From positions 248,001 to 312,000 of the forward strand of contig NZ_CP062788.1 in the NCBI RefSeq assembly GCF_025136295.1: DNA of 64,000 bases, read 5' to 3'. Under the pieces are notes generated by a model, which saw nothing but the letters and a program-made list of their open reading frames with translations, was not told where the DNA came from and made no database searches. Source of the stretch: Aestuariispira ectoiniformans. GTDB lineage: Bacteria; Pseudomonadota; Alphaproteobacteria; UBA8366; Aestuariispiraceae. The translations under genes and the position numbers were made by a program. Below, in pieces: positions 1-64,000 of this stretch (position 1 is the first letter of the stretch; every line of letters starts with the position of its first letter).

Positions 1-174
1 CTGATCGGCACTTCCAATTTCTTTGAACTGGCCGTGGCGGTCGCAATCAGCCTCTTTGGCCTGCAATCGGGTGCCGCCCTGGCGACCGTCGTCGGCGTGC
101 TGGTGGAGGTACCGGTCATGTTGTCACTGGTTGCCCTGGCAAACCGCAGCAAACACATGTTTCCGGCCAACTGA
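1..174 (+). CDS. ACR3-family arsenite exporter, C-terminal fragment
   Basis: The frame is open from base 1 to a TGA at 172-174, giving the last 57 residues of a membrane protein. The motif [20 protein letters not shown] and the following [21 protein letters not shown] match what is known of the C-terminal helices of ACR3 (ArsB/Acr3) arsenite efflux permeases, which export As(III) across the inner membrane. The start lies outside the window, so arsenic operon partners such as arsR or arsC cannot be seen. The family call is from remembered motifs and is fairly secure for such a short piece. Confidence 0.85.
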
Positions 175-182
175 AGGCCTTA

Positions 183-2705
183 TCAGAAGGGATTGAGCAG
201 CCGGTCGATATAATCCAGTTCGACGGGCGGGCGTTCCGGTTCACCGGAACGGCGGCGTAATTCATCCTGAATCTGCCGGGCACGGTCCACGTCGCTTTGC
301 GTCGGTACTTTCTGGTCCCCGCGACCGGAACCACGGCTGCCGGGGTTGGGAACACGGCCAAAGGGATCGCGCCCATCGCCGGAGGAGACCCCCTGCACCG
401 GTTGCTGCATGGCGCCCTGACCCATGAATTTCTCGATGATCGCCTGCTGCATGGCGCGGGAGGCCTGCTGCATGCTGTCCAGGGCGCTGCCCTGGTTTTG
501 CACGGCGCGATGATTACGCCCCTGGGCAAGCGCCTGGGCCGCATCCTGCATGGACTGGTCCGCATCACCGAAAGAGCCGGGCACATCGCCCATCATGTCG
601 CCATAACGCTGGCTCAACTCCTTCAGGCGCTGACGCAGCTCATCCTGGCTCATTGAATCGGCCATTTCGCCGCTTTTTCCGTCTGCATTTTCACCACCTG
701 AAGACTGGCGCTGCCCCTCGCGGCCCATGGCACGCTCATGGGTCCGTTCCATCATATCCTGCTGCTCGCCCATCATATTCTGCAGATCGCGAAGCATCTT
801 CAGGGCCTCCTCGCCATCGCGGGGCATCTGCTGCTCCACGACCTGAAGGTTCTGCATCATCTGCTGCAACTGGGACAGCATCTGCTGGGCTTCCTCCATC
901 ATCCCCATACGCATGAGATCACGGATTTTCTGCATCATGTCCTGCAAGCTCTGGCCGGACATCATCTGCGACAACTGCCGTTCCTGTGCATTTTTGCCCT
1001 GCCCCTGCTGTTTTTGCGCCTGTTCCTCAAGCGCTTTCAGATATTCCGCCATGGCCTGTTCCATCTGGCGCATCAACGCATCCAGTTCCTGCTGGCTGGC
1101 GCCGCGCGCCATGGCTTCCATCAGCTTTTGCTGGATCGCCTGCAGTTCCTGCGCCGCCAGCGAAACCTCCCCGTCTTCCAGGCGCAACGCCGTATCCCAC
1201 AGGATTTTCATAACCGACGGCAACTCCGGGTCGACAGTGCGATACTGCAGCCGCCCCTTGGCCACCGACAGGGCCATGAAGATCAGCGGATTGCTGTCGT
1301 AGGCCTCCCGGTTCCAGGCAATATTGTGAAGGTTCCGGATCACCTCAAAGCGTGCGGCGGCCCCCTGAGCGGCCAGTTTCTGACGCTCCCGGATGATTGC
1401 GCGGGCCACCGGATGGGTGAAAACACGCTGTGGCAGGACAATGGCAATCGGCTTGCTTTGTGCCATCTGGCCGATGGCGTCTTCCGCCTCCAACCAGGCC
1501 ACAACCCGCAATCCCGCCCAGGGGTGGGGGGTCAGATCAATGAAATAACTGCTGTCCAGCTTGCTGCGCTGGCGGGCCGCGACCGGAATGGAGAAAGCAT
1601 CTTCCTTCCCCTTGCCCAGACCGTCCGCACCGGCCAGCCGGATATGCAGGGAAAGCTTTTCAACGCCATAGTCATCCTGCGCCAGATAGGGAACCAAAAG
1701 GCTGTGGCGCTGACTTTCCGTCGGATCGCCCTTGAAGGAGACTTCAGGCTTGTTATCGGGGATCAGGGCAAAGTCCCAGGTCGCGATTTCCGCGCCATCG
1801 ACCAGGACTTTATGCGCGCCGGTCTCGGTCAGGATCGTCTCCAGACCGAAATAGCCCGCCGTATCTTCCGTCATCGGCTGTTCCGTGCCGTCGGGTGAAA
1901 GCAGCACCGGCTGTTCGTCGGTATGATTGACGCGAATGGCGATCTTGCTGCCCACGGGGGCGGCAATGCGGCTCTGCTGGCGACGTGCCAGATCGGACAG
2001 TTGTGCCTCATCTTGCGTGCTGTCTTCCGTCCGCTGCGCCACAGCCGTTTTCCGACCGGCGCTATCCAATACGATCGGCGCCATACGGGTATATTCAGGC
2101 GGGCTGACCCAGGCGTCCACCGTCACCTGCGCCACTGCGCCTTGAGGCGCTGTCGCAGGGGATATCCCTGCAACGAGGCGATTGGACCAGTCCGGCCCGG
2201 CGGTTACCATGCCGATGATAAAAAGCGCCACAGCCACAAATCGCAGGGCATAGGGGTCCTCATGGGCAAGGATCGCCCTCGGCGGACCAAGCTTCAGGCG
2301 GCCCAGACTGCGCCGCAGGCGTTGCTGGTGCAGATACCATAATTCCGCCGCCTGGCCGTCCCGGCCCATATGGTTCAGATCATCTTCAAGACTGCGCAGT
2401 GGGCGATGTGCCAGATTATTGACCTGTTCCAGACGGCGCAGCAGATCCACGCGCCGAACCGCGCGCAACTGACGGACGCCCTGCCCGATGCCCAGCAACA
2501 GCACCACGGCAAGCACAACCAGCACACCCCAATGCAGCCAATAGGGCAGGCTGTCCATAACACCCAGCAGAAAAACGCCGACGGCCGCCAGCAGGATTGC
2601 CAGCGGCCGCCAAAAAGCCTTGGTCAGGATTTCCACAGTCAGCGTCAACCACACCCCGGCCAAGCGGGGCCAACCGATAATCCGGGTGGTCGACGCGTTC
2701 GTCAT
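183..2705 (-). CDS. TIGR02302-family (DUF4175) membrane protein
   Basis: An 840-residue protein. Two hydrophobic helices lie near residues 25-70 and another near 155-175, followed by a long soluble region. Residues about 540-740 are strongly enriched in Gln, Met and Glu with coiled-coil character, and the C-terminus is Gly/Arg-rich and low in complexity. This architecture matches the alphaproteobacterial TIGR02302/DUF4175 family, whose biochemical role is not established. Its ATG overlaps the lysA stop by 4 bases, so it is translated as the last gene of the argH-lptM-lysA operon. An inner-membrane anchor with a large periplasmic domain is inferred. The linkage to lysine synthesis is shared context, not proof of function. 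Confidence 0.85.
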   Translation of the reverse strand: MTNASTTRIIGWPRLAGVWLTLTVEILTKAFWRPLAILLAAVGVFLLGVMDSLPYWLHWGVLVVLAVVLLLGIGQGVRQLRAVRRVDLLRRLEQVNNLAHRPLRSLEDDLNHMGRDGQAAELWYLHQQRLRRSLGRLKLGPPRAILAHEDPYALRFVAVALFIIGMVTAGPDWSNRLVAGISPATAPQGAVAQVTVDAWVSPPEYTRMAPIVLDSAGRKTAVAQRTEDSTQDEAQLSDLARRQQSRIAAPVGSKIAIRVNHTDEQPVLLSPDGTEQPMTEDTAGYFGLETILTETGAHKVLVDGAEIATWDFALIPDNKPEVSFKGDPTESQRHSLLVPYLAQDDYGVEKLSLHIRLAGADGLGKGKEDAFSIPVAARQRSKLDSSYFIDLTPHPWAGLRVVAWLEAEDAIGQMAQSKPIAIVLPQRVFTHPVARAIIRERQKLAAQGAAARFEVIRNLHNIAWNREAYDSNPLIFMALSVAKGRLQYRTVDPELPSVMKILWDTALRLEDGEVSLAAQELQAIQQKLMEAMARGASQQELDALMRQMEQAMAEYLKALEEQAQKQQGQGKNAQERQLSQMMSGQSLQDMMQKIRDLMRMGMMEEAQQMLSQLQQMMQNLQVVEQQMPRDGEEALKMLRDLQNMMGEQQDMMERTHERAMGREGQRQSSGGENADGKSGEMADSMSQDELRQRLKELSQRYGDMMGDVPGSFGDADQSMQDAAQALAQGRNHRAVQNQGSALDSMQQASRAMQQAIIEKFMGQGAMQQPVQGVSSGDGRDPFGRVPNPGSRGSGRGDQKVPTQSDVDRARQIQDELRRRSGEPERPPVELDYIDRLLNPF

Positions 2706-4015
2706 GCAGCCACCCCATCCTTCTTTGCCTTGCCGGGATCATCTTCCAGCCATCCGGCCATGCGATCCAGACTTAACAGTTCCTCATAGGTCTGACGTGG
2801 CCGGACTACGGCATATTGGTCCCCGTTCACCAGAACCTCCGGCACCAGAAGCCGGGTGTTATAGGTGGAAGACATCACCGCGCCATAGGCACCGGCGGTC
2901 GCGAAGGCTACCAGTTCCCCGGCATCCAGGGGCGGCAGGTTGCGGTCACGGGCAAAGGTGTCACCGGTTTCGCAAATCGGGCCAACCACATCCGCCGGCG
3001 TATAAGGCGCACCGTCAGCCGGTTGGCTAACCGGTATGATTTCATGGTGACCGTCATACATCGCCGGACGCACCAGATCGTTCATCGCCGCATCCAGGAT
3101 CACAAAGCGGCGGCTTTCTCCATGCTTCTCAAAGATCACCTTGGAGACCAGCAGACCGGCATTCCCCACGATCAGACGACCGGGTTCCAGCATGACCGGC
3201 AGATCGAGATGGCCGAGGCATTCATGCACGACCTTTGCGTAATCAACCGGCAGGGGCAGTTCACCGCCTGCGGATTCGTAAGGCACGCCCAGGCCACCCC
3301 CCAGATCAAGGCGCTCGATCTCGATGCCCTGGTTTTTCAGGGTGCCAACCAGTTCCGCCATGCGGGTGAACGCCGCGCGGAACGGTTCCAGATCGGTCAA
3401 CTGGGACCCGATATGCATGGCAATCGACACCGGCTTGACCCCCGGCAGGGTGGCCGCCTTGGAATACACCTGCCCGGCAAAAACAAGGTCGATCCCGAAC
3501 TTGTTCTCTTTCTTGCCGGTGGAGATTTTGGCATGTGTCTTCGCATCCACATCCGGGTTCACCCGGATCGCCACCTGGGCTTCCTTGCCCAGACGGGTTG
3601 CAACTTCGGACAGCATCTCCAGTTCGGGAATGCTCTCCACATTGATCTCATGAATGCCCTGCTCTAACGCGAAGGCCAGTTCGTCAGCCGTCTTGCCGAC
3701 GCCGGAAAAGACGATTTTTTCCGGTGGCACACCGGCGGCCAGCGCGCGGCGCAATTCACCTTCGGAGACCACATCAGCCCCGGCACCCTGATCCGCCAAC
3801 GTCTTGATCACCGACAGATTGGAGTTTGCCTTCACGGCAAAACAGACCAGCGCATTCATGCCCAGATCGGCGAATGCATCCGCAAATACACGATAGTGAC
3901 GCACCAGGGTTGCGGTCGAATAAACATAGAACGGCGTGCCGACTTCTTTCGCCAGCGTCTCAAGCGAGACATCTTCGGCAAACAGGCTTCCGTCCTTGTA
4001 CTGAAAGTGATGCAT
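2702..4015 (-). CDS. lysA: Diaminopimelate decarboxylase
   Basis: A 437-residue PLP enzyme of the fold-III decarboxylase family that converts meso-diaminopimelate to L-lysine, the last step of lysine synthesis. Visible family motifs are the PLP-lysine region CFAVKANSN, the phosphate-binding segment LDLGGGLGVPYE, the EPGR motif and the active-site CETGDTFARDR. An in-frame ATG exists upstream at 4120, but the MHHFQYKDG start at 4015 gives the normal family length and clears the lptM gene. The stop overlaps the ATG of the TIGR02302 gene (TCAT at 2702-2705 on the plus strand). It sits 28 bases after lptM, as in many proteobacteria. Confidence 0.96.
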   Translation of the reverse strand: MHHFQYKDGSLFAEDVSLETLAKEVGTPFYVYSTATLVRHYRVFADAFADLGMNALVCFAVKANSNLSVIKTLADQGAGADVVSEGELRRALAAGVPPEKIVFSGVGKTADELAFALEQGIHEINVESIPELEMLSEVATRLGKEAQVAIRVNPDVDAKTHAKISTGKKENKFGIDLVFAGQVYSKAATLPGVKPVSIAMHIGSQLTDLEPFRAAFTRMAELVGTLKNQGIEIERLDLGGGLGVPYESAGGELPLPVDYAKVVHECLGHLDLPVMLEPGRLIVGNAGLLVSKVIFEKHGESRRFVILDAAMNDLVRPAMYDGHHEIIPVSQPADGAPYTPADVVGPICETGDTFARDRNLPPLDAGELVAFATAGAYGAVMSSTYNTRLLVPEVLVNGDQYAVVRPRQTYEELLSLDRMAGWLEDDPGKAKKDGVAA

Positions 4016-4043
4016 CTGGTTAAACTTCCTACTACTCGACCGG

Positions 4044-4181
4044 TTATTCCGGTGCCGGATACTGGCGCGGATACTGCGATTCATTGCCACTGGGCGGCTT
4101 GGGAGAACCCTTCTTGCCACAGGCAGCCAATGGTAACGACAACGCGATCACACTCAAAACTAGCACAAAAATCCTAATCAT
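4044..4181 (-). CDS. lptM: Small lipoprotein LptM (YifL-like)
   Basis: A 45-residue ORF too short for usual gene calling. It starts with ATG at 4181 and stops with TAA at 4044-4046. It has a hydrophobic signal segment and a lipobox [10 protein letters not shown], with Cys21 as the predicted lipidated residue, then a Pro/Ser/Tyr-rich tail. The CGKKG signature and position between argH and lysA match LptM (formerly YifL), which in Escherichia coli assists assembly of the LptD outer-membrane lipopolysaccharide translocon. Its start overlaps the argH stop by 4 bases, which supports translational coupling. Both the lipobox and the context are strong. Confidence 0.88.
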
Positions 4182-5560
4182 AAGTAACGATCCCTCGCTT
4201 CCCTGGCTGCCGCCCGGACATTATCCGGCGCCGTACCGCCAAAGCTGACCCGGCTTTTCACCGACGCGTCAACCGACAGGACAGAGTATACATCCTTGGT
4301 GATGCGCGGTTCCACCGTTTGCATATCACCCAAGGTCAATTCATCGAGACCGACACCATTCTTTTCCGCCAGCGCCACCAGCGAACCGGTAACATGATGG
4401 GCATCACGGAACGGCATATTCAGGACACGGACCAGCCAGTCCGCAAGGTCGGTCGCGGTCGGGAAACCGTTGACCAGGCCGTCGCGCATCGCCGTTTTGT
4501 TGGGTTCCATGTCTTCGACCATCCCCGCCATGGCCGCAACGGCCAGCGACAGATTGTCGGCGGCATCGAAGGTGACTTCCTTGTCTTCCTGCATGTCCTT
4601 GCCATAGGTCATCGGCAGGCCCTTCATCACCACCAGCAAGGCGTTGAGGGAACCGATGATCCGACCCGGCTTTGCCCGGATCAGTTCGGCGGCATCGGGG
4701 TTTTTCTTCTGCGGCATGATCGACGAACCGGTCGTGAAGGCGTCGGTCAGATGAACGAAATTGAACTGCTGGGAGGCCCAGATCACGATCTCTTCCGCCA
4801 GACGCGACAGGTGAACCGCCGCAATAGACGCCGTTGCCAGGAATTCCATGGCGAAGTCACGGGCGGCAACACTGTCCATGGAGTTGCGCGTCGGCGCGTC
4901 AAAGCCAAGGGAAGAGGCCGTCATATGACGGTCGATGGGGAAGGATGTCCCGGCCAGAGCCGCCGCACCCAGCGGGCATTCGTTCAGCCGTTTGCGGCAA
5001 TCCGCCAGACGGCCACGGTCCCGGCCAACCATTTCCACATAGGCCAGCAGATGATGGCCGAAGGTCACCGGCTGGGCCGCCTGCAGGTGGGTAAAGCCCG
5101 GCATGACCACGTCGGCATGCTTTTCCGCCTTGTCGATCAGCGCCTTATGCAGGGCGGCGAACTGGGTATCCAGACCGTCGATGGCGTCACGCAGCCACAG
5201 ACGGAAATCGGTCGCGACCTGGTCGTTACGGCTGCGGGCGGTGTGCAGACGCCCGGCGGAATCGCCGATCAACTCACGCAGGCGGGCCTCGACATTCATG
5301 TGAATGTCTTCAAGGGCCGCCTTGAATTCGAACTTGCCCGTCTCGATCTCGATCAGGACCTTGTCCAGGCCCTGCGATATTTCGTCGCCATCCTCCTTGG
5401 AAAGGATGCCGTGAGCGACCAACATGGCGCAATGCGCTTTGGAGCCTGCAATGTCCTGCGCAAATAGACGCTTGTCGAAGTCGATCGAAGCATTAATCTG
5501 CTCCATAATGGCGGAAGGTCCGGCGGCGAAACGGCCGCCCCACATTTCGTTTGCTGTCAT
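4178..5560 (-). CDS. argH: Argininosuccinate lyase
   Basis: A 460-residue member of the fumarase/aspartase superfamily that splits argininosuccinate into arginine and fumarate, the last step of arginine synthesis. The signature loop [20 protein letters not shown] is intact, as are [16 protein letters not shown] and the [10 protein letters not shown] start region. It heads a minus-strand operon with lptM, lysA and the TIGR02302 gene. Only 36 bases separate its start from the divergent tlpA-like gene, so the two promoters must overlap or lie inside neighbouring coding sequence. Confidence 0.97.
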
Positions 5561-5596
5561 GAACTCAACCCGGTCGCTGAACTAATTGGAAATCCT

Positions 5597-6160
5597 ATGG
5601 GCACGATCTTGAAATCTTGTATTACCGCTGCCGTTTTAGCCGTCTTGACCCTGCTTGACTACCCCGTTCACGCAGAAGAATACCCGCCAACCGACGGCGC
5701 CATGCGTGGTTTCGTGCTCGTGAAGGAACGAACGGCAGCACCGGACGTTCCCTTTTTCGACGAAAAAGACGCCGTTCGTCACTTCAGCGACTTTGGTGAC
5801 AAGGTACTGCTGGTGAATTTCTGGGCCACCTGGTGCGCCCCTTGCGTGAAGGAAATGCCGGACCTGGACAAACTGCAGGCGGAGATGGGCAGCGACGATT
5901 TCGCCGTTGTCGCCATCAGCCAGGACCTGCAAGGCGTGACCAAGGCCAAACCCTTCCTGCGCGACAAACTGAAACTGGCAAATCTCGACCTTTTCATCGA
6001 TAAAAAGCTCAAGCTTGGCCGCACCTTTGGGAACCAGGGCCTGCCGACCACCTACCTTCTGGACCGCGACAAGCGGATTGTCGGGGCATATACCGGCCCT
6101 GCCGACTGGGCCTCCGCGGATGCCAAGGCACTTATTCAACACGTGATTGATGAAAAATGA
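5597..6160 (+). CDS. tlpA: TlpA-family thiol:disulfide oxidoreductase
   Basis: A 187-residue secreted thioredoxin-fold protein. Residues 1-26 form a signal peptide ending near VHAEE. The redox motif is WATWCAPC at about residues 75-82, followed by KEMPDLDKLQ and the cis-Pro region QGLPTTYLLDR typical of TlpA/ResA/CcmG proteins. Such proteins reduce periplasmic cysteine pairs during cytochrome c or oxidase maturation. The exact client here is not shown. It is divergent from argH, an arrangement recalled from other Alphaproteobacteria. Confidence 0.88.
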   Translation: MGTILKSCITAAVLAVLTLLDYPVHAEEYPPTDGAMRGFVLVKERTAAPDVPFFDEKDAVRHFSDFGDKVLLVNFWATWCAPCVKEMPDLDKLQAEMGSDDFAVVAISQDLQGVTKAKPFLRDKLKLANLDLFIDKKLKLGRTFGNQGLPTTYLLDRDKRIVGAYTGPADWASADAKALIQHVIDEK

Positions 6161-6194
6161 GCCCGGCACTTAATCCTTCTGTCTTCAAGGGTTT

Positions 6195-6217
6195 AGCCTT
6201 TCGTTAAGAAAAAGGCT
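6195..6217 (+). terminator. Possible weak hairpin after tlpA
   Basis: Arms AGCCTTT (6195-6201) and AAAGGCT (6211-6217) can pair around a 9-base loop, 34 bases after the tlpA stop. No good T-run follows, so this is at best a weak terminator or a processing hairpin. The rest of 6161-6370 shows nothing clear. Confidence 0.3.
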
Positions 6218-6370
6218 TTAGACCTGCAATGACCGCTGTTTTACTCTGTCGGGACGACGAGGTTTTGTCCTATGATAACCGGGTCAGACCGGCAGACAGG
6301 AATAGCGGCGCCCATAACATAAGACGTCGGGCGACATGCAAACGGAATGACGAGCGGGGGATAGCGCATA

Positions 6371-7405
6371 ATGACAGCAGTGAAGCCGATCCGGTTTACA
6401 GCCGCCGCCTGTGCGGCCGTCCTGCTGTTGATCGGCTTATCCACCGCACAGGCCGCAACCAGTACCCTGGAAAATGTGAAACGCGAAGGCATTCTGAAAT
6501 GCGGCGTCACACAGTCCGGGCCGGGGCTGGCTAGCCAGGACGAAATGGGGCAGTGGCGCGGTTTCTTTCCGGATTTCTGCCGGGTCGTCGCCGCCGCCGT
6601 CACGGGGGATGCCGGTGCCGTTGAATTCTATCATCTGGATGTCCTGTCCCGATTTACCGCACTTCTGGACGGGCAGGTCGATCTGGTGGTCGCCAACACG
6701 ACCTGGACCGCAAGCCGCGACGCGGGACTGGACATAGATTTTCCCGTCGTCCTTTACTACGACGGGGCAAGCTTCATGGCGGACCCGGTTCTTGGCGCAA
6801 CAAGCCTGAAGGATGTGGAACAGGCAACGGTCTGCGTCAACGACAACACGACGACCCTTGCCAGTCTCAAATCGCTGATTGCCGATGAAAAGCCGGGTTT
6901 CAAACCGCTACCGATGCGCTCGCTCAATGCACAGATTGATGCCTTTTCGGCACGCAAATGCGATCTGATGATGTATGACCGGATCGGGTTACAGACGAGA
7001 CGCCTCGATTTTCCATCCCCCCGACCGGTCCTGTTTCCGGAAATCCTGTCGAAAGAGCCGCTGGGACCGGTCATTCGCGATAACGACCCCGCATGGGCGG
7101 ACGCCGTCAGATGGTCCGTTTTCGCGGCAATCAATGCAGAGGAATTAAACCTCACCAGCCGTAATATCACCCACCATACTGGCCGGCATGCATCTGAAAT
7201 CGCCCGCTTCCTCGACAAAGACGGCCATCTGGCGCAGGCCCTCGACCTGCCCCGGAACTGGTCGTTCAACATCGTCAAACAGGTTGGCAACTACGGCGAA
7301 ATTTTTGCCCGGAACATCGGTGAGGCTTCCCCCTATGAAATCCCGCGCGGCCTGAATGCATCATGGCGGGACGGCGGTCTTCTCTATGCGCCACCGATGA
7401 AATGA
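6371..7405 (+). CDS. Amino-acid-type periplasmic binding protein (AapJ/BztA-like), orphan
   Basis: A 344-residue protein with an N-terminal signal peptide (cleavage after about AQAA, residue 29). The body resembles periplasmic solute-binding proteins of general L-amino-acid ABC systems: GILKCGVTQSGPGLASQDE, WRGFFPDFCRVVAAAV and the VVANTTWTASRD segment correspond to AapJ/BztA-type sequence. No permease or ATPase gene is nearby. Instead a histidine kinase starts 10 bases after the stop, so this protein more likely delivers a ligand signal to that kinase than feeds a transporter. The family is clear. The sensory role is inferred from context. Confidence 0.85.
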   Translation: MTAVKPIRFTAAACAAVLLLIGLSTAQAATSTLENVKREGILKCGVTQSGPGLASQDEMGQWRGFFPDFCRVVAAAVTGDAGAVEFYHLDVLSRFTALLDGQVDLVVANTTWTASRDAGLDIDFPVVLYYDGASFMADPVLGATSLKDVEQATVCVNDNTTTLASLKSLIADEKPGFKPLPMRSLNAQIDAFSARKCDLMMYDRIGLQTRRLDFPSPRPVLFPEILSKEPLGPVIRDNDPAWADAVRWSVFAAINAEELNLTSRNITHHTGRHASEIARFLDKDGHLAQALDLPRNWSFNIVKQVGNYGEIFARNIGEASPYEIPRGLNASWRDGGLLYAPPMK

Positions 7406-7415
7406 TGGGCCGCCA

Positions 7416-9350
7416 ATGAACCGTCTGGGCGTATCATTCAAAATCGGTGTCGGGATCGGCCTTATCGTCGCCATCACGCTGATTGCCGGTATCACGGCAC
7501 TCCTGACCCTGCAATCGCTGCAGAGCGGTTACCGTACAATCGCGGAAACCAATATCCCGCGCCTTGTTGAAAGCGGAAAGATGCTCGGCACCGTCAGGAC
7601 GCTGGAGGCCAAAGGTGTCGAGATGGCCGCCGCGCCCAGCAGCATAGACGTGACGCGCATCTATCACCAGGCCCAGGACTTTGCAGGCATCCTGATATCC
7701 GGCCTCGACCAGATGGACAGCTTGCAGGCCCAGTCGGCACAAAGGGCGGACAATGTCGATAAATCCTTTCCGAATATCCGCAAACAACTCGAATCATTGG
7801 ATGCGAACCTGAAACGGCTTCGGGCGGTTGTCGAGGCGCGGATCGAGGCACAAACGGCCTTTCATCTCTCCTTTCAGGAAATGCTGGACCGCCAGAGGAA
7901 AGACCAGGGCCTGTCGGCCCTTTGGCATCTCAGGCATGCCGTTGATCATTCCGCCCCGGGACAGGCATGGGTGAACCTGCAACATGACATCCTTTCCGCT
8001 TTCAGCGGCCTGCATCTCGTAAACAGCCTGCCGCGGCTTCGCGGCGTGGAACGGCGTATCGAAGATGCGCAGACCAAAGCCGACCAGCTTTACGCGACCC
8101 TGGATGATAACGAAAAGGCCGAATTCGCCTCCTTCAGGTCAAGCATTGCCCGCGAGGTTACCAGCCCGCACAATCCCCTGCAGCGTCGTCGGCGGTTACT
8201 GCAACTGACGAGCAACCAGGCTGGATTGCTGAGCGCCAATCGCCAGATAACAACCATTCTTGTTGCCGAAGTGACGGATGTCTTCGCCGGTGAGCACCAG
8301 CAGGTCCTGTCCGAAAACGACGCCTTCAAAAAGCTGGCGACCAGCCGCGCGGGCCTGATGGTCCTGCTTTCCGTTGCCTCCCTGATCTTTGCCTTCATCA
8401 TCGTCGGCTATCTGCATCAGTCGGTTCTGCGCCGCCTGAATGCCTTGAAGGAGCGCATGCTGGGTTCGCTTCACGAAACAACCGGCAAAGGTGGAGACGC
8501 CATCGTCGCCAAAGGTGACGAAATTGCCGAAATCGGCAGCGTCCTCGACCACTTCTACGACGAGATCAAACTGCGGGAGAACCGCCTGCGGCACGCCCGG
8601 GACGACGCGGAACAACTGGCCGTGCGTGCGGAAGCCGCCAACCGGGCCAAATCAACCTTCCTCGCCAACATGAGCCACGAATTGCGCACGCCCCTTAATG
8701 CGATCATCGGTTTTTCGGATATCATCAAGTCAGGCATGAAAAAGGGCTCCGAAGCGGAATATGCCAACGATATCCACCAGTCGGGCACTCATCTCCTCAA
8801 CCTGATTAACGGCATTCTCGAACTTTCCAAGATCGAGGCCGGGAAACACGAACTGGACCACGAGCCGGTCGATGTGAGCGCCATCACCGAACAGGTACAG
8901 CGCTTCTTCACCCTGCCAATCCGTGAAAAGGACCTGGCAATCTCGAGCCGGTTCGAAGGCGATTGCGTCATTCGCGCCGATGAGATGGCGGTGAAACAGA
9001 TTCTGGTGAACCTGATTTCCAATGCGGTGAAATTTACCGGATCGACCGGCCGCATTCAGGTCGTGGGCCAACGCGAAGAGCCCTATTATCGTATTCGGGT
9101 GATCGACACCGGGATAGGGATCGACAAATCGGAACTGGATAAAGTGGTCGAGCCATTCCACCAGGGCAAGGAACGATATGACGACGCAATCCCCGGAACA
9201 GGCCTCGGTCTGGCCATTGTCCGCAATCTTGTGGAACTGCACGGTGGCCGGCTGACGCTTGAAAGCAATAAGGGCGAAGGCACGACGGTAACGGTCCTGT
9301 TGCCGGTAGACGTCGACGCCCCGCCCCTGACTGCGGAACCTTCCCTGTAA
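7416..9350 (+). CDS. Membrane sensor histidine kinase
   Basis: A 644-residue kinase. A first membrane helix is at about 10-33 and a second at about 305-330, enclosing a helical periplasmic domain of roughly 270 residues. A HAMP-like stretch and coiled coil lead to the dimerisation/phosphoacceptor box SHELRTPLNAIIGFSDII with His421. The ATPase domain has NLISNAVKFT (N box), DTGIGID (G1) and GTGLGLAI (G2). There is no receiver domain and no adjacent response regulator, so its partner is encoded elsewhere. The gene follows the orphan binding protein by 10 bases, and the pair is probably cotranscribed and forms one signal-input unit. Confidence 0.9.
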   Translation: MNRLGVSFKIGVGIGLIVAITLIAGITALLTLQSLQSGYRTIAETNIPRLVESGKMLGTVRTLEAKGVEMAAAPSSIDVTRIYHQAQDFAGILISGLDQMDSLQAQSAQRADNVDKSFPNIRKQLESLDANLKRLRAVVEARIEAQTAFHLSFQEMLDRQRKDQGLSALWHLRHAVDHSAPGQAWVNLQHDILSAFSGLHLVNSLPRLRGVERRIEDAQTKADQLYATLDDNEKAEFASFRSSIAREVTSPHNPLQRRRRLLQLTSNQAGLLSANRQITTILVAEVTDVFAGEHQQVLSENDAFKKLATSRAGLMVLLSVASLIFAFIIVGYLHQSVLRRLNALKERMLGSLHETTGKGGDAIVAKGDEIAEIGSVLDHFYDEIKLRENRLRHARDDAEQLAVRAEAANRAKSTFLANMSHELRTPLNAIIGFSDIIKSGMKKGSEAEYANDIHQSGTHLLNLINGILELSKIEAGKHELDHEPVDVSAITEQVQRFFTLPIREKDLAISSRFEGDCVIRADEMAVKQILVNLISNAVKFTGSTGRIQVVGQREEPYYRIRVIDTGIGIDKSELDKVVEPFHQGKERYDDAIPGTGLGLAIVRNLVELHGGRLTLESNKGEGTTVTVLLPVDVDAPPLTAEPSL

Positions 9351-9354
9351 CCCG

Positions 9355-10233
9355 TTATCTGGTCGGGCGCGGCTCAGGACCGGAATAATCGTAGAAGCCA
9401 CGACCGGCTTTGACACCCAGCCATCCTGCCTCGACATATTTCACGAGAAGCGGACAGGGCCGATATTTCGCATCCGCCAGGTCGTTATGCAGCACGTTCA
9501 AAATTGCCAGGCAGGTATCCAGGCCAATGAAATCCGCAAGCTCCAGCGGGCCAAGCGGATGTTTCGCGCCCAGTTTCATGGCCGTATCGATGGCAGTAAC
9601 CGTGCCAACGCCTTCGTAGAGCGTATAGATCGCCTCGTTGACCATCGGCAGCAAAATACGGTTCACGATGAAACCGGGGAAATCCTCGGCAACGGCAACG
9701 GTTTTGCCAAGCTGCTCTTCAGAGAATTTACGGCATTTCTCGAAGGTTTCCTCCGAAGTCGCCAGACCGCGGATCAGTTCCACCAACGGCATGGCGGGAA
9801 CCGGCTTCATGAAATGTACGCCGCAGAATAATTCAGGGCGGTCGGTATTGGCCGCCAGACGTGTCACGGAAATGGAGGAGGTATTTGTCCCGATGATCGC
9901 GTCGTCACGAAGATGCGGCGTCAGGTCGCGGAATATCTCGCGCTTCAGCTCCTCATTTTCGGTTGCGGTCTCGATCACGATGTCGCAATCGCCGAACATC
10001 GAATAATCGGTGCCCAGTTCGATCCGGCTAAGCGCCTCGGCCTTTTCCTCTTCGGTAATGGAAGTGCGCTCCAACTGACGGGACATGGAGTCCTCGATCA
10101 ACTGCATGGCCTGGCTCAACTGTTCCTCGCCCACGTCGAGGATTTTGACCTGGGCGCCGGAAAGCGCGCTTACATGCGCAATGCCATTCCCCATTTGGCC
10201 CGCACCGATCACACCTATTTTTTCAAATATCAT
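9355..10233 (-). CDS. 3-hydroxybutyryl-CoA dehydrogenase
   Basis: A 292-residue NAD(P)-dependent short 3-hydroxyacyl-CoA dehydrogenase. The Rossmann motif GVIGAGQMGNGIAHV opens the protein, the catalytic region is FCGVHFMKPVPAM, and the C-terminal domain begins DFPGFIVNRIL. The start MIFEKIG at 10233 is preferred over an upstream in-frame ATG because GGGAGG lies at good spacing and the length fits the family. It is downstream of etfA, separated by a hairpin terminator, and probably works in butyryl/hydroxybutyryl-CoA metabolism with the EtfAB electron carrier. Confidence 0.93.
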   Translation of the reverse strand: MIFEKIGVIGAGQMGNGIAHVSALSGAQVKILDVGEEQLSQAMQLIEDSMSRQLERTSITEEEKAEALSRIELGTDYSMFGDCDIVIETATENEELKREIFRDLTPHLRDDAIIGTNTSSISVTRLAANTDRPELFCGVHFMKPVPAMPLVELIRGLATSEETFEKCRKFSEEQLGKTVAVAEDFPGFIVNRILLPMVNEAIYTLYEGVGTVTAIDTAMKLGAKHPLGPLELADFIGLDTCLAILNVLHNDLADAKYRPCPLLVKYVEAGWLGVKAGRGFYDYSGPEPRPTR

Positions 10234-10315
10234 TATTACCGGCCTCCCGCCGTCTTTAATACCGGAGAACCTCCCCGGCACTATCCCGCATTGCAGCAAG
10301 ATTAACCGAATATCG

Positions 10316-10352
10316 CGTAAAAGAAAAAGGGCCCTTTTTCAAGGACCCTTTC
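10316..10352 (-). terminator. Terminator after etfA
   Basis: On the minus strand AAAGGGTCC pairs with GGGCCCTTT (one T-G pair) around an 8-base loop and is followed by a T-rich run (CTTTTTCTTTT). It lies 28 bases after the etfA stop and separates it from the dehydrogenase gene. Some read-through would allow a joint transcript. Confidence 0.75.
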
Positions 10353-10379
10353 TCCAATCCATTTCGGAAGCTGGAAAGA

Positions 10380-11321
10380 TTACAGGACTTTGTCCAATTC
10401 GCTTTCCAATTCCGGGACTGCCTCGAACAGGTCCGCAACCAAGCCGTAGTCAGCCACCTGGAAAATCGGGGCTTCTTCGTCCTTGTTGATTGCGACGATG
10501 ACCTTGGAGTCCTTCATACCGGCCAGGTGCTGGATCGCACCGGAGATGCCGACTGCGATATACAGGTCCGGCGCAACCACTTTACCGGTCTGACCGACCT
10601 GATAGTCGTTGGGCACGTAACCGGCATCAACCGCCGCACGGGATGCACCAACGGCGGCACCCAGCTTGTCAGCGACTTTTTCCAGCATGGCGAAGTTATC
10701 GCCGGACTGCATGCCACGGCCACCGGAGACGATCACGCGGGCAGACGTCAGTTCCGGACGGTCGCTTTCGGTGACTTCCTCGCGAACGAAGGAAGACTGG
10801 CCCTTGTCGCCGGTCGCGGAAACGGCTTCTACAGAAGCGGAACCGCCTTCGGCCGCGACACCTTCAAACGCCGTGGTACGGACGGTGATGATGTTCTTGG
10901 CTTCGGAGGACTGAACCGTCGCGATAGCGTTACCGGCATAGATCGGGCGCTCGAAGGTGTCGGCAGAAACGACACCGGAGATGTCGGAAATCTGCTGGAT
11001 ATCCAGCGAGGCCGCAACGCGCGGCATGACGTTTTTGCCGGACGTGGTCGCCGCGGCCCAGATGTGGCTGTAGTCACCTGCCAGGCTTTCGATCAGCGGT
11101 GCAACGTTTTCAGCCAGGCTGTGGGCATATTCAGCCGCATCAGCCACCAGAACCTTGGAAACGCCTTCGATTTTCGCAGCCGCTTCACCAGCAGCCGCAC
11201 AATCGGAACCAACGACCAGAACCGCGATGTCACCACCGACAGCCTTCGCCGCAGCAACGGTGCTCAGGGTGGCCGGTTTGATTTCCTTGCCGTCGTGTTC
11301 GGCAACAACCAGATTGCTCAT
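10380..11321 (-). CDS. etfA: Electron transfer flavoprotein alpha subunit
   Basis: A 313-residue EtfA. The C-terminal FAD-binding region contains [35 protein letters not shown] and [19 protein letters not shown], which are the hallmark motifs. With EtfB it forms a heterodimer that carries electrons from acyl-CoA dehydrogenases to ETF:quinone oxidoreductase in the membrane. It follows etfB by 14 bases in the same operon. Confidence 0.98.
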
Positions 11322-11335
11322 GCTACAAGCCTCCC

Positions 11336-12085
11336 TCAGATCACTTTGGCTTCGTTTTTCAGCTTGTCGACCAGTTCGGCGACAGAGCCAACAACCACAC
11401 CGGCCTGACGTGCCGGCGGTTCGGAAACCTTCAGGGTTTTCAAACGCGGAGCAACATCAACGCCGTAATCGGCGGGCGCTTTGGTGTCCAGCGGCTTTTT
11501 CTTCGCCTTCATGATGTTCGGCAAAGACGCATAACGCGGCTCGTTCAAACGCAGGTCGACGGAAATAACAGCCGGCGTGCTGATCTTGATGGTTTCAAGG
11601 CCGCCGTCGATTTCACGGGTGGCTTCCAGGGAACCGTCGCCAAGCTCAAGCTTGGACACGAAGGTTGCCTGCGCCCAACCGGTCAGCGCACCCAGCATCT
11701 GGGCGGTCTGGTTGGCGTCGTCGTCGATGGCCTGTTTGCCCAGCAGGACCAGGCCCGGGGCTTCCTCATCAACAACAGCTTTCAGGATTTTGGCAACGGC
11801 CAACGGCTCTACCAGTTCATCGGTTTGAACCAGGATGGCACGGTCAGCACCCATGGCCAGAGCTGTGCGCAGGGTTTCCTGTGCCTGAGCTGCGCCGATG
11901 GACACAGCAACGATTTCCGTTGCCTTGCCGGCTTCCTTCAGACGGATTGCTTCTTCAACAGCAATTTCATCGAAGGGGTTCATGGACATTTTGACGTTAG
12001 CGGTTTCTACACCACTTTCGTCGGCCTTCACACGGATTTTGACGTTATAGTCAACAACCCGCTTTACCGGAACGAGAACCTTCAT
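11336..12085 (-). CDS. etfB: Electron transfer flavoprotein beta subunit
   Basis: A 249-residue EtfB with [20 protein letters not shown] at the start, [17 protein letters not shown] and [18 protein letters not shown], which are diagnostic family stretches. It pairs with EtfA to bind FAD and AMP and accept electrons from acyl-CoA dehydrogenases. A candidate sigma-70-type promoter lies about 50-80 bases upstream. Confidence 0.98.
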
Positions 12086-12136
12086 TGGGCCAATTCCTCA
12101 CCTAAGCGAATACCGAACACGAATAAGACCGTGGAT

Positions 12137-12165
12137 GTTTAGGACCCCACGACGAACCAAGTCAA
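12137..12165 (-). promoter_or_regulatory. Candidate etfB promoter
   Basis: On the minus strand a TTGACT box (12160-12165) is followed after 17 bases by CTAAAC (12137-12142). The -35 box is close to consensus and the -10 box is moderate. The position, about 50 bases before the etfB ATG in the only non-coding gap of this cluster, supports it. Confidence 0.45.
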
Positions 12166-12215
12166 GGGCGGAATGCTAAGCTTTACGTGGTTTTTCACAT
12201 TTTGCCGCTCTCAAG

Positions 12216-13010
12216 TCAGTGCGAGGCGTAATCACTAAAATCCATATATCCAGCCACGAGATTTTCCCGCCACTGCCCGTTGGCAAGCTCTCCCGGCGGT
12301 GCAACCGCCCAGGTCCAAAGCTCGTCCGGCCCTGGCAGGGAAATTCCGTATAGGGGATCATCCTGACGTATAGGTCGTTCGTCAACCCCTTTCACGTCCC
12401 AACGCCGGTCCGTGACCAAACAACGCACTGCGTTGAACCCGCCCAGCCAACGGAAATGGGAATCAATCACCGCCCGTGCAAAGGCCGCTTCATCCTCGTC
12501 GTTTTCCAGCAATCCCCGTTTCGACAGATAGGCGACAGGCATCAGGGGCAACTGGCTCGCCAGGTTGAGTGAGACGACAAGATCGACATCGGGAAAGATA
12601 TGATAGAAGTCCGGAACCGGCACCTCCGGGACATGATCGAGTTTCCAAGTCAATTGGGAGGATAGTCCGGTCACGTCCAGTTCCAGATGCTGTACATTGG
12701 ACAGGCCATGCTTTCTGGCCGCCGGCAGATGCACAACATCAAGCAGGATAACACGGTCAAATATCGCTGCCAGTTCACGCAAGGGCAGGTCGAGGCACAG
12801 CCCCGACCCCGCGACAAGCGCCGTCCGCTTACGCTCGCAACGGCCTGCGGCCTTCATCACGACCTGACGGCTGCGCTCCAGGTGAGGAGCCCAGGCGGTG
12901 CGGCAGCGCCTGTGACGCGCCTCGATACCGATGGCCTCCTTCAGATAGCCCAGACGCCGCGCCCAGCGCGGACAGGACGTGGTCATATAGCGGAGAGCCT
13001 CCAGGATCAT
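12216..13010 (-). CDS. Conserved-looking protein with Rossmann/methyltransferase-like motif
   Basis: A 264-residue protein that I cannot assign to a named family. The segment LVAGSGLCLDLPL followed by VILLDVVHLPAARKH resembles motif I and the following acidic strand of class I SAM-dependent methyltransferases, but later motifs are not obvious. The start MILEALRYMT at 13010 is chosen over an upstream in-frame ATG because it avoids overlap with the next gene. It is the last gene before the etfB promoter region, and a role linked to its neighbours cannot be stated. Confidence 0.65.
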   Translation of the reverse strand: MILEALRYMTTSCPRWARRLGYLKEAIGIEARHRRCRTAWAPHLERSRQVVMKAAGRCERKRTALVAGSGLCLDLPLRELAAIFDRVILLDVVHLPAARKHGLSNVQHLELDVTGLSSQLTWKLDHVPEVPVPDFYHIFPDVDLVVSLNLASQLPLMPVAYLSKRGLLENDEDEAAFARAVIDSHFRWLGGFNAVRCLVTDRRWDVKGVDERPIRQDDPLYGISLPGPDELWTWAVAPPGELANGQWRENLVAGYMDFSDYASH

Positions 13011-13030
13011 GGCAGGCAACCCTTGCTTGG

Positions 13031-13294
13031 TTATTTGAGGGTGTTCACATACATCAACAGCGCACCGATAACCACGGCAGCCACCGCGATCCATTTCTGC
13101 GCCCGGATGAACCGCATGCCCGTCTCGTCGAAGACCAGTTCCTTGTGACGGAACATGCTGTCCTTGTGAATGAAATGGATCCAGTCCTTGCGCTTGTGGA
13201 ACATGGCTACCACCTGACAGGCAAGGGCAGAGAAAACCAGAACGCCCAGGGCAATAAACAGAATCTGTTCCCAGAAATACGGATCAACGGTCAT
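13031..13294 (-). CDS. Small two-helix membrane protein, unknown function
   Basis: An 87-residue protein with membrane helices at about residues 8-30 and 66-85 and a charged, His-rich loop between (HKRKDWIHFIHKDSMF). The ATG at 13294 overlaps the TGA of the adenosyltransferase gene by 4 bases, which argues for a real, translationally coupled gene. No family is recognised. Confidence 0.75.
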   Translation of the reverse strand: MTVDPYFWEQILFIALGVLVFSALACQVVAMFHKRKDWIHFIHKDSMFRHKELVFDETGMRFIRAQKWIAVAAVVIGALLMYVNTLK

Positions 13295-13854
13295 CGATTC
13301 GCCCCCGGCACCCAAAGCACATCCGCCTTGCCGCCATCATTGCAGTGGCGGGCCAGGACGAAGAACAGGTCCGACAGGCGGTTCAGATATTTCACCGCTT
13401 CCGGGTTCACCTCTTCGGCTTCCGACAGCGCCACCACCAGCCGTTCCGCCCGCCGCGACACGGTACGCGCCAGATGCAGATGAGCCGCCGCCGCACTGCC
13501 ACCCGGCAGAATGAAACTTTTCAGGCTTTCGAGATTTTCATTATAGTCGTCGATGGCCTGTTCGATGGCAGCGACCTGATCGGCAACCACCCGCAGGGCG
13601 CCTTCGGCCTTGCGACCGTCTTCGGGTGTGCATAAATCCGCGCCAAGATCAAAGAGGTCGTTCTGCACCCGGCTGAGCAGGGCATCCACGTCCCCCGTCA
13701 CATGCAGGCGGACCAGCCCGATGACGGCATTGGCCTCGTCCACCGTGCCATAGGCCTCGACCCGCAGGTCATGTTTGGCGCGGCGCGACCCGTCACCCAG
13801 CGAGGTCTCCCCCTTGTCGCCGCCACGGGTGTAGATTCTGGTCAGGTTTACCAT
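13291..13854 (-). CDS. pduO: PduO-type cob(I)alamin adenosyltransferase
   Basis: A 187-residue trimeric ATP:cob(I)alamin adenosyltransferase, which makes coenzyme B12. Family motifs are TRGGDKGETSLGDGSR (ATP loop), VEAYGTVDEANAVIGLVR, and the C-terminal RTVSRRAERLVVALSE and YLNRLSDLFFVLAR. The MVNLTRIYT start at 13854 is chosen because it has a GGGGGCGG ribosome binding site and normal length. An upstream in-frame ATG would run into the HIG1 gene. B12-dependent mutases would be the users, but none is in this window. Confidence 0.95.
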   Translation of the reverse strand: MVNLTRIYTRGGDKGETSLGDGSRRAKHDLRVEAYGTVDEANAVIGLVRLHVTGDVDALLSRVQNDLFDLGADLCTPEDGRKAEGALRVVADQVAAIEQAIDDYNENLESLKSFILPGGSAAAAHLHLARTVSRRAERLVVALSEAEEVNPEAVKYLNRLSDLFFVLARHCNDGGKADVLWVPGANR

Positions 13855-13865
13855 ATCCGCCCCCG

Positions 13866-14069
13866 TCAGCCGCTGTGTTTCATCATATAGATGGAAATGG
13901 CGAACATCACGATGGCGATCCCCTGCGCCACGATACGATAGCGCATGAGACGGTTGGACCATTTCTGGTTAAATTCGCCACCGCGCGCCATGGCGACGAT
14001 ACCGGTGATCAGGATGGCAAGGGTCATCCCCATGGCCACCAGCATCAAAATAATTGCGATTCCAGTCAT
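13866..14069 (-). CDS. Twin-transmembrane HIG1-domain small protein
   Basis: A 67-residue protein made of two hydrophobic helices (about 3-27 and 46-62) joined by a short loop containing RGGEFNQKWSNRLMRYR. The spacing and the loop Asn/Arg residues match the HIG1 (hypoxia-induced) family found as twin-helix small proteins in Alphaproteobacteria and mitochondria, where relatives associate with respiratory complexes. It sits 11 bases before the adenosyltransferase gene. Confidence 0.85.
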   Translation of the reverse strand: MTGIAIILMLVAMGMTLAILITGIVAMARGGEFNQKWSNRLMRYRIVAQGIAIVMFAISIYMMKHSG

Positions 14070-14135
14070 GGAAAAACTCTATCCTTTCGTCCCTGTGGGA
14101 CCTGCCCCACGCCCTGTTTCTTCACGCCAGGGAAA

Positions 14136-14417
14136 TCAATAGGGATTGGGGCCATCGCCAGGCCTTTTTCCGCCGCGCAGGGAAGGCGCGCGGCCCGCCC
14201 GCGTACGACGATCGGCAAAGCTGATGACATTGTTGCGCTGCATATCCGGCCGGGGGGCCGCCTGCGCGTCTTCCTGTTCTCTTTTCATATCGGCTTCGCG
14301 AAGCACAGCCTGGGCTGTCACCGTATGCGTGTTCATCGGGAAAGTCGCATTGAAGCCACCGTGCCGATAACGCACGAGGCCGTGGGGTTTTCTCCCGAAA
14401 ATCCACAAATCCGCCAT
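14136..14417 (-). CDS. Hypothetical 93-residue protein
   Basis: The ORF starts with ATG at 14417 behind a good AGGAG site about 10 bases upstream. It has an N-terminal WIFGRKPHGLVRYRHGGFN segment, a central acidic/Gln-rich helix and a basic tail with RNNVISFADRRTR, a motif seen in small alphaproteobacterial proteins. It is the first gene of the minus-strand run that continues with the HIG1 protein. No function can be assigned. Confidence 0.55.
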   Translation of the reverse strand: MADLWIFGRKPHGLVRYRHGGFNATFPMNTHTVTAQAVLREADMKREQEDAQAAPRPDMQRNNVISFADRRTRAGRAPSLRGGKRPGDGPNPY

Positions 14418-14564
14418 GTTCCAAACTCCTATGCCGATCCGGCAACGGCTGTTTCCTTTTCATTTCGCACGCCCCGACCTATCCTTCAAGTCCTGCTTGA
14501 AAGGTGCTGGCTTTTCCGGGGGTTATCAGGCAGGGCCGGGATAAGGGGAAAAGGGGCCTGCCGC

Positions 14565-15506
14565 ATGGAAATCGTCGTCAATATTGTCCTGCCGGTCTTC
14601 GGCGTGGTCGTTCTGGGCTATGTCGCGAGCAAACTGGGCTGGTTCGGGGCAGAGGCGGAACGCGGCCTGGGCCAGTTTGTCTTCAATTTTGCTGTCCCCC
14701 TGCTTTTGCTGCGGTCCATCGGCACGGCGGACCTGCCGGAAAGCGTGCCCTGGGGATATTTCCTCAGCTTCTACCTCAGCGTCGGCATCTGTTACGCAAT
14801 GGGCATGCTGCTGGCGCGCTATGTCTTCAAACGCCACTACGGCGGGCAGGTGATTACCGGCTTTGGCTATGGCTTTGGCAACAACGTGCTTCTCGGCCTG
14901 CCGCTGATCTTCACGGCGATCGGGGACAAGGCCGCCGTGCCCTTCTTCATCATTCTTTCCGTGCACGGCCTGATCCTGTTCACCACCACAACGCTGCTGC
15001 TGGAACTGGAGCGGAACAAGGACGGGCAGAAAATCGGCGCTTTCGTGCGGCAGGTGGGCAAATCACTCATCACCAACCCCATCCTGCTGGGAATTTATGC
15101 GGGGCTGATCCTGAACCTCACGGATATCGGCGTGCCGGGGCCGCTTGACCCGATCACAGAGCTTATCGGGCGGGCGGTCACCCCCTGTGCCCTATTCAGC
15201 CTGGGGGCCAGCCTGACCAAATACGGGATCGCAGGCCGGATCGGCCAATCCGCCGTCATGGTCATCTGCAAGCTGATCCTGCTGCCGCTCATGGTTTACG
15301 GATTTGCCACCTATGTTTTCGACGTCGATCCCTTCTGGCGCATGATTGCCGTGCTGATGGCCGCCCAGCCCAGCGGCGTCATGGTCTATATCTTCGCCCA
15401 GCGCTATGGCACCGGTCAGGCAATCGCCACCACGTCAATTTTCCTGTCGACCACGGCCTCCATCGTCACCCTGTCCGTCATCCTCTACATGTTCCATCTG
15501 GGATAA
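14565..15506 (+). CDS. AEC-family (auxin efflux carrier-like) transporter
   Basis: A 313-residue integral membrane protein with about ten helices. The N-terminal FVFNFAVPLLLLRSIG and the C-terminal AAQPSGVMVYIFAQRYG match the conserved segments of the AEC family of secondary carriers, bacterial members of which carry organic acids such as malate or malonate. The start MEIVVNIVLP at 14565 follows an AGGGGAAAAGGGG site. Longer in-frame extensions upstream lie over other genes and lack coding character. A hairpin terminator follows directly. Confidence 0.9.
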   Translation: MEIVVNIVLPVFGVVVLGYVASKLGWFGAEAERGLGQFVFNFAVPLLLLRSIGTADLPESVPWGYFLSFYLSVGICYAMGMLLARYVFKRHYGGQVITGFGYGFGNNVLLGLPLIFTAIGDKAAVPFFIILSVHGLILFTTTTLLLELERNKDGQKIGAFVRQVGKSLITNPILLGIYAGLILNLTDIGVPGPLDPITELIGRAVTPCALFSLGASLTKYGIAGRIGQSAVMVICKLILLPLMVYGFATYVFDVDPFWRMIAVLMAAQPSGVMVYIFAQRYGTGQAIATTSIFLSTTASIVTLSVILYMFHLG

Positions 15507-15510
15507 GAAA

Positions 15511-15540
15511 AAAGCCGCCCATCAGGACGGCTTTCTCCAG
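15511..15540 (+). terminator. Terminator after AEC transporter, possibly bidirectional
   Basis: Arms AAAGCCG (15511-15517) and CGGCTTT (15528-15534) form a 7-base-pair stem. The T-run is short on the plus strand (TTTCTCC). On the minus strand the hairpin is followed by TTTTTTC, so it could also end the RND efflux transcript. Confidence 0.6.
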
Positions 15541-15576
15541 GTCTTGGCACTTTCTTGGCACTTGGGGGGCTTTGGA

Positions 15577-18500
15577 CTATTCCGCCGCCGCCATAAGGGC
15601 CTCTTTCTTTGCCTTCTTGGCGCGATGGTCTTCGGCCAGGAAGGAATAGATCACCGGCAACACAAACAGTGTGAACAATGTCCCGACGGACAGGCCGGAG
15701 GAGATCACGATACCGATGGAGAACCGGCTTGCCGCCCCGGCGCCGCTTGCCAGCGTCAGCGGGATCACACCGGCCACCATGGCCGCGGTTGTCATCAGGA
15801 TCGGACGGAAGCGCAGGGCTGCGGCATGGGCCACGGCGTCCATCTTGCTTTTACCCTTCTCCTGCTCCTCACGGGCTACCTCACAAATCAGGATACCGTG
15901 CTTGGTGATCAGCCCGATCAGGGTCACCAGCCCAACCTGTGTGTAGATGTTCAGCGTCGCGAAGCCCAAGACAATCGGGATCATCGCCCCCACGATGGAA
16001 AGCGGAACCGAGGTCATGATGACCAGCGGGTCACGGAAGCTTTCATACTGGGCCGCCAGAACGAGGAAGATCACGACAATCGCGAAGGCGAAGGTCAGCA
16101 ACAGGGCGCTGCCTTCCTCCTTGAACTGACGGGACGGGCCCGTGTAGTCCACGTTGAAGCCCTGCGGCAGGATTTCCGCTGCTTTCTGGTCCAGGAAGGT
16201 CAGGGCATCCCCCAACGCCACACCCGGCATGGGCACGGCATTGAAAGTTGCCGAATTCAACTGGTTGAACTGGTTCAGCTGAATCGGTTTTGCCTTGATT
16301 TCCGCTTTGACCAGGCTGCTCAGCGGCACCACCGGACCCTTCTGGGTCGGCACATAGATGTTTTCCAGCGCGGACGGGTCCATGCGGTCGGCACGGGGTG
16401 TCTGCGGGATCACCTTATAGCTTTTGCCCTGGATGTCCGTACGGTTCAGGTAACCCTGCCCGAACATGGTTGCCAGCGCCGTGCCAATGTCCTGCATTGT
16501 CACGCCATAGGCGCCTGCTGCCTCACGGTCCACCGTCAGGGTCATTTCCGGCCGTTCGAACTTCAGGTCCATATCCTGGAAGATGAACAACCCGGATTTC
16601 GCGGCTTCCTGGGTAATCTGGTCAGCCACCCGGAACAGGGTTTCATAGTCGGTGGTCGTGCTGATCACGAACTGCACCGGCAGCCCCTCCGACCCCGGCA
16701 GGGGCGGCAACTGGAAGGCCGAAATCTTCAGGCCCGGAACGCCCGCGACCTTGCCTTGCAGGTCCTGCTGAACCGCATCGGCACCGCGTTCGCGCTGGCT
16801 CCAGGGTTTGAGGACCATACCGGCAAAGCCCTTGAAGACGTTGTCGGTACCGTTGACCAGGAAGTAGGTTTCCTTCTCGTCAAAGCCGTCCAGGATATCA
16901 CCAACCTGTGCGCCGACCTCTTTCATATAGTCGATATTGGCCGATGCCGGACCGGTCATGTCCAGAATGACGAGCCCCTGGTCTTCGGTCGGGGCCAGTT
17001 CGCTTTGTGAGAACATGAAGTAGAACGGCAGGCTGGCAAAGATCAAAAACGCGAAAATCAGCGTCGGTGCCCGGTAATGCAGGGACCGCAGCAAACGTTT
17101 TTCATAACGGTTGGCAAGCGCCCCGAAATACTTGTCGACGATCAGCGCAAGCTTTGCGTCCGCGTCATGCTTCAACAGCTTGGAACACATCATCGGCGAC
17201 AGGGTCAGGGCGACGACACCGGAAACCACCACCGCACCCGCAAGGGTCAGGGCGAATTCCTTGAACAACGCCCCGGTCAAACCACCGAGGAAGGCAATCG
17301 GCGCGTAGACGGCCGCCAGTGTAATGGTCATGGAGATAACCGGCACGGCGATTTCACGCGCGCCGACGATCGCCGCCTCGAAAGGAGATTTCCCCTCCTC
17401 CACATGGCGGTGCACGTTCTCCACCACGACAATGGCGTCATCCACCACCAGCCCGATCGCCAGCACGAAGGCCAGCAGCGTCATCAGGTTGATCGAGAAC
17501 CCGAAGGCCAGCATCAACACACAGACCCCGATCAGGGACAGCGGGATGGTCACGATCGGAATGATCACCGACCGGAAGGACGCCATGAACAGCAGGATCA
17601 CCACGATCACGATGGCCGCCGCCTCCAGGATGGTTTTCACCACCTCGTCGATGGATTCCTGAATGAACACCGTCGAGTCATAGTTGATGTCCATATCCAT
17701 GGCGGGCGGCAGGTCGTTGCGGATATTGGGAACCTGTTTCCGCACGCCTTTGACCACGTCCAGCGGGTTGGCATCCGGTGTTGCGTCGATCGATACGAAC
17801 AGGGCTTCCTTGCCGTTGGCAAGAACCTGGCTGTCCGTGCTTTCCGCGCCCAGGGTCACCGTTGCCACGTCACCCAGGCGAACAACGCCCTGGTCCGTGG
17901 TACGGATCACCAGCCGCTCAAAGGCAGCGGGATCGGAAAGCGTGGTTTCCGCCTTGATGTCGATACTGTCGTAAACACCTTTCAGGGAACCGGCAGCCGC
18001 CTGGAAGTTGTTTGCCCGCAACACGGAGGAAATCTCTTCGGAAGAAATCCCGTGCTGACCCAGACGTTCCGGATCGACCCACACACGCATGGCAAAGGTC
18101 TGCTTGCCGAGCAGGTTCACCGATGCCACGCCGGGCACGACCGACAGTTTCGGCCGGACCACACGGTCCACATAGTCGGTGATCTGCGAAGTCTTAAGAC
18201 TGTCGCTGAAGAAGGAGATATAGAGGATCGAAATACTGTTACCCGTCGATTTGACGATAACAGGTTCCTCTGCCTCCTGCGGCAGACTGGACCGCGCCGC
18301 GGCAACCTGGGAGGAAACCTCCGTCATTGCCTTGTTCGGGTCGAAGTTCAGTTGCACATGCGCCTTCACAGTACTGACGCCGGAGCGGCTCGTGGAGGTC
18401 ACATAGTCAATGCCTTCGGCCTTGGCGACCGCCGCCTGGACGGGGTCTGTCACAAAGCCCTGGATCAGGGCGCTATCCGCCCCGGCATAGGTCGTGGTTA

Positions 18501-18639
18501 CGGTAATAACCGTATTCTGGAGTTCAGGATACTGCCGGACCTGCATGTCGCTGACGGATCGCAGGCCCAGAAGCAGGATCAGCAGGCTGACGACTGTCGC
18601 CAGAACCGGCTTCTTGATGAAAATATCGGTAAAACGCAT
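15577..18639 (-). CDS. RND efflux pump inner-membrane transporter (HAE1 type)
   Basis: A 1020-residue AcrB/MexB-type proton-driven pump. The MRFTDIFIKKPVLATVVSLL start, IGLVVDDAIVVVENVHRH in helix 4 with the two proton-relay Asp residues, and the second-half motifs YESFRDPLVIMTSVPLS and RFRPILMTTAAM are all present. The length is normal for the family. It pairs with the membrane fusion protein encoded 12 bases upstream. An outer-membrane channel gene is not adjacent, so a shared TolC-like protein is assumed. The substrate cannot be told from sequence. Confidence 0.96.
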   Translation of the reverse strand: MRFTDIFIKKPVLATVVSLLILLLGLRSVSDMQVRQYPELQNTVITVTTTYAGADSALIQGFVTDPVQAAVAKAEGIDYVTSTSRSGVSTVKAHVQLNFDPNKAMTEVSSQVAAARSSLPQEAEEPVIVKSTGNSISILYISFFSDSLKTSQITDYVDRVVRPKLSVVPGVASVNLLGKQTFAMRVWVDPERLGQHGISSEEISSVLRANNFQAAAGSLKGVYDSIDIKAETTLSDPAAFERLVIRTTDQGVVRLGDVATVTLGAESTDSQVLANGKEALFVSIDATPDANPLDVVKGVRKQVPNIRNDLPPAMDMDINYDSTVFIQESIDEVVKTILEAAAIVIVVILLFMASFRSVIIPIVTIPLSLIGVCVLMLAFGFSINLMTLLAFVLAIGLVVDDAIVVVENVHRHVEEGKSPFEAAIVGAREIAVPVISMTITLAAVYAPIAFLGGLTGALFKEFALTLAGAVVVSGVVALTLSPMMCSKLLKHDADAKLALIVDKYFGALANRYEKRLLRSLHYRAPTLIFAFLIFASLPFYFMFSQSELAPTEDQGLVILDMTGPASANIDYMKEVGAQVGDILDGFDEKETYFLVNGTDNVFKGFAGMVLKPWSQRERGADAVQQDLQGKVAGVPGLKISAFQLPPLPGSEGLPVQFVISTTTDYETLFRVADQITQEAAKSGLFIFQDMDLKFERPEMTLTVDREAAGAYGVTMQDIGTALATMFGQGYLNRTDIQGKSYKVIPQTPRADRMDPSALENIYVPTQKGPVVPLSSLVKAEIKAKPIQLNQFNQLNSATFNAVPMPGVALGDALTFLDQKAAEILPQGFNVDYTGPSRQFKEEGSALLLTFAFAIVVIFLVLAAQYESFRDPLVIMTSVPLSIVGAMIPIVLGFATLNIYTQVGLVTLIGLITKHGILICEVAREEQEKGKSKMDAVAHAAALRFRPILMTTAAMVAGVIPLTLASGAGAASRFSIGIVISSGLSVGTLFTLFVLPVIYSFLAEDHRAKKAKKEALMAAAE

Positions 18640-18651
18640 TGTGGGTCCCCG

Positions 18652-19758
18652 TTACTCCGCAGCATCGCTGGCCGACGCCCCGGACAGGCTGTCTTCCACA
18701 ATCTGGACCTTGGCGCCATTGGACAGGCGGACACTACCGGTCGTGATCACCTTGTCACCGGCGGCGACGCCACTGGCGAGGACCGCACGGTTCTTGCGGC
18801 GATCCTTCACCTCAACCACCGTCTGCTGGGCCCGCAGGTCACCGTTTTCGTCTGCTTTCACGACATAGACGAAGTCACCGTACAGCGAATAGCTGACCGC
18901 CGTCTGCGGGACGACAATCTGGTTTTCTTCCGCCGGCAGCGCGATATCGACCTTGGCGAACATGCCCGGGCGCAGCAGGCCGCTTTCATTGCTGAAGCTT
19001 GCCTGAACCTGGATCAGGCCACTTTGCAGGTCGACCTTCGGGTCGAGAGCCGTCAGCTTGCCCTTGAAAACGCGATCCGGATAGGATTCCACCGTCATCT
19101 GCACTTCCTGACCGGTGGAAATCACAGCCAGATATTGCTGCGGCACCGAGAAGTCCAACAGCATGGAAGACAGATCCTGAATGGTCACGATCTTCTGGCC
19201 GGGCTGAACATATTCGCCCAGGTCCACCCCGCGAATGCCCAGGACCCCGTCGAAGGGCGCCTTGATTTCCTTTTTATCGATGGTCGCGCGCAGCTTGGCC
19301 ACATTGGCGCGGGCAATGGACAGATTGGCTTCCGCCTCGTCCAGGCGCGCCTGGGACGCCGCATCGGTCTTGCGCAGTTTACGATATCGTTCGGCGGTCA
19401 ACTCATTCAGCCGCACCTCTGCCTGGGCAGAGCGCACTTCCGCTTTTTCGACTTCTGCATCCAGCTTGACCAGCGTATCGCCCGCCGCCACGAAATAACC
19501 GGATTTGAAGTTAAGCTCACCGATACGACCGGCGACCTCCGCGGAAACATCCACACCGTTCACCGCCGTCAGCCAACCTGTTGCCGGAATAAAGCGCGGC
19601 CAGGTCTGCGCCTCCGCCTCCGTGGCGGTCACCGGCGTTGTCGGTTCCGGCCGATTAGCCAGATACTGCGAAATCGCATTCTGCCGAAAAAGCGTATAAC
19701 CGAAGACCCCGCCCAGCAGAACGCCTGCGCCGATCAGAACGATAAGAATTCGTTTCAT
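18652..19758 (-). CDS. RND efflux periplasmic adaptor (membrane fusion protein)
   Basis: A 368-residue protein with an N-terminal anchor (MKRILIVLIGAGVLLGGVFG), a biotinyl-lipoyl hairpin region (VAGRIGELNFKSGYFVAAGD and PFDGVLGIRGVDLGEYVQPG), a coiled-coil arm between, and a C-terminal beta domain. It links the inner-membrane RND pump to an outer-membrane channel. The start at 19758 is chosen because it places the signal/anchor segment at the N-terminus. It is the first gene of the two-gene operon. Confidence 0.94.
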   Translation of the reverse strand: MKRILIVLIGAGVLLGGVFGYTLFRQNAISQYLANRPEPTTPVTATEAEAQTWPRFIPATGWLTAVNGVDVSAEVAGRIGELNFKSGYFVAAGDTLVKLDAEVEKAEVRSAQAEVRLNELTAERYRKLRKTDAASQARLDEAEANLSIARANVAKLRATIDKKEIKAPFDGVLGIRGVDLGEYVQPGQKIVTIQDLSSMLLDFSVPQQYLAVISTGQEVQMTVESYPDRVFKGKLTALDPKVDLQSGLIQVQASFSNESGLLRPGMFAKVDIALPAEENQIVVPQTAVSYSLYGDFVYVVKADENGDLRAQQTVVEVKDRRKNRAVLASGVAAGDKVITTGSVRLSNGAKVQIVEDSLSGASASDAAE

Positions 19759-20085
19759 AGAAAACCCCACCGAAAAATAAAGAACTGTGGTGCGGCATCG
19801 CCACAGCCCACTGCCCAACCCAAAGTATACTGGCGAGTTTACATAGCATCTATTTCCAGCTTTTCAATAGCTTGATCAATGCAATTCTGCTATGCGCCCC
19901 CAGCATAGCCCACTTTGGGCCTTCGATGCCAACAATCCTTGCATTTGATAAATAACCGGTCTAACGTTCGCCCATGTTTGTGACCTTTGCACATCGGATT
20001 ATCGGGCGAATTAGCGTCCCGGCTCCTGCGGGAGACCGGGCTTTTTGCCATGATAATAACCGATCGGATTGCAAAGGTACTCTCC
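19759..20085. promoter_or_regulatory. Divergent intergenic region with inverted repeat
   Basis: This 327-base gap separates the RND operon (minus) from the ACT-domain gene (plus) and must hold promoters for both. The only clear structure is the inverted repeat CTATGC (19890-19895) and GCATAG (19903-19908) with a 7-base GC-rich centre, a possible operator. No regulator gene of TetR or MarR type is adjacent. Confidence 0.35.
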
Positions 20086-20382
20086 ATGACTGCATTTGAC
20101 GCAACTTGCGCCACCCTTCCCCAGAAAGACACAACTGCCTGTTTCACCGTAACCGCCGCAGCCCATCCCGGGATGCTGCCCCGCGTGCTGGAACCGTTTG
20201 CCAAACGGGGCCTGGTGCCCAGCAAACTTCACGCCGTGGAGCAGGACGACGGGCAAAGCGCCCTGCTGATCGACCTGCAGGTGGCGCAAATGGAACTGGA
20301 AACCGCCCAGAAAATCGGCAATACGCTCAATCAGGTTTTTGGCGTCAATTCCGTTCTTGTCAGTGCCAAAGTCGCTTATTAG
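20086..20382 (+). CDS. ACT-domain protein
   Basis: A 98-residue protein consisting of essentially one ACT-like fold: CFTVTAAAHPGMLPRVLEPF matches the first strand and helix, and LIDLQVAQMELETAQKIGNTLN the second half. ACT domains bind amino acids and regulate metabolism, but the ligand here is unknown. Start MTAFDATCAT at 20086 is chosen over upstream in-frame starts that lack coding character. It is followed by the Nudix gene after 9 bases, so the two are likely cotranscribed. Confidence 0.75.
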   Translation: MTAFDATCATLPQKDTTACFTVTAAAHPGMLPRVLEPFAKRGLVPSKLHAVEQDDGQSALLIDLQVAQMELETAQKIGNTLNQVFGVNSVLVSAKVAY

Positions 20383-20391
20383 GAAGAATGT

Positions 20392-21258
20392 ATGGCTCTT
20401 ATTGATCACATCCACGTCGCAAACAATGCGGATATGCGTCAGTTCCTGCCCTATTTCTGGCGGGACCGGCGCATCGGATGGATTCACAGGGACCGCGCCG
20501 ATATCGTCAGCCGCTGGCCCGATGCCTTCCGCAAAGAGGACGACAGGCTGATCCTGGCGGTAGAGCCCGACACTTATGATGGTCGCAGCAATGCGCTGAA
20601 AGAGGCCCTGCATGGCCTTGCCGAAGTCGGTGAAATCCAGGGCTGGCGCGGAGAGCTTTACCCTCTCGCGCCAAGCTTTGGCGCCCCCGCCATCGCGGAA
20701 TTCGAACGATCCGCCAGTCCCTATCTCGGCATTCGTGCCTGGGGGGTCCACATGACCGGCTATGTCCGCAAGCCGGACGGCCTTTATATCTGGGTTGCCC
20801 GCCGCGCAGACGACAAGCCGACCTATCCCGGCATGCTGGACAACACGGTTGCCGGTGGCCTGCCCATGGGGCTCAGCCCGCACGAGAATATGGTCAAGGA
20901 ATGCGATGAAGAGGCCGGTATTCCGGAAAACCTGGCGCGTAATATCCGCCCGGTCGGGATCATCGCCTACCGCCACCAGCAGTCCGAGGGTCTGAAACCC
21001 GACCAGATGTTCTGTTTCGACCTTGAGCTGCCTGCGGATTTCCAGCCGGTCAACACGGACGGCGAAGTCGGTGAATTCATGCTGCTTCCAGCCGAAGAAG
21101 TCCTGGAACTGGTGCGCGAAACCCGGGAGTTTAAATATAATTGCAATCTTTGCCTGATTGACTTCTTTATCCGGCACGGCATCGTCAGTTCGGAGAACGA
21201 GCCGGACTATATCGCGCTCTGCCTGGGATTGACCGGAAAGGAATCGACCGTCGGGTGA
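20392..21258 (+). CDS. Nudix hydrolase with DUF4743 domain
   Basis: A 288-residue protein with an N-terminal DUF4743-like region (IHVANNADMRQFLPYFWR, VGWIHRD-type segment) and a C-terminal Nudix fold. The Nudix box runs from GGLPMGLSPHENMVKECDEE into AGI, matching G-x5-E-x7-REUxEE with only small changes. Relatives in yeast and plants are Nudix proteins related to thiamine diphosphate kinase that act on damaged thiamine diphosphate derivatives. That function is known for the family and only inferred here. It has an AGGAAG ribosome binding site. Confidence 0.88.
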   Translation: MALIDHIHVANNADMRQFLPYFWRDRRIGWIHRDRADIVSRWPDAFRKEDDRLILAVEPDTYDGRSNALKEALHGLAEVGEIQGWRGELYPLAPSFGAPAIAEFERSASPYLGIRAWGVHMTGYVRKPDGLYIWVARRADDKPTYPGMLDNTVAGGLPMGLSPHENMVKECDEEAGIPENLARNIRPVGIIAYRHQQSEGLKPDQMFCFDLELPADFQPVNTDGEVGEFMLLPAEEVLELVRETREFKYNCNLCLIDFFIRHGIVSSENEPDYIALCLGLTGKESTVG

Positions 21259-21337
21259 CAGGGTTAAAGCTCTGTTAAGACATAAAAGTTACAGTTGGCC
21301 CCTCCGCAAGACCGACTGTAATTGTGAAAGTAAATCC

Positions 21338-21853
21338 ATGCGCGCATTCGTTAAATCGGGTCTGGCCGTGATGGCAGTCGCCTTTTTTGCAGTTTCATCA
21401 GCCTCCGGCGCCGAAAACCTTCCTGCACCGCAAGGCCCGGTGATCTTGACCGTCTCCGGCCACATCGCCAATACCACCGATGGCGAGACAGCCAAATTCG
21501 ACCGCAGCCTTCTGGAGGGGCTTGGCGTTACCCGGATTACGACGGACACGCCATGGTATGATGAAGCTGTCACCTTCGAAGGGGTTCTTGCCAGGCGGCT
21601 TTTGGATTACGTCGGCGCCGACGGCAAGACCGTGGTTGCAACCGCGCTTAACCAGTACAGTGCGGAAATACCGCTGTCGGATTTTCAGGACAAGGGCGTC
21701 CTGCTGGCCCTGAAAGTAAACGGCGAGTATCTGGCGATACGTGACAAGGGCCCGATATTCATTATCTATCCCTTTAATCAGAATGAAACTCTCAGGAACG
21801 AAACCTATTTCGCACGCTCTGTGTGGCAGGTGAAGGATTTGAAGATTAAGTGA
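21338..21853 (+). CDS. Secreted SUOX-fold (molybdopterin-oxidoreductase-like) protein without Mo-ligand cysteine
   Basis: A 171-residue protein with a signal peptide (cleavage near ASGAEN, residue 25). The pattern [53 protein letters not shown] and the final WQVKDLKIK resembles the sulfite-oxidase-type molybdopterin-binding fold. The mature protein has no cysteine at all, so the usual molybdenum ligand is missing and redox catalysis is unlikely. Its stop overlaps the GTG start of the hybrid kinase, which suggests that it is a periplasmic partner or ligand receptor for that kinase. Confidence 0.75.
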
Positions 21854-24489
21854 CGCGCGCCAATGACAGCCGCCCGCGAAAGACGGGCCAATCAAGGATC
21901 GGCCGCTATCTGACGATATTTCTGATAGCGACGCTTCTGTTATTGGTCGCCTGTTCTGTCGGCATGATCCTGTGGCTCAACGATTCCGCGCGTCGCGAGG
22001 CAGCCAGCGCCAGCGATTCCCCGCTTTGGGCTTCCTACCAGTTGCAGGCAAGCCTTTACCGCGTCCGCAACATTGTCGTGGATTCCGAATATCGTGGCGA
22101 TCTGGGCGATGCGGGCATTCGCCTCCCCTATGAAATCCTGCTCAGCCGCCTGCCGATCCTCCGCAAAGGCCAGATCGGCGAGGTTATCACGCATATCGAC
22201 GAGTCACAGGCCCTTCTGGCGCAGATTACCGCCCAGATCGAGGAAATGGAGAACCTCGTCCGCCTGGTGGAAAGCGGCAATTTCGAGCATATCCACCTCC
22301 TTCGCCTCAAACTGGACAACTTGCGCCCCATCGTGAACCGTTTTGTTCTCACGGTGAACCAGGGCTATATGGACCAGATCGTTGCAACGCGTAACGAACG
22401 CGTCGACAGTTTCCTGATCCTGCAGATCCTGGTCTTCGCAATGCTGTTGAGCGCCCTGCTATTGTTCGTTCAGCAAATCCTCGGTCTCCGGCAGCTTCGC
22501 GACGCCCTGGCCGATGCGGAAAATCACCGGCAACAGGCGGAGAAGGCAAATCAGGCCAAGTCGAACTTCCTGGCCACCATGAGCCACGAAATCCGCACCC
22601 CGATGAACGGGGTCATAGGCATGTCGAATCTGCTGCTGGACACAAGCCTGGACAGCCGCCAACGCTATCTGGCCCGGACTATCGAACATTCGGCGGAATC
22701 CCTGCTTCTGATCATCAACGACATCCTGGATATCTCCAAGATCGAGGCCGGCAAGCTCGAACTGCATCAGGTGGATTTCAACCTGCCTCATCTGGTTCAA
22801 AGCGTCCTGGACCTGACAGGGCACCGGGCCAACGAGAAGAATTTGGCGGTCGGCTATTTCATTGCCCCCGACATCCCGGAAATGCTGCATGGCGATTCAG
22901 GCCGTGTCCGCCAGATTCTGCTGAACCTGGTCGGCAACGCCGTCAAATTCACCGCCCGTGGTTCTGTCACCATCCGCATAACCAATGTCACGCCGCCGGA
23001 GACCCCGTCTCAGGGCAACCACCGCCTGCGCTTTGCGGTGAAAGATACCGGGATCGGCTTTGACGCCAGCACGAAGGAAAGGCTTTTCGAGGAATTCAGC
23101 CAGGCCGATTCCTCCGCCTCCCGCGAATATGGCGGCACCGGACTGGGCCTGACAATTTCAAAACGCCTGTGTGAGATCATGGGCGGCAGCATTGGCGCAG
23201 ACAGCCAGCCGAACGCAGGCAGCGAATTCTGGTTCGAGCTTTCCTTCGCTGCCGTGCCGAATGAGAAGAGCAACGCCACAACGCCTGATTCGGAACTGAC
23301 CGGAAAGTCGGTCGTTATCCTCGAAGAACGTACCGATTTCGGGCAGTTGCTGCGGGACCAGATGGCCGCATGGGGGCTGCGGGTCAAACTTTGGACCAGC
23401 CAGGAAGACGCCACGAATACCGTCAGTCTGGCGCCGGATTTTGTCATTGCGGGCGCCCTGGCACAGCAAGGCACCCCGGTCGGGGCACAGGTGAGCCAAT
23501 GGGCGGCAGAGGGCAGCGCAATCATTACGTTTGGCAACAGCAGCTCAACAAATGAACCCGGCGCGAAGGTAACCAGCATCCTGAACACCCCCTGCAGCCC
23601 GAGCAGCCTTCGGGATGCCTTGCATGTCCTGCTCGACGGCACTTCCGCCAGCACGTCCGGAGGGATACTCCCCGCGCCGACGCCCGATGCCCTTGACCCC
23701 GCCCGGTTGACACAGATGAAAATTCTGGTGGTTGAAGACAACAGCGTGAACCGTCAGGTGGCCGAGTTGCTTTTGAAGAAGGCCGGACAGATCGTCGACG
23801 TTGTCGGCAATGGCCTCGAAGCCATCCGTGCGGTCCAGGCCATCAGCTATGACCTGATATTCATGGATATTCAGATGCCGGGGCTGGATGGACTGGAAAC
23901 AACACAGCGTATCCGCGAATGGGAAGCCGGTGAAAAGCACACGCCGATCGTGGCCATGACGGCAAACGCCATCGCCGGTTTCGAACGCACCTGCTTCCAG
24001 GCTGGCATGGACGACTTCCTTTCCAAACCTCTCAAGCGGCCGGACCTTGCGCGGGTGCTGAAACGCTGGGGCGGAATTATAAACCCGGTTCCCGGAGAGG
24101 CTCCTGCGCAGGATACACAGGGCCGAACCGGCATATCCGCATCGGACGACAGGCAGGCGGTCGATGCGCTGGTCGATTACCTCGGCCCGGAGGAAGTGCT
24201 CTCCATGGCCCGGGAAGCCGCGAAAGACGCGGACCACCTGATAAAGACCATCGCCGAAACCCTGGCGAATAACGACTTTGCGGCGATGGGCCAGGCAGCA
24301 CACACACTGAAGTCATCCGCCGGGGCATTCTGTTTCAATGCCACGTCGGAGCGGGCACGCCAGATCGAGATGGCCTGCCTGGAAGGCCGGACCGATGACG
24401 CCAAATCCCTGGCGGAAGGCCTGAACAGTCTTCTGGCGGGTGATGAAAAAGCCGTAATCACGTATCTGAACAAGGAAGCGGCGCTGTAA
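21850..24489 (+). CDS. Hybrid sensor histidine kinase (HisKA-HATPase-pseudoREC-REC-HPt)
   Basis: An 879-residue kinase beginning with GTG that overlaps the preceding stop (GTGA). Membrane helices lie at about 18-40 and 195-215 around a periplasmic helical domain. The phosphoacceptor box [20 protein letters not shown] has His246, and the ATPase domain has [17 protein letters not shown] and [12 protein letters not shown]. Residues 478-590 look like a receiver fold that has lost its acidic pocket. Residues 625-745 form a true receiver with phospho-Asp673 in FMDIQMPG. The C-terminal HPt domain has His818 in [10 protein letters not shown]. Phosphate probably flows to the HD-GYP regulator encoded next. 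Confidence 0.93.
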
Positions 24490-24535
24490 TTGCGGGTGAC
24501 AAATTTCATTGTCCGGGAGCCGGATCAGGTTACCA

Positions 24536-24575
24536 TTCCTTAACCACCCTCGCTTAAACTCTGGTGGTTAGGGAA
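24536..24575 (+). promoter_or_regulatory. 13-base-pair hairpin in the leader of the HD-GYP gene
   Basis: TTCCTTAACCACC (24536-24548) is complementary to GGTGGTTAGGGAA (24563-24575), with one T-G pair, around a 14-base loop. The 3' arm runs into the ribosome binding site region (AAGGA at 24575-24579) 7 bases before the ATG at 24586. It could be an operator palindrome or an RNA hairpin that limits translation. It is not followed by a T-run, so it is not a terminator. Confidence 0.6.
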
Positions 24576-24585
24576 AGGATACCCC

Positions 24586-26130
24586 ATGTCAGACGAGGAC
24601 TTCCTGCAATTCGAAGAAGACGAAGAAGAGCAACCTCAGGGCAAAAAACCTGACTGCTGGCGAATTCTGGTCGTCGATGATGAACCGGAAGTGCACCGGG
24701 TCACGCGTCTGGCATTGGACGGCTTTACCTTTGCCGACCGCCAGCTCGAATTCCTGAACGCCTACAGCGCCCAGGAAGCCCAGAAAATCCTGAAAGGCAG
24801 CCCGGATATCGCCATGATCCTGCTTGATGTGGTGATGGAAACCGAACATGCCGGACTGGAACTGGCGCGCTGGGTCCGGGAAGACCTCAAGAACAGCTTC
24901 GTCCGCATTATCCTGCGTACCGGCCAGCCCGGACAGGCCCCGGAAACCGAGGTCATCGCCAATTACGACATCAACGACTACAAGGAAAAGACAGAGCTTA
25001 CCTCCCGCAAACTCTTTACCCTGATGTATTCGACGCTCCGTTCCTACCGCGACATCATGGCGATCAACAAAAACCGCCAGGGCCTGCAAAAAATCATTGA
25101 ATCGACCGCCTCGCTGTTTGAATTGCAAAGCCTGCAAAAATTCACCCGTGGTGCGTTGGAGCAACTGTCGGCCCTGTTGCATATCGACGAGGGCACCTTC
25201 TATGGCGCAGACGACGGGCTGGCGGTAACCGCCGATGGCGACAACGTCATCATCCAGGCCGGGACCGGCAAATTCCAGTCCTTCGTCGGAAAACCCCTGA
25301 GCACCGCCCTGCCCGAAGACCTCTGCCAGGATTTGATGACGCATCTGGACAAGAGCGACATCACCATCCGTGAGCATGACTATATCGGGTCCTATATCAG
25401 CCGCACCGGTTCCCGTAACCTGCTTTACCTCAGCGGCCTGGAGGATATTTCTGCGGTCGATACGGACCTCGTACGCATCTTCGGCCAAAATCTCGCCGTG
25501 GCCTTCGACAATCTCTATCTCATGCAGCGCTTCCGCACCAACGAACAGATGATGATGCACGAAGTCGGCGAAATCATCGGTTCCCGATGCACCGCGGCAG
25601 ACGATCATCCAGACCGGGTCGCGGAAATATCACGCTTCCTGGCCCGCAAGGTTGGCCTGGACAGCAAGTCCGTCAACCTCCTCTACAAGGCCGCCCCGTT
25701 CCACGACATCGGCATGGTCAGCGTTCCCGATAGCATCATTAACAAGACGGAAAAGCTGAGCGAGGAAGAACGCAGGCTGGTGGAGAAACATACAGAAACC
25801 GGCCACCATATCCTCTCCCAGTCCAGCCAGGACCTGTTCCAGGCGGCTGCCAGCATCGCCAAATATCATCACGAACGATGGGACGGGCAGGGCTACCCGG
25901 GCGGCAAAAAGGGCGAAGACATTCCCATCTTTGCCCGCATCGTCGGTATCGCGGATGTTTACGATGCCCTGCTAAGTCCGCGCAGCTATAAATCCGCCTG
26001 GCCCATTGACGACATAAAGGACTATTTCCGCCAGCAGCGCGGAAAGCAGTTCGACCCGAACCTGACCGATATTCTGCTGGTTCACGCAGAGGAACTCGCT
26101 GCGCTCAATCCCATACAGGAAAAGGCGTAG
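24586..26130 (+). CDS. Response regulator with DUF3369 and HD-GYP domains
   Basis: A 514-residue protein. Residues 25-145 form a receiver (ILVVDDEPEVHRVTRLALDG; phospho-Asp in MILLDVVMET). Residues about 165-310 form a GAF-like DUF3369 domain. The C-terminal HD-GYP domain carries HDIGMVSVPDSI, ETGHHIL, and HHERWDGQGYPGG followed by ARIVGIADVYDAL, so all metal-binding residues and the GYP triad appear intact. HD-GYP enzymes hydrolyse cyclic di-GMP. The gene lies 96 bases after the hybrid kinase and is its likely output. Confidence 0.95.
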   Translation: MSDEDFLQFEEDEEEQPQGKKPDCWRILVVDDEPEVHRVTRLALDGFTFADRQLEFLNAYSAQEAQKILKGSPDIAMILLDVVMETEHAGLELARWVREDLKNSFVRIILRTGQPGQAPETEVIANYDINDYKEKTELTSRKLFTLMYSTLRSYRDIMAINKNRQGLQKIIESTASLFELQSLQKFTRGALEQLSALLHIDEGTFYGADDGLAVTADGDNVIIQAGTGKFQSFVGKPLSTALPEDLCQDLMTHLDKSDITIREHDYIGSYISRTGSRNLLYLSGLEDISAVDTDLVRIFGQNLAVAFDNLYLMQRFRTNEQMMMHEVGEIIGSRCTAADDHPDRVAEISRFLARKVGLDSKSVNLLYKAAPFHDIGMVSVPDSIINKTEKLSEEERRLVEKHTETGHHILSQSSQDLFQAAASIAKYHHERWDGQGYPGGKKGEDIPIFARIVGIADVYDALLSPRSYKSAWPIDDIKDYFRQQRGKQFDPNLTDILLVHAEELAALNPIQEKA

Positions 26131-26289
26131 AGCCTGTAGAACCCTCCACTATTCTCGCGGCCCATCCGTCCCTCTTTACAGCCACGGCAGCAGGTTTTCA
26201 CAAGCCTTTAACCGCATAACCCATTGCCATTCTGCACAAATTTCTGCACTCTTATGACGTGTGAGGGGTAGTAAGTCGTTATTTTAGTG

Positions 26290-26325
26290 GCGTGTCGCTG
26301 ACTCTCATTCAAGGGTGGGACACGC
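26290..26325 (+). repeat. Inverted repeat in the leader of the OmpA-like gene
   Basis: GCGTGTC (26290-26296) and GACACGC (26319-26325) are perfect inverted arms with a 22-base spacer, 35-70 bases before the GTG start. It may be a regulator site or a long-looped leader hairpin. The remainder of 26131-26359 shows no gene. Confidence 0.35.
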
Positions 26326-26359
26326 TGCATAACTGGACTGCTGAGAGAGGAGATGCACC

Positions 26360-27220
26360 GTGAAACTCAGAACAAGTCTACCCGTTCTGGCCCTGACTGC
26401 CGTCTTGGCTGTGGGCTGTGCGAACCGCTTTGAAGATGTGAAGGCCAATGGCCCCGCCGGTGGTGAGTTTGAAAAGGGCCTGCATGCGGGCTATGTCCAA
26501 CTGGCCGAAATGGAACGTAATGAATATGACTGGGCCGACGGTCGTAATTTCACCGACCGCGCCGCAATGGTCACCGAAGGCCAGATGGTCATGCCGGAAG
26601 AAATGTCGGCCCGTAGTCTGCCGGAACGCTCCGTACCGGAACTGACCAGCGCCCGCGCCCGTCTGATGAAGGCTTTTGCTGCCGGTGGCAAGGAAGCCGC
26701 ACCGATGGACGCCGCCCATGCACAGGTTATGTTCGACTGCTGGATGCAGGAACAGGAAGAAGACCTGCAGCCCGACGACATCGCCAAATGCCGTGCCGGT
26801 TTCATGGCTGCCATGGACAAGGTCGATGCGGCGATGAAGCCGATGCCGATGAAAAAAGCAGAACCGATGAAGATGGCCGAACCGCTGCCGGAAGGCATGA
26901 CGGTCTATTTCGCATTCGACAGTGCGAAACTGCAGGGGGCATCGGACCAGACCATCAACGACGCCGTCAGCGTCTATAAAAACATGGACGTGAAAACGAT
27001 CCGCCTGATGGGCCATACCGACAAGGCGGGCAATAACGGCTACAATGCCCAGTTGGCGGAAAAACGCGTCATGGCCGTCAGGAATGCCCTGATCGGCAAG
27101 GGTGTCCCGGCAAACGCCATCGACACCAGTTCCTATGGCGAAAACCGCCCGGCGGTACCGACCAAGGACAATATGCGTGAACCGAAAAACCGGCGCGTGG
27201 AATTCGTTTTCATTCGCTAG
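26360..27220 (+). CDS. OmpA-family lipoprotein
   Basis: A 286-residue protein starting with GTG behind an AGAGAGGAG site. The lipobox LAVGCANRF places the lipidated Cys at residue 20. A middle region without known motif (residues 25-165) is followed by a Met/Pro/Lys-rich linker (KPMPMKKAEPMKMAEPLPEG) and a C-terminal OmpA-like peptidoglycan-binding domain with VYFAFDSAKL, RLMGHTDKAGNNGYNAQLAE and PKNRRVEFVF. It probably tethers the outer membrane to peptidoglycan. An efficient terminator follows. Confidence 0.92.
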   Translation: MKLRTSLPVLALTAVLAVGCANRFEDVKANGPAGGEFEKGLHAGYVQLAEMERNEYDWADGRNFTDRAAMVTEGQMVMPEEMSARSLPERSVPELTSARARLMKAFAAGGKEAAPMDAAHAQVMFDCWMQEQEEDLQPDDIAKCRAGFMAAMDKVDAAMKPMPMKKAEPMKMAEPLPEGMTVYFAFDSAKLQGASDQTINDAVSVYKNMDVKTIRLMGHTDKAGNNGYNAQLAEKRVMAVRNALIGKGVPANAIDTSSYGENRPAVPTKDNMREPKNRRVEFVFIR

Positions 27221-27237
27221 GGAAACTGCTATTCAAG

Positions 27238-27270
27238 TGGGGTGTCCCTGCGGGGGCACCCCATTTTGTT
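27238..27270 (+). terminator. Terminator after OmpA-like gene
   Basis: An 11-base-pair stem (TGGGGTGTCCC with GGGGCACCCCA, one T-G pair) with tetraloop TGCG is followed by TTTTGTT. It starts 18 bases after the stop codon and is a textbook intrinsic terminator. Confidence 0.9.
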
Positions 27271-27300
27271 ATGTAAACTAGGGCCCAGTGGTTAAGCGGT

Positions 27301-27579
27301 ATGTCCGATAGCGACCTGACGAATACGTCTATTTTTGGCACCATCATCAAGCTGGTCATCGCATCGCTCATTGTCGGGCTCGTGATCCATTGGCTGGATA
27401 TCACCCCGCGCGATGTCCTGGACCATTTCGGCGAAACCGTCGCCGCCATCTATAATGCCGTACGCAATGCAATCGGCTGGGCTTCGAATTATATCATCAC
27501 GGGCGCGCTGATCGTCCTGCCGATCTGGGCTATTGCCGTCGGCCTGAACTATCTGCAGCGCAAATCCCGCCGTAAATAA
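27301..27579 (+). CDS. Small membrane protein, DUF6460-like
   Basis: A 92-residue protein with helices at about 11-32 and 60-82 and the motif LDITPRDVLDHFGETV between them. The arrangement of an N-terminal helix followed by a (D/N)-x-PRD motif and an amphipathic segment resembles the DUF6460 family of alphaproteobacterial membrane proteins. This is a recollection without a search. The function is unknown. Confidence 0.7.
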   Translation: MSDSDLTNTSIFGTIIKLVIASLIVGLVIHWLDITPRDVLDHFGETVAAIYNAVRNAIGWASNYIITGALIVLPIWAIAVGLNYLQRKSRRK

Positions 27580-27607
27580 TCAACAAGGAAAAACCAAGAG
27601 GTCTGTT

Positions 27608-27799
27608 ATGCGTTTGATCCTTGCCCTGCTTCTTCCCTGGCTTCAGTTCTTCACGATCGGCCGTCCCATTTCCGGGATCATCTGCCTGATCCTGCAGATT
27701 ACCCTGATCGGCTGGATTCCGGCCGCCATCTGGTCGGTTTATGCGCTGAGCCAGTACAACACGGACAAGAAAATCCGCCAGTCGATGGGCAATCGCTGA
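27608..27799 (+). CDS. Pmp3/YqaE-like small membrane protein
   Basis: A 63-residue protein of two hydrophobic helices. LALLLPWLQFFTIGRPISGI and ILQITLIGWIPAAIWSVYAL follow the Pmp3/YqaE pattern (LLPPL... LLTLLGWIPGIIHALY). Family members affect membrane potential and stress tolerance in yeast. The bacterial role is unclear. It lies 28 bases after the DUF6460-like gene and is probably cotranscribed. Confidence 0.75.
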   Translation: MRLILALLLPWLQFFTIGRPISGIICLILQITLIGWIPAAIWSVYALSQYNTDKKIRQSMGNR

Positions 27800-27826
27800 G
27801 AAGCCGGCGGTCAGGTTTGCGCCCGG

Positions 27827-28606
27827 TCAGTCTGTAAGCTGCATTCGGATCGGGCCATCCGCCTCGCCATTGACCATCTGCATCAGGGCTGCATGGTGGC
27901 TGTCGTTAATCTCTGACGTCCGGCCCTGCCACTGGATATGGTGGTCATGCAGCAAAGCCAGCCGCCGATAGCGCTGGCGGATATTCATCATCTCCCCCGT
28001 CACCGCCACCGCCGTCACACCACGGTCCGCCACGATGCCGTCGATCATCCGGTCGATCGCATGGGCGAGGATCGGGTCAAGGCCCGCCGTCGGATCATCC
28101 AACAGCAGGATTTCCGGTTTGCCCGCAACCGCCCGGGCAAGGCCGACGCGTTTTTGCATGCCGCCGGACAGGTCCGCCGGATAAAGGTCCGCCACCTCTT
28201 CCCCCATGCCCACATTGGCCAGCAGTTCCACCGCGCGATCGCGCGCCTGCGGGCGGGTCAGGGTCTTTTTCGCCAGGGGACGGAAGCAGATATTTTCCCA
28301 GATGGTCATACTGTCGAACAGGGCATTTTGCTGAAACAGCACACCGATGCGGTCCATCAATTCGTCCCGTTCTTCCGGGCGGGCATGGGTCACATCAACA
28401 CCGTCGATCTCAATCCGCCCGGCGTCGACCGGATAGAGCCCCAGAAGGCATTTCATCAGAACCGTCTTGCCGCTGGCGGACGGCCCGATCAGCGCCATGG
28501 AAGACCCTTTGGGCACCTCCAGGTTCACATCTTCCAGGATCAGATGGTTACCAAACCGCTTCGTCAGGCCTTCGATCCGAATGCTGATTTCGCCATTCGC
28601 TGCCAT
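27827..28606 (-). CDS. MlaF-like ABC transporter ATPase
   Basis: A 259-residue ATPase with Walker A GPSASGKT, signature DLSGGMQKRVGLARA, Walker B ILLLDDPTAGLDP and a switch His replaced in the segment VAVTGEMMN, where the usual form is VTHD. Similarity to MlaF/Mkl ATPases of phospholipid (Mla/MCE) transporters is clear from GLTKRFGNHLILEDVNLEVP. No permease or MCE gene is adjacent; mnmC lies 83 bases upstream. It may serve a system encoded elsewhere. Confidence 0.88.
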   Translation of the reverse strand: MAANGEISIRIEGLTKRFGNHLILEDVNLEVPKGSSMALIGPSASGKTVLMKCLLGLYPVDAGRIEIDGVDVTHARPEERDELMDRIGVLFQQNALFDSMTIWENICFRPLAKKTLTRPQARDRAVELLANVGMGEEVADLYPADLSGGMQKRVGLARAVAGKPEILLLDDPTAGLDPILAHAIDRMIDGIVADRGVTAVAVTGEMMNIRQRYRRLALLHDHHIQWQGRTSEINDSHHAALMQMVNGEADGPIRMQLTD

Positions 28607-28689
28607 CTGTCGCTATCCTCTTCTTCGCTGACGCACTGGCGCCGCAGATTAATCGCAACTTCCCCTTTGGAAAAGAAAAACCGCGCGCG

Positions 28690-30675
28690 TCACCTCTTTG
28701 GCGGACGACGAAGCCGCCGGATTTGAAAGCGCCCCGTATGCAGGGCTTCGGTCACATCCCGCGGCACCGGCAGCGGCGTGCCCAACATCTGGTCAACCAG
28801 CATATCCGCCAAAAGTGGTGCCGTCTGGAAACCACGGGACCCGAGCCCCGTCATCGCATAAAGCCCCGGCAAATAGCGCGCCGGTCCATAGCCGCTCTGC
28901 CGTCGGCCATGGTGCAGATCGCCATAGGCTTGATCGAAATGGGCCCCGTCATGAACGGCACCAACCGCAGGTAAATGATCGATGATCGAGGCCCGCAGCC
29001 CCGCCCGGCCCGGATTGTTTGGCAAGGCCGGAAGATCGGCGAAGGAGCGGGACACACCCCTCACATCCTGTAGAATTTCGGCCTCATCCTCGTCGCGCAA
29101 TTGCCGCCAATCCTCGTCTTCCGGCATGCCTTCCCAGAGATTGAAGCTTGCCCCGCTGACATGGAAACAGCCCTCTGCCTCCTCGACCGCCGGCGACAGA
29201 TAGCGTCCGAAGGACAACCCGACTTTCAGCTTGCGTGAGGCTTCGCTGGCGGCGAGATGAACCACCTGGCCCCGTTTGGCGACCAGGGGCAGGTCCGCAA
29301 TCGGCCACAGGTCACAGGCAAAGGGACCATTGGCCAGGATCACGGCCTGCGTCTCCTGAAGGACATTGCCACCGGGATCGCGCAGGACCCAGCCGCCCTC
29401 ACTTTGCTCCAACCCCGCGATCGTGGCCTGCTCGAATATCGACAGGTCCCCGGCAGAGGCCTCCAGAACAGCCCGCGGCTTCAGTCCCCCGCCATGGGGG
29501 AACCACAATCCAGGACGATCCAGGGGAATACCGGCCAAATCAGAAGCGGCATCGCCGGTGACGGGTTGCATGACGCTGCCGGGCAGGCGTTCTTCCGCCA
29601 CCAGACGCATGAAACGTTCCGCCTCTTCATCGTCGCGCGCCAGTTGCAACACACCGCGAGGTCCGACCCAACTGGTCTTTCCGGCGGCTTCCATCTGGTC
29701 ATAATGACGGCAGGCATGCAGATAGGCTGCCGCATTGAACCGCCCGTCAAGGCTGTCCGCCGCCGTGAGACGGGGCTGGATGAGACCAACGCGGTTGCCC
29801 GACCCAACCGCACCGAGGCGATCGCGTTCATAGACGGTGACATCCGCCCCGGCCTGCCGCAGGCGCCGCGCCACGGTCAATCCGGCAACCCCGCCACCGA
29901 TCACCGCCACCGGTCCCGCAATACCCTGCGCCGGAGCCGGGGCAAACCATGGCTTACCCGTATAGGCGTGCACCTCTCCTTCAAAGGCACCGCGCAGGCA
30001 TTCGCGCTTATAGCCAAAGCCCGGGGCCTTCTGCATGGCAAAACCCGCCTCGGTCAGGTCACGGCGCACCTGTCCCGCCGCCGTGAAGGTTGCAAGCCGC
30101 GCACCTGGTTTTGACAGGCGCGCCAACTGTTGAAATACCGCCGGTCGCCACATGTCCGGATTTTTTGACGGGGCGAAGCCATCCAGATACCAGGCGTCCA
30201 CCTGTCCCTCCACCCGGGACAGCATCTCCTCCACCTGCCCGAATAACAGGGTCAGGGTTACCCGGCCGTCATCGAAACTCAACCGATGGAAACCGGGATG
30301 GATTTCCGGATAAAGATCAACCAAATTTTCTGTTAATTCGGAAAATTCTGCCCATACAGACAATGCCTTACCCAAGGCGTCTCCGGATAAGGGAAAACCT
30401 TCGACGGAGAGGAAGTTCAACCGGCTTGATGGTGCTGCTTTCTTTCGCCAGGCGGCCCAGGTTGCCAGGAAATTCAGACCCGTACCGAACCCGGTCTCAC
30501 CAATGGTAAAACAATCGCGTCCGGCCCAGATGTCCGGCGCGCCAATACCGTCCAGAAAGACATGGCGGGTTTCCGCCAGGCCATCCTTCGGCGAAAAATA
30601 GATGTCACCGAACTGCCGGGATTCCGGCGTCTTGCCGTCCCGCCAGTCAAGGTCTGCGTTGTGAAGTCTGGCCAT
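28690..30675 (-). CDS. mnmC: Bifunctional tRNA U34 modification enzyme MnmC
   Basis: A 661-residue two-domain enzyme. The N-terminal methyltransferase half has FTIGETGFGTGLNFLATW and WYLDGFAPSKNPDMW. The C-terminal FAD oxidoreductase half begins at about residue 256 with VAVIGGGVAGLTVARRLRQA. It performs the last two steps making 5-methylaminomethyl uridine at the wobble position of certain tRNAs. Both halves look intact and the length is normal for the fused form. Confidence 0.95.
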   Translation of the reverse strand: MARLHNADLDWRDGKTPESRQFGDIYFSPKDGLAETRHVFLDGIGAPDIWAGRDCFTIGETGFGTGLNFLATWAAWRKKAAPSSRLNFLSVEGFPLSGDALGKALSVWAEFSELTENLVDLYPEIHPGFHRLSFDDGRVTLTLLFGQVEEMLSRVEGQVDAWYLDGFAPSKNPDMWRPAVFQQLARLSKPGARLATFTAAGQVRRDLTEAGFAMQKAPGFGYKRECLRGAFEGEVHAYTGKPWFAPAPAQGIAGPVAVIGGGVAGLTVARRLRQAGADVTVYERDRLGAVGSGNRVGLIQPRLTAADSLDGRFNAAAYLHACRHYDQMEAAGKTSWVGPRGVLQLARDDEEAERFMRLVAEERLPGSVMQPVTGDAASDLAGIPLDRPGLWFPHGGGLKPRAVLEASAGDLSIFEQATIAGLEQSEGGWVLRDPGGNVLQETQAVILANGPFACDLWPIADLPLVAKRGQVVHLAASEASRKLKVGLSFGRYLSPAVEEAEGCFHVSGASFNLWEGMPEDEDWRQLRDEDEAEILQDVRGVSRSFADLPALPNNPGRAGLRASIIDHLPAVGAVHDGAHFDQAYGDLHHGRRQSGYGPARYLPGLYAMTGLGSRGFQTAPLLADMLVDQMLGTPLPVPRDVTEALHTGRFQIRRLRRPPKR

Positions 30676-30715
30676 GCCTGCCTCTGCTGTGAACCAGTGG
30701 TTCTATACCCGCCCG

Positions 30716-31534
30716 TCAGCGCGAGGCAAGAGGGGCCTGCCCCCGTTTATGGTCTGTGTTGGAAAGCCCCAGCACCGAGAGCAGATTGTCGCGCAGACGC
30801 AGCAAGGGAACGGCACTGGCCGTGGCCGTGTCGCCATTTCCGCGTCGTGCGCTGTTCAACCCGATGATGGTCAGCTTGTTACCGTCGCGCAGCATGACCG
30901 GACCACCGGAATCTCCACCGACAATATAACATGTATGGGTGATCAGGGCGTTCGGTGGCTGCCCCATGCTGGCCTTGCAAGGATGATCGACAGAGATCAC
31001 ATGCGCCCGGTTCTGCGGATAGCCCGCCAGCATGACTTCCTGGCCGTCTTTCTGGGCCTGACGCAATTCCTGCGGATTGAGAATTCGCCACCCCAGAAAA
31101 CCGGTCTTGCCGCCAATGGGTTCCTTCAACTCAAGCAGGGCCCAGTCCGACAGCAGGTTCTTGGTAGTCACTCCCTCCAGGCGGTCGAAGTCCTTGGAGC
31201 GATAGATGGCCTTGGCGACGGAATGCGCCAGAAACTCGCCCTTTTGATATCCGGCAACAAAATGCACCAGCCCCGGCGACACCCATTTGCGCGCACGGAC
31301 ATTGAACAGGCAATGCGCTGCCGTCAGCACCACCTTTTCCGATATCAGCGTGCCGGTGCAATGGGCCTTGTGCCCGACCGCCGCCCATTGGACCCGCCCC
31401 ATCGCGCTCCAGGGATAGTGACTGGCATCGACAATATCCCGGCCATTATCGCCGAAATCCGCCGCGGCGGTATCCGCATTTGCGGGAAACAACGGGAAAA
31501 GGCAGCAGAAGAAAAGGCAGGCAATGAAACGCAA
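30716..31534 (-). CDS. Secreted trypsin-like serine protease
   Basis: A 272-residue S1-family protease. The proposed start is TTG at 31534, preceded by AAGGGG at 7 bases, which puts a signal peptide (LRFIACLFFCCLFPLFPANA) at the N-terminus. The upstream ATG at 31600 would bury it and overlap the next gene. The catalytic triad is visible as TAAHC (His), SDWALLEL (Asp) and GDSGGPV (Ser). CTGTLISEKVVLTAAHC is typical of bacterial trypsin/V8-like enzymes. The substrate is unknown. Confidence 0.87.
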   Translation of the reverse strand: MRFIACLFFCCLFPLFPANADTAAADFGDNGRDIVDASHYPWSAMGRVQWAAVGHKAHCTGTLISEKVVLTAAHCLFNVRARKWVSPGLVHFVAGYQKGEFLAHSVAKAIYRSKDFDRLEGVTTKNLLSDWALLELKEPIGGKTGFLGWRILNPQELRQAQKDGQEVMLAGYPQNRAHVISVDHPCKASMGQPPNALITHTCYIVGGDSGGPVMLRDGNKLTIIGLNSARRGNGDTATASAVPLLRLRDNLLSVLGLSNTDHKRGQAPLASR

Positions 31535-31596
31535 TATTCTACCCCTTGCGTAAAGCAGCAATACAGTCCGTCTTTTACAGGAAAACCCGTGGCAGA

Positions 31597-32862
31597 TCAT
31601 CCGAAGACCGCACGAACCTCCACCGTCGAGAGGTCAAAACCGGAATCCAGGGCGCGGATTTCGACACTCAGTCCGTTGGTCGCCAGCCCATCCGCCGCCG
31701 GGAAGGGAAATTTTGCGGTAATAGTGTTGTTCCCGGACACATAAAGGTCGACCACGGCTTTATTGATTGTGCCATCCGGCAGGTCCTCACTCACCAGAAC
31801 CCGTAACGCCCCGCCGTTAATGGCGTCCAGTGCATTGGTATAGCCGAGGGAACTCACCCCGGAGAAGACGAGGTCCAACTCCTTGGTCGCCGTTCCGGAT
31901 TCAGTATAGAAAGTATAGTCAATCACCGCATCCGTCGCGCTGCCGGAACCGTCCACGCGGCGTCCTTCCGCCTCGCCGGTCCCAAGGCCGACAACCTGAT
32001 AGTTTCCACGCCCGTCATAGGTGCCGTCACCGCCCGGATCGCTCAATTCGATGAAGGCCAGAAAATCACCGCCCGGGTTCGTAGGCGAAACATAGGTGTA
32101 ATTCGCAAGGTCCGCCGCGGCGATCACCGTGTTATCCGCAACCGGATTGCCGAACTGATCCTGTATTTCACCAATACCAGCGCCCCCCGTGTCGCTTTGA
32201 AGCGAAATCGCATAATGGGTCGGCGCCCCGGTGGATGCGCCACGCAGCAGATCATTCAACGAGACGCTGTTGCCCGCAGCTACAGAAACACGACTGTAAA
32301 AATCCGCATTCAGACTGCTGTTATTTGCAACGCCGCCGTAGGTCGAACCGAAGGCCTCATATTCGCTCGGGCGGCTGGTGTAGTCCGTCAGTTTGACAGT
32401 TGGCGCTGTGGTCGCTGCCGCCATGGCGCTGGCCGCCTCGTCGGAAACATCCATGATGACATCAGGGCCGAAAACCGCCTCGTTCAATATCCGCGCAGCC
32501 GGATTGCTCAAGAACGGCAGGCGATCGATCAGCGCAAATTCCTGCAACTGGAAAATTGCGCTGTTGGCGTTGAGGTCCACCCCGTCCAGAACATCCAGCG
32601 GCCCTGTGATTTTGGATGAAAGCAGGATGGTATTGGAAAGGCTCAACCGGTTGGGATGATAAAACAGCGACGGCGTATCGGCGCTGAAACCGTATCGATC
32701 CAGCTTGTTTTTGAGAAGGTCGGTTTGCGGCAGGGGGTCGATGACGGCGCGCAGGCTGCGCGACAAGGCATCCAGGCCGCTCTCGCGGTACTGACCGGCC
32801 CCAAGCGAGGTGAAAATACTGCCCCCGCTGAAGATGGTTGGACTGATCGTCTCAACGGCCAT
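31597..32862 (-). CDS. Large protein of unknown family
   Basis: A 421-residue acidic protein, rich in Gly, Asp, Ser and Ala, without a signal peptide. The second half (residues 180-421) contains beta-rich stretches such as ISLQSDTGGAGIGEIQD and DLVFSGVSSLGYTNALDAI and ends in SVEIRALDSGFDLSTVEVRAVFG, suggesting one or more beta-sandwich domains. I recognise no family. It lies between the 3-hydroxyacyl-CoA dehydrogenase and the secreted protease on the same strand, 62 bases from the latter. The absence of a leader and the beta-rich composition would fit a protein secreted by a C-terminal-signal system, but this is speculative. Confidence 0.7.
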   Translation of the reverse strand: MAVETISPTIFSGGSIFTSLGAGQYRESGLDALSRSLRAVIDPLPQTDLLKNKLDRYGFSADTPSLFYHPNRLSLSNTILLSSKITGPLDVLDGVDLNANSAIFQLQEFALIDRLPFLSNPAARILNEAVFGPDVIMDVSDEAASAMAAATTAPTVKLTDYTSRPSEYEAFGSTYGGVANNSSLNADFYSRVSVAAGNSVSLNDLLRGASTGAPTHYAISLQSDTGGAGIGEIQDQFGNPVADNTVIAAADLANYTYVSPTNPGGDFLAFIELSDPGGDGTYDGRGNYQVVGLGTGEAEGRRVDGSGSATDAVIDYTFYTESGTATKELDLVFSGVSSLGYTNALDAINGGALRVLVSEDLPDGTINKAVVDLYVSGNNTITAKFPFPAADGLATNGLSVEIRALDSGFDLSTVEVRAVFG

Positions 32863-33047
32863 ATGCGTAACGCCTTTCCCGTTGCATTCTGCCGATTTCC
32901 CGTTGGCAATCCCGTTCTGGGCGCGGGTTCAGGATCGGCGCGAAAAGCGGCGTCAAGTATAGTCCAGATTTCGTTAGAATGCGAATCGCCCGGCCACAAG
33001 GGACCGGGCGAAACAGGTCATTAGACCAGAAGGGAAGACAGGGCCGC

Positions 33048-34145
33048 CTAGGCGCGCAGGCTGCCCACTTTTTCAACGCTGACAGGCATCTGATGATCAT
33101 AATTGTCGGTCACCAGCGATACGATCCGGCGCACCTCATCCTTGCCAAGGCTGTCCATCAGCTCGCAAGGCGCCTTGCCAAAGCGCAGGGCCAGACCCGC
33201 GCCCATGTCAATGTCGGCAGCCGTGGCAACGTCTTCATCGACTTCCTGCAAAACCGGGAAGAAGGTCGCCGCCCGCAGACGGTCTGCGATGACCTCGTCG
33301 TTTTCCGGCTTGCCGGTTGCGTCTTCCTCGATCTCGAAGGCGTAGTCGCTGTCGCCGCGCTCTGCCAGCGTCTTGGCAATGCTGTAGAAAGCCCCATGCG
33401 GGCCGAGGTTGCGCTGTGCATGGAACATGATCTTCGGTTTGACCAGGTTCATCACGACGAAGGGACCGGCGGCAACGCCCAGGCAGTCCTGCGCGACGCG
33501 GTCGATCTGGGCAGCCGTGCCCAGGCCTTCGTCCAGAAGGCGCACCGCTTCGTTGCCATAGGGCACGAAGAAACGGTTGATGGCAAAACCGAAGCTGTCT
33601 TTGCAGGCAATCGGCTTTTTCGCCGTGTTGCGGCAGAAGTCCATGCAACGGTCGAAGATCGCCGGGTCGGTCTTTTCACCGCGAACCACTTCCACGATCG
33701 GATTGATGGCTGCCGGATTGAAATAATGCAGACCGAGGAAGCGGCTGGGGTTATCCACCGTTTCCGCCAGATCGGACACGCGCAGCGCCGATGTATTGGT
33801 GGCAAGCACCACATTGTCGCCCACAACATCATTCAACCGCTTGAACAGGTCCGCCTTGACGGAGAATTCCTCAAAAATCGCCTCGATAATCAGATCGCAA
33901 TCGGCGAGCGCCGCCAGATCGGTCGCCCCGGTCAGGCGCGCAGAGGCGGCATCCACATCCGCCTCGGACATTTTACCCTTTTCCGCCGCGCGGTTGTAGA
34001 ATTTGGTGGCGGCGGCAAGGCCGCGCTCCACAGCCTCGGCAGTGGTGTCCATAATAACGACCTCAACCCCCTGCTGGGCGAGGCTGGTGGCGATGCCGGA
34101 CCCCATGGTCCCGGCGCCGATAATGCCGACCTGTTTGAATGTCAT
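33048..34145 (-). CDS. 3-hydroxyacyl-CoA dehydrogenase with duplicated C-terminal domain
   Basis: A 365-residue NAD-dependent dehydrogenase. [20 protein letters not shown] is the nucleotide-binding loop, [17 protein letters not shown] the catalytic His region, and [20 protein letters not shown] the first C-terminal domain. A second C-terminal-domain-like segment follows (residues 290-365), making it about 70 residues longer than the hydroxybutyryl-CoA enzyme at 9355-10233. It probably acts in beta-oxidation or a related acyl-CoA pathway. No enoyl-CoA hydratase or thiolase is next to it. Confidence 0.92.
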
Positions 34146-34370
34146 TTTCTCATGTCTCCCGTGGTACCGGTAACACCGGCTTTTTGTGAAACTGTATCGC
34201 TGTATAACAGCCTGACCGGACTCTAATGCTGCAATGCGGCATTGTCGAGAGGCGGTTCGGCAATTAGCGCTCCGGACTGATATCTGCCATAGCCCGTTGA
34301 AGTTTTCCCGAAATCAGCATTATATCGAAGTGACGTCATAGAAACCCTTCCCGTTATTTGTACGAGCGCA

Positions 34371-35849
34371 ATGCCAGACAACCTGCAATCAAAACTGGTC
34401 AAACTTACGAAGGCCGCACAAAGCCGGCAAGCGGCCGGTCGTCTGGACGATGCGATCATGATCTGGCGCACAATCCTGCTGGCGCAGCCGGATCATGTGC
34501 CCACCCTTTATGCCCTTGGCAAGACCCTGTTCGAACAGGGCCGCATCGCCGAAGCGGAGGCCACCTTCCGTGTCGCCGTCGAACGCGCGCCCCAGCAACC
34601 GGCGCTGTGGCGCATTCTGGCCAAGGTGCTGATGCATTGGGAAAACTGGGAAGAGGCTGAAAACTGCCTGCATAATGCGCTTGCCCGCGCGCCGGAGGAT
34701 GTGGACACCCTGCTGTCTCTTGGCCAGCTCAAGCTGAAGAGCGGCGCGGTGATGGAGGCGATGGCAGGGTTCCAGACCGTGCTTGACCAGGATTCGGCCA
34801 ACAAGGAAGCCCTGCTTGGCATGGGCGAAGGGCGTTGGAAACAGGGCCAGTGGCAGGAGGCCGTGCGCTGTTTCCAGCAGGCCGCCATGCTGCACCGGTC
34901 GGACCCGGCGGTGCAATTCCGCCTCGCCCGCGCGCAGTTGAGCCTGGGCCAATGGCAGGATAGCTGGGACTATTTCGAGGCCAGGACCAAACTGGACAAA
35001 CCCGACTGGGGACGCATTCCGACCTGGCAGGGCGAGGCCATCGACGACAAGACCCTCCTGGTCAACCACGAAGGCGGCCTGTCGGACGCCCTGCAATTCG
35101 GCCGGCTGGCGGAGAGGGTCCCCGCACAGCAGGTTATCTACCGCTGCCCGGCATCCATCAGCCGCCTGCTGAAAGGATCGCACTGGTCGGTGGAAGTCGC
35201 ATCGGACCGGGACCCAAAACCCCGTGCCGATGTGCAGACCAGCCTGTTGAGCCTGCCTGCCCTTCTAAAACTGTCCCCGCCGGACTTGCCGGGGCGCTTC
35301 CCCTATTTGCGGGCGGACCCGACGGAACTGTCGCACTGGCGGTCACGACTGGGCGATGGCGTGCGGATCGGTATTTCCTGGCAGGGCGGCAGCCGCCTTT
35401 TCGGGGAAGGAACACGCCACATCCCGCTTACCGCCTTTGAACCACTGTGCGGTCTTCCCCGGATAAGGCTGTTTTCCCTGCAGAAGGGCGAAGGCCGGGA
35501 ACAGTTGCAGCAACTTGGCCTGCCGATTGAAGATCTCGACCCCGAACTGGATGAGGGACGGGACGCCTTCCTGGATACCGCGGCCGCCATCAATTGCCTG
35601 ACCATGGTGATTTCCGTCGACAATGCGATTGCGCATTTGGCCGCCGCCCTCGGCAAACCCGTGTGGTGCTGCCTGCCCCATGGCCTGCCCGAATGGCGCT
35701 GGCAGGCAAGCGGACGCGACACGCCCTGGTATCCCACAATGGACCTGTTCCATTGCCCGAATCCCGGTGACTGGCACGGCCTGATGCAGGAACTGGCAAG
35801 ACGCCTGCAGACAATGATGGGCGGCTTCGACCCGGATAATCAGCGCTGA
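34371..35849 (+). CDS. TPR protein with glycosyltransferase-9-like C-terminal domain
   Basis: A 492-residue protein. Residues 1-205 hold about five tetratricopeptide repeats (for example HVPTLYALGKTLFEQGRIAE and NKEALLGMGEGRWKQGQWQE). Residues 230-480 resemble the TPR-linked heptosyltransferase-like domains of Alphaproteobacteria, with ISWQGGSRLFGEGTRHIPL and VISVDNAIAHLAAALGKPVW. These are often near polysaccharide or flagellin glycosylation genes, but no such cluster is here. Donor and acceptor are unknown. Confidence 0.8.
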   Translation: MPDNLQSKLVKLTKAAQSRQAAGRLDDAIMIWRTILLAQPDHVPTLYALGKTLFEQGRIAEAEATFRVAVERAPQQPALWRILAKVLMHWENWEEAENCLHNALARAPEDVDTLLSLGQLKLKSGAVMEAMAGFQTVLDQDSANKEALLGMGEGRWKQGQWQEAVRCFQQAAMLHRSDPAVQFRLARAQLSLGQWQDSWDYFEARTKLDKPDWGRIPTWQGEAIDDKTLLVNHEGGLSDALQFGRLAERVPAQQVIYRCPASISRLLKGSHWSVEVASDRDPKPRADVQTSLLSLPALLKLSPPDLPGRFPYLRADPTELSHWRSRLGDGVRIGISWQGGSRLFGEGTRHIPLTAFEPLCGLPRIRLFSLQKGEGREQLQQLGLPIEDLDPELDEGRDAFLDTAAAINCLTMVISVDNAIAHLAAALGKPVWCCLPHGLPEWRWQASGRDTPWYPTMDLFHCPNPGDWHGLMQELARRLQTMMGGFDPDNQR

Positions 35850-36035
35850 TTCAATCCCTTCGGTCATTCTTCCCTTGGCCCGCACACAGAGCAGGGTCAT
35901 AATACCGCCGGAGAAGTTAGGGATATACTGGTCGGCAGGTCGTGATCCAACTTTGCCACAAAATTGTCACCATTTTCTGTTGCAACGGCAAAATGCGTTA
36001 GGATTAAACGCCGACCTCTTGCGGAGTAGACACCG

Positions 36036-36479
36036 ATGCGATTGACCAAGTTCCACGCCACCGTGATAGCGGGACTTCTCATGTCCGGCCCGGCGCTCGC
36101 CATGTCCTTTGGCAACAGCGAACCGACACCGGACCTGAAAACCGCCCAGTCCCAAGCGGATGACGGCAAATATGGCGAGGCGATCAAAACCTTGCAGGCC
36201 CTGCTTGAGAAAGACGGCAACAATGCCGATGCCTGGAACCTGCTGGGGTTCAGCTATCGCAAAAGTAACAACCTGGACCGTGCCTGGGACGCCTATGAAC
36301 GGGCGTTGACCATTGAACCGAACCACCTTGGTGCAAACGAATATATCGGTGAACTTTACCTGCGCCAGGGCAACGTGGAACAGGCCAAGGCACAGTTGGA
36401 AAAGCTGAAAATCCTCTGCCCTGACGGCTGCACGGAACTGACCACGCTTCAGACATCCATCCAAAAAGCCGGCGGCTGA
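36036..36479 (+). CDS. Secreted tetratricopeptide-repeat protein
   Basis: A 147-residue protein with a signal peptide (cleavage near ALAMS, residue 22) and two to three TPR units: DGKYGEAIKTLQALLEKDGN, ADAWNLLGFSYRKSNNLDRA and LGANEYIGELYLRQGNVEQA. The C-terminus holds a CPDGC cysteine pair. It probably acts as a periplasmic scaffold, and its partner is not evident. A GGAG site lies 9 bases upstream of the ATG. Confidence 0.85.
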   Translation: MRLTKFHATVIAGLLMSGPALAMSFGNSEPTPDLKTAQSQADDGKYGEAIKTLQALLEKDGNNADAWNLLGFSYRKSNNLDRAWDAYERALTIEPNHLGANEYIGELYLRQGNVEQAKAQLEKLKILCPDGCTELTTLQTSIQKAGG

Positions 36480-36500
36480 ATCCTGCCATCGCCACGCAAC

Positions 36501-36526
36501 GGGGCAGGCGCATTCGCCTCTGCCCC
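36501..36526 (+). terminator. Hairpin after the TPR gene
   Basis: GGGGCAGGCG pairs with CGCC and TGCCCC around a CATT loop with a 2-base bulge, 22 bases after the stop. No T-run follows, so termination would be weak. Confidence 0.35.
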
Positions 36527-36645
36527 GGTGGTGTCGTTCTATCCGGTCCACCGGCCAGAAGGCCCTTTGGCATCGGCGTCACATTCCAAGAACTGAACTT
36601 ACAAGATTCTGACTTTTAACAATAAACTCCGAACTGGCAGACAGC

Positions 36646-37617
36646 GTGAGTGAGAATGAACCAATGATCGAACTCGACCAACTGACCAAGAAATTCGGGA
36701 CATTTACCGCAGTAGACCATCTGTCCTTCGAAGTACCGAAAGGACAGGTCTTAGGGTTCCTGGGCCCGAATGGTGCGGGAAAGTCCACCACCATGAAAAT
36801 GATTACCGGCTATCTGGTGCCGACAGAGGGAAAGGCGCGGGTCTGTGGCTTTGACGTCACGAATGATCCGGTCGCCGTCAAATCCCGCCTGGGTTATCTG
36901 CCCGAAGGCGCGCCCTCCTGGCCGGATATGACACCGCAGAGCTTTCTGACCTTCGCGGCGAAAATCCGTGGCATACGCGGCAAGGACACGGCAATCGCCG
37001 TCGCCGCCGCCGTTGAGAAAGCCAATCTCTCCCATGTCCTGGATCAGCCGATCGCGACCCTTTCCAAAGGCTTCAAGCGCCGTGTCAGCCTGGGTTATGC
37101 CCTGTTGCACGACCCCGACGTCCTGATCCTGGACGAACCGACGGACGGATTGGACCCGAACCAGAAACATGACGTGCGGGACCTGATCCGCGAGATGGCC
37201 AGTGAAAAGGCCATCATCGTCTCGACCCATATCCTGGAAGAGGTGGAGGCGGTCTGCAGCCGCGCCATTATTATCGACCAGGGCCGGATTGTTGCCGACG
37301 GCACGCCGGAGGAACTGGAGGCGCAATCCACACGCCATAACGGCATCCGCCTGGGCCTGGACGCCTCCACCCGCGACAAGGCGCTGGGCATCCTGACATC
37401 CTTTGATCCGGTGGCCGGGGTGGATGACGCCCCCGGCGGCCTGTTCGTGCGCCCGGCCAATGGCGAGAATATCGCCGCCCAGGTCGCCGAACGCCTGAAG
37501 GCGGAAAATATCACGCCACAGGAATTCTATGTGGAAAGAGGCCGTCTGGACGACGTCTTCCGACAGCTCACCGAAGGGGAGATTTCCACGCCGACGACGG
37601 AGAGCGCCCATGCGTAA
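36646..37617 (+). CDS. ABC-2 exporter ATPase (GldA-like)
   Basis: A 323-residue ATPase with Walker A GPNGAGKST, signature TLSKGFKRRVSLGYALL, Walker B VLILDEPTDGLDP and switch IIVSTHILEEVE. The GldA/Nos-type ATPase call rests on these and on the GldG-like gene two positions on. GTG at 36646 is reported, but ATG at 36664 (MIELDQLTKKFG) is equally possible, as neither has a good ribosome binding site. It overlaps the permease gene by 8 bases. Confidence 0.92.
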   Translation: MSENEPMIELDQLTKKFGTFTAVDHLSFEVPKGQVLGFLGPNGAGKSTTMKMITGYLVPTEGKARVCGFDVTNDPVAVKSRLGYLPEGAPSWPDMTPQSFLTFAAKIRGIRGKDTAIAVAAAVEKANLSHVLDQPIATLSKGFKRRVSLGYALLHDPDVLILDEPTDGLDPNQKHDVRDLIREMASEKAIIVSTHILEEVEAVCSRAIIIDQGRIVADGTPEELEAQSTRHNGIRLGLDASTRDKALGILTSFDPVAGVDDAPGGLFVRPANGENIAAQVAERLKAENITPQEFYVERGRLDDVFRQLTEGEISTPTTESAHA

Positions 37618-38344
37618 CATCGCAACGATCTTTCGGCGGGAAATGGGCGCCTATTTCGCCACCCCGCTGGCCTATGTCTTCATCATCATCTTTTTGATCC
37701 TGGCCGGGACGCTGACCTTTTTCCTGGGCAGCTTTCTGGACCGGAACCAGGCGGACCTGACCGCCTTTTTCCAGTTCCACCCCTGGCTTTACGTCGTCCT
37801 GATTCCGGCAATTTCCATGCGCCTGTGGGCGGAGGAAATCCACAGCGGCACGATTGAGCTGTTGCTGACCCTGCCAATCACGCCCTTCCAGGCGGTGGCG
37901 GGCAAATTCCTGGCGGCCTGGCTGTTCACTGCCGTCGCCCTGATCCTGACCTTCCCGATCTGGCTGACGGTGAATTATCTGGGGCACCCCGATAACGGCG
38001 TCATCCTTGCCGGTTATGTCGGCAGCCTGCTGACGGCAGGTGGCTATCTGGCGATCGGGGCCTGCCTGTCGGCCCTGACCAAGAACCAGGTGATCGCCTT
38101 CGTTCTGTCCACCGCGGCCTGTTTCGCGGTCACTGCCGCCGGGTCGCCGATCGTGTTGAACCTGTTCAGCGGCTGGGCCGGGCAGAGTGTGCTGGATTTC
38201 ATCGCATCGCTCAGCTTCCTGACCCATTTCCAGGGCCTGATCAAAGGTGTCATCGACCTGCGCGACGTTGTCTATTTCGCCAGCTTCATTCTGTTTTTCC
38301 TCTACGCCAATACCTTGGCGGTTGAACGCGCGCGGGGGGCATGA
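37610..38344 (+). CDS. ABC-2 exporter permease (GldF-like)
   Basis: A 244-residue protein with six hydrophobic helices. FRREMGAYFATPLAYVFIII and MRLWAEEIHSGTIELLLTLP are typical of the ABC-2 permease of GldF type. Start MRNIATIFRR at 37610 overlaps the ATPase gene by 8 bases, and its stop overlaps the next gene by 4 bases, so the three genes are translationally coupled. Confidence 0.92.
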   Translation: MRNIATIFRREMGAYFATPLAYVFIIIFLILAGTLTFFLGSFLDRNQADLTAFFQFHPWLYVVLIPAISMRLWAEEIHSGTIELLLTLPITPFQAVAGKFLAAWLFTAVALILTFPIWLTVNYLGHPDNGVILAGYVGSLLTAGGYLAIGACLSALTKNQVIAFVLSTAACFAVTAAGSPIVLNLFSGWAGQSVLDFIASLSFLTHFQGLIKGVIDLRDVVYFASFILFFLYANTLAVERARGA

Positions 38345-40329
38345 TCATGCAGGATATTCTAACCGGAAAACGCATCGTATTCGCCATTGTGGCCTTCGTT
38401 CTGTTCATCGGCGTCAACCTCGCCATGGCGACAAAGGCCGGCTGGCGTCTGGACCTGACGGAAGACCGCCTTTACACGCTGTCCGACGGGACCAAAAACA
38501 TCCTCGAAGATATCGAAAAGCCGGTCCATCTGACCTTCTATTACTCGCAGAACCTGGGCCAGGAAGTGCCGTCCTACGGTCTTTACGCCAATCGCGTCCG
38601 CGATATGCTTCATGAATTCCAATCCATCAGCAACGGCAAGGTGACGGTCAAGGAAGTAAACCCCGTCACTTTTTCCGAAGAGGAAGACCAGGCCGTTGAA
38701 GACGGCATGGAGGGCGTGCCACTGGATGCCTCCGGGGAAACGGTCTATCTGGGCCTGTCCGGGCGCCAGGAAGGGGCGGAAAAGAATGCCTCTATCCCCT
38801 TCTTCCAGCCAAACCGCGAACGGTTCCTGGAATATGATCTGGCCAAACTGGTCTACGGTCTGGCGCACCCGCAACACCCCGTCGTGGGTGTGATCACCGG
38901 CACCCAGGCCATGGGCGATTATGCGGCCATGATGCAGGGGCGCGAACCGACCCCCTGGGCGGCCATTGCCCAGGCGCAGGACTTCTTCAAGATCGAACAG
39001 ATTTTCGAACCCGGCGATTTCCTTGAACAGAAGCCGGACATCCTGGCGGTCATCAACCCGGCCAAGCTGGACGATGAAATGCTCTATGCCATCGACCAGT
39101 TCATGATGCGCGGCGGCCGTGCCGTCTTCTTCCTTGATCCGTGGTATGAGACCGCCGCGGCGGGACGGCCGGGCTATGCGCCGCAATCATCTGAAACGGC
39201 GCTAAACAAGCTGTTCGACAAATGGGGCATCTCCATTGCCAAAGGCAAGGTGGTCGGCGACCGCACTTTGGGCCGTCCGGTCAATGCCGGTAAAGACGGA
39301 CAGACCTTCGCCGCTCCCTTTGTCGCATGGCTTGAACCGAAGTCAGACAATATCGACCAGAATGACGCCATCCTGGCCAGCGTGGATCAGTTGCTCATCC
39401 CCAGCGCGGGCGACATCAGCCTCAAGGACGGCAGCCCGCTGGCCATGACGCCGCTGATCACCACCACGGCGGATTCGGCCCTGATCGACGTGGAGAAACT
39501 TCGTCAGCCGGACGTCATGGGCCTGCTGAAAGACTTCAAAGCAGATGACCGGAGCCACATTCTGGCCGCCCGGATCAGCGGCACGGTCCAGACGGCCTTC
39601 CCGGATGGCCCGCCGCCACCGCCGAAAAAGGACGAGGAAGCAAAAGCCGACGATCCGGCAAAGGCGGACAGTGGCGACAAGGCCGACGAAACCGCAAGCG
39701 CCGAGGATCAAGCCAAGAAAGAGGAGGAAAAACCGAAATTCCTGCCTCACGTGGCGCAATCCAAGCAGCCGATCAACGCCATTGTGGTGGCCGACACCGA
39801 CATGCTGACCGACCGTTTCTGGGTTCAGGTGACGGAATTCTTCGGCCAGCGCGTCATGGTGCCTTTCGGTGACAACGGGGCGCTGTTCGTCAACGCCCTT
39901 GAGAACCTGAACGGCTCCGGCGACCTGATCTCGCTGCGCAGCCGTGGCACCGGCCAGCGTCCGTTTACCCGGATTGAGGAAATCCGCAAGGCAGCGGAGA
40001 ACCAATATCGGGCCAAGGAACAGGCCCTGTCGCAAAAACTGGACGCGACAGAGAAGAAACTGGCCGACCTGCGCAAGGACGGAAAAGGAGAGCCCATCGC
40101 CGTCGAGGGAGACCCCGAGAGCGAAAAGGCCATGAAATCCTTCACCGAAGACCTGCTGGCCACACGCAAGCAGTTGCGGGCGGTCAATCACGAGCTTCGC
40201 CAGGATATCGAGCAGTTGGAAAACCGCGTGATATTCCTGAACATCGTGGCGGTACCCTTGCTGGTTGCCATCGCGGCCTTCGTTCTTGGCTGGATGAGAA
40301 ACAGCAGACGGCGGCGCAAGGCTGCCTGA
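38341..40329 (+). CDS. GldG-family ABC exporter auxiliary protein
   Basis: A 662-residue protein with an N-terminal helix (about 10-30) and a C-terminal helix (about 633-652). The extracytoplasmic part includes the GldG/DUF4350-like segments LTEDRLYTLSDGTKNIL and VHLTFYYSQNL. Residues 425-470 form a Lys/Glu/Asp/Ala-rich linker. Together with the ATPase and permease it forms a GldA-GldF-GldG-type exporter. In Bacteroidetes such proteins support gliding, but in Proteobacteria the cargo is unknown. A strong terminator follows. Confidence 0.9.
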   Translation: MIMQDILTGKRIVFAIVAFVLFIGVNLAMATKAGWRLDLTEDRLYTLSDGTKNILEDIEKPVHLTFYYSQNLGQEVPSYGLYANRVRDMLHEFQSISNGKVTVKEVNPVTFSEEEDQAVEDGMEGVPLDASGETVYLGLSGRQEGAEKNASIPFFQPNRERFLEYDLAKLVYGLAHPQHPVVGVITGTQAMGDYAAMMQGREPTPWAAIAQAQDFFKIEQIFEPGDFLEQKPDILAVINPAKLDDEMLYAIDQFMMRGGRAVFFLDPWYETAAAGRPGYAPQSSETALNKLFDKWGISIAKGKVVGDRTLGRPVNAGKDGQTFAAPFVAWLEPKSDNIDQNDAILASVDQLLIPSAGDISLKDGSPLAMTPLITTTADSALIDVEKLRQPDVMGLLKDFKADDRSHILAARISGTVQTAFPDGPPPPPKKDEEAKADDPAKADSGDKADETASAEDQAKKEEEKPKFLPHVAQSKQPINAIVVADTDMLTDRFWVQVTEFFGQRVMVPFGDNGALFVNALENLNGSGDLISLRSRGTGQRPFTRIEEIRKAAENQYRAKEQALSQKLDATEKKLADLRKDGKGEPIAVEGDPESEKAMKSFTEDLLATRKQLRAVNHELRQDIEQLENRVIFLNIVAVPLLVAIAAFVLGWMRNSRRRRKAA

Positions 40330-40343
40330 CGTGAAAGACGAGA

Positions 40344-40374
40344 CCCCGGCGTGAAAGCGCCGGGGTTTTTCTTA
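40344..40374 (+). terminator. Strong intrinsic terminator after the GldG-like gene
   Basis: Perfect 8-base-pair stem CCCCGGCG/CGCCGGGG (40344-40351 and 40358-40365) with a 6-base loop, followed by TTTTTCTTAT. It ends the ABC exporter operon 14 bases after the stop. Confidence 0.95.
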
Positions 40375-40435
40375 TCAAACTTATGTGCATCAATGGATCG
40401 TTAGGATTCGGCATGCTATCGTTCTGGCGACCGGC

Positions 40436-41011
40436 ATGACACAGACGCAAAGCAAAACCGATTGGGGGGCCCGAATGGCGGCACAATTCGATGCCAGATT
40501 GAACTCGGAAATAGAGAACCTGCTGCGCTACGTGGAACGCCTCCGCCAGGAAGTCGCCGGTGCCACCAAACCGAACGAAGAGAGGAAAAGTTCCTTCCAC
40601 AGCATGTCGGAGCAATTGACCGCGATTGCCCAGTCCACCGAGGAGGCCTCCCATGTGATCCTGGAATCCAGCGAAACCATCGCCGGCTATTCCGATCAAC
40701 TGAACGAAATGGTCGAGGATGAGGCCGCCAAGGAACTCTGTGAGAAAATCGCCAGTGAATCCATGCGCGCCATGGAGGCCTGTAGCTTTCAGGACCTGAC
40801 CGGGCAGCGCGTGACGCGCATTCTAAGCTCCCTGCGCTTTGTCGAAGACCGCGTCAACGCCATGGTGGAGCTTTGCGGCCAGGAAGCGATCGAGAAAATG
40901 AGCCAGGAACTGGCCAATCAGGAGCCGGAACCGGAGGATGTCATCATGCACGGCCCGCAGTCACCGGGCGCATCCATTTCCCAGGACGAGATCGACGCCC
41001 TGTTCGATTAG
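40436..41011 (+). CDS. cheZ: Chemotaxis phosphatase CheZ
   Basis: A 191-residue helical protein that dephosphorylates CheY-P. The catalytic region is ACSFQDLTGQRVTRI, with the conserved Gln in DLTGQR, and the N-terminal half is coiled-coil. The C-terminus ASISQDEIDALFD resembles the CheY-binding end of enterobacterial CheZ and the N-terminus of FliM. Start at 40436 (MTQTQSK) lacks a good ribosome binding site. ATG at 40475 (MAAQFDARL) with GGGGGG before it may be the true start. It stands alone, apart from other chemotaxis genes. Confidence 0.9.
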   Translation: MTQTQSKTDWGARMAAQFDARLNSEIENLLRYVERLRQEVAGATKPNEERKSSFHSMSEQLTAIAQSTEEASHVILESSETIAGYSDQLNEMVEDEAAKELCEKIASESMRAMEACSFQDLTGQRVTRILSSLRFVEDRVNAMVELCGQEAIEKMSQELANQEPEPEDVIMHGPQSPGASISQDEIDALFD

Positions 41012-41029
41012 GCCGGATATCCGGAAGAA

Positions 41030-41956
41030 TCAGTAGGGCAGATGCGTGCCGCGGCAGATCGGTTTGCCACGCTGGAAGTCCGCCGCATCCATGGGCTTCT
41101 TGCCCGGGCGCTGCAGCTTTTTGATGCGCACGCCACCCTTGCCACAGACTACCGTCAAGTCGTCACCCAGCACAAAGCCCGGCGTACTGCAGCAATCAAT
41201 ACATTCCGCTTCCAGAACCTTGATCCGTTCACCGTCGGCCTCGAACCAGGCACCGGGCCAGGGCGTGAAGGCACGGATTTTCCGGGAGACCACATCCGCC
41301 GGTTCGCACCAGCTGATACGCCCCTCGGATTTGTCGAGTTTTTCCGCGTAGGTAACGCCTTCTTCCGGCTGCGGAACCGGTGTGATCGTGCCGTTGGCAA
41401 GCCCCTCAAGGGCGGGCACGATCATTCGCGCGCCCATTGCCGACAGATCATCGTGCAACTGTTGGGCGCAGGTCTGGTCGGTGATCGGCAGACTTTCCAC
41501 CAACAGCATATCGCCGGTATCCAACCCCCGATCCATCTGCATGATGGTGACGCCGGTCTCGCTGTCGCCCGCCAGGATCGCCCGCTGGATCGGGGCGGCC
41601 CCGCGCCAGCGCGGCAGCAGAGACGCATGGACATTGACGCAGCCAAGCCGCGGCGCTTCCAGAATCGCCTTCGGCAGGATCAGGCCATAGGCCACCACCA
41701 CCGCCGCATCGAGATCAAGCGCGGCAAAGGCTTCCTGTTCGGCCTCGCCTTTCAGGCTGGTCGGATAGCGGACTTCAATCCCTGCCTCTTCCGCACGCTT
41801 TTGCACCGGGCTGGGGCGCAGTTTCTGCCCCCGGCCTGCCGGGCGTGGCGGTTGGGAATAAACACAGACGACTTCGTGACCGGCTTCCATCAGGGCCTCC
41901 AATACCGGTACGGCAAAGTCGGGAGTCCCCATAAAGGCCAGTCGCAATTTTGTCAT
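41030..41956 (-). CDS. fmt: Methionyl-tRNA formyltransferase
   Basis: A 308-residue enzyme that formylates initiator Met-tRNA with 10-formyl-tetrahydrofolate. The motifs [39 protein letters not shown] with the catalytic Asn-His, and [13 protein letters not shown] are intact. The C-terminal OB-like domain is present. It is 20 bases downstream of def, the usual pairing. Confidence 0.98.
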
Positions 41957-41976
41957 ATGTTTGAGACTTTCTTCTT

Positions 41977-42498
41977 CTATTCGGCCGCCGCTTTAAGCTT
42001 TTGAAGCTTTTTCAGCTTACGCATGATCATACCGCGTTTGACCGTGGAGATATGATCCACGAAAACCACACCATCCAGATGGTCGATCTCATGCTGCACG
42101 CAGGTGGCCAGCAGGCCATCGGCCTCAATTTCCCGGGTTTCGTTATTCTCGTCCAGGAAACGGACCTTTACCTGAGCCGGGCGGTCAACTTCCGCATATT
42201 GCTCCGGAAAGGACAGGCAACCTTCTTCATAGGTCATCAGTTCTTCCGATTCCCAGATGACTTCCGGGTTTGCCATGCGAAGCGGCTTTGCCTCCTCGTC
42301 ATCGCGGGAGACATCCATGACCAGAATGCGTTTGGACACACCAACCTGCGGTGCGGCCAGGCCAATGCCGGGCGCATCATACATGGTGTCCAGCATATCG
42401 TTCATCAGTTGAACGATTTCCGCATCCACTTTTTCAACCGGTTCCGCCTTTTTCTTCAATACAGGGTTGGGCGCAACCAAAATCGGCAAAACAGCCAT
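41977..42498 (-). CDS. def: Peptide deformylase
   Basis: A 173-residue iron enzyme that removes the formyl group from new proteins. The three signature motifs are [19 protein letters not shown] (metal Cys) and [12 protein letters not shown] (metal His residues, catalytic Glu). The C-terminal Lys-rich helix is normal for the family. It forms an operon with fmt and is divergent from rmuC. Confidence 0.98.
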
Positions 42499-42624
42499 AA
42501 CGTTCCGTCTCTCACTCTGGCAAACGGGTGCAAATCACCTTATCCTGAGGAATAGGTAGGCATTCTGGCGCTTCCCGTCAAGCTGAACACCAGTATACCA
42601 CATACGTCACTGAAGGGGTTTTCC

Positions 42625-44037
42625 ATGGATCCGGCGACTTACGCACCCATCCTTGTTTTGGGCGCAACCACCATAGTCAGCCTAATACTCGTCGCGGTGC
42701 TTCTGATAAAGCGCCGCCAGCCGGTCGTCGACGAGGGCCATATCCGCCAACTGACCGAAGCGGAAACCCAGATTCAGTATCTGGACCAGCGGCTGAAGGA
42801 ATCCCAGGCCGAAATCCAACAGTTACGCAGCCGGAATGAAGAAACGCAGGGCGAACTTGCGCAGGCCCGTCAGGAAACCGCCCTTGCCCGCCAGCAGGAA
42901 GCCGAAACCCGCAAGCGCCTGGCCGATTGGGAAGAATTTCGCAAACAGGCAGAGGCCGCCGCCAAGGCCGCCACGCTCAGTTCCGCCTCCGAGCTTTCCA
43001 ACAAGCTTCTGGCGGACCATAAACGCGAAAACGACGCCGCCAAGGAAGCCTCTGAAAAGCGCATCCATGAAACCACCAAAAAGCTCAACGAACAGTTCGA
43101 GAGCGTGGTGAAATCCGTCGCCGCCCTGGACAGCCAGGTCAAGATGTCCGGCGAGACCATGGACGTGATCCACCGTGCCCTTTCCGCCCCGTCCAGCGCG
43201 GGCCATGCGGCGGAAACCGTGCTTGAAAACACATTGAAGGCCTTTGGTCTGACCGAAGGCCGGGACTACAGCCTGCAGCATACGGTGGATGGCGAGGACG
43301 GCCGTCGCCTGCGGCCCGACGCGCTGGTCTTCCTGCCGGGCGATTGCGTGCTGGTGATCGATGCCAAGGCCTCCAAGCAATTGCTCGCATTGGCGGAGGC
43401 CGAGGAAAGAGGCGAGGACCTGGATGCGGCCTATAACGAGCTGAAATCCAGCATGAACAAACATCTGCGCGACTTGACCACCCGCGACTACAGCAACGCC
43501 ATCCGCCAGCAGTTCCGCGACCTGCATCACGAGGGCGACCCGAAACAGGTCACCACTTTTATGTTCCTGCCCAACGACGGGGCCGTGGAAAAACTGTTAT
43601 CCGCCGATCCGCAGATCGCCCAGAAGGCCGCCGCCGGGGACATCATCCTGGGTGGCCCCAGCAGCCTCTGGGCCGCTGTCGGCGTGGCCAGCATGCGCCT
43701 GAAATTCGCCAAGCAACAGGAAAACCAGCAACGCATCGTCGAAGAGGTGGAAAAGCTGATCGGGGCAATCGCCACCATGGCCGAAAACGGGGTGCGTGTG
43801 GGCAACGGTCTGAAAACCGCGCTGTCTGCCTTTGACAAGATGGCGGGCTCCATCAACGGCAACGTCATGCCCAAGGCGCGGAAGCTGGTCCAGATGGGCG
43901 TGCCGCAGCCGTCCAAGGGCCTGAATACCAAATTCCCGCGCCTGACCGTACAGACCGACGCCATCGAGGCGGACACAGAGGTTGTTTCCGAAGATGATGA
44001 CGCCGATCTGCCGCTCTTGGGCCGTAACGGCGACTAG
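42625..44037 (+). CDS. rmuC: DNA recombination protein RmuC
   Basis: A 470-residue protein. It has an N-terminal membrane helix (about 8-29), a long coiled coil (45-175) and a nuclease-like core with GRRLRPDALVFLPGDCVLVIDAKASKQ split over residues 230-260. RmuC proteins limit inversions at short inverted repeats in E. coli. Its stop overlaps the stop of the convergent isochorismatase-like gene by 4 bases. Confidence 0.95.
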   Translation: MDPATYAPILVLGATTIVSLILVAVLLIKRRQPVVDEGHIRQLTEAETQIQYLDQRLKESQAEIQQLRSRNEETQGELAQARQETALARQQEAETRKRLADWEEFRKQAEAAAKAATLSSASELSNKLLADHKRENDAAKEASEKRIHETTKKLNEQFESVVKSVAALDSQVKMSGETMDVIHRALSAPSSAGHAAETVLENTLKAFGLTEGRDYSLQHTVDGEDGRRLRPDALVFLPGDCVLVIDAKASKQLLALAEAEERGEDLDAAYNELKSSMNKHLRDLTTRDYSNAIRQQFRDLHHEGDPKQVTTFMFLPNDGAVEKLLSADPQIAQKAAAGDIILGGPSSLWAAVGVASMRLKFAKQQENQQRIVEEVEKLIGAIATMAENGVRVGNGLKTALSAFDKMAGSINGNVMPKARKLVQMGVPQPSKGLNTKFPRLTVQTDAIEADTEVVSEDDDADLPLLGRNGD

Positions 44038-44633
44038 TCGGGGATATCCGCCGCACCATCGGCGATAACAGCGAAACGGTCCGACAGGGCGGTCAGTTCT
44101 GCCTCATGCAGGTCACGGGCGGCGATCACGCCGCCATTGCGTGCCGGCAGGTCACGGGTCGCCGTCGCATCCGCCACAACCGTTGAGCCATACCCCAGGT
44201 CCAGCGCCACGCGAACAGTGGCGCTGACGCACATATGGGTCATGAAACCGGCCACGATCAGATTTTTTCGGCCAATGCCCTGCAACACATCCTGCAGGTT
44301 GGTATCGGAGAAGGAATTCGGCCTGGGCTTCTGCACCACCGGTTCACCGGGCTTCGGTTCAACATCCACGAGGAAACCGCCGCGTTTGTCCTCAACATCG
44401 AACAAGCCGCCGGGTGCGCCCTTATGCTGAACATGCACCACCGGCGTGCCCGCCGCCCGCGCCCGTTCCAGCAGGATTGCGGCCTCTTTGGTCGCCGCCC
44501 GCACATCGGGCAGGGGCAGGGCACCGGTTTCATATTCATTCTGCATATCGATCAGCAGCAGGACGGATTCACTCAGGCGATGGGGTTTCGGGTCCACACC
44601 GGCCATCTGCAACAGGGTTTTGGGCTGAGCCAC
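44034..44633 (-). CDS. Isochorismatase-family cysteine hydrolase
   Basis: A 199-residue protein of the isochorismatase/nicotinamidase superfamily. The catalytic triad is visible as LLIDMQNEY (Asp), a Lys in VVQKPRPNSF and GFMTHMCVSATVR (Cys). The substrate cannot be assigned, as nicotinamidase-specific metal ligands are not obvious. It faces rmuC and is divergent from the chemoreceptor gene. Confidence 0.9.
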   Translation of the reverse strand: MAQPKTLLQMAGVDPKPHRLSESVLLLIDMQNEYETGALPLPDVRAATKEAAILLERARAAGTPVVHVQHKGAPGGLFDVEDKRGGFLVDVEPKPGEPVVQKPRPNSFSDTNLQDVLQGIGRKNLIVAGFMTHMCVSATVRVALDLGYGSTVVADATATRDLPARNGGVIAARDLHEAELTALSDRFAVIADGAADIPD

Positions 44634-44846
44634 GGTTTCACTCCTTCAAGGTCAGAACATGTTCCCGTTCTACGCCTGCCAAATCACCGAATACATCAGG
44701 GAAATCGCAACATAGTCCTGCATTTTTGCAGATTTTCACCACGACAGCCTGTTTTCCGCTATACTCCTGAAAGTCTTAAGAAAAAATAATGGGTTTGGAC
44801 CAGTCGTTCATCGACTTCAGCAGTGGACAGACAGCAGGGGGTTTCC

Positions 44847-46961
44847 ATGAAGCGCTTTTCACTTGCCGCCAAGATCGCAGTATTTTCTGCCTTAACAGTT
44901 ATCGTGGCCCTGGGCATCGTCATCGGCCATTCGTCCTGGCGCGCCTTCCGCGCCGCACAGGATGCCGGGATTGCGCGGGCACAAAGCGAAGTGGCGCTTG
45001 CCGCCGGTGACATGCAGCAATTCATCGACGAGGCAGGCACCGCATCCCTGGCAATGGCAGATGCCATCGGGGCCGCAGGGGATGCGGCACGGCAGAACGG
45101 CGGCAAGGTCGACCGCAAGGCGCTGTCCCTGCTTCTTAAACGTCAACTGGAGGCCCGTCCTGACTGGTTCGGCAGTTGGACCGTCCTGCGGCCCAACGCC
45201 CTGGACGGGGCCGATGCCGACTATGCGGGCAAACCCGAACATGACAAAAACGGCGTGTTCACCCCCTACTGGATTCGCGACAATGGCGCGATCAAGCAGG
45301 ATACCAACGACCCGACCTATGATGTGTCGGAAGAATATGAATCCGAATATTTCGCCGCGCCGACCAGCGAAAAGCGGCTGGTTGTGACGGATGTCTATAC
45401 CGAGGAAATCGGCGACGCCAAGGAACAGGTTGTCATGACCTCGACCGCCGCCCCGATCTATATCGACGGCAAGGTCGTCGGGTCCGCAGGTGTTGACGTT
45501 GCGCTGGCCGCCCTGCAGCGGATGGCGGCGGAGACACGCCCGCTGGGCACCGGAAAGGTCTGGCTGATTTCGGAAAGCGGCAGCATCGTCGCCCATCCTG
45601 ACAAGGCGTTGCTGGGCAAAGGCGTTGCGGAAACCGGTCTGTCACTGGAACAGGCTGCCTCCATTGCCGAAAACGGCCCGGAAACCATCACGGACGATCA
45701 GGGAAATGAAAATCTGATTGCGGTAAGTGCGCTGACCTTCTCCGGCGGCAAGGACCGCTGGCTGCTTGCGAGCGCCGTGCCGATGGACTCCGTTCTCGCC
45801 GAGGCGACTGCCGCCCGGAACGAAGCCTTGATCATCGGCCTTCTGGTGGTCCTGGCCTCCATTGTTGCCGCCTGGGTTCTGGGCCGTTTCCTCGCCGCCC
45901 CCATCCTGCGCCTTGCGGGCACGATGGGTGAATTGAGCAGCGGCAACCTTGAGATCGAAATCCCCTACCGCGATCACAGTAACGAAACGGGCAAGATGGC
46001 AGCCGCGCTGGAAGACTTCCGGGCACGTTCACTGGAAGCCAACCGCCTGCAGGAAGAAGCCCGCGCCCATGAGGCCCGCGTATTGGAGGAACGTCAGCAG
46101 GCCGCCGCCAAGGTCGCCGATGATTTCGAGGCAGGCGCCGGCGCCGCCGTGACAGGCGTCAGCGATGCGGCATCCACGCTGAAACAGGCAGCCGACCAGA
46201 TGGCCGATCTGGTTCGCGATACCGTCGCCCGGACCGAAGAGGCCGATCAGGAGGCAGAAAATGCATCCGGCAATGTGGCAACCGTTGCCTCTGCCGCAGA
46301 TGAACTTCTGGCATCGATCGAGGAGATCGCCGAACAGGTCTCCCGCGCCAGCGAGGTCTCCGGCGAAGCCGCTTCCGAAGCCGGGGCCGCATCGGGCGCA
46401 ATCCGGGACCTGGCCAGCAAGGCGGAACATATCGGCGAGGTCGTCACCCTGATTCAGGATATTGCGGAACAGACCAACCTGCTGGCCCTGAACGCGACCA
46501 TCGAATCCGCCCGCGCAGGTGAGGCAGGCAAGGGCTTTGCCGTGGTTGCCACCGAGGTCAAAAGCCTGGCCCAGCAAACGCAGAAGGCAACCGATGACAT
46601 CAGCGGCCAGGTCACCGAGGTGCAGACCGCCGTCGATGCCGCCGTCAACCGTATAGAGCGCATCGACAATGTTGTCGGGCGGGTGCGTGAGATTTCCAGC
46701 GCCATCGCGGCTGCGGTGGAAGAGCAAAGCGCCGCAACGCGCGAAATTGCCAACAGCGCCTCCGAAGCCTCCGGCGGGGTACAGCGTTTTGCCCTAAGCA
46801 TCAGCGAAGTAACCGACAAGATGGGGGGCGTTCGCAAAACCACCAACAGCGTGGAATCCTCCGTCAGCAGCCTTGAGGAAACGGCGGATCGCCTGCGCCG
46901 TAACGTCGCCGACTTCCTGGAGGCCGTGCGCGCCAATTCGCAGAACCGGTCCGGGGGCTGA
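44847..46961 (+). CDS. Methyl-accepting chemotaxis protein with Cache sensor
   Basis: A 704-residue receptor. It has a membrane helix at 9-31, a periplasmic double-Cache domain (about 35-310; [17 protein letters not shown] and [21 protein letters not shown]), a second helix at about 313-335, a HAMP domain, and a cytoplasmic signalling hairpin centred on [20 protein letters not shown]. The start MKRFSLAAK at 44847 follows CAGGGGG. The ligand is unknown, though Cache domains of this kind bind small molecules such as amino acids. A LysR gene follows after 9 bases. Confidence 0.95.
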
Positions 46962-46970
46962 TAACGTCAG

Positions 46971-47822
46971 ATGGATTGGGACGACCTCAAATATGTACTG
47001 GCCGTCGCCCGTGGCGGAACCTATTCCGCTGCCGCGACGGCCCTTCAAGTCAATCAGACAACAATTACCCGGCGCATTCAGCAGGCGTCTTCCGGGCTCG
47101 CCATACCGTTGTTCGACCGGGTCGACGGCAGGCTGGTCCCGACGGAGGCCTGCCGCACCATTCTGGTCCACGCCGAACATATGGAACGGGAGGTCGCCCA
47201 GGCCCTGCATACGGCAGGTGACCTGCAGCTTGCCCCGCGCGGCACCGTCCGGGTCGCAACGGTCGAGGCGTTGATTACGGATATCCTGGGTCCGGCGCTG
47301 ACCGCCTTCAACGATACCTACCCCGATATCCGGCTTGAGCTGATTGCAGGTCATGACAATCTGAACCTGTCGCGGCGGGAGGCCGATATCGCCCTGCGCC
47401 TCAACCGCCCCCAGGGCGGCACGGCGGTCACCCGCAAGCTCTGTGAGCTGGGCTTTGCGCTTTATGAGGCCCGCGCGGGCGCAAGGGAGCAATGGCTGGG
47501 CTATGACGAGAGCCTGGACCACCTGCCGGAGGCGCAATGGCTGCGCCGGCAAATGAATGACCAGCCACCGGTCCTGCGTTCCAACAGCGTCAACCTGCTG
47601 CAGAAGGCAACCGGTCAGGGCCTTGGCCGCGCCATGCTGGCCTGTGTCCGGGCCGATCAGGACCCGCTATTGACCCGTGTCGAGGCCGGCAAGCCGCCGC
47701 AGGTCACCCGGGAAGTCTGGCTGCTTATTCATGAAACTGCCCGCAGGAACCGTGCCGTGCGGGCAGTTGTCGACTGGATTGACGAGACATTCACCAGCCG
47801 GAAGGAAGAGATTTCCGGCTAA
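46971..47822 (+). CDS. LysR-family transcriptional regulator
   Basis: A 283-residue regulator with an N-terminal winged helix-turn-helix (LKYVLAVARGGTYSAAATAL, VNQTTITRRIQQ) and a periplasmic-binding-like effector domain starting near residue 90. The gap from the MCP stop is 9 bases, so it may be cotranscribed with the receptor. Its targets and effector are not visible. It ends 3 bases from the convergent minus-strand gene. Confidence 0.93.
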   Translation: MDWDDLKYVLAVARGGTYSAAATALQVNQTTITRRIQQASSGLAIPLFDRVDGRLVPTEACRTILVHAEHMEREVAQALHTAGDLQLAPRGTVRVATVEALITDILGPALTAFNDTYPDIRLELIAGHDNLNLSRREADIALRLNRPQGGTAVTRKLCELGFALYEARAGAREQWLGYDESLDHLPEAQWLRRQMNDQPPVLRSNSVNLLQKATGQGLGRAMLACVRADQDPLLTRVEAGKPPQVTREVWLLIHETARRNRAVRAVVDWIDETFTSRKEEISG

Positions 47823-47825
47823 TTT

Positions 47826-48404
47826 CTATTCTGGCAGAAATTTCTGCAGCAAACTTTCATGTGACGCGATTTCGCTATCCAGGATGGGCAGCAGGGTCTG
47901 GCGGGCGTCCGCCCCTGCTGCGGACAGTTCCTTCATCGCATTCCGCGCCAGGGCGTTGGGCTGGCGCTGCTGGAACAACACGGTCTTATATTGATCCACC
48001 TTGGAATAGAAACGCCGCACACCGGTGAGGACATCGGGATCGACCTCGAAAGTCCGGGGCGAGTTGCGCATGGTCTGCCAGATCATATCGTCCAGTTTGA
48101 AGCTTTCGCGCGGGGCAAAGCGGCTGTCATGCCACAGCATCGGCCCCTGGTCGTAGCTTTCCGCCCAGAACTCCACCTTGGCAATATTATCCGCCACTTC
48201 GGCACGCAGGGATTTTTCCAGATAGCTGACCTCAGAGGCGCTCTGGTAGCGGTCGAAATTCACCGCGATTTCAAAGCCTGCAAACCCCGCCAGATAGACC
48301 CCGAGAACCGTGGACACCAGGATCACCACCTGCGTGAACCAGAATTCCAGATTGGGTCTGCCGCTGACACTCATGAACCGAAGCGGTGACAGAAATCCGC
48401 GCAT
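47826..48404 (-). CDS. Membrane-anchored protein of unknown function
   Basis: A 192-residue protein with one clear membrane helix (about 20-48, FWFTQVVILVSTVLGVYLAG) and a largely helical soluble domain. It lies 11 bases after the M48 protease gene, so it is probably the last gene of the ybjQ-M48 operon. No family is recognised. Confidence 0.75.
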   Translation of the reverse strand: MRGFLSPLRFMSVSGRPNLEFWFTQVVILVSTVLGVYLAGFAGFEIAVNFDRYQSASEVSYLEKSLRAEVADNIAKVEFWAESYDQGPMLWHDSRFAPRESFKLDDMIWQTMRNSPRTFEVDPDVLTGVRRFYSKVDQYKTVLFQQRQPNALARNAMKELSAAGADARQTLLPILDSEIASHESLLQKFLPE

Positions 48405-48415
48405 CTTACTTCCCC

Positions 48416-49729
48416 TTACTGCCTGTTGCCGTGGTTGTTCTGATACCGCTGGAAGGCTTCCACCAACGGTATTTGGTCACGCACCGGCAGGTTTTCTTCA
48501 TCAATCATCGCCTTCAGGCGCCGCACCCGTTCCATCGGATGAGGATGGGTGCTCAGATAATCCAGCAGCCCTTCGTCACCGGCACCGCGCCCCAGCTTCT
48601 GGAAGACATCCGGCACGCCGCCCGCATGACCGTATTTCGCCATCGCAATCGACAGGCCCCAGTCATCCGCGTCCAGTTCCTGACTGCGCGAATAATCAAG
48701 GTCCGCCAGCATTTTGGGCCAACCGGCGATCCAGGTGGTCAGCACCGCGTCATTCTGGAAAAACAAGGCAGACAGGGCGACGCCCACCACTTTGCGGCCC
48801 AGGCCCTCCAGATGATCACGTCCGTTGAAATGGCCTATCTCATGACCGATAACCGACAGCAGTTCATTTTCCGTGTCGACCAGGTCCAGCATGCCCGTAT
48901 GCACCAGAATAACCCCGCCGGGCAGTGCCGCCGCGTTGGGAACATCGTTCTGGACCACATAGACGTCGAAATCATAGGCTGCCGCCGGACCCAATGCTTC
49001 CTTCGGCACGGAATTGATCAGGTCGAGGATATAATTTTCCACCGTTGAGCGTTGTGATCGACGGCGAGCGGGATGATCCGTTTCACCGTCGGAAACCTCC
49101 GACCAGATGGCGATTTCATCCTCGATGGAAATCTGGTGGGTGGCCCATTCCACCATCAGGCCACTGACGAAATAAATGCCCCAGCAGATCAGGGCAAAAG
49201 CCGTGCTGGCCGACACCAGTTCCACCAGCAGGCTTTTGCGTTTGATATTAACCCCGTCATCCGGAAGCAGGATCGGCTGTCCACCCTCGGGCATGCGATT
49301 GGTGTAAAGCGCCGTCCCATAGGCCACCATCTCTGTCATGCCTCGCCCGAGGAATGCCGTGGTAAAGCGGATTCCCGTGATATGGGAAGCCTCCTTCGCC
49401 TGCACCCGCATGCGCAGCATCGCCTCGCGCTTGGCGCGCACGACCGCCCCTTCATGGGCCGCAACCCGGCCACCGACGAAAATACGCAGCCGTGACAACA
49501 GGTTGCGGAACCGGTCTTCACCGATCACGACAGAGCCACTGACCAGCGCGCTGCGCTTCAGGGTCACATCCCCCGGAAAGTCCTCGTCGGTTGTCAGAAT
49601 CTGGTGCGGCAGCTTCGCTTCGTCGCGCCGCAGACTGCGGCCATGGGCGAATTCCGCCAGCCGTCCGGTGACAAAGGCAATGGCAATCAGCACTGTCAGC
49701 AGAATGCCCGGAACAATCAGTTCCTCCAT
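48416..49729 (-). CDS. M48-family metalloprotease with N-terminal YbjQ-like domain
   Basis: A 437-residue membrane protease. An N-terminal helix (3-22) is followed by a segment (residues about 35-140) ending FTTAFLGRGMTEMVAYGTALY, which follows the same pattern as the separate YbjQ protein encoded just upstream. A second helix (about 170-195) leads to the M48 domain with zinc motif H296-EIGH-300 in VIGHEIGHFNGRDH and the downstream LDADDWG Glu/Asp ligand region. The fold is clear for the protease. The YbjQ-like assignment is from pattern comparison. Confidence 0.88.
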   Translation of the reverse strand: MEELIVPGILLTVLIAIAFVTGRLAEFAHGRSLRRDEAKLPHQILTTDEDFPGDVTLKRSALVSGSVVIGEDRFRNLLSRLRIFVGGRVAAHEGAVVRAKREAMLRMRVQAKEASHITGIRFTTAFLGRGMTEMVAYGTALYTNRMPEGGQPILLPDDGVNIKRKSLLVELVSASTAFALICWGIYFVSGLMVEWATHQISIEDEIAIWSEVSDGETDHPARRRSQRSTVENYILDLINSVPKEALGPAAAYDFDVYVVQNDVPNAAALPGGVILVHTGMLDLVDTENELLSVIGHEIGHFNGRDHLEGLGRKVVGVALSALFFQNDAVLTTWIAGWPKMLADLDYSRSQELDADDWGLSIAMAKYGHAGGVPDVFQKLGRGAGDEGLLDYLSTHPHPMERVRRLKAMIDEENLPVRDQIPLVEAFQRYQNNHGNRQ

Positions 49730-49754
49730 AACCGCAAATCCCCCCGTTTCCGCG

Positions 49755-50099
49755 TTATTTCACGCGGACAGCAGTGCCATAGGCGAAGATTTCCGCGGCT
49801 TTGGCCGCCACATGGGAGGTGGAGAAATGCACGTCGACAACCGCATTGGCCCCCATGGTCCTGGCCTGTTCGGCCATGCGCTCCGCCGCTTCCTCCTGGG
49901 CAGTTTCCAGCAATTTGGTATAGGAGCGGACCTCGCCGCCAAACAGATTGCGGAAGGAGGCAAATATATCGAACAGGAAGCTTCGGCTGCGTACGCTGCT
50001 GCCAAAAACGATCCCCAGATTTTCTTCGATCTCACGTCCCGGAATATTGGAAACGGTTACAACCTGCAGCCCGCTATAACCTTGTCGGTCCATCGTCAT
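49755..50099 (-). CDS. YbjQ/UPF0145-family protein
   Basis: A 114-residue protein matching the YbjQ family (proposed heavy-metal-binding or pentameric scaffold, function unproven): VVTVSNIPGREIEENLGIVF, FGGEVRSYTKLLETAQEEA and ANAVVDVHFSTSH with the final AYGTAVRVK. The ATG at 50099 has a GGGG site, whereas the longer ORF upstream begins with an implausible Cys-rich stretch. It is followed after 25 bases by the protease gene. Confidence 0.9.
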   Translation of the reverse strand: MTMDRQGYSGLQVVTVSNIPGREIEENLGIVFGSSVRSRSFLFDIFASFRNLFGGEVRSYTKLLETAQEEAAERMAEQARTMGANAVVDVHFSTSHVAAKAAEIFAYGTAVRVK

Positions 50100-50240
50100 T
50101 TTTCCCCACAATTCAATCAAATGCCCGCCCACTTCGCAGGCGCAGCAATCAACACAATCCACCAACCATTTGCAAGTGGTAAAATGATACCGGGGCCACA
50201 GTTTCCTGTCGCCCCGGCAAATACTTAACGAGCTTATACT

Positions 50241-51692
50241 TTAGTTGGTAATACGGACCTTATAAGTCAGCGTCGCCTGCCCCTTTGCGGGAACGGAGAC
50301 CGACCACACCGCCCGACGCGCATCCTTGCGCACATGTTTGGCGGATTCGTCCAGGATTTCCCAGTCGCCCGGCATCCATTCGACCACGTCAACAGCCGTG
50401 CCGACCGGCTTGGCATTGCGCAGGACGATTTCATAGGTGGTTTCAAACTGCGCCGGATCGTCATCAATACGTTCATAGGTCTTCTGATTGCGTTCCGCCG
50501 TCACGTCGAAGGCCTCGCCCAGTTGCAGGCGCACCAATTCGCCTTCCGGCGTCGACTGAAGGCTGTCCTCACCCAGCAGGGTCGGCGCACGGCCCTCGTC
50601 GTCGCCCACGTTGAAGACGCGGATCAGACCTGCGGGAAGCGGCTGGCCCAGACCGGACTGGTCTTCATTCTTGAAGGTCAAGTTCACGGTCGGATGGCGG
50701 CGGGTATCGCCGTCGTTACCATTGCGCACAGGGTAGTTCTGCACGCCGTTTTCCAGCACGAATTTCTTGGTGACGGGAACGGTAACCTGATTCAACAGTG
50801 GAATTTTCACCGTTGCGCCATCGGGAATGTCACGCTTGCCCGACAGGTCATAGCGCCAGTAGTCCTGTGTCGCCTCCGGCTGCGGGGCCGGGGCGGCCAT
50901 TTCCACGTCGGCCGCCATGCTGCGGACCTGTTTCAACTGCGCGCCCATGGGACGGATCGGGCCATGTCCGGCCTTGTTGATCTCGCCAGCGACCACGGTC
51001 ACCGCCGCATCATTGAAGTCACGCCCGCTGTTGTTCGTCAGCACGATATCCGCAGACAGCATCAGGCTGTTGTTGTCCGGCAGCAGGCGCGCGGTATATC
51101 CCGCATTCCAGCTCACCTGTTGGGACAGATAAACCAGATCCGTATTCGCCTGCGTTTTCTTGCCCGCCTTGATACTGGCAACCGCAGAAGACATCATCTC
51201 CAGCGGCACCTGATCCGGGGCAAAGACCGCACGGCCCGGCGGGTTGAAGGAAACTTCGTCGCCGAATTGAATAACAGGCTGCGGCGCCATGGCAATCAAA
51301 CGCCCCTCGCGCCGCGTTTCCGCACCGGTTGCCGGATTGGTGGACGCCCAGGTAACGGTCTGCCCGACAAGGCGTTCCAGAATGTCGTTGTAGGACAGGC
51401 GGCGGCCATTCGCCACCAGATCGGTCAGCCAGACGTCATCACCTGTCAGGACAAGGTCGAGACTGTCGGGGATCACGGCATTGCCCAGACCATTCAACAA
51501 CACGGTCGACTGGCCCGGCGTGAGGGCGAGCGTGCGCTGATCGCGGACCACCCCCAGATTATTCTGATAAACCGTGATCGCCAGCGCGTTCTGGTTTGCA
51601 TTCATCAGCGCGACCGAACCCGTTTCCCCCCAGGCCGTCGACGCCAGAAGACCGAGACCTACGCCTGCAACGATACTCAGTTTTCCGGTCAT
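50241..51692 (-). CDS. DUF4139-domain secreted protein
   Basis: A 483-residue protein with a signal peptide (MTGKLSIVAGVGLGLLASTA, cleaved near WGETG). The body has the DUF4139 pattern: ITVYQNNLGVVRDQRTLALT, VSWNAGYTARLLPDNNSLML and the C-terminal WMPGDWEILDES with a final beta strand ATLTYKVRI. Family members are periplasmic or surface proteins of unknown function. It follows the amidotransferase gene by 17 bases. Confidence 0.9.
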   Translation of the reverse strand: MTGKLSIVAGVGLGLLASTAWGETGSVALMNANQNALAITVYQNNLGVVRDQRTLALTPGQSTVLLNGLGNAVIPDSLDLVLTGDDVWLTDLVANGRRLSYNDILERLVGQTVTWASTNPATGAETRREGRLIAMAPQPVIQFGDEVSFNPPGRAVFAPDQVPLEMMSSAVASIKAGKKTQANTDLVYLSQQVSWNAGYTARLLPDNNSLMLSADIVLTNNSGRDFNDAAVTVVAGEINKAGHGPIRPMGAQLKQVRSMAADVEMAAPAPQPEATQDYWRYDLSGKRDIPDGATVKIPLLNQVTVPVTKKFVLENGVQNYPVRNGNDGDTRRHPTVNLTFKNEDQSGLGQPLPAGLIRVFNVGDDEGRAPTLLGEDSLQSTPEGELVRLQLGEAFDVTAERNQKTYERIDDDPAQFETTYEIVLRNAKPVGTAVDVVEWMPGDWEILDESAKHVRKDARRAVWSVSVPAKGQATLTYKVRITN

Positions 51693-51709
51693 GATGTCCT
51701 CCGCATTGA

Positions 51710-52450
51710 TTAATCGGCTAACAATTCCATTGCCGTCAGGAAATTCACCAGCATCAGCGGTGCCTCCGGCAAGGGCTTGTAATTCTTCATATATTCAGGA
51801 TGCGACCCGCGCCAGCTACAGGCGAAAATCTCGTGGTCGGCTTCCGGATGGAATTGCACGGAAACCCAGTTCCCGCCGTAGTCGAGCGCCATGGCCGGCA
51901 TTTCCGGTCGGACTGCCAGGACACGGGCGCCTTCCGGCGCGGCTTTCACATGCTCGAAATTTCCAAAATGGAAATAAGGCTGGCCGTTCAGACCATCGAA
52001 CAGAAAATGATCGCGTCCATCGTCGGTCACATCGACCGGCAGGCTGGCCGCCATCGGATCACCGCCCAGGGGACCGACGTTGGCCCCCAGGATCGTTGCC
52101 ATTTGCTGATGACCGCCGCAAATCCCCATCAGGGGTTTGGCCGTTTCGCGATAGGCCGTCAGCCAGGCCTGCAGATTTCTCTGCCAGGGCAGGTCCTCAT
52201 CAACCATATGATAGCTGCCGCCGAGGAAAACACCGTCCACGTCGTCAAATTCCGGCAGGCTGTCGCCCCGCGTGACGTGACAGCCGCGAAAGTCGATCCG
52301 GTCCAGCACACCAACGCGGTCCAGCATCAGGGAGAACCAGTGAACCTCGTCCTCACCGCCCGGTGCATCCGCATAAACGGCGGGGTCAATCCGCCCCGGT
52401 TCCGCCATCTGTGAAATGAAATAAACGCGTTTACGATCGCTCATGCCCAT
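51710..52450 (-). CDS. Class I glutamine amidotransferase-like protein
   Basis: A 246-residue stand-alone amidotransferase domain. The nucleophile is the Cys in LMGICGGHQQMATILG, and the His-Glu pair lies in VSVQFHPEADHEIF. GMP-synthase-like domains of this type can hydrolyse gamma-glutamyl compounds or glutamine. The acceptor is unknown. Its ATG shares one base with the recR stop (TAATG), so it belongs to the dnaX-ybaB-recR operon. Confidence 0.87.
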   Translation of the reverse strand: MGMSDRKRVYFISQMAEPGRIDPAVYADAPGGEDEVHWFSLMLDRVGVLDRIDFRGCHVTRGDSLPEFDDVDGVFLGGSYHMVDEDLPWQRNLQAWLTAYRETAKPLMGICGGHQQMATILGANVGPLGGDPMAASLPVDVTDDGRDHFLFDGLNGQPYFHFGNFEHVKAAPEGARVLAVRPEMPAMALDYGGNWVSVQFHPEADHEIFACSWRGSHPEYMKNYKPLPEAPLMLVNFLTAMELLAD

Positions 52451-53046
52451 TACCCATCCAGGGATTGCCTGGATTTCAAGGCGGCGCTCAACGTGCCGTC
52501 ATCCAGGTAATCCAACTCGCCCCCCACAGGCACGCCATGCGCCAGCCGCGAGACCCGGACCCCGCTATCGGCCAGCCTTTCGGTCACATAATGTGCCGTG
52601 GTCTGCCCGTCGACGGTCAGGTTCGTCGCCAGGATCACTTCCTTGACCGGGCAATCCGGCCCGACGCGATCCACCAGCGATGCAATATTCAGATCTTCCG
52701 GACCAACCCCGTCCAGCGCCGACAGAACGCCACCCAGAACGTGGTAGCGCCCCTTGAAGGAACCGGTCCGTTCCAACGCCCAGAGGTCGCCCACCTGTTC
52801 GACCACGCAAATCATCGTTTCGTCACGGCGCGGGTCTTCACAGATTTTGCACGGGTCCTGCGTGTCGATATTGCCGCAGGTACTGCATTCACGAATGCTG
52901 TCGGCGGCACGATGCAGGGCATCGGCCAGAGGCCTCATCAGGCTCTCGCGTTTCTGCACCATCTGCAAGGCTGCCCGGCGCGCGGAACGCGGCCCCAGCC
53001 CCGGCAAACGCGCCAGCAGTTGGATCAGTTGGTCGATCTCATTCAT
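52450..53046 (-). CDS. recR: Recombination mediator RecR
   Basis: A 198-residue protein for RecFOR-dependent loading of RecA at gaps. The helix-hairpin-helix [19 protein letters not shown], the zinc finger C-x2-C...C-x2-C in [16 protein letters not shown] and the Toprim region [19 protein letters not shown] are intact. Its position after dnaX and ybaB is the classic bacterial order. Confidence 0.98.
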
Positions 53047-53086
53047 ATTGTCAGTAAAATCAGAGAATTATGGCGCATCTAAGGCG

Positions 53087-53413
53087 TCAAAACGGCATCT
53101 TGAAGCCGGGCGGCAATTGCAGGCCACCCATCATTTCCTGGGTCTTTTCCTGAACGAAGGTATCCACCTTGGTCTTGGCGTCACGATGGGCCGCAACCAG
53201 AAGATCCTGCAGCACTTCTTTTTCATCCGCGCTCAGCAGGCTGGGATCAATGGTCACATCCTGCAGGTCGCCTTTGCCGTTCATAGTGACCGAAACAAGA
53301 CCGCCACCGGCCGTACCGGTCTGGCTTTCTTCCTTCAGCTTTTCCTGCATTTCCTGCATGCGGCCCTGCATTTCCTGGGCCTGCTTCATCATCTGGCCGA
53401 TATTTTTCAGCAT
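53087..53413 (-). CDS. ybaB: YbaB/EbfC nucleoid-associated protein
   Basis: A 108-residue DNA-binding protein. KNIGQMMKQAQEMQGRMQEM, VSVTMNGKGDLQDVTIDPSL and AAHRDAKTKVDTFVQEK match the family. The start MLKNIGQ at 53413 has GGAG 10 bases upstream, inside the end of dnaX. The gap to dnaX is 7 bases. Confidence 0.96.
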   Translation of the reverse strand: MLKNIGQMMKQAQEMQGRMQEMQEKLKEESQTGTAGGGLVSVTMNGKGDLQDVTIDPSLLSADEKEVLQDLLVAAHRDAKTKVDTFVQEKTQEMMGGLQLPPGFKMPF

Positions 53414-53420
53414 ATACCTG

Positions 53421-55241
53421 TTACTCCTGCGACTCGCCGTCATCCGACATTTCCATGCCGTCCGGTTCAATAACTTCACATTCCACGACACGTTTGATAC
53501 GCGCGCTCGGCAGATGCTTTTTCACTGCCTTGACCAGCGGATCAAGCTCTGCCTCGTCAATACGGGCGCGTTCCTCCTGCGCCCGCACAGAAGCCAATGT
53601 GGGTTCGCCCTGTTCGTTCGACAAGGAGACAACCCAGCGCGTGCCCGTCCAATTAAGCAGCAACTGCCCGACCTTGCCGTGCAGGTCCTTGGGCGCGTTC
53701 TTGGTGGGGCGGATTTCCAGACGGCCCGGCTCGTAACGCACCAGATGGACGTCATTTTCCAGATGGGTCACCAGAATGCCTTCGCGCTTGGCCCTGAAAA
53801 GGTCCACCATCTGGCGGAAGGTCTTTGGCAGGTCCGGGCTGCTTTGCGGTTTTGCGGCCTGCGGCGCGGGCTGTGCCTCTGCCAGACCGACCTGCCGGAC
53901 CGCCGCGGCACCGCCGCCGCCCTGAACGGCAACCAGCGAGGCTGTCGGGCCGGACGGCTGTCCGCCACCGGGCAGATTTTGCGAGGCCATCGCCGCCGCA
54001 TTCATATCGCCGCCCGGTCCACCAGCCTGTGCACCACCATTGCCGCCGCCCGGCGCAATGCCGCCCTGCGCCTGCAGCTTCTGCAGCTTTTCGACCAGAT
54101 CGCCCGGCGTCGGCAGATCAGCGGCATACATGATGCGGATCAGCACCATCTCGGCTGCCTGGATCGGGTTGGGCGCATGCTGCACCTCACCCAGCCCCTT
54201 CATCAGCATCTGCCAGCAGCGGGTCAGGATCGGCTGGCTCAGCTTGTCCGCCATGTCCTTGCCGCGCGTGCGTTCAATCTCAGGGGTGGAGGGCTGATCC
54301 GCCAGATCCGGCGTCAGCTTGAACCGGGTCAGCCAATAGCATACATCCAGCAGGTCCTGGATGATGACCACCGGGTCCGCCCCTTCGTCATACATCCGGC
54401 GCAGCACGTCCAGTGCCTCTGCCGCCGCGCCCTTCATCACCGCGTCGAACAGCTCAAACACACGGGCCCGGTCTGCCAGGCCCAGCATGTCGCGCACCTG
54501 TTCCGCCGTCACAGCACCCGAAGACAGGGCAATCGCCTGGTCCAGGATCGACAGGCCATCACGCGCCGATCCGTCGGCTGCACGGGCAACCATGGAAAGG
54601 GCGTCTTCCTCAACCTCGATATTTTCCCGCTCGGCCACGGATTTATAGAGGCCGTGCAGCTTTTCCACCGGAATACGGCGCAGGTCGAACCGCTGGCAAC
54701 GGCTGAGCACCGTCACCGGGACCTTGCGGATTTCCGTGGTGGCAAAGATGAATTTCACATGTTCGGGCGGCTCTTCCAGCGTCTTCAACAGCGCGTTGAA
54801 CGCGCTGTTGGAGAGCATGTGAACCTCGTCGAGGATGTAGATTTTATAGCGGGCCGAAACCGGCTTGTAGCGCACACCCTCGATCAACTCGCGGATATCG
54901 TTGACGCCGGTGCGGCTGGCGGCATCCATTTCCTGCACATCTACATGACGGTCTTCGGAAATGGCCTTGCAGTTATCGCATTCGCCGCAGGGGCTGACGG
55001 TGGGACCACCATTGCCATCCGGGCCGACACAGTTCAGCGCCTTGGCGATAATACGTGCCGTGGTCGTCTTGCCCACCCCGCGCACACCGGTCAGCACAAA
55101 GGCCTGGGCGATGCGGCCGCTTTCGATCGCATTGGTCAGCGTTCGCACCAGCGCTTCCTGACCGACAAGGTCTGCGAAAGTCGTTGGGCGGTATTTCCGG
55201 GCGAGGACGCGATACGCGTTATTTTCAGTCTGATCACTCAT
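53421..55241 (-). CDS. dnaX: DNA polymerase III subunits gamma/tau
   Basis: A 606-residue clamp-loader ATPase. Walker A is GVRGVGKTTTARII, the zinc module is SPCGECDNCKAI, Walker B is YILDEVHMLS and the SRC motif is LSRCQRFDLRRI. Residues 395-470 form a Gly/Ala/Pro/Gln linker, followed by a tau-like C-terminal domain. The start MSDQTENN at 55241 is preferred over the ATG 12 bases earlier. No convincing frameshift signal for a separate gamma form was found. Confidence 0.97.
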   Translation of the reverse strand: MSDQTENNAYRVLARKYRPTTFADLVGQEALVRTLTNAIESGRIAQAFVLTGVRGVGKTTTARIIAKALNCVGPDGNGGPTVSPCGECDNCKAISEDRHVDVQEMDAASRTGVNDIRELIEGVRYKPVSARYKIYILDEVHMLSNSAFNALLKTLEEPPEHVKFIFATTEIRKVPVTVLSRCQRFDLRRIPVEKLHGLYKSVAERENIEVEEDALSMVARAADGSARDGLSILDQAIALSSGAVTAEQVRDMLGLADRARVFELFDAVMKGAAAEALDVLRRMYDEGADPVVIIQDLLDVCYWLTRFKLTPDLADQPSTPEIERTRGKDMADKLSQPILTRCWQMLMKGLGEVQHAPNPIQAAEMVLIRIMYAADLPTPGDLVEKLQKLQAQGGIAPGGGNGGAQAGGPGGDMNAAAMASQNLPGGGQPSGPTASLVAVQGGGGAAAVRQVGLAEAQPAPQAAKPQSSPDLPKTFRQMVDLFRAKREGILVTHLENDVHLVRYEPGRLEIRPTKNAPKDLHGKVGQLLLNWTGTRWVVSLSNEQGEPTLASVRAQEERARIDEAELDPLVKAVKKHLPSARIKRVVECEVIEPDGMEMSDDGESQE

Positions 55242-55333
55242 GGTCGCGATCATATACAGGCAAAGGCCGACTGTCTTCCCTCAGAATTCGAATTTTGCGA
55301 ATTCTCCACAGGAAAATTATCCGGCATCGGGGC

Positions 55334-55360
55334 AAATAAAAACGCCCCATAAGGGGCGTT
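55334..55360 (-). terminator. Terminator of the SRP RNA gene
   Basis: On the minus strand AACGCCCC (55353-55360) pairs with GGGGCGTT (55341-55348) around a TTAT loop and continues into TTTTATTT. It lies directly after the 3' end of the SRP RNA. Confidence 0.92.
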
Positions 55361-55361
55361 A

Positions 55362-55466
55362 GGTGGAAGGCCGAGAAATGCGACCCGAACAAAATCTCGT
55401 TACGGCTGCTTCCTTCCGGACCTGACCGGGTTGGCGAGCACGCTCGTCCGCCCCGACCTTCCGGCG
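55362..55466 (-). ncRNA. ffs: Signal recognition particle 4.5S RNA
   Basis: On the minus strand the sequence contains the universally conserved SRP RNA core GGTCAGGTCCGGAAGGAAGC, with the GGAA tetraloop and symmetric loop that bind the Ffh protein. The ends pair (GGAAGGTCG near 55462 with CGGCCTTCC near 55365) to close the long hairpin of about 100 bases. It lies between the divergent nudC promoter region and dnaX, ahead of its own terminator. The exact ends are set by the pairing and may be off by a few bases. Confidence 0.96.
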
Positions 55467-55581
55467 CTACATATGGACTTTCATATCGGGAATCGCAAGG
55501 GCGAATTATCGGAAAATGTCACTTTTAAAGGCGTGGCACCTGCGCAAGAATACGCATCCGTCTTTTTCGACAAGCGAGTAT

Positions 55582-56487
55582 ATGTCTCCGATGGCCCACA
55601 AACCCCATTTCTATGAAAGCCGTTTTCTCGACCGCGCGGCGCATCTGCGCCAGGACGACGCATGGCTGCGACAGCAGCTATCCGCCGTGGAAACACGCAT
55701 CCTGCCGATCTGGCGCAATCATGTCCTGGTCACCGCGGAGGCGGAGCCGGTCCTGGCCATGACCTCGGTTACAGAGATGGAAATCGACCTGGACGACTCC
55801 GCCTTCCTGGGCCTGTTTGACGGGACTGCACATTTCGCCGTCGACCTCTCCACCCATGACGAACCGCCCTTGGGTGACATCGGTGAATTCCTCGACCTGC
55901 GTGCGATCGGCCCCCGGATGGAGGCGGATGAAGGCGCGCTGGCAGCCTACGCCCGGGGCATGTTGCACTGGCATCGCCGTCACCGTTTCTGCGGGGCCTG
56001 CGGCGCGCCGACCGAAAGTGTCTGGGCGGGGCACAAACGCCATTGCACCAACCCGGAATGCGGGCTGGATCATTTTCCGCGCACGGACCCGGCAGTGATC
56101 ATGCTGATCCACGACGGCGGCGACCAGGCACTGCTAGCCCGCGCACCGAGCTGGCCGGAAGGCCGCCATGCGGTACTGGCCGGATTTGTCGAACCCTGCG
56201 AGACCCTGGAACAGGCCGTCGCGCGGGAGGTCTTCGAGGAGGTCGGGATCGAGATCACCGACATCGCCTATCATTCCTCCCAACCCTGGCCCTTCCCGTC
56301 CAACATCATGCTGGGCTTCACCGCGCGTGCCGTGAACAAGGAAATCAGGCTGGACCAGAACGAGATTGCGGAGGCGCGCTGGATGACGAGGGCGGAACTG
56401 CGCAATTCGCCGGAAGACGAGACATTCGCCCTGCCGCGCCGGGACAGCATTTCCTATCGCCTGATCGAAGACTGGATGAACAGTTAG
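55582..56487 (+). CDS. nudC: NADH pyrophosphatase / RNA-decapping Nudix enzyme NudC
   Basis: A 301-residue protein with an N-terminal NudC domain, a zinc ribbon (FCGACGAPTESVWAGHKRHC with the paired CTNPECG), and a Nudix domain with the box GFVEPCETLEQAVAREVFEE and the following VGIEI. The SQPWPFPSNIMLGF motif is specific to NudC. It hydrolyses NAD(H) and removes NAD caps from RNA. ATG at 55582 is chosen. 55591 is also possible. Confidence 0.95.
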   Translation: MSPMAHKPHFYESRFLDRAAHLRQDDAWLRQQLSAVETRILPIWRNHVLVTAEAEPVLAMTSVTEMEIDLDDSAFLGLFDGTAHFAVDLSTHDEPPLGDIGEFLDLRAIGPRMEADEGALAAYARGMLHWHRRHRFCGACGAPTESVWAGHKRHCTNPECGLDHFPRTDPAVIMLIHDGGDQALLARAPSWPEGRHAVLAGFVEPCETLEQAVAREVFEEVGIEITDIAYHSSQPWPFPSNIMLGFTARAVNKEIRLDQNEIAEARWMTRAELRNSPEDETFALPRRDSISYRLIEDWMNS

Positions 56488-56577
56488 GCCCGATCCGGCA
56501 AAGCTGCTGTGCCGGGCGCATGATTGACGCCGCCCGGCCCCCTTCCTAATCTGGCCGAAATTGGGGAGGCCGAATCG

Positions 56578-57381
56578 TTGGAACACCTGTTGCTGATCAA
56601 GATTGCCGTGTCCATCGGCACCGTCCTGGGCCTGTCGCTCGTCGCGGAACGGGTCAGTCCACGCCTTGCCGGTCTGTTATCGGGCTATCCGTTGGGCACC
56701 GCCATCGCACTTTTTTTCATCGGTATTGAAAACAGCGCCGGTTTTGCGGCTGAAAGCGCAGTTTACACCCTGCCCGGCCTCGGGGCAGCCCTCTGTCTGG
56801 CCGCCGCCTATTACGCGGGCAGCCGCCTGATACAGGGGAAACCCGCCGTCATCCTCGCAGCCATCGCCGCGATCATCGGTTTTATCGTGGTTTCCGCAGC
56901 CTTCGCGGAACTGCCCGCGCGGCTATCCATTGCAGTTGCCGTCCCGCTGGCGGCCATCCTTCTGTTCGCCTATCTGTTTCGCCGGATTGAAAACGCCCCG
57001 GCCCTGCGCCGCAGCCGCCTCGGGCCGAAGGTTCTGGCCTTCCGCGCCGCACTGGCGACGGCGGTCGTTCTGGCGATCACCGGATCGGCAGCGCTGATCG
57101 GACCGGAATGGGCCGGTCTGCTATCGGCCTTCCCCAGCAGCGCCTTCCCGCTTTTCCTTGTGATCCATTGGACCTATGGCGGGCCGGCGGTCCATACCAT
57201 CATCAAGAATTATCCGGCGGGCATGGGGGCGCTTGTCACCTACAGCCTGTCGGTCGCCCTCACCTATAACAGCCTCGGCGTCGGCCCGGGGACGATCGTC
57301 TCTTTCGGCTTTGCCACCGTCTATCTGGTTGGTTTTTCGGTGATCGGGCAGATGCTGGCGCGGCGCCGGGCCATGGCCTGA
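56578..57381 (+). CDS. Integral membrane protein, unknown family
   Basis: A 267-residue protein with about eight hydrophobic helices in two similar halves: ERVSPRLAGLLSGYPLGTAI near the start and IGPEWAGLLSAFPSSAFPLF in the second half. This repeat of a (W/R)LAGLLS-(G/A)-(Y/F)P motif points to internal duplication. TTG at 56578 is taken as the start because GGGGAGG lies 8 bases upstream. The upstream ATG at 56524 has no site. The motif pattern suggests a transporter-like protein, but no function can be given. Confidence 0.82.
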   Translation: MEHLLLIKIAVSIGTVLGLSLVAERVSPRLAGLLSGYPLGTAIALFFIGIENSAGFAAESAVYTLPGLGAALCLAAAYYAGSRLIQGKPAVILAAIAAIIGFIVVSAAFAELPARLSIAVAVPLAAILLFAYLFRRIENAPALRRSRLGPKVLAFRAALATAVVLAITGSAALIGPEWAGLLSAFPSSAFPLFLVIHWTYGGPAVHTIIKNYPAGMGALVTYSLSVALTYNSLGVGPGTIVSFGFATVYLVGFSVIGQMLARRRAMA

Positions 57382-57397
57382 CGCCGCAAGAAGCCGC

Positions 57398-58597
57398 TTA
57401 TTCGTGACGGTTGCGGAAGGGGCTCATCCGATAGGTGCCCAGCAATTTCATCTTGGAGGTGAAATACTGCAATTCCTCCAGCGCCCGGTCGACCGCCTTG
57501 TCCGCCGGATGGCCTTCGATTTCCGCATAGAACTGTGCGGTGCTGTAGTCCGCCACAGAAATATAGCTTTCCAGTTTGACGAAGTTGACCCCGTTGGTGG
57601 CGAAACCGCCCATAGCCTTGTAAAGGCCCGCAGGCACGCTGCGCAGGGTGAAGACCAGACTGGTCACGCAGGGGCCGGAGCGCGGATCGGGTTCGATCCG
57701 GGTGCGCGACATCACCACGAAACGGGTGACATTGCCGATCTTGTCTTCAATCCGGCCACGCAGGTTTTCCAGGCCATAGGTTTCCCCGGCAAGACTGGAC
57801 GCAACCGCCGCCACCGTCGGATCACCCAGTTCTGCGACCAGCTTGGCCGCCCCGGCGGTGTCCGCTTCCTTGACCGGTTTGATGCCCAGTTCCCGCAGGG
57901 TTTCCCGGCATTGCGCCAGGGCCTGGGTGTGACTGCGCGCCTCCTTGACCGTTTCCAGCGTCGCCCCCTTGGGCGCCAGCAGGTGATGATGCACAGGCTG
58001 AAAATGTTCCGCCACGATATAAAGGTTGGATTCCGGCAGCAGATGGTGAATATCCGCCACACGCCCGCCAAGCGAGTTTTCAATCGGGATCATGGCAAGA
58101 CCTGCGCGCCCTTCCTCCACCGCCAGGAAGGCATCCTCAAAGGATGGACAGGACAACGGCTCCATATGGGGAAAGGCTTCGCGGCACGCCAGATGGGAAT
58201 AGGCGCCGGGCACGCCCTGATAGGCGATTACCGGATTATCCTCTGCCGGGTTCGAAATCATTGCCGTTCCTCCATAGTCACTGTCAGTATTGAAATAGGT
58301 TTGTGACGATCCCGTTCCGCCGGAAAACCGGCCTTCCCGGACATTGTTGGCAAAACCGGCCCGGCCTGCCGCCCCTTGCGGGGCCGGGCTGTCGATGACG
58401 GTTTGCCCCAACAGCAGCCACTCCACAGACGTTCCCGTCGCCGAGGCCAAGGCCATCAGAACATCGCGGGACGGTTCGCGGTGCCCCTGCTCCCACCGGT
58501 TCACGGTCGAATGAGACACATCCAGGCGCGCCGCCAATGCCGCCTGGGACAAACCGGCCGCACGCCGGGCCTGCAGAATTCTTTTCGCCACTGTCAT
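57398..58597 (-). CDS. pheA: Helix-turn-helix / prephenate dehydratase fusion with ACT domain
   Basis: A single open frame of 399 residues. Residues 1-62 are an XRE-type helix-turn-helix (ARRAAGLSQAALAARLDVSH, STVNRWEQGHREPSRDVLMA). Residues 65-115 are a low-complexity linker. Residues 118-295 are prephenate dehydratase (VIAYQGVPGAYSHLACREAF, MIPIENSLGGRVADIHHLL, catalytic GNVTRFVVMSRT). Residues 305-385 are the Phe-binding ACT domain (GLYKAMGGFATNGVNFVKLE). The enzyme makes phenylpyruvate for phenylalanine synthesis. An internal ATG at 58261 with GGAGGA 6 bases upstream would give a normal 287-residue enzyme. The ATG at 58597 has no Shine-Dalgarno site. Both products may be made. Confidence 0.9.
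   Translation of the reverse strand: MTVAKRILQARRAAGLSQAALAARLDVSHSTVNRWEQGHREPSRDVLMALASATGTSVEWLLLGQTVIDSPAPQGAAGRAGFANNVREGRFSGGTGSSQTYFNTDSDYGGTAMISNPAEDNPVIAYQGVPGAYSHLACREAFPHMEPLSCPSFEDAFLAVEEGRAGLAMIPIENSLGGRVADIHHLLPESNLYIVAEHFQPVHHHLLAPKGATLETVKEARSHTQALAQCRETLRELGIKPVKEADTAGAAKLVAELGDPTVAAVASSLAGETYGLENLRGRIEDKIGNVTRFVVMSRTRIEPDPRSGPCVTSLVFTLRSVPAGLYKAMGGFATNGVNFVKLESYISVADYSTAQFYAEIEGHPADKAVDRALEELQYFTSKMKLLGTYRMSPFRNRHE
58259..58273 (-). promoter_or_regulatory. Internal ribosome binding site and start in pheA
   Basis: GGAGGA (plus-strand 58268-58273) lies 6 bases before an in-frame ATG (58259-58261) whose product MISNPAEDNPVIAYQG is the usual N-terminus of a stand-alone prephenate dehydratase. 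This is the best Shine-Dalgarno match in the gene and decides where the plain enzyme would start. Confidence 0.75.
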
Positions 58598-58605
58598 GAG
58601 ATAAG

Positions 58606-58634
58606 GGCCTAGCGCAGCCAGAACCCCCTGTCAA
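58606..58634 (-). promoter_or_regulatory. Candidate pheA promoter with perfect -35 box
   Basis: On the minus strand TTGACA (58629-58634) is followed after 17 bases by TAGGCC (58606-58611), a poor -10 box. Transcription would start about 58600, next to the ATG at 58597, giving a leaderless or nearly leaderless message for the helix-turn-helix form. A weak -10 box with binding sites upstream would suit an activated promoter. Confidence 0.4.
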
Positions 58635-58646
58635 TAACTGTGCCTA

Positions 58647-58663
58647 TTGTGCACATTGCACAA
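58647..58663. promoter_or_regulatory. Operator-like inverted repeat 1 upstream of HTH-pheA
   Basis: Perfect inverted repeat TTGTGCA-CAT-TGCACAA. It lies in the 99-base gap upstream of the helix-turn-helix reading frame and shares its half-site with the repeat at 58678-58692, 30 bases away centre to centre. Confidence 0.65.
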
Positions 58664-58677
58664 AAATAAAGTCATTC

Positions 58678-58692
58678 GTGCAAATTTTGCAC
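58678..58692. promoter_or_regulatory. Operator-like inverted repeat 2 upstream of HTH-pheA
   Basis: Perfect inverted repeat GTGCAAA-T-TTTGCAC. Read on the minus strand with its flanks it is TTGTGCA, 5 bases, TGCACGA, the same half-site as repeat 1. The two repeats lie about three helical turns apart, fitting binding of two regulator dimers on one DNA face. Confidence 0.65.
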
Positions 58693-58696
58693 AATG

Positions 58697-59401
58697 TCAG
58701 CCAAATCGGCGCAAATAGGCCATGGCATCATTCAATTGGGACATCCGCTCATGATCCCCGACCTCGCTGTCGGGGTGATGGATCGTCGCCAGCATGCGGA
58801 AACGGGACCGGATCGCACTCATGTCCGGACGCTGCGACGGCGCGAAGCCCAGAACGAAAAGCGCGTCTTCCCGGCTTCGGATGCCATGCGGCAGAACCTC
58901 GAAGGACAGCGCCCCCACGATGGACCGCAAACGGCTGACCTGCTCATCGCGCGCCTCCAGACGCTCCCGCGCGGAGGGGCGGGCGGCATCTTCCAACGTG
59001 ATGGAAAGCTTTCCCCGGTCCAGCTCGAGCGCAAGCGCCAGGGCCTTGCGGATCGTCAGCACATCAAAGCCCGCCGGCATCCGCACCTGTAAACGGGGCT
59101 TGCGCCGCCAGGGTTTGCCCGCACTGGGGCCCGACTTCAGGATCACTGTTTCGCGGTCTTCGCCATTGGGCTCGCCGGGATCGGGCATATTTTCGATCAC
59201 CACCTCCGGCATGGTCAGGATGACGGAACGCGCAATATCGCCGACATTCACCTTGCGGCGTTCCGCCAGCGCCGTCACGGCATCGCGAAAGTCACTGGCG
59301 CAGGGCACGGCATAGGATGTTTTACGCTGGGCAGGCGCCTTGGAAGCATTGCGGATCGCATCAACCAAACCCTCTGATTGACTGGAATTATTCCTCGGCA
59401 T
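58697..59401 (-). CDS. J-domain-like protein
   Basis: A 234-residue protein. The C-terminal 60 residues follow the J-domain pattern: ALFVLGFAPSQRPDMSAIRS, then FRMLATIHHPDSEVGDHERM with the HPD tripeptide, and LNDAMAYLRR. The N-terminal region (residues 35-150) is unassigned, and TIRKALALALELDRGKLSI resembles no family known to me. J-domains stimulate DnaK ATPase. The target is unknown. ATG at 59401 is preferred over 59428. It lies immediately upstream of the HTH-pheA operators. Confidence 0.8.
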   Translation of the reverse strand: MPRNNSSQSEGLVDAIRNASKAPAQRKTSYAVPCASDFRDAVTALAERRKVNVGDIARSVILTMPEVVIENMPDPGEPNGEDRETVILKSGPSAGKPWRRKPRLQVRMPAGFDVLTIRKALALALELDRGKLSITLEDAARPSARERLEARDEQVSRLRSIVGALSFEVLPHGIRSREDALFVLGFAPSQRPDMSAIRSRFRMLATIHHPDSEVGDHERMSQLNDAMAYLRRFG

Positions 59402-59711
59402 GGTTTGCGCCGCCGCCCCCTTGATCACTCGCCTGACCCCTTGCTATTCACCAATATCACCGCATCATCTAGTAGCAAAAACTACATATGTTGCTAAATA
59501 TGCCATGTGTTCGCAAAGAAACAAGGTTTACTTTAAGGCCATCTCTCCAGATAGCAGTATACGCAAAGAGCCACCGTTCACCAATGCGCGCACCCTTCAT
59601 ACGCGTATTTTTTATGCAGTAGTAAGCTATTGGGAATACTCGATAATGGCGAATTTAAACCCCATCGCGATCCCTTTAACGTTGTATTTTCGCTGTTCAA
59701 ATCCCGACAAT

Positions 59712-59726
59712 TCTTGTATAACAAGA
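59712..59726. repeat. Inverted repeat, possible XRE operator
   Basis: Perfect 6-base arms TCTTGT and ACAAGA with a 3-base centre ATA, about 190 bases before the XRE start. The symmetry and size suit a dimeric helix-turn-helix protein, possibly the regulator encoded downstream. Confidence 0.4.
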
Positions 59727-59814
59727 GTGGGGAAAGTGAGAGACAACCACCATTCCTAGACCCCCGTCTCTCATTGGCTTGTTCGATCTTCATTTCAAAC
59801 AGCCGGGGCGAGCA

Positions 59815-59841
59815 GAGTTCCACCTATAGGGGTGGAAACTC
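59815..59841 (+). promoter_or_regulatory. Leader hairpin upstream of XRE gene
   Basis: GAGTTCCACC (59815-59824) pairs with GGTGGAAACTC (59831-59841) with one bulged A and a 6-base TATAGG loop. It lies 78 bases before the ATG and is followed by TAAATTT. It may be a terminator-like or regulatory leader structure. Confidence 0.45.
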
Positions 59842-59918
59842 TAAATTTCTGCACAACATAAGCCGACTTAAGCCGAGGATTGGCGCGGCCGGCACAAAAA
59901 AGGTAGGAGATTTGGATC

Positions 59919-60260
59919 ATGCCGCACCCGACCGATGTCCATGTTGGACGCAAAGTACGTGAAGCACGTGCTGCAAAGGGTATGAGTCAGGAACAGCTTG
60001 GCAAGCTGCTTGGCGTTAGTTTTCAGCAAGTTCAGAAGTATGAAAAAGGAACCAACCGCATTGGCAGCAGCCGCCTTTGGGATATTTCCAAGGCTCTGGA
60101 AACGCCAATCACTTATTTCTTTGAAGAAATAGAAGAGGCGGGCACCGAACAACGGTCCCTACCGCGACGCACAATCGAATTGGCCAAGCAAATCGATTCC
60201 ATCGAAGACGACAATGTGCGCAATCAGGTGCTGAACCTGATCAAGGCCTGCGCCCACTAG
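59919..60260 (+). CDS. XRE-family transcriptional regulator
   Basis: A 113-residue protein with an N-terminal helix-turn-helix (VREARAAKGMSQEQLGKLLG, SFQQVQKYEKGTNRIGSSRL) of the kind abundant in Alphaproteobacteria, followed by a short helical tail (TIELAKQIDSIEDDNVRNQV) probably used for dimerisation. AGGAG lies 9 bases upstream of the ATG. Target genes are unknown. The structured upstream leader may be autoregulated. Confidence 0.93.
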   Translation: MPHPTDVHVGRKVREARAAKGMSQEQLGKLLGVSFQQVQKYEKGTNRIGSSRLWDISKALETPITYFFEEIEEAGTEQRSLPRRTIELAKQIDSIEDDNVRNQVLNLIKACAH

Positions 60261-60284
60261 TTTTTTCGGACCACCCGGAACGGA

Positions 60285-60315
60285 ATTGCGGGTCGCCCTT
60301 GTGGCGGCCCGTAAT
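60285..60315 (+). terminator. Hairpin terminator after XRE gene
   Basis: A 13-base-pair stem (ATTGCGGGTCGCC with GGCGGCCCGTAAT, two G-T pairs) with a CTTGT loop, 24 bases after the stop. The following T-run is short (CTATTTG), so termination may be partial. The rest of 60261-60520 is AT-rich and shows no gene. Confidence 0.65.
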
Positions 60316-60520
60316 GCTATTTGCGCAATTCCCGGACAGTTGACGAAATTGTTCAAAATACCGTCGCCAGATTGAAAGGATTCAATCAAAGGTAGATATC
60401 ATATTGTTAATAAATGTGTTTTTTTTGGGACACGGAAAAATACTCTAGGAAAACGGGTGTTTCTTAGGCACAATACTGCCTTTCGGATGCACTCTAGATT
60501 CAAGGCGCAGGGGGGGGGAG

Positions 60521-61486
60521 ATGCAGAACAAACCGATAAACCCGATCCGCCGATTGTCTCACCGCCATGAATGCGGATGGGCGTCGTCCTGGTATGTGTC
60601 CGACGACGGCCAATGGCAGCCCATTGCCGACGTCGCCAACGATTTCCCCAACATCAATCCCTTTTCACAAGCGCCAAAAGATATGGAAATCGCCTTCCGC
60701 CATCTGGGCATGGTGAAGGTTTCAAGCAGTCAATTTCATATCGCAATAACTTGGGACCTTGTCCATGCCGACCTCAAGGCCCTGGAATCCGTCATCGCCT
60801 ATCTCTTCAACATATCCGACCATCGAAAAGTCCGATTGAATTTTTTCCATGCCGGCTGGTGCCATGAGACATTCCAACATGCAGCGGAGGCCATGCGCCG
60901 TATCATCCAGTTGCAGGCTTTTCGAAGTAGAGATCCGCAGCTTGGCATTTTCATGCGACGACACTCGCCGGAAGAGGCAAAAGAGCGCTCGCCTATGATG
61001 GCGCATTACATCAATCACTGGGAACGTGAACGGTCACAGTTTGATCCTTCGCAGCGGCGGGTACGGTCTTTCCTTCTCCCTTGCGTCCAGCTCATGACAC
61101 ATGACCGGACCGGGAACTATGTCTTCCGGCACATCGGATCGAACACGATGGTCGCACAAATGTTTGGAGAAAGCTGGCGCCGGGACGTTCTCGGCACGGC
61201 CATAAACCAATCCCATGCCGATTCCGAATTCGAGGATTCCGTCTGCACTGCCTATGAAGAAAGCCTTGAAACGCAAGCGCCCTATCATGATCACATTCGT
61301 GCGCTTGTTATTCGCAAGCACGCTGATCCAATCTGGATATCCTATCAGCGCCTTATCCTCCCTTATCGAGGTCCGGCCGGGCAACCCTTCGTCGGCGTTG
61401 TTGTGGTGCCCGACCAGAACATAAGTATTCCGCTGTTTAACTCGCCGACACTTGGCTTATCAACTGGCCGCGGTCCCTCCAAATAA
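60521..61486 (+). CDS. PAS_5-like sensory protein
   Basis: A 321-residue cytoplasmic protein. Residues about 170-310 resemble the PAS_5 family common in Rhodospirillales: GNYVFRHIGSNTMVAQMFGE, VLGTAINQSHADSEFEDSVC, PYHDHIRALVIRK and RLILPYRGPAGQPFVGVVVV. Residues 1-160 are unassigned and may be a second sensory fold (MEIAFRHLGMVKVSSSQFHI). There is no output domain, so it may modulate a partner. A G-rich site (GGGGGGGGAG) abuts the ATG. Its last 50 bases overlap the 3' end of the minus-strand gene. Confidence 0.75.
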   Translation: MQNKPINPIRRLSHRHECGWASSWYVSDDGQWQPIADVANDFPNINPFSQAPKDMEIAFRHLGMVKVSSSQFHIAITWDLVHADLKALESVIAYLFNISDHRKVRLNFFHAGWCHETFQHAAEAMRRIIQLQAFRSRDPQLGIFMRRHSPEEAKERSPMMAHYINHWERERSQFDPSQRRVRSFLLPCVQLMTHDRTGNYVFRHIGSNTMVAQMFGESWRRDVLGTAINQSHADSEFEDSVCTAYEESLETQAPYHDHIRALVIRKHADPIWISYQRLILPYRGPAGQPFVGVVVVPDQNISIPLFNSPTLGLSTGRGPSK

Positions 61487-62129
61487 CCCATTCATCAAGA
61501 TATTCGGGCACAGTAGGGCGGTTCCACACCAGCCCATGTGGCTCCATGTTTGTATATCCATATTGATTAGCCATACGCGTCCTTACTATTCTTGGTTGCA
61601 CCATGGCATAGGTGAAATCCGGTTCCCATTTCGCGAGAATAATCGCGGAAGAAAGATGCGTAAGGAGCGGTGGATAACCACGCCCACGCGCGCCCAGTGA
61701 ACCGCCGCCCCGAAGCCAGAACTCTCCCTGATAAGCAACCTTCCCGGTAATATGACGCGTGGCGTGCGATGGTGAGTGACAGAACTCGCCCTGCTGCCTG
61801 TAATACTCCGGAGAGGAATAATAAGCGTCAAGGCTTTCCAGAAAATCGGCCAGACTCCGGTTTGACAAGATATCAAAACGGGCCGCCTGAAGATGAACGA
61901 TCTCTTTGTTACGGTTCCGACCTTCAATCCAAAAGCCGTTGGACGGGCCTATTTCAGTCACCGCAGGATCGAACATTGGCGTGACCTGCTTGTCCCGGCA
62001 TTCCCTTACCCTTAAGACAAAGGCATTGAAATCCGTCGAAACAGATATCTCCATCCCTTTTTCCGATAACATCTCAATGGTATTCGAAATAGACTTGAAC
62101 GTGTTCAAAATTTCATCTTGTACCAGCAT
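61437..62129 (-). CDS. Unknown protein on the opposite strand between two plus-strand genes
   Basis: A 230-residue ORF. ATG at 62129 is preceded by GGAGGA 7 bases upstream, which supports translation. Its 3' end overlaps the PAS-like gene by 50 bases, and its start lies 16 bases from the divergent methyltransferase start. Sequence features include AARFDILSNRSLADFLESLD, a Gly-rich GGGSLGARGRGYPPL turn and an aromatic C-terminus (PTVPEYLDEWVIWRDRGQLI). No family is recognised, although the pattern of the second half could fit an acyltransferase-like fold. Confidence 0.65.
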   Translation of the reverse strand: MLVQDEILNTFKSISNTIEMLSEKGMEISVSTDFNAFVLRVRECRDKQVTPMFDPAVTEIGPSNGFWIEGRNRNKEIVHLQAARFDILSNRSLADFLESLDAYYSSPEYYRQQGEFCHSPSHATRHITGKVAYQGEFWLRGGGSLGARGRGYPPLLTHLSSAIILAKWEPDFTYAMVQPRIVRTRMANQYGYTNMEPHGLVWNRPTVPEYLDEWVIWRDRGQLISQVSAS

Positions 62130-62145
62130 GGATAAGTCCTCCAAA

Positions 62146-62994
62146 ATGAATGACAACGACCCCTCCCCAACCGACAGTTGGAAACCCACGGATCGAAATC
62201 ACTACTCTGACAACACTGTACGAACACTCTATAGATTAGCGTGGGGTCCAAGTATCCACTTCGGCCTGTATCCAGACGGCACCGAAACGATCGAAGCCGC
62301 AGCCATCAAGACCAAGGTAGCCATCGCCTTAGCCCTTAAGCTGACCGCTGCCGACGATGTATTGGAGGTTGGAGCCGGTGAAGGGGAAACAGCGCGCTGG
62401 CTGGCCCGAGAGGTCGGGTGCCATGTTACTGCCAGCAATTTCACCCAGGAGCAGATCGACAGTGGCCGTCAGAAAACTACTCAGGACGATCTGTCTGATC
62501 TTGTTTCACACTCCTGGGCCGATTTTCAGGACCTCCCCTTTGGCGACAGCCAATTCACGGCTCACCTCAGCCAAGAGGCATTTGTCCACTGCAAGGACAA
62601 AAACCGTTATTTCAGTGAGGCCTACCGCGTCCTGAAACCGAGTGGGCAACTAGCCGTAAGCGACCAGACAACAGATCGTCGCCTTTGCAGTGAGAAGCTC
62701 AGGAGAATCATCACTGAACGCCACGGGTCTCCCGACATGTGGGATACAGACGAAATGATAAACGGGGCGCGTCAAGCCGGTTTTCTGGACATCGAGACTA
62801 CTGATTGGTCCCCACATATGGCGCGACATTTTGCCAATCTGGTGAATCGGATTGAGGCGAACTACAACGCCTTTGCCGAGCACGTTGATAAAGGCGTTCT
62901 CGACAACAATCTCGAACTTTGGCGACTTGCGGTTGAAACAACGGAGGCAGGCAAAATCGGCTGGTGCCTGCTGACGGCGCGCAAGCCGGAATAA
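62146..62994 (+). CDS. Class I SAM-dependent methyltransferase (Methyltransf_11 type)
   Basis: A 282-residue methyltransferase. Motif I is VLEVGAGEGETARWLA, followed by VTASNFTQEQID, the DLPFGDSQFTAHLSQEAFVH segment and motif LKPSGQLAVSDQ. The order and the N-terminal LYRLAWGPSIHFGLYPDG resemble glycine/sarcosine/dimethylglycine and related small-molecule N-methyltransferases. The substrate is not proven. The start at 62146 is chosen. ATG at 62128 overlaps the divergent gene's own start codon. A bidirectional terminator follows. Confidence 0.85.
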   Translation: MNDNDPSPTDSWKPTDRNHYSDNTVRTLYRLAWGPSIHFGLYPDGTETIEAAAIKTKVAIALALKLTAADDVLEVGAGEGETARWLAREVGCHVTASNFTQEQIDSGRQKTTQDDLSDLVSHSWADFQDLPFGDSQFTAHLSQEAFVHCKDKNRYFSEAYRVLKPSGQLAVSDQTTDRRLCSEKLRRIITERHGSPDMWDTDEMINGARQAGFLDIETTDWSPHMARHFANLVNRIEANYNAFAEHVDKGVLDNNLELWRLAVETTEAGKIGWCLLTARKPE

Positions 62995-63003
62995 GGTACG
63001 GAA

Positions 63004-63036
63004 AAAGGCGGCCTCCGGAGAGACCGCCTTTTCTTT
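63004..63036 (+). terminator. Terminator after methyltransferase, shared with pheT
   Basis: Arms AAAGGCGG (63004-63011) and CCGCCTTT (63024-63031) form an 8-base-pair stem followed by TTCTTTAG. On the minus strand the hairpin is followed by TTTTTC, so it can also end pheT. Confidence 0.85.
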
Positions 63037-63061
63037 AGATCAATCTTTTAAGACCGTTCGA

Positions 63062-64000
63062 TCAGCCGCGAAGCGTCCCGCCGGTCGCCTTGGCGACATT
63101 GGCGATAACCTTTTCCGCAACGGCCTCGATTTCCTCATCCGTCAGCGTGCGGTCCTTCGGCTGCAACGTCACGGCGATGGCGAGGCTCTTCTTGCCTTCT
63201 TCCATGCCTTCGCCGGTATAGACGTCAAAGACCTGAACGCCGGAGATCAGCTTCTTGTCGGCACCGGTTGCCGCCTTGACCAGCTTGTCGCTGGGCACGT
63301 CATCGTTGACGACGAAGGCAAAGTCACGGCTGACAGCCTGCAGGTTGCTGGCGTCCAGCTTGCCACGGGCCTTGCCCTTCTTCTTGCCCTTCGGCATCGG
63401 AATGTTGCCGAGGAAGATTTCAAAGGCAACCGCCCGGCCTTTCAGGCCCATGGCCTTCATCACTTTCGGATGAACCTCACCGAAATAGGCAATCACATTC
63501 GGGCCGAGACGAAGGGTGCCGGAACGGCCCGGATGATACCAGGCCGGTGCATCGGTCGTGACCTGCAGGTTCGCCACCGGCGCGCCGCAAACTTCCAGTG
63601 CACCCATGGCATCGGCCTTGGCGTCAAAGGCATCGACCGCACGCGGACTCTGGTCCCAATGGCGCGGGCCGGTCCTGCCAACACGAATACCGGCAGCAAC
63701 CGTATCCTGGCCCTTCGGACTTGCGTCACGGTAGGCCGGGCCCACCTCGAACAATGCCGCATCCGCATAGCCACGGCCCGCATTACGAGCCGCCGCAGAC
63801 AGCAGATTACCGAGAATGCTGGGACGCATCACGTCCAGATCGGCGGAAATCGGATTGGCAAGCTTCAGGGAAGCATCCACGCCGCCAAACAGTTTGGCAT
63901 CCTTTTCGGACATGAAGGAGAAGGTTACAGCCTCCATCATGCCACGGATTGCCAGGGCCTTCTTGGCAAGTGCCACGCGGCGCTGTCCCTGCGTGATCGC
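63062..64000 (-). CDS. pheT: Phenylalanyl-tRNA synthetase beta subunit, C-terminal part
   Basis: The last 312 codons of PheT. The frame is open to the window edge, and the ATG-like GTG at 63976 is internal. It includes the catalytic-like B6/B7 core (LANPISADLDVMRPSILGNL, RNAGRGYADAALFEVGPAYR, ALEVCGAPVANLQV) and the C-terminal ferredoxin-fold anticodon-binding domain (LDASNLQAVSRDFAFVVNDD to PKDRTLTDEEIEAVAEKVI). With PheS it charges tRNA-Phe. The N-terminal part lies beyond base 64000. Confidence 0.97.
   Translation of the reverse strand, partial: AITQGQRRVALAKKALAIRGMMEAVTFSFMSEKDAKLFGGVDASLKLANPISADLDVMRPSILGNLLSAAARNAGRGYADAALFEVGPAYRDASPKGQDTVAAGIRVGRTGPRHWDQSPRAVDAFDAKADAMGALEVCGAPVANLQVTTDAPAWYHPGRSGTLRLGPNVIAYFGEVHPKVMKAMGLKGRAVAFEIFLGNIPMPKGKKKGKARGKLDASNLQAVSRDFAFVVNDDVPSDKLVKAATGADKKLISGVQVFDVYTGEGMEEGKKSLAIAVTLQPKDRTLTDEEIEAVAEKVIANVAKATGGTLRG

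Follow-up and report, generated by a model that had tools for sequence, protein, structure and literature searches.

The 64,000-nucleotide stretch of Aestuariispira ectoiniformans DNA analysed here (the window) contains a gene in which the DNA-binding head of an XRE regulator, a linker and a complete prephenate dehydratase with its ACT domain are joined in a single frame. We describe a real, conserved natural fusion, and the comparison of its sequences across genomes points to an enzyme that is most likely its own regulator. The explanation that we consider the best overall, and to which we give somewhat better than even chances, is that of a working dehydratase which gained a DNA-binding head and now controls its own production. 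The features on which this explanation draws are collected in Table 1.

Table 1. Features of the fused gene and of its upstream region (positions in the window).
Feature	Position	Strand	Basis
HTH–linker–prephenate dehydratase–ACT gene, 399 aa	57398..58597	minus	stop-free ORF, profile matches; kept in 16 loci
XRE helix-turn-helix head, residues 1-64	58406..58597	minus	Pfam HTH_3 8-61; confident model to ~residue 60
Linker (residues 65-112) with variable length and sequence; disorder predicted	58262..58405	minus	alignment, model
Prephenate dehydratase catalytic domain, residues 124-299	57701..58228	minus	Pfam PDT
ACT domain, ~residues 308-390	57428..57676	minus	limits from model and 6vh5 alignment
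Operator candidate 1, GTGCAAAATTTGCAC	58678..58692	minus	palindrome search; counterpart in G003
Operator candidate 2, TTGTGCAATGTGCACAA	58647..58663	minus	palindrome search; counterparts in G003, G005
-35 box TTGACA, 37 bases before ATG	58629..58634	minus	promoter spacing
Candidate -10, TAGGCC, weak	58606..58611	minus	promoter spacing; RNA start predicted at or next to ATG
Internal ATG, codon 113, candidate start of headless enzyme	58259..58261	minus	equivalent ATG in 12/16 loci
GGAGGA, Shine-Dalgarno of internal start	58268..58273	minus	-9.3 kcal/mol; 6 bases between

The original prediction, made from the letters of the window, described one unbroken frame through the helix-turn-helix, the linker and the dehydratase-ACT part, and this was borne out by the 399 codons without internal stop and by the Pfam and NCBIfam matches. 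The Pfam profile HTH_3 matches residues 8-61 (E 1.1e-16, 61 bits against a cut-off of 23), which places the head among the Cro/C1-type helix-turn-helix domains of XRE regulators, and PDT matches residues 124-299 (E 4.4e-55, 186.7 bits against 25.2). The NCBIfam model for prephenate dehydratase, PRK11899, matches residues 122-397 with 415.8 bits (cut-off 359) and, since this match reaches residue 397, the ACT part is included. Both profiles and motifs thus identify the protein as a prephenate dehydratase: TRF, which we take to be a catalytic motif, and LYK, GGFATNG and LESY, presumably the motifs of the phenylalanine site of the ACT domain, are kept in all 16 fused genes found. The last three are also present in 6vh5, the Brucella dehydratase solved with phenylalanine, which is the top solved relative of the enzyme part and whose alignment supports these assignments. 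The structure predicted from 13 sequences (mean pLDDT 80.5, pTM 0.64) has a confident head, a mostly confident enzyme and, between them, linker residues 67-111 with pLDDT below 50; the fold of the head matches, among others, that of the P22 c2 repressor (65 columns, rmsd 1.1). A profile search for related enzymes in the genome of the window (G000, 4.36 Mb in one contig) also gave a weak second dehydratase-like match at G000:C1:911274-911705 (L002), in a 254-aa frame whose PDT score is 23.7 bits alone and 26.3 with its neighbours, against the cut-off of 25.2.

Homologues carrying both domains, a search for which had been proposed together with the original prediction, were found in 14/14 genomes searched of the family of the window, including Aestuariispira insulae, Marivibrio halodurans and a Hwanghaeella (genera all assigned to Aestuariispiraceae by NCBI), and in 2/2 genomes of f68, a family of another order. 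None of the 16 fused loci has a stop or a frameshift between the domains, all being open through head and linker; stop-free linkers would be expected by chance at ~10^-6.9, as calculated from base composition over the 13 loci that are not near-copies. This conservation rules out a chance or misassembled fusion. The heads are constrained, with dN/dS values of 0-0.50 in six close pairs (the seventh pair is saturated), and the linkers are looser, at 0-0.92 on an uncertain alignment.

The distribution of the fusion was followed in 43 genomes of the order and 385 genomes of the class, 296 of the latter having a dehydratase match. The other three families of the order comprise 29 genomes, 23 of them with a dehydratase match, and none of these 23 matches reaches the head; neither was a head-like match found at E 0.001 next to these matches on their contigs. 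One of the 23, in G018, is a 356-residue frame with two TGA. We also considered other long frames of the class as further fusions, with 20 stretches (two from f68 and 18 others) taken among the class-wide matches listed, and rejected them: a tblastn search of the head against 52 loci matched seven, namely L033-L035 of the family of the window and the two f68 genes, each twice, so that among the tested stretches only the f68 genes matched the head. When the head alone was searched against the 385 genomes, the fused heads of G000, G003, G005, G106 and G225 ranked as the top five. Those of f68 are 53-56% identical to the head of the window, a higher value than for any stand-alone XRE domain recovered there, the best of which is 44% identical and lies in a 240-aa frame. 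Genus g5 has heads whose scores do not exceed those of stand-alone XRE domains (8.3e-9 for G009, with G004 missing at 1e-8), and because of this a single origin of every fused head is not proved.

The surroundings of the gene bear on where the head came from. Among 26 plain loci, kdsB lies upstream in the same direction in 24, with 752-872 bases from its first aligned base to that of the enzyme, and nudC faces the gene from downstream in 17. Both f68 genomes have this arrangement, with kdsB at ~1095 bases, and from this longer distance it follows that head and linker (~100 codons) are extra with respect to the plain genes. The family of the window has instead a J-domain-like gene upstream of the fused gene in 13/14 genomes, the contig of G005 ending there, and nudC downstream in 9/14; nudC was not seen in the 3-4 kb downstream of G001, G003, G006 and G007, nor in the shorter downstream sequence of G002. 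A tree of 43 enzyme rows groups the fused enzymes together, save that the plain enzyme of G330 (L083) stands beside the fused one of G225 (L079), and the fused enzymes of the family group with another order, apart from the plain enzymes of their own order. This tree could reflect passage of the fused gene from one order to another, or a single gain followed by losses. A further scenario, in which pheA landed beside an XRE gene already following the J-like gene, was rejected, the head being unmatched there in 21 loci from outside the family.

Other genes of the window deserve mention as observations in their own right. The J-domain-like protein (58697-59428, minus strand) has an HPD motif and no Pfam or NCBIfam match; its gene is matched in 37/43 genomes of the order and, outside the family, adjoins other genes. 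Another XRE protein, standing alone and 113 aa long, is encoded ~1.3 kb from the fused gene (59919-60260, plus strand). A convergent gene (56524-57381, plus strand) encodes a hydrophobic 285-aa protein with no Pfam or NCBIfam match; the ends of this gene and of the fused gene are 16 bases apart, and a relative of this protein lies at the same place in G005.

The first ATG (58597) was originally described as having no ribosome binding site, and this agrees with the weak anti-Shine-Dalgarno pairing calculated for it, -2.4 kcal/mol. The mean over the 16 fused genes is -2.1 kcal/mol, with values of -5.4 or below only in G004 and G006, the latter having the strongest Shine-Dalgarno at a first start among the fused genes (-7.3). 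What precedes this ATG is a recurrent promoter spacing: TTGAC stands 35 or 37 bases before the first ATG in 9/16 fused genes and at the same spacing in 0/40 other ORFs of the window, the starts of which were taken as first ATGs and are not proven starts. Six of these nine genomes belong to one genus, g5, which we count against the best explanation. Weaker cases are found in G007 (TTGTTA at 35) and G106 (TTGATT at 36), the spacing is absent in G002, G006, G008, G005 and G225, and a consensus promoter scan reported no promoter here, the candidate -10 failing the rule of the scan. Given the position of the -35 box and a spacer of ~17 bases, the RNA would start at or next to the AUG; the message is thus probably leaderless, which would account for the first ATG having no ribosome site. 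An Rfam search returned no RNA elements, and no unusual fold was seen at either start.

Leaderless messages have been catalogued in related bacteria: the available parts of the two reports count 375 leaderless genes in Caulobacter (9.6% of coding sequences), translated about as well as the others (PMC4117421), and 171 in Sinorhizobium (PMC3616915). Such genes are therefore not rare in alphaproteobacteria, and the long form is not called into question by the lack of a ribosome site. The starts of plain pheA genes in relatives (e.g., L017, L019, L022 and L024) have weak Shine-Dalgarno pairing too, with a mean of -3.6 over 26 loci, and these genes may be leaderless as well. That most genomes have no Shine-Dalgarno at the first ATG could also mean that only the short product is made, the frame upstream of it being a remnant that is decaying or goes untranslated, but this we regard as very improbable in view of the 16 open loci with constrained heads, the leaderless promoter spacing in nine of them and the four genomes that have no ATG in the linker.

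Upstream of the promoter, the gene of the window is preceded, within 95 bases, by the two palindromes of the form GTGCA-N3/5-TGCAC listed in Table 1. The pattern GTGCA-N3-6-TGCAC occurs at seven sites in the whole of G000, with two lying no more than 95 bases from the ATG (six sites for the reversed-pattern control), at ten sites in G003, two of them at the equivalent place (control one), and at eight in G005, one of them at the equivalent place (control 12). By a Poisson calculation, two sites would fall in such a region with a probability of ~1e-8 to 3e-8, for a pattern picked after viewing G000. The palindromes are thereby shared with two sister genera, and all three genomes have the recognition helix SHST(V/L)NRWE. 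The six genomes of genus g5, with the helix TQST(I/V)ALWE, have TATGAGAA-N10-TTCTCATA upstream of the fused gene, exact in two of the six (once each in G010 and G012, at the fused gene) and, by eye, in imperfect versions in the other four. G006, with TQSTVNRWE, has GTTATGCGCGCATAAC once in its genome, at the fused gene, and G002 has ACGAATATTATTCGT upstream of it (counted at the locus only), whereas the upstream regions of G008, G001 and G225 lack palindromes of the tested kind. By genome-wide count, at least five genomes thus have rare palindromes at the promoter. The strength of the palindromes by itself falls mostly within that of shuffled sequences (e.g., 25/300 in G000 and 95/300 in G005), so the case for these putative operators is one of position, recurrence and rarity. 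Compared by eye, recognition helix and candidate operator appear to change together between lineages.

These differences between recognition helices, and the genomes in which the palindrome is missing, would also suit a head that no longer binds DNA and is kept as an N-terminal extension that helps the protein to fold, to stay stable or to form oligomers. We consider such a role quite improbable, since the head is constrained and has good HTH profile scores, and since the rare palindromes recur at the promoter in at least five genomes. No regulon emerged from the genome-wide counts, the totals being no higher than the control in G000 (7 vs 6) and G005 (8 vs 12), and by eye no aromatic-pathway gene was recognized among the translations at the five other GTGCA sites of G000. 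The target is therefore probably the fused gene itself, and the enzyme probably controls its own gene.

The position of the candidate operators bears on the sign of this control. The centre of the nearer one lies ~58 bases before the ATG in G000, upstream of the -35 box, and at ~-48 in G003 and ~-39 in G005, against or over the -35 region. The same fusion and operators could hence serve to activate the promoter when phenylalanine is scarce; the placement in G000, which we count against the best explanation, and the weakness of the candidate -10 speak for this alternative. However, the operators of G003 and G005 suit repression better, and a biosynthetic enzyme that activates itself needs a basal start, so that activation seems to us rather unlikely.

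The second feature emphasized in the original prediction, an internal ATG preceded by GGAGGA, also holds (Table 1). An in-frame ATG stands 9-20 codons ahead of the enzyme core in twelve of the 16 fused genes, its pairing ranging from -5.4 to -10.3 kcal/mol, whereas only 58/357 in-frame internal ATGs of the other ORFs of the window pair at or below -5.4 (Mann-Whitney p 4e-7 with the 12 starts, 7e-6 with the nine that remain without near-copies, and 2e-4 when all 19 linker ATGs are counted). The starts of plain pheA genes pair more weakly as well (5/23 reach -5.4 or lower; p 3e-5 with the 12 internal starts and 2e-4 with the nine), in a set of 26 loci minus three near-copies in which other related rows remain. 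Since these plain starts are weaker, the internal site looks strengthened after the fusion rather than being a leftover, and the passive survival of an ancestral Shine-Dalgarno is the less likely account. The GGAG of G005 is in a different reading frame from that of G000 and G003, though its distance to the ATG is similar.

The internal Shine-Dalgarno might act as a translational pause between the domains instead of as a start, which would affect the second product only and is compatible with the best explanation. The site lies at the domain border, and intragenic sites of this kind in Caulobacter are described as mainly for pausing in the available part of that study, which nevertheless also maps 75 alternative starts (PMC4117421). 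With an in-frame ATG following at the enzyme start in 12/16 loci, we think a pure pause unlikely, if far from negligible.

Contrary to these 12 genes, those of G002, G006, G008 and G106 have no ATG in the linker. A linker GTG with moderate pairing is present in G006 (-7.1) and G002 (-5.2), only weak GTGs in G008, and neither ATG, GTG nor TTG in G106, the genome of which is 68% complete. Each of the four genomes has one dehydratase match and so, without a linker ATG, the long form is probably catalytic; the fusion itself would probably be the enzyme in all four, most firmly in G106 and G008. This affects the division of labour originally proposed, by which the long form would be a phenylalanine-sensing regulator only and the short form the enzyme. 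Much of what that interpretation requires was found, i.e., a conserved fusion, operator-like palindromes, ACT motifs in 16/16 genes and an internal ATG with a Shine-Dalgarno in 12/16 that is stronger than both the background and the 23 plain pheA starts, and the GTGs of G006 and G002 could serve as starts, G106 being an incomplete genome. As a general rule, however, it is not supported: the four genes without a linker ATG in genomes with one dehydratase match, the linker of G106 in particular, and the presence of TRF in all 16 genes leave it with a low probability. A second, headless product is likely where the 12 genes keep the internal ATG, and the two-product aspect of the system therefore depends on the lineage.

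According to the explanation that we prefer, a prephenate dehydratase would have acquired a phage-repressor-type DNA-binding head, the full-length protein being translated from a leaderless mRNA, beginning at its first AUG. The enzyme oligomer would pair the heads, allowing them to bind the palindromic operators just upstream of their own -35 box, and phenylalanine, which such an enzyme-autoregulator probably senses, would upon binding to the ACT domains shift the arrangement of the heads across the flexible linker and so adjust transcription. Repression when phenylalanine is plentiful would be the most likely sign, favoured because of end-product logic. In those lineages with the internal Shine-Dalgarno and ATG, the same mRNA would also yield a headless enzyme, whose subunits, we infer, could dilute the heads. 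A more elaborate version, which we put forward tentatively and consider possible at best, is a two-product circuit in which the leaderless start gives the enzyme and phenylalanine-gated regulator, the internal start gives the headless enzyme, and operator occupancy depends on the proportion in which the two enter mixed oligomers; operator and recognition helix would have been rewired together several times, and G006 would have exchanged the internal ATG for a strong Shine-Dalgarno at the first start.

Enzymes with a DNA-binding head are already known as a kind. The P-protein, the chorismate mutase-prephenate dehydratase of E. coli (PheA), also has an N-terminal domain fused to a dehydratase-ACT part and a similar total length, but in the fused gene this domain is XRE and not chorismate mutase: the P-protein model PRK10622 scores 132.6 against a cut-off of 577, on the dehydratase part only, and no mutase match was found. 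BirA, NadR and PutA are DNA-binding trigger enzymes, each of them an enzyme and a regulator of its own pathway in one protein, as predicted here, whereas they are other enzymes with other DNA-binding folds or arrangements. TyrR, an ACT-containing regulator of aromatic amino acid genes, likewise links a DNA-binding domain to an ACT domain for aromatic amino acid sensing (predicted in our case), but it is not a dehydratase and has another architecture. In the literature searched, consisting of titles and abstract openings of open-access journal papers, no description of an XRE–prephenate dehydratase fusion was found, in keeping with the original remark that no described system of this kind was known.

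The closest precedent is BzdR from Azoarcus, which, in the available part of its description, consists of an XRE head and a shikimate-kinase-like domain that has lost catalysis, and controls a catabolic operon (PMC3602430). The same source reports Q1, a synthetic chimera of the BzdR head and E. coli shikimate kinase I, which catalysed and bound DNA; the active chimera gave no response to substrate in vivo, but a version without catalytic activity responded (PMC3602430). This non-response of Q1 in vivo is counted against our best explanation. As far as these available parts go, the fused protein shares with BzdR and Q1 an XRE head, a linker, the fold of an aromatic-pathway enzyme and several operator regions (here candidates) at the promoter, and differs from them in being a natural fusion, in combining a dehydratase with an allosteric ACT domain of its own, and in being the main or only copy in the genome. 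PRK08154, the model of the BzdR family, is absent among the NCBIfam matches of the fused protein, whose C-terminal part is dehydratase-ACT. An enzyme with a separate allosteric domain would presumably escape the conflict between sensing and catalysis seen in Q1.

Regulators are thought to arise when enzymes gain DNA-binding heads, and the XRE-enzyme intermediate described in the available part of the published work is a synthetic one (PMC3602430). The fusion presented here occurs in nature and is conserved; its enzyme, which has an allosteric sensor as a separate part, is probably still required to function. Given 16 orthologues, several types of candidate operator, and lineages with and without the internal start, the path from enzyme to regulator and the joint change of head and operator become testable. 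If the two-product circuit is true, the gene would be the natural, still catalytic counterpart of the hand-built "missing link" of BzdR. The fused dehydratase would also provide a compact phenylalanine-responsive part.
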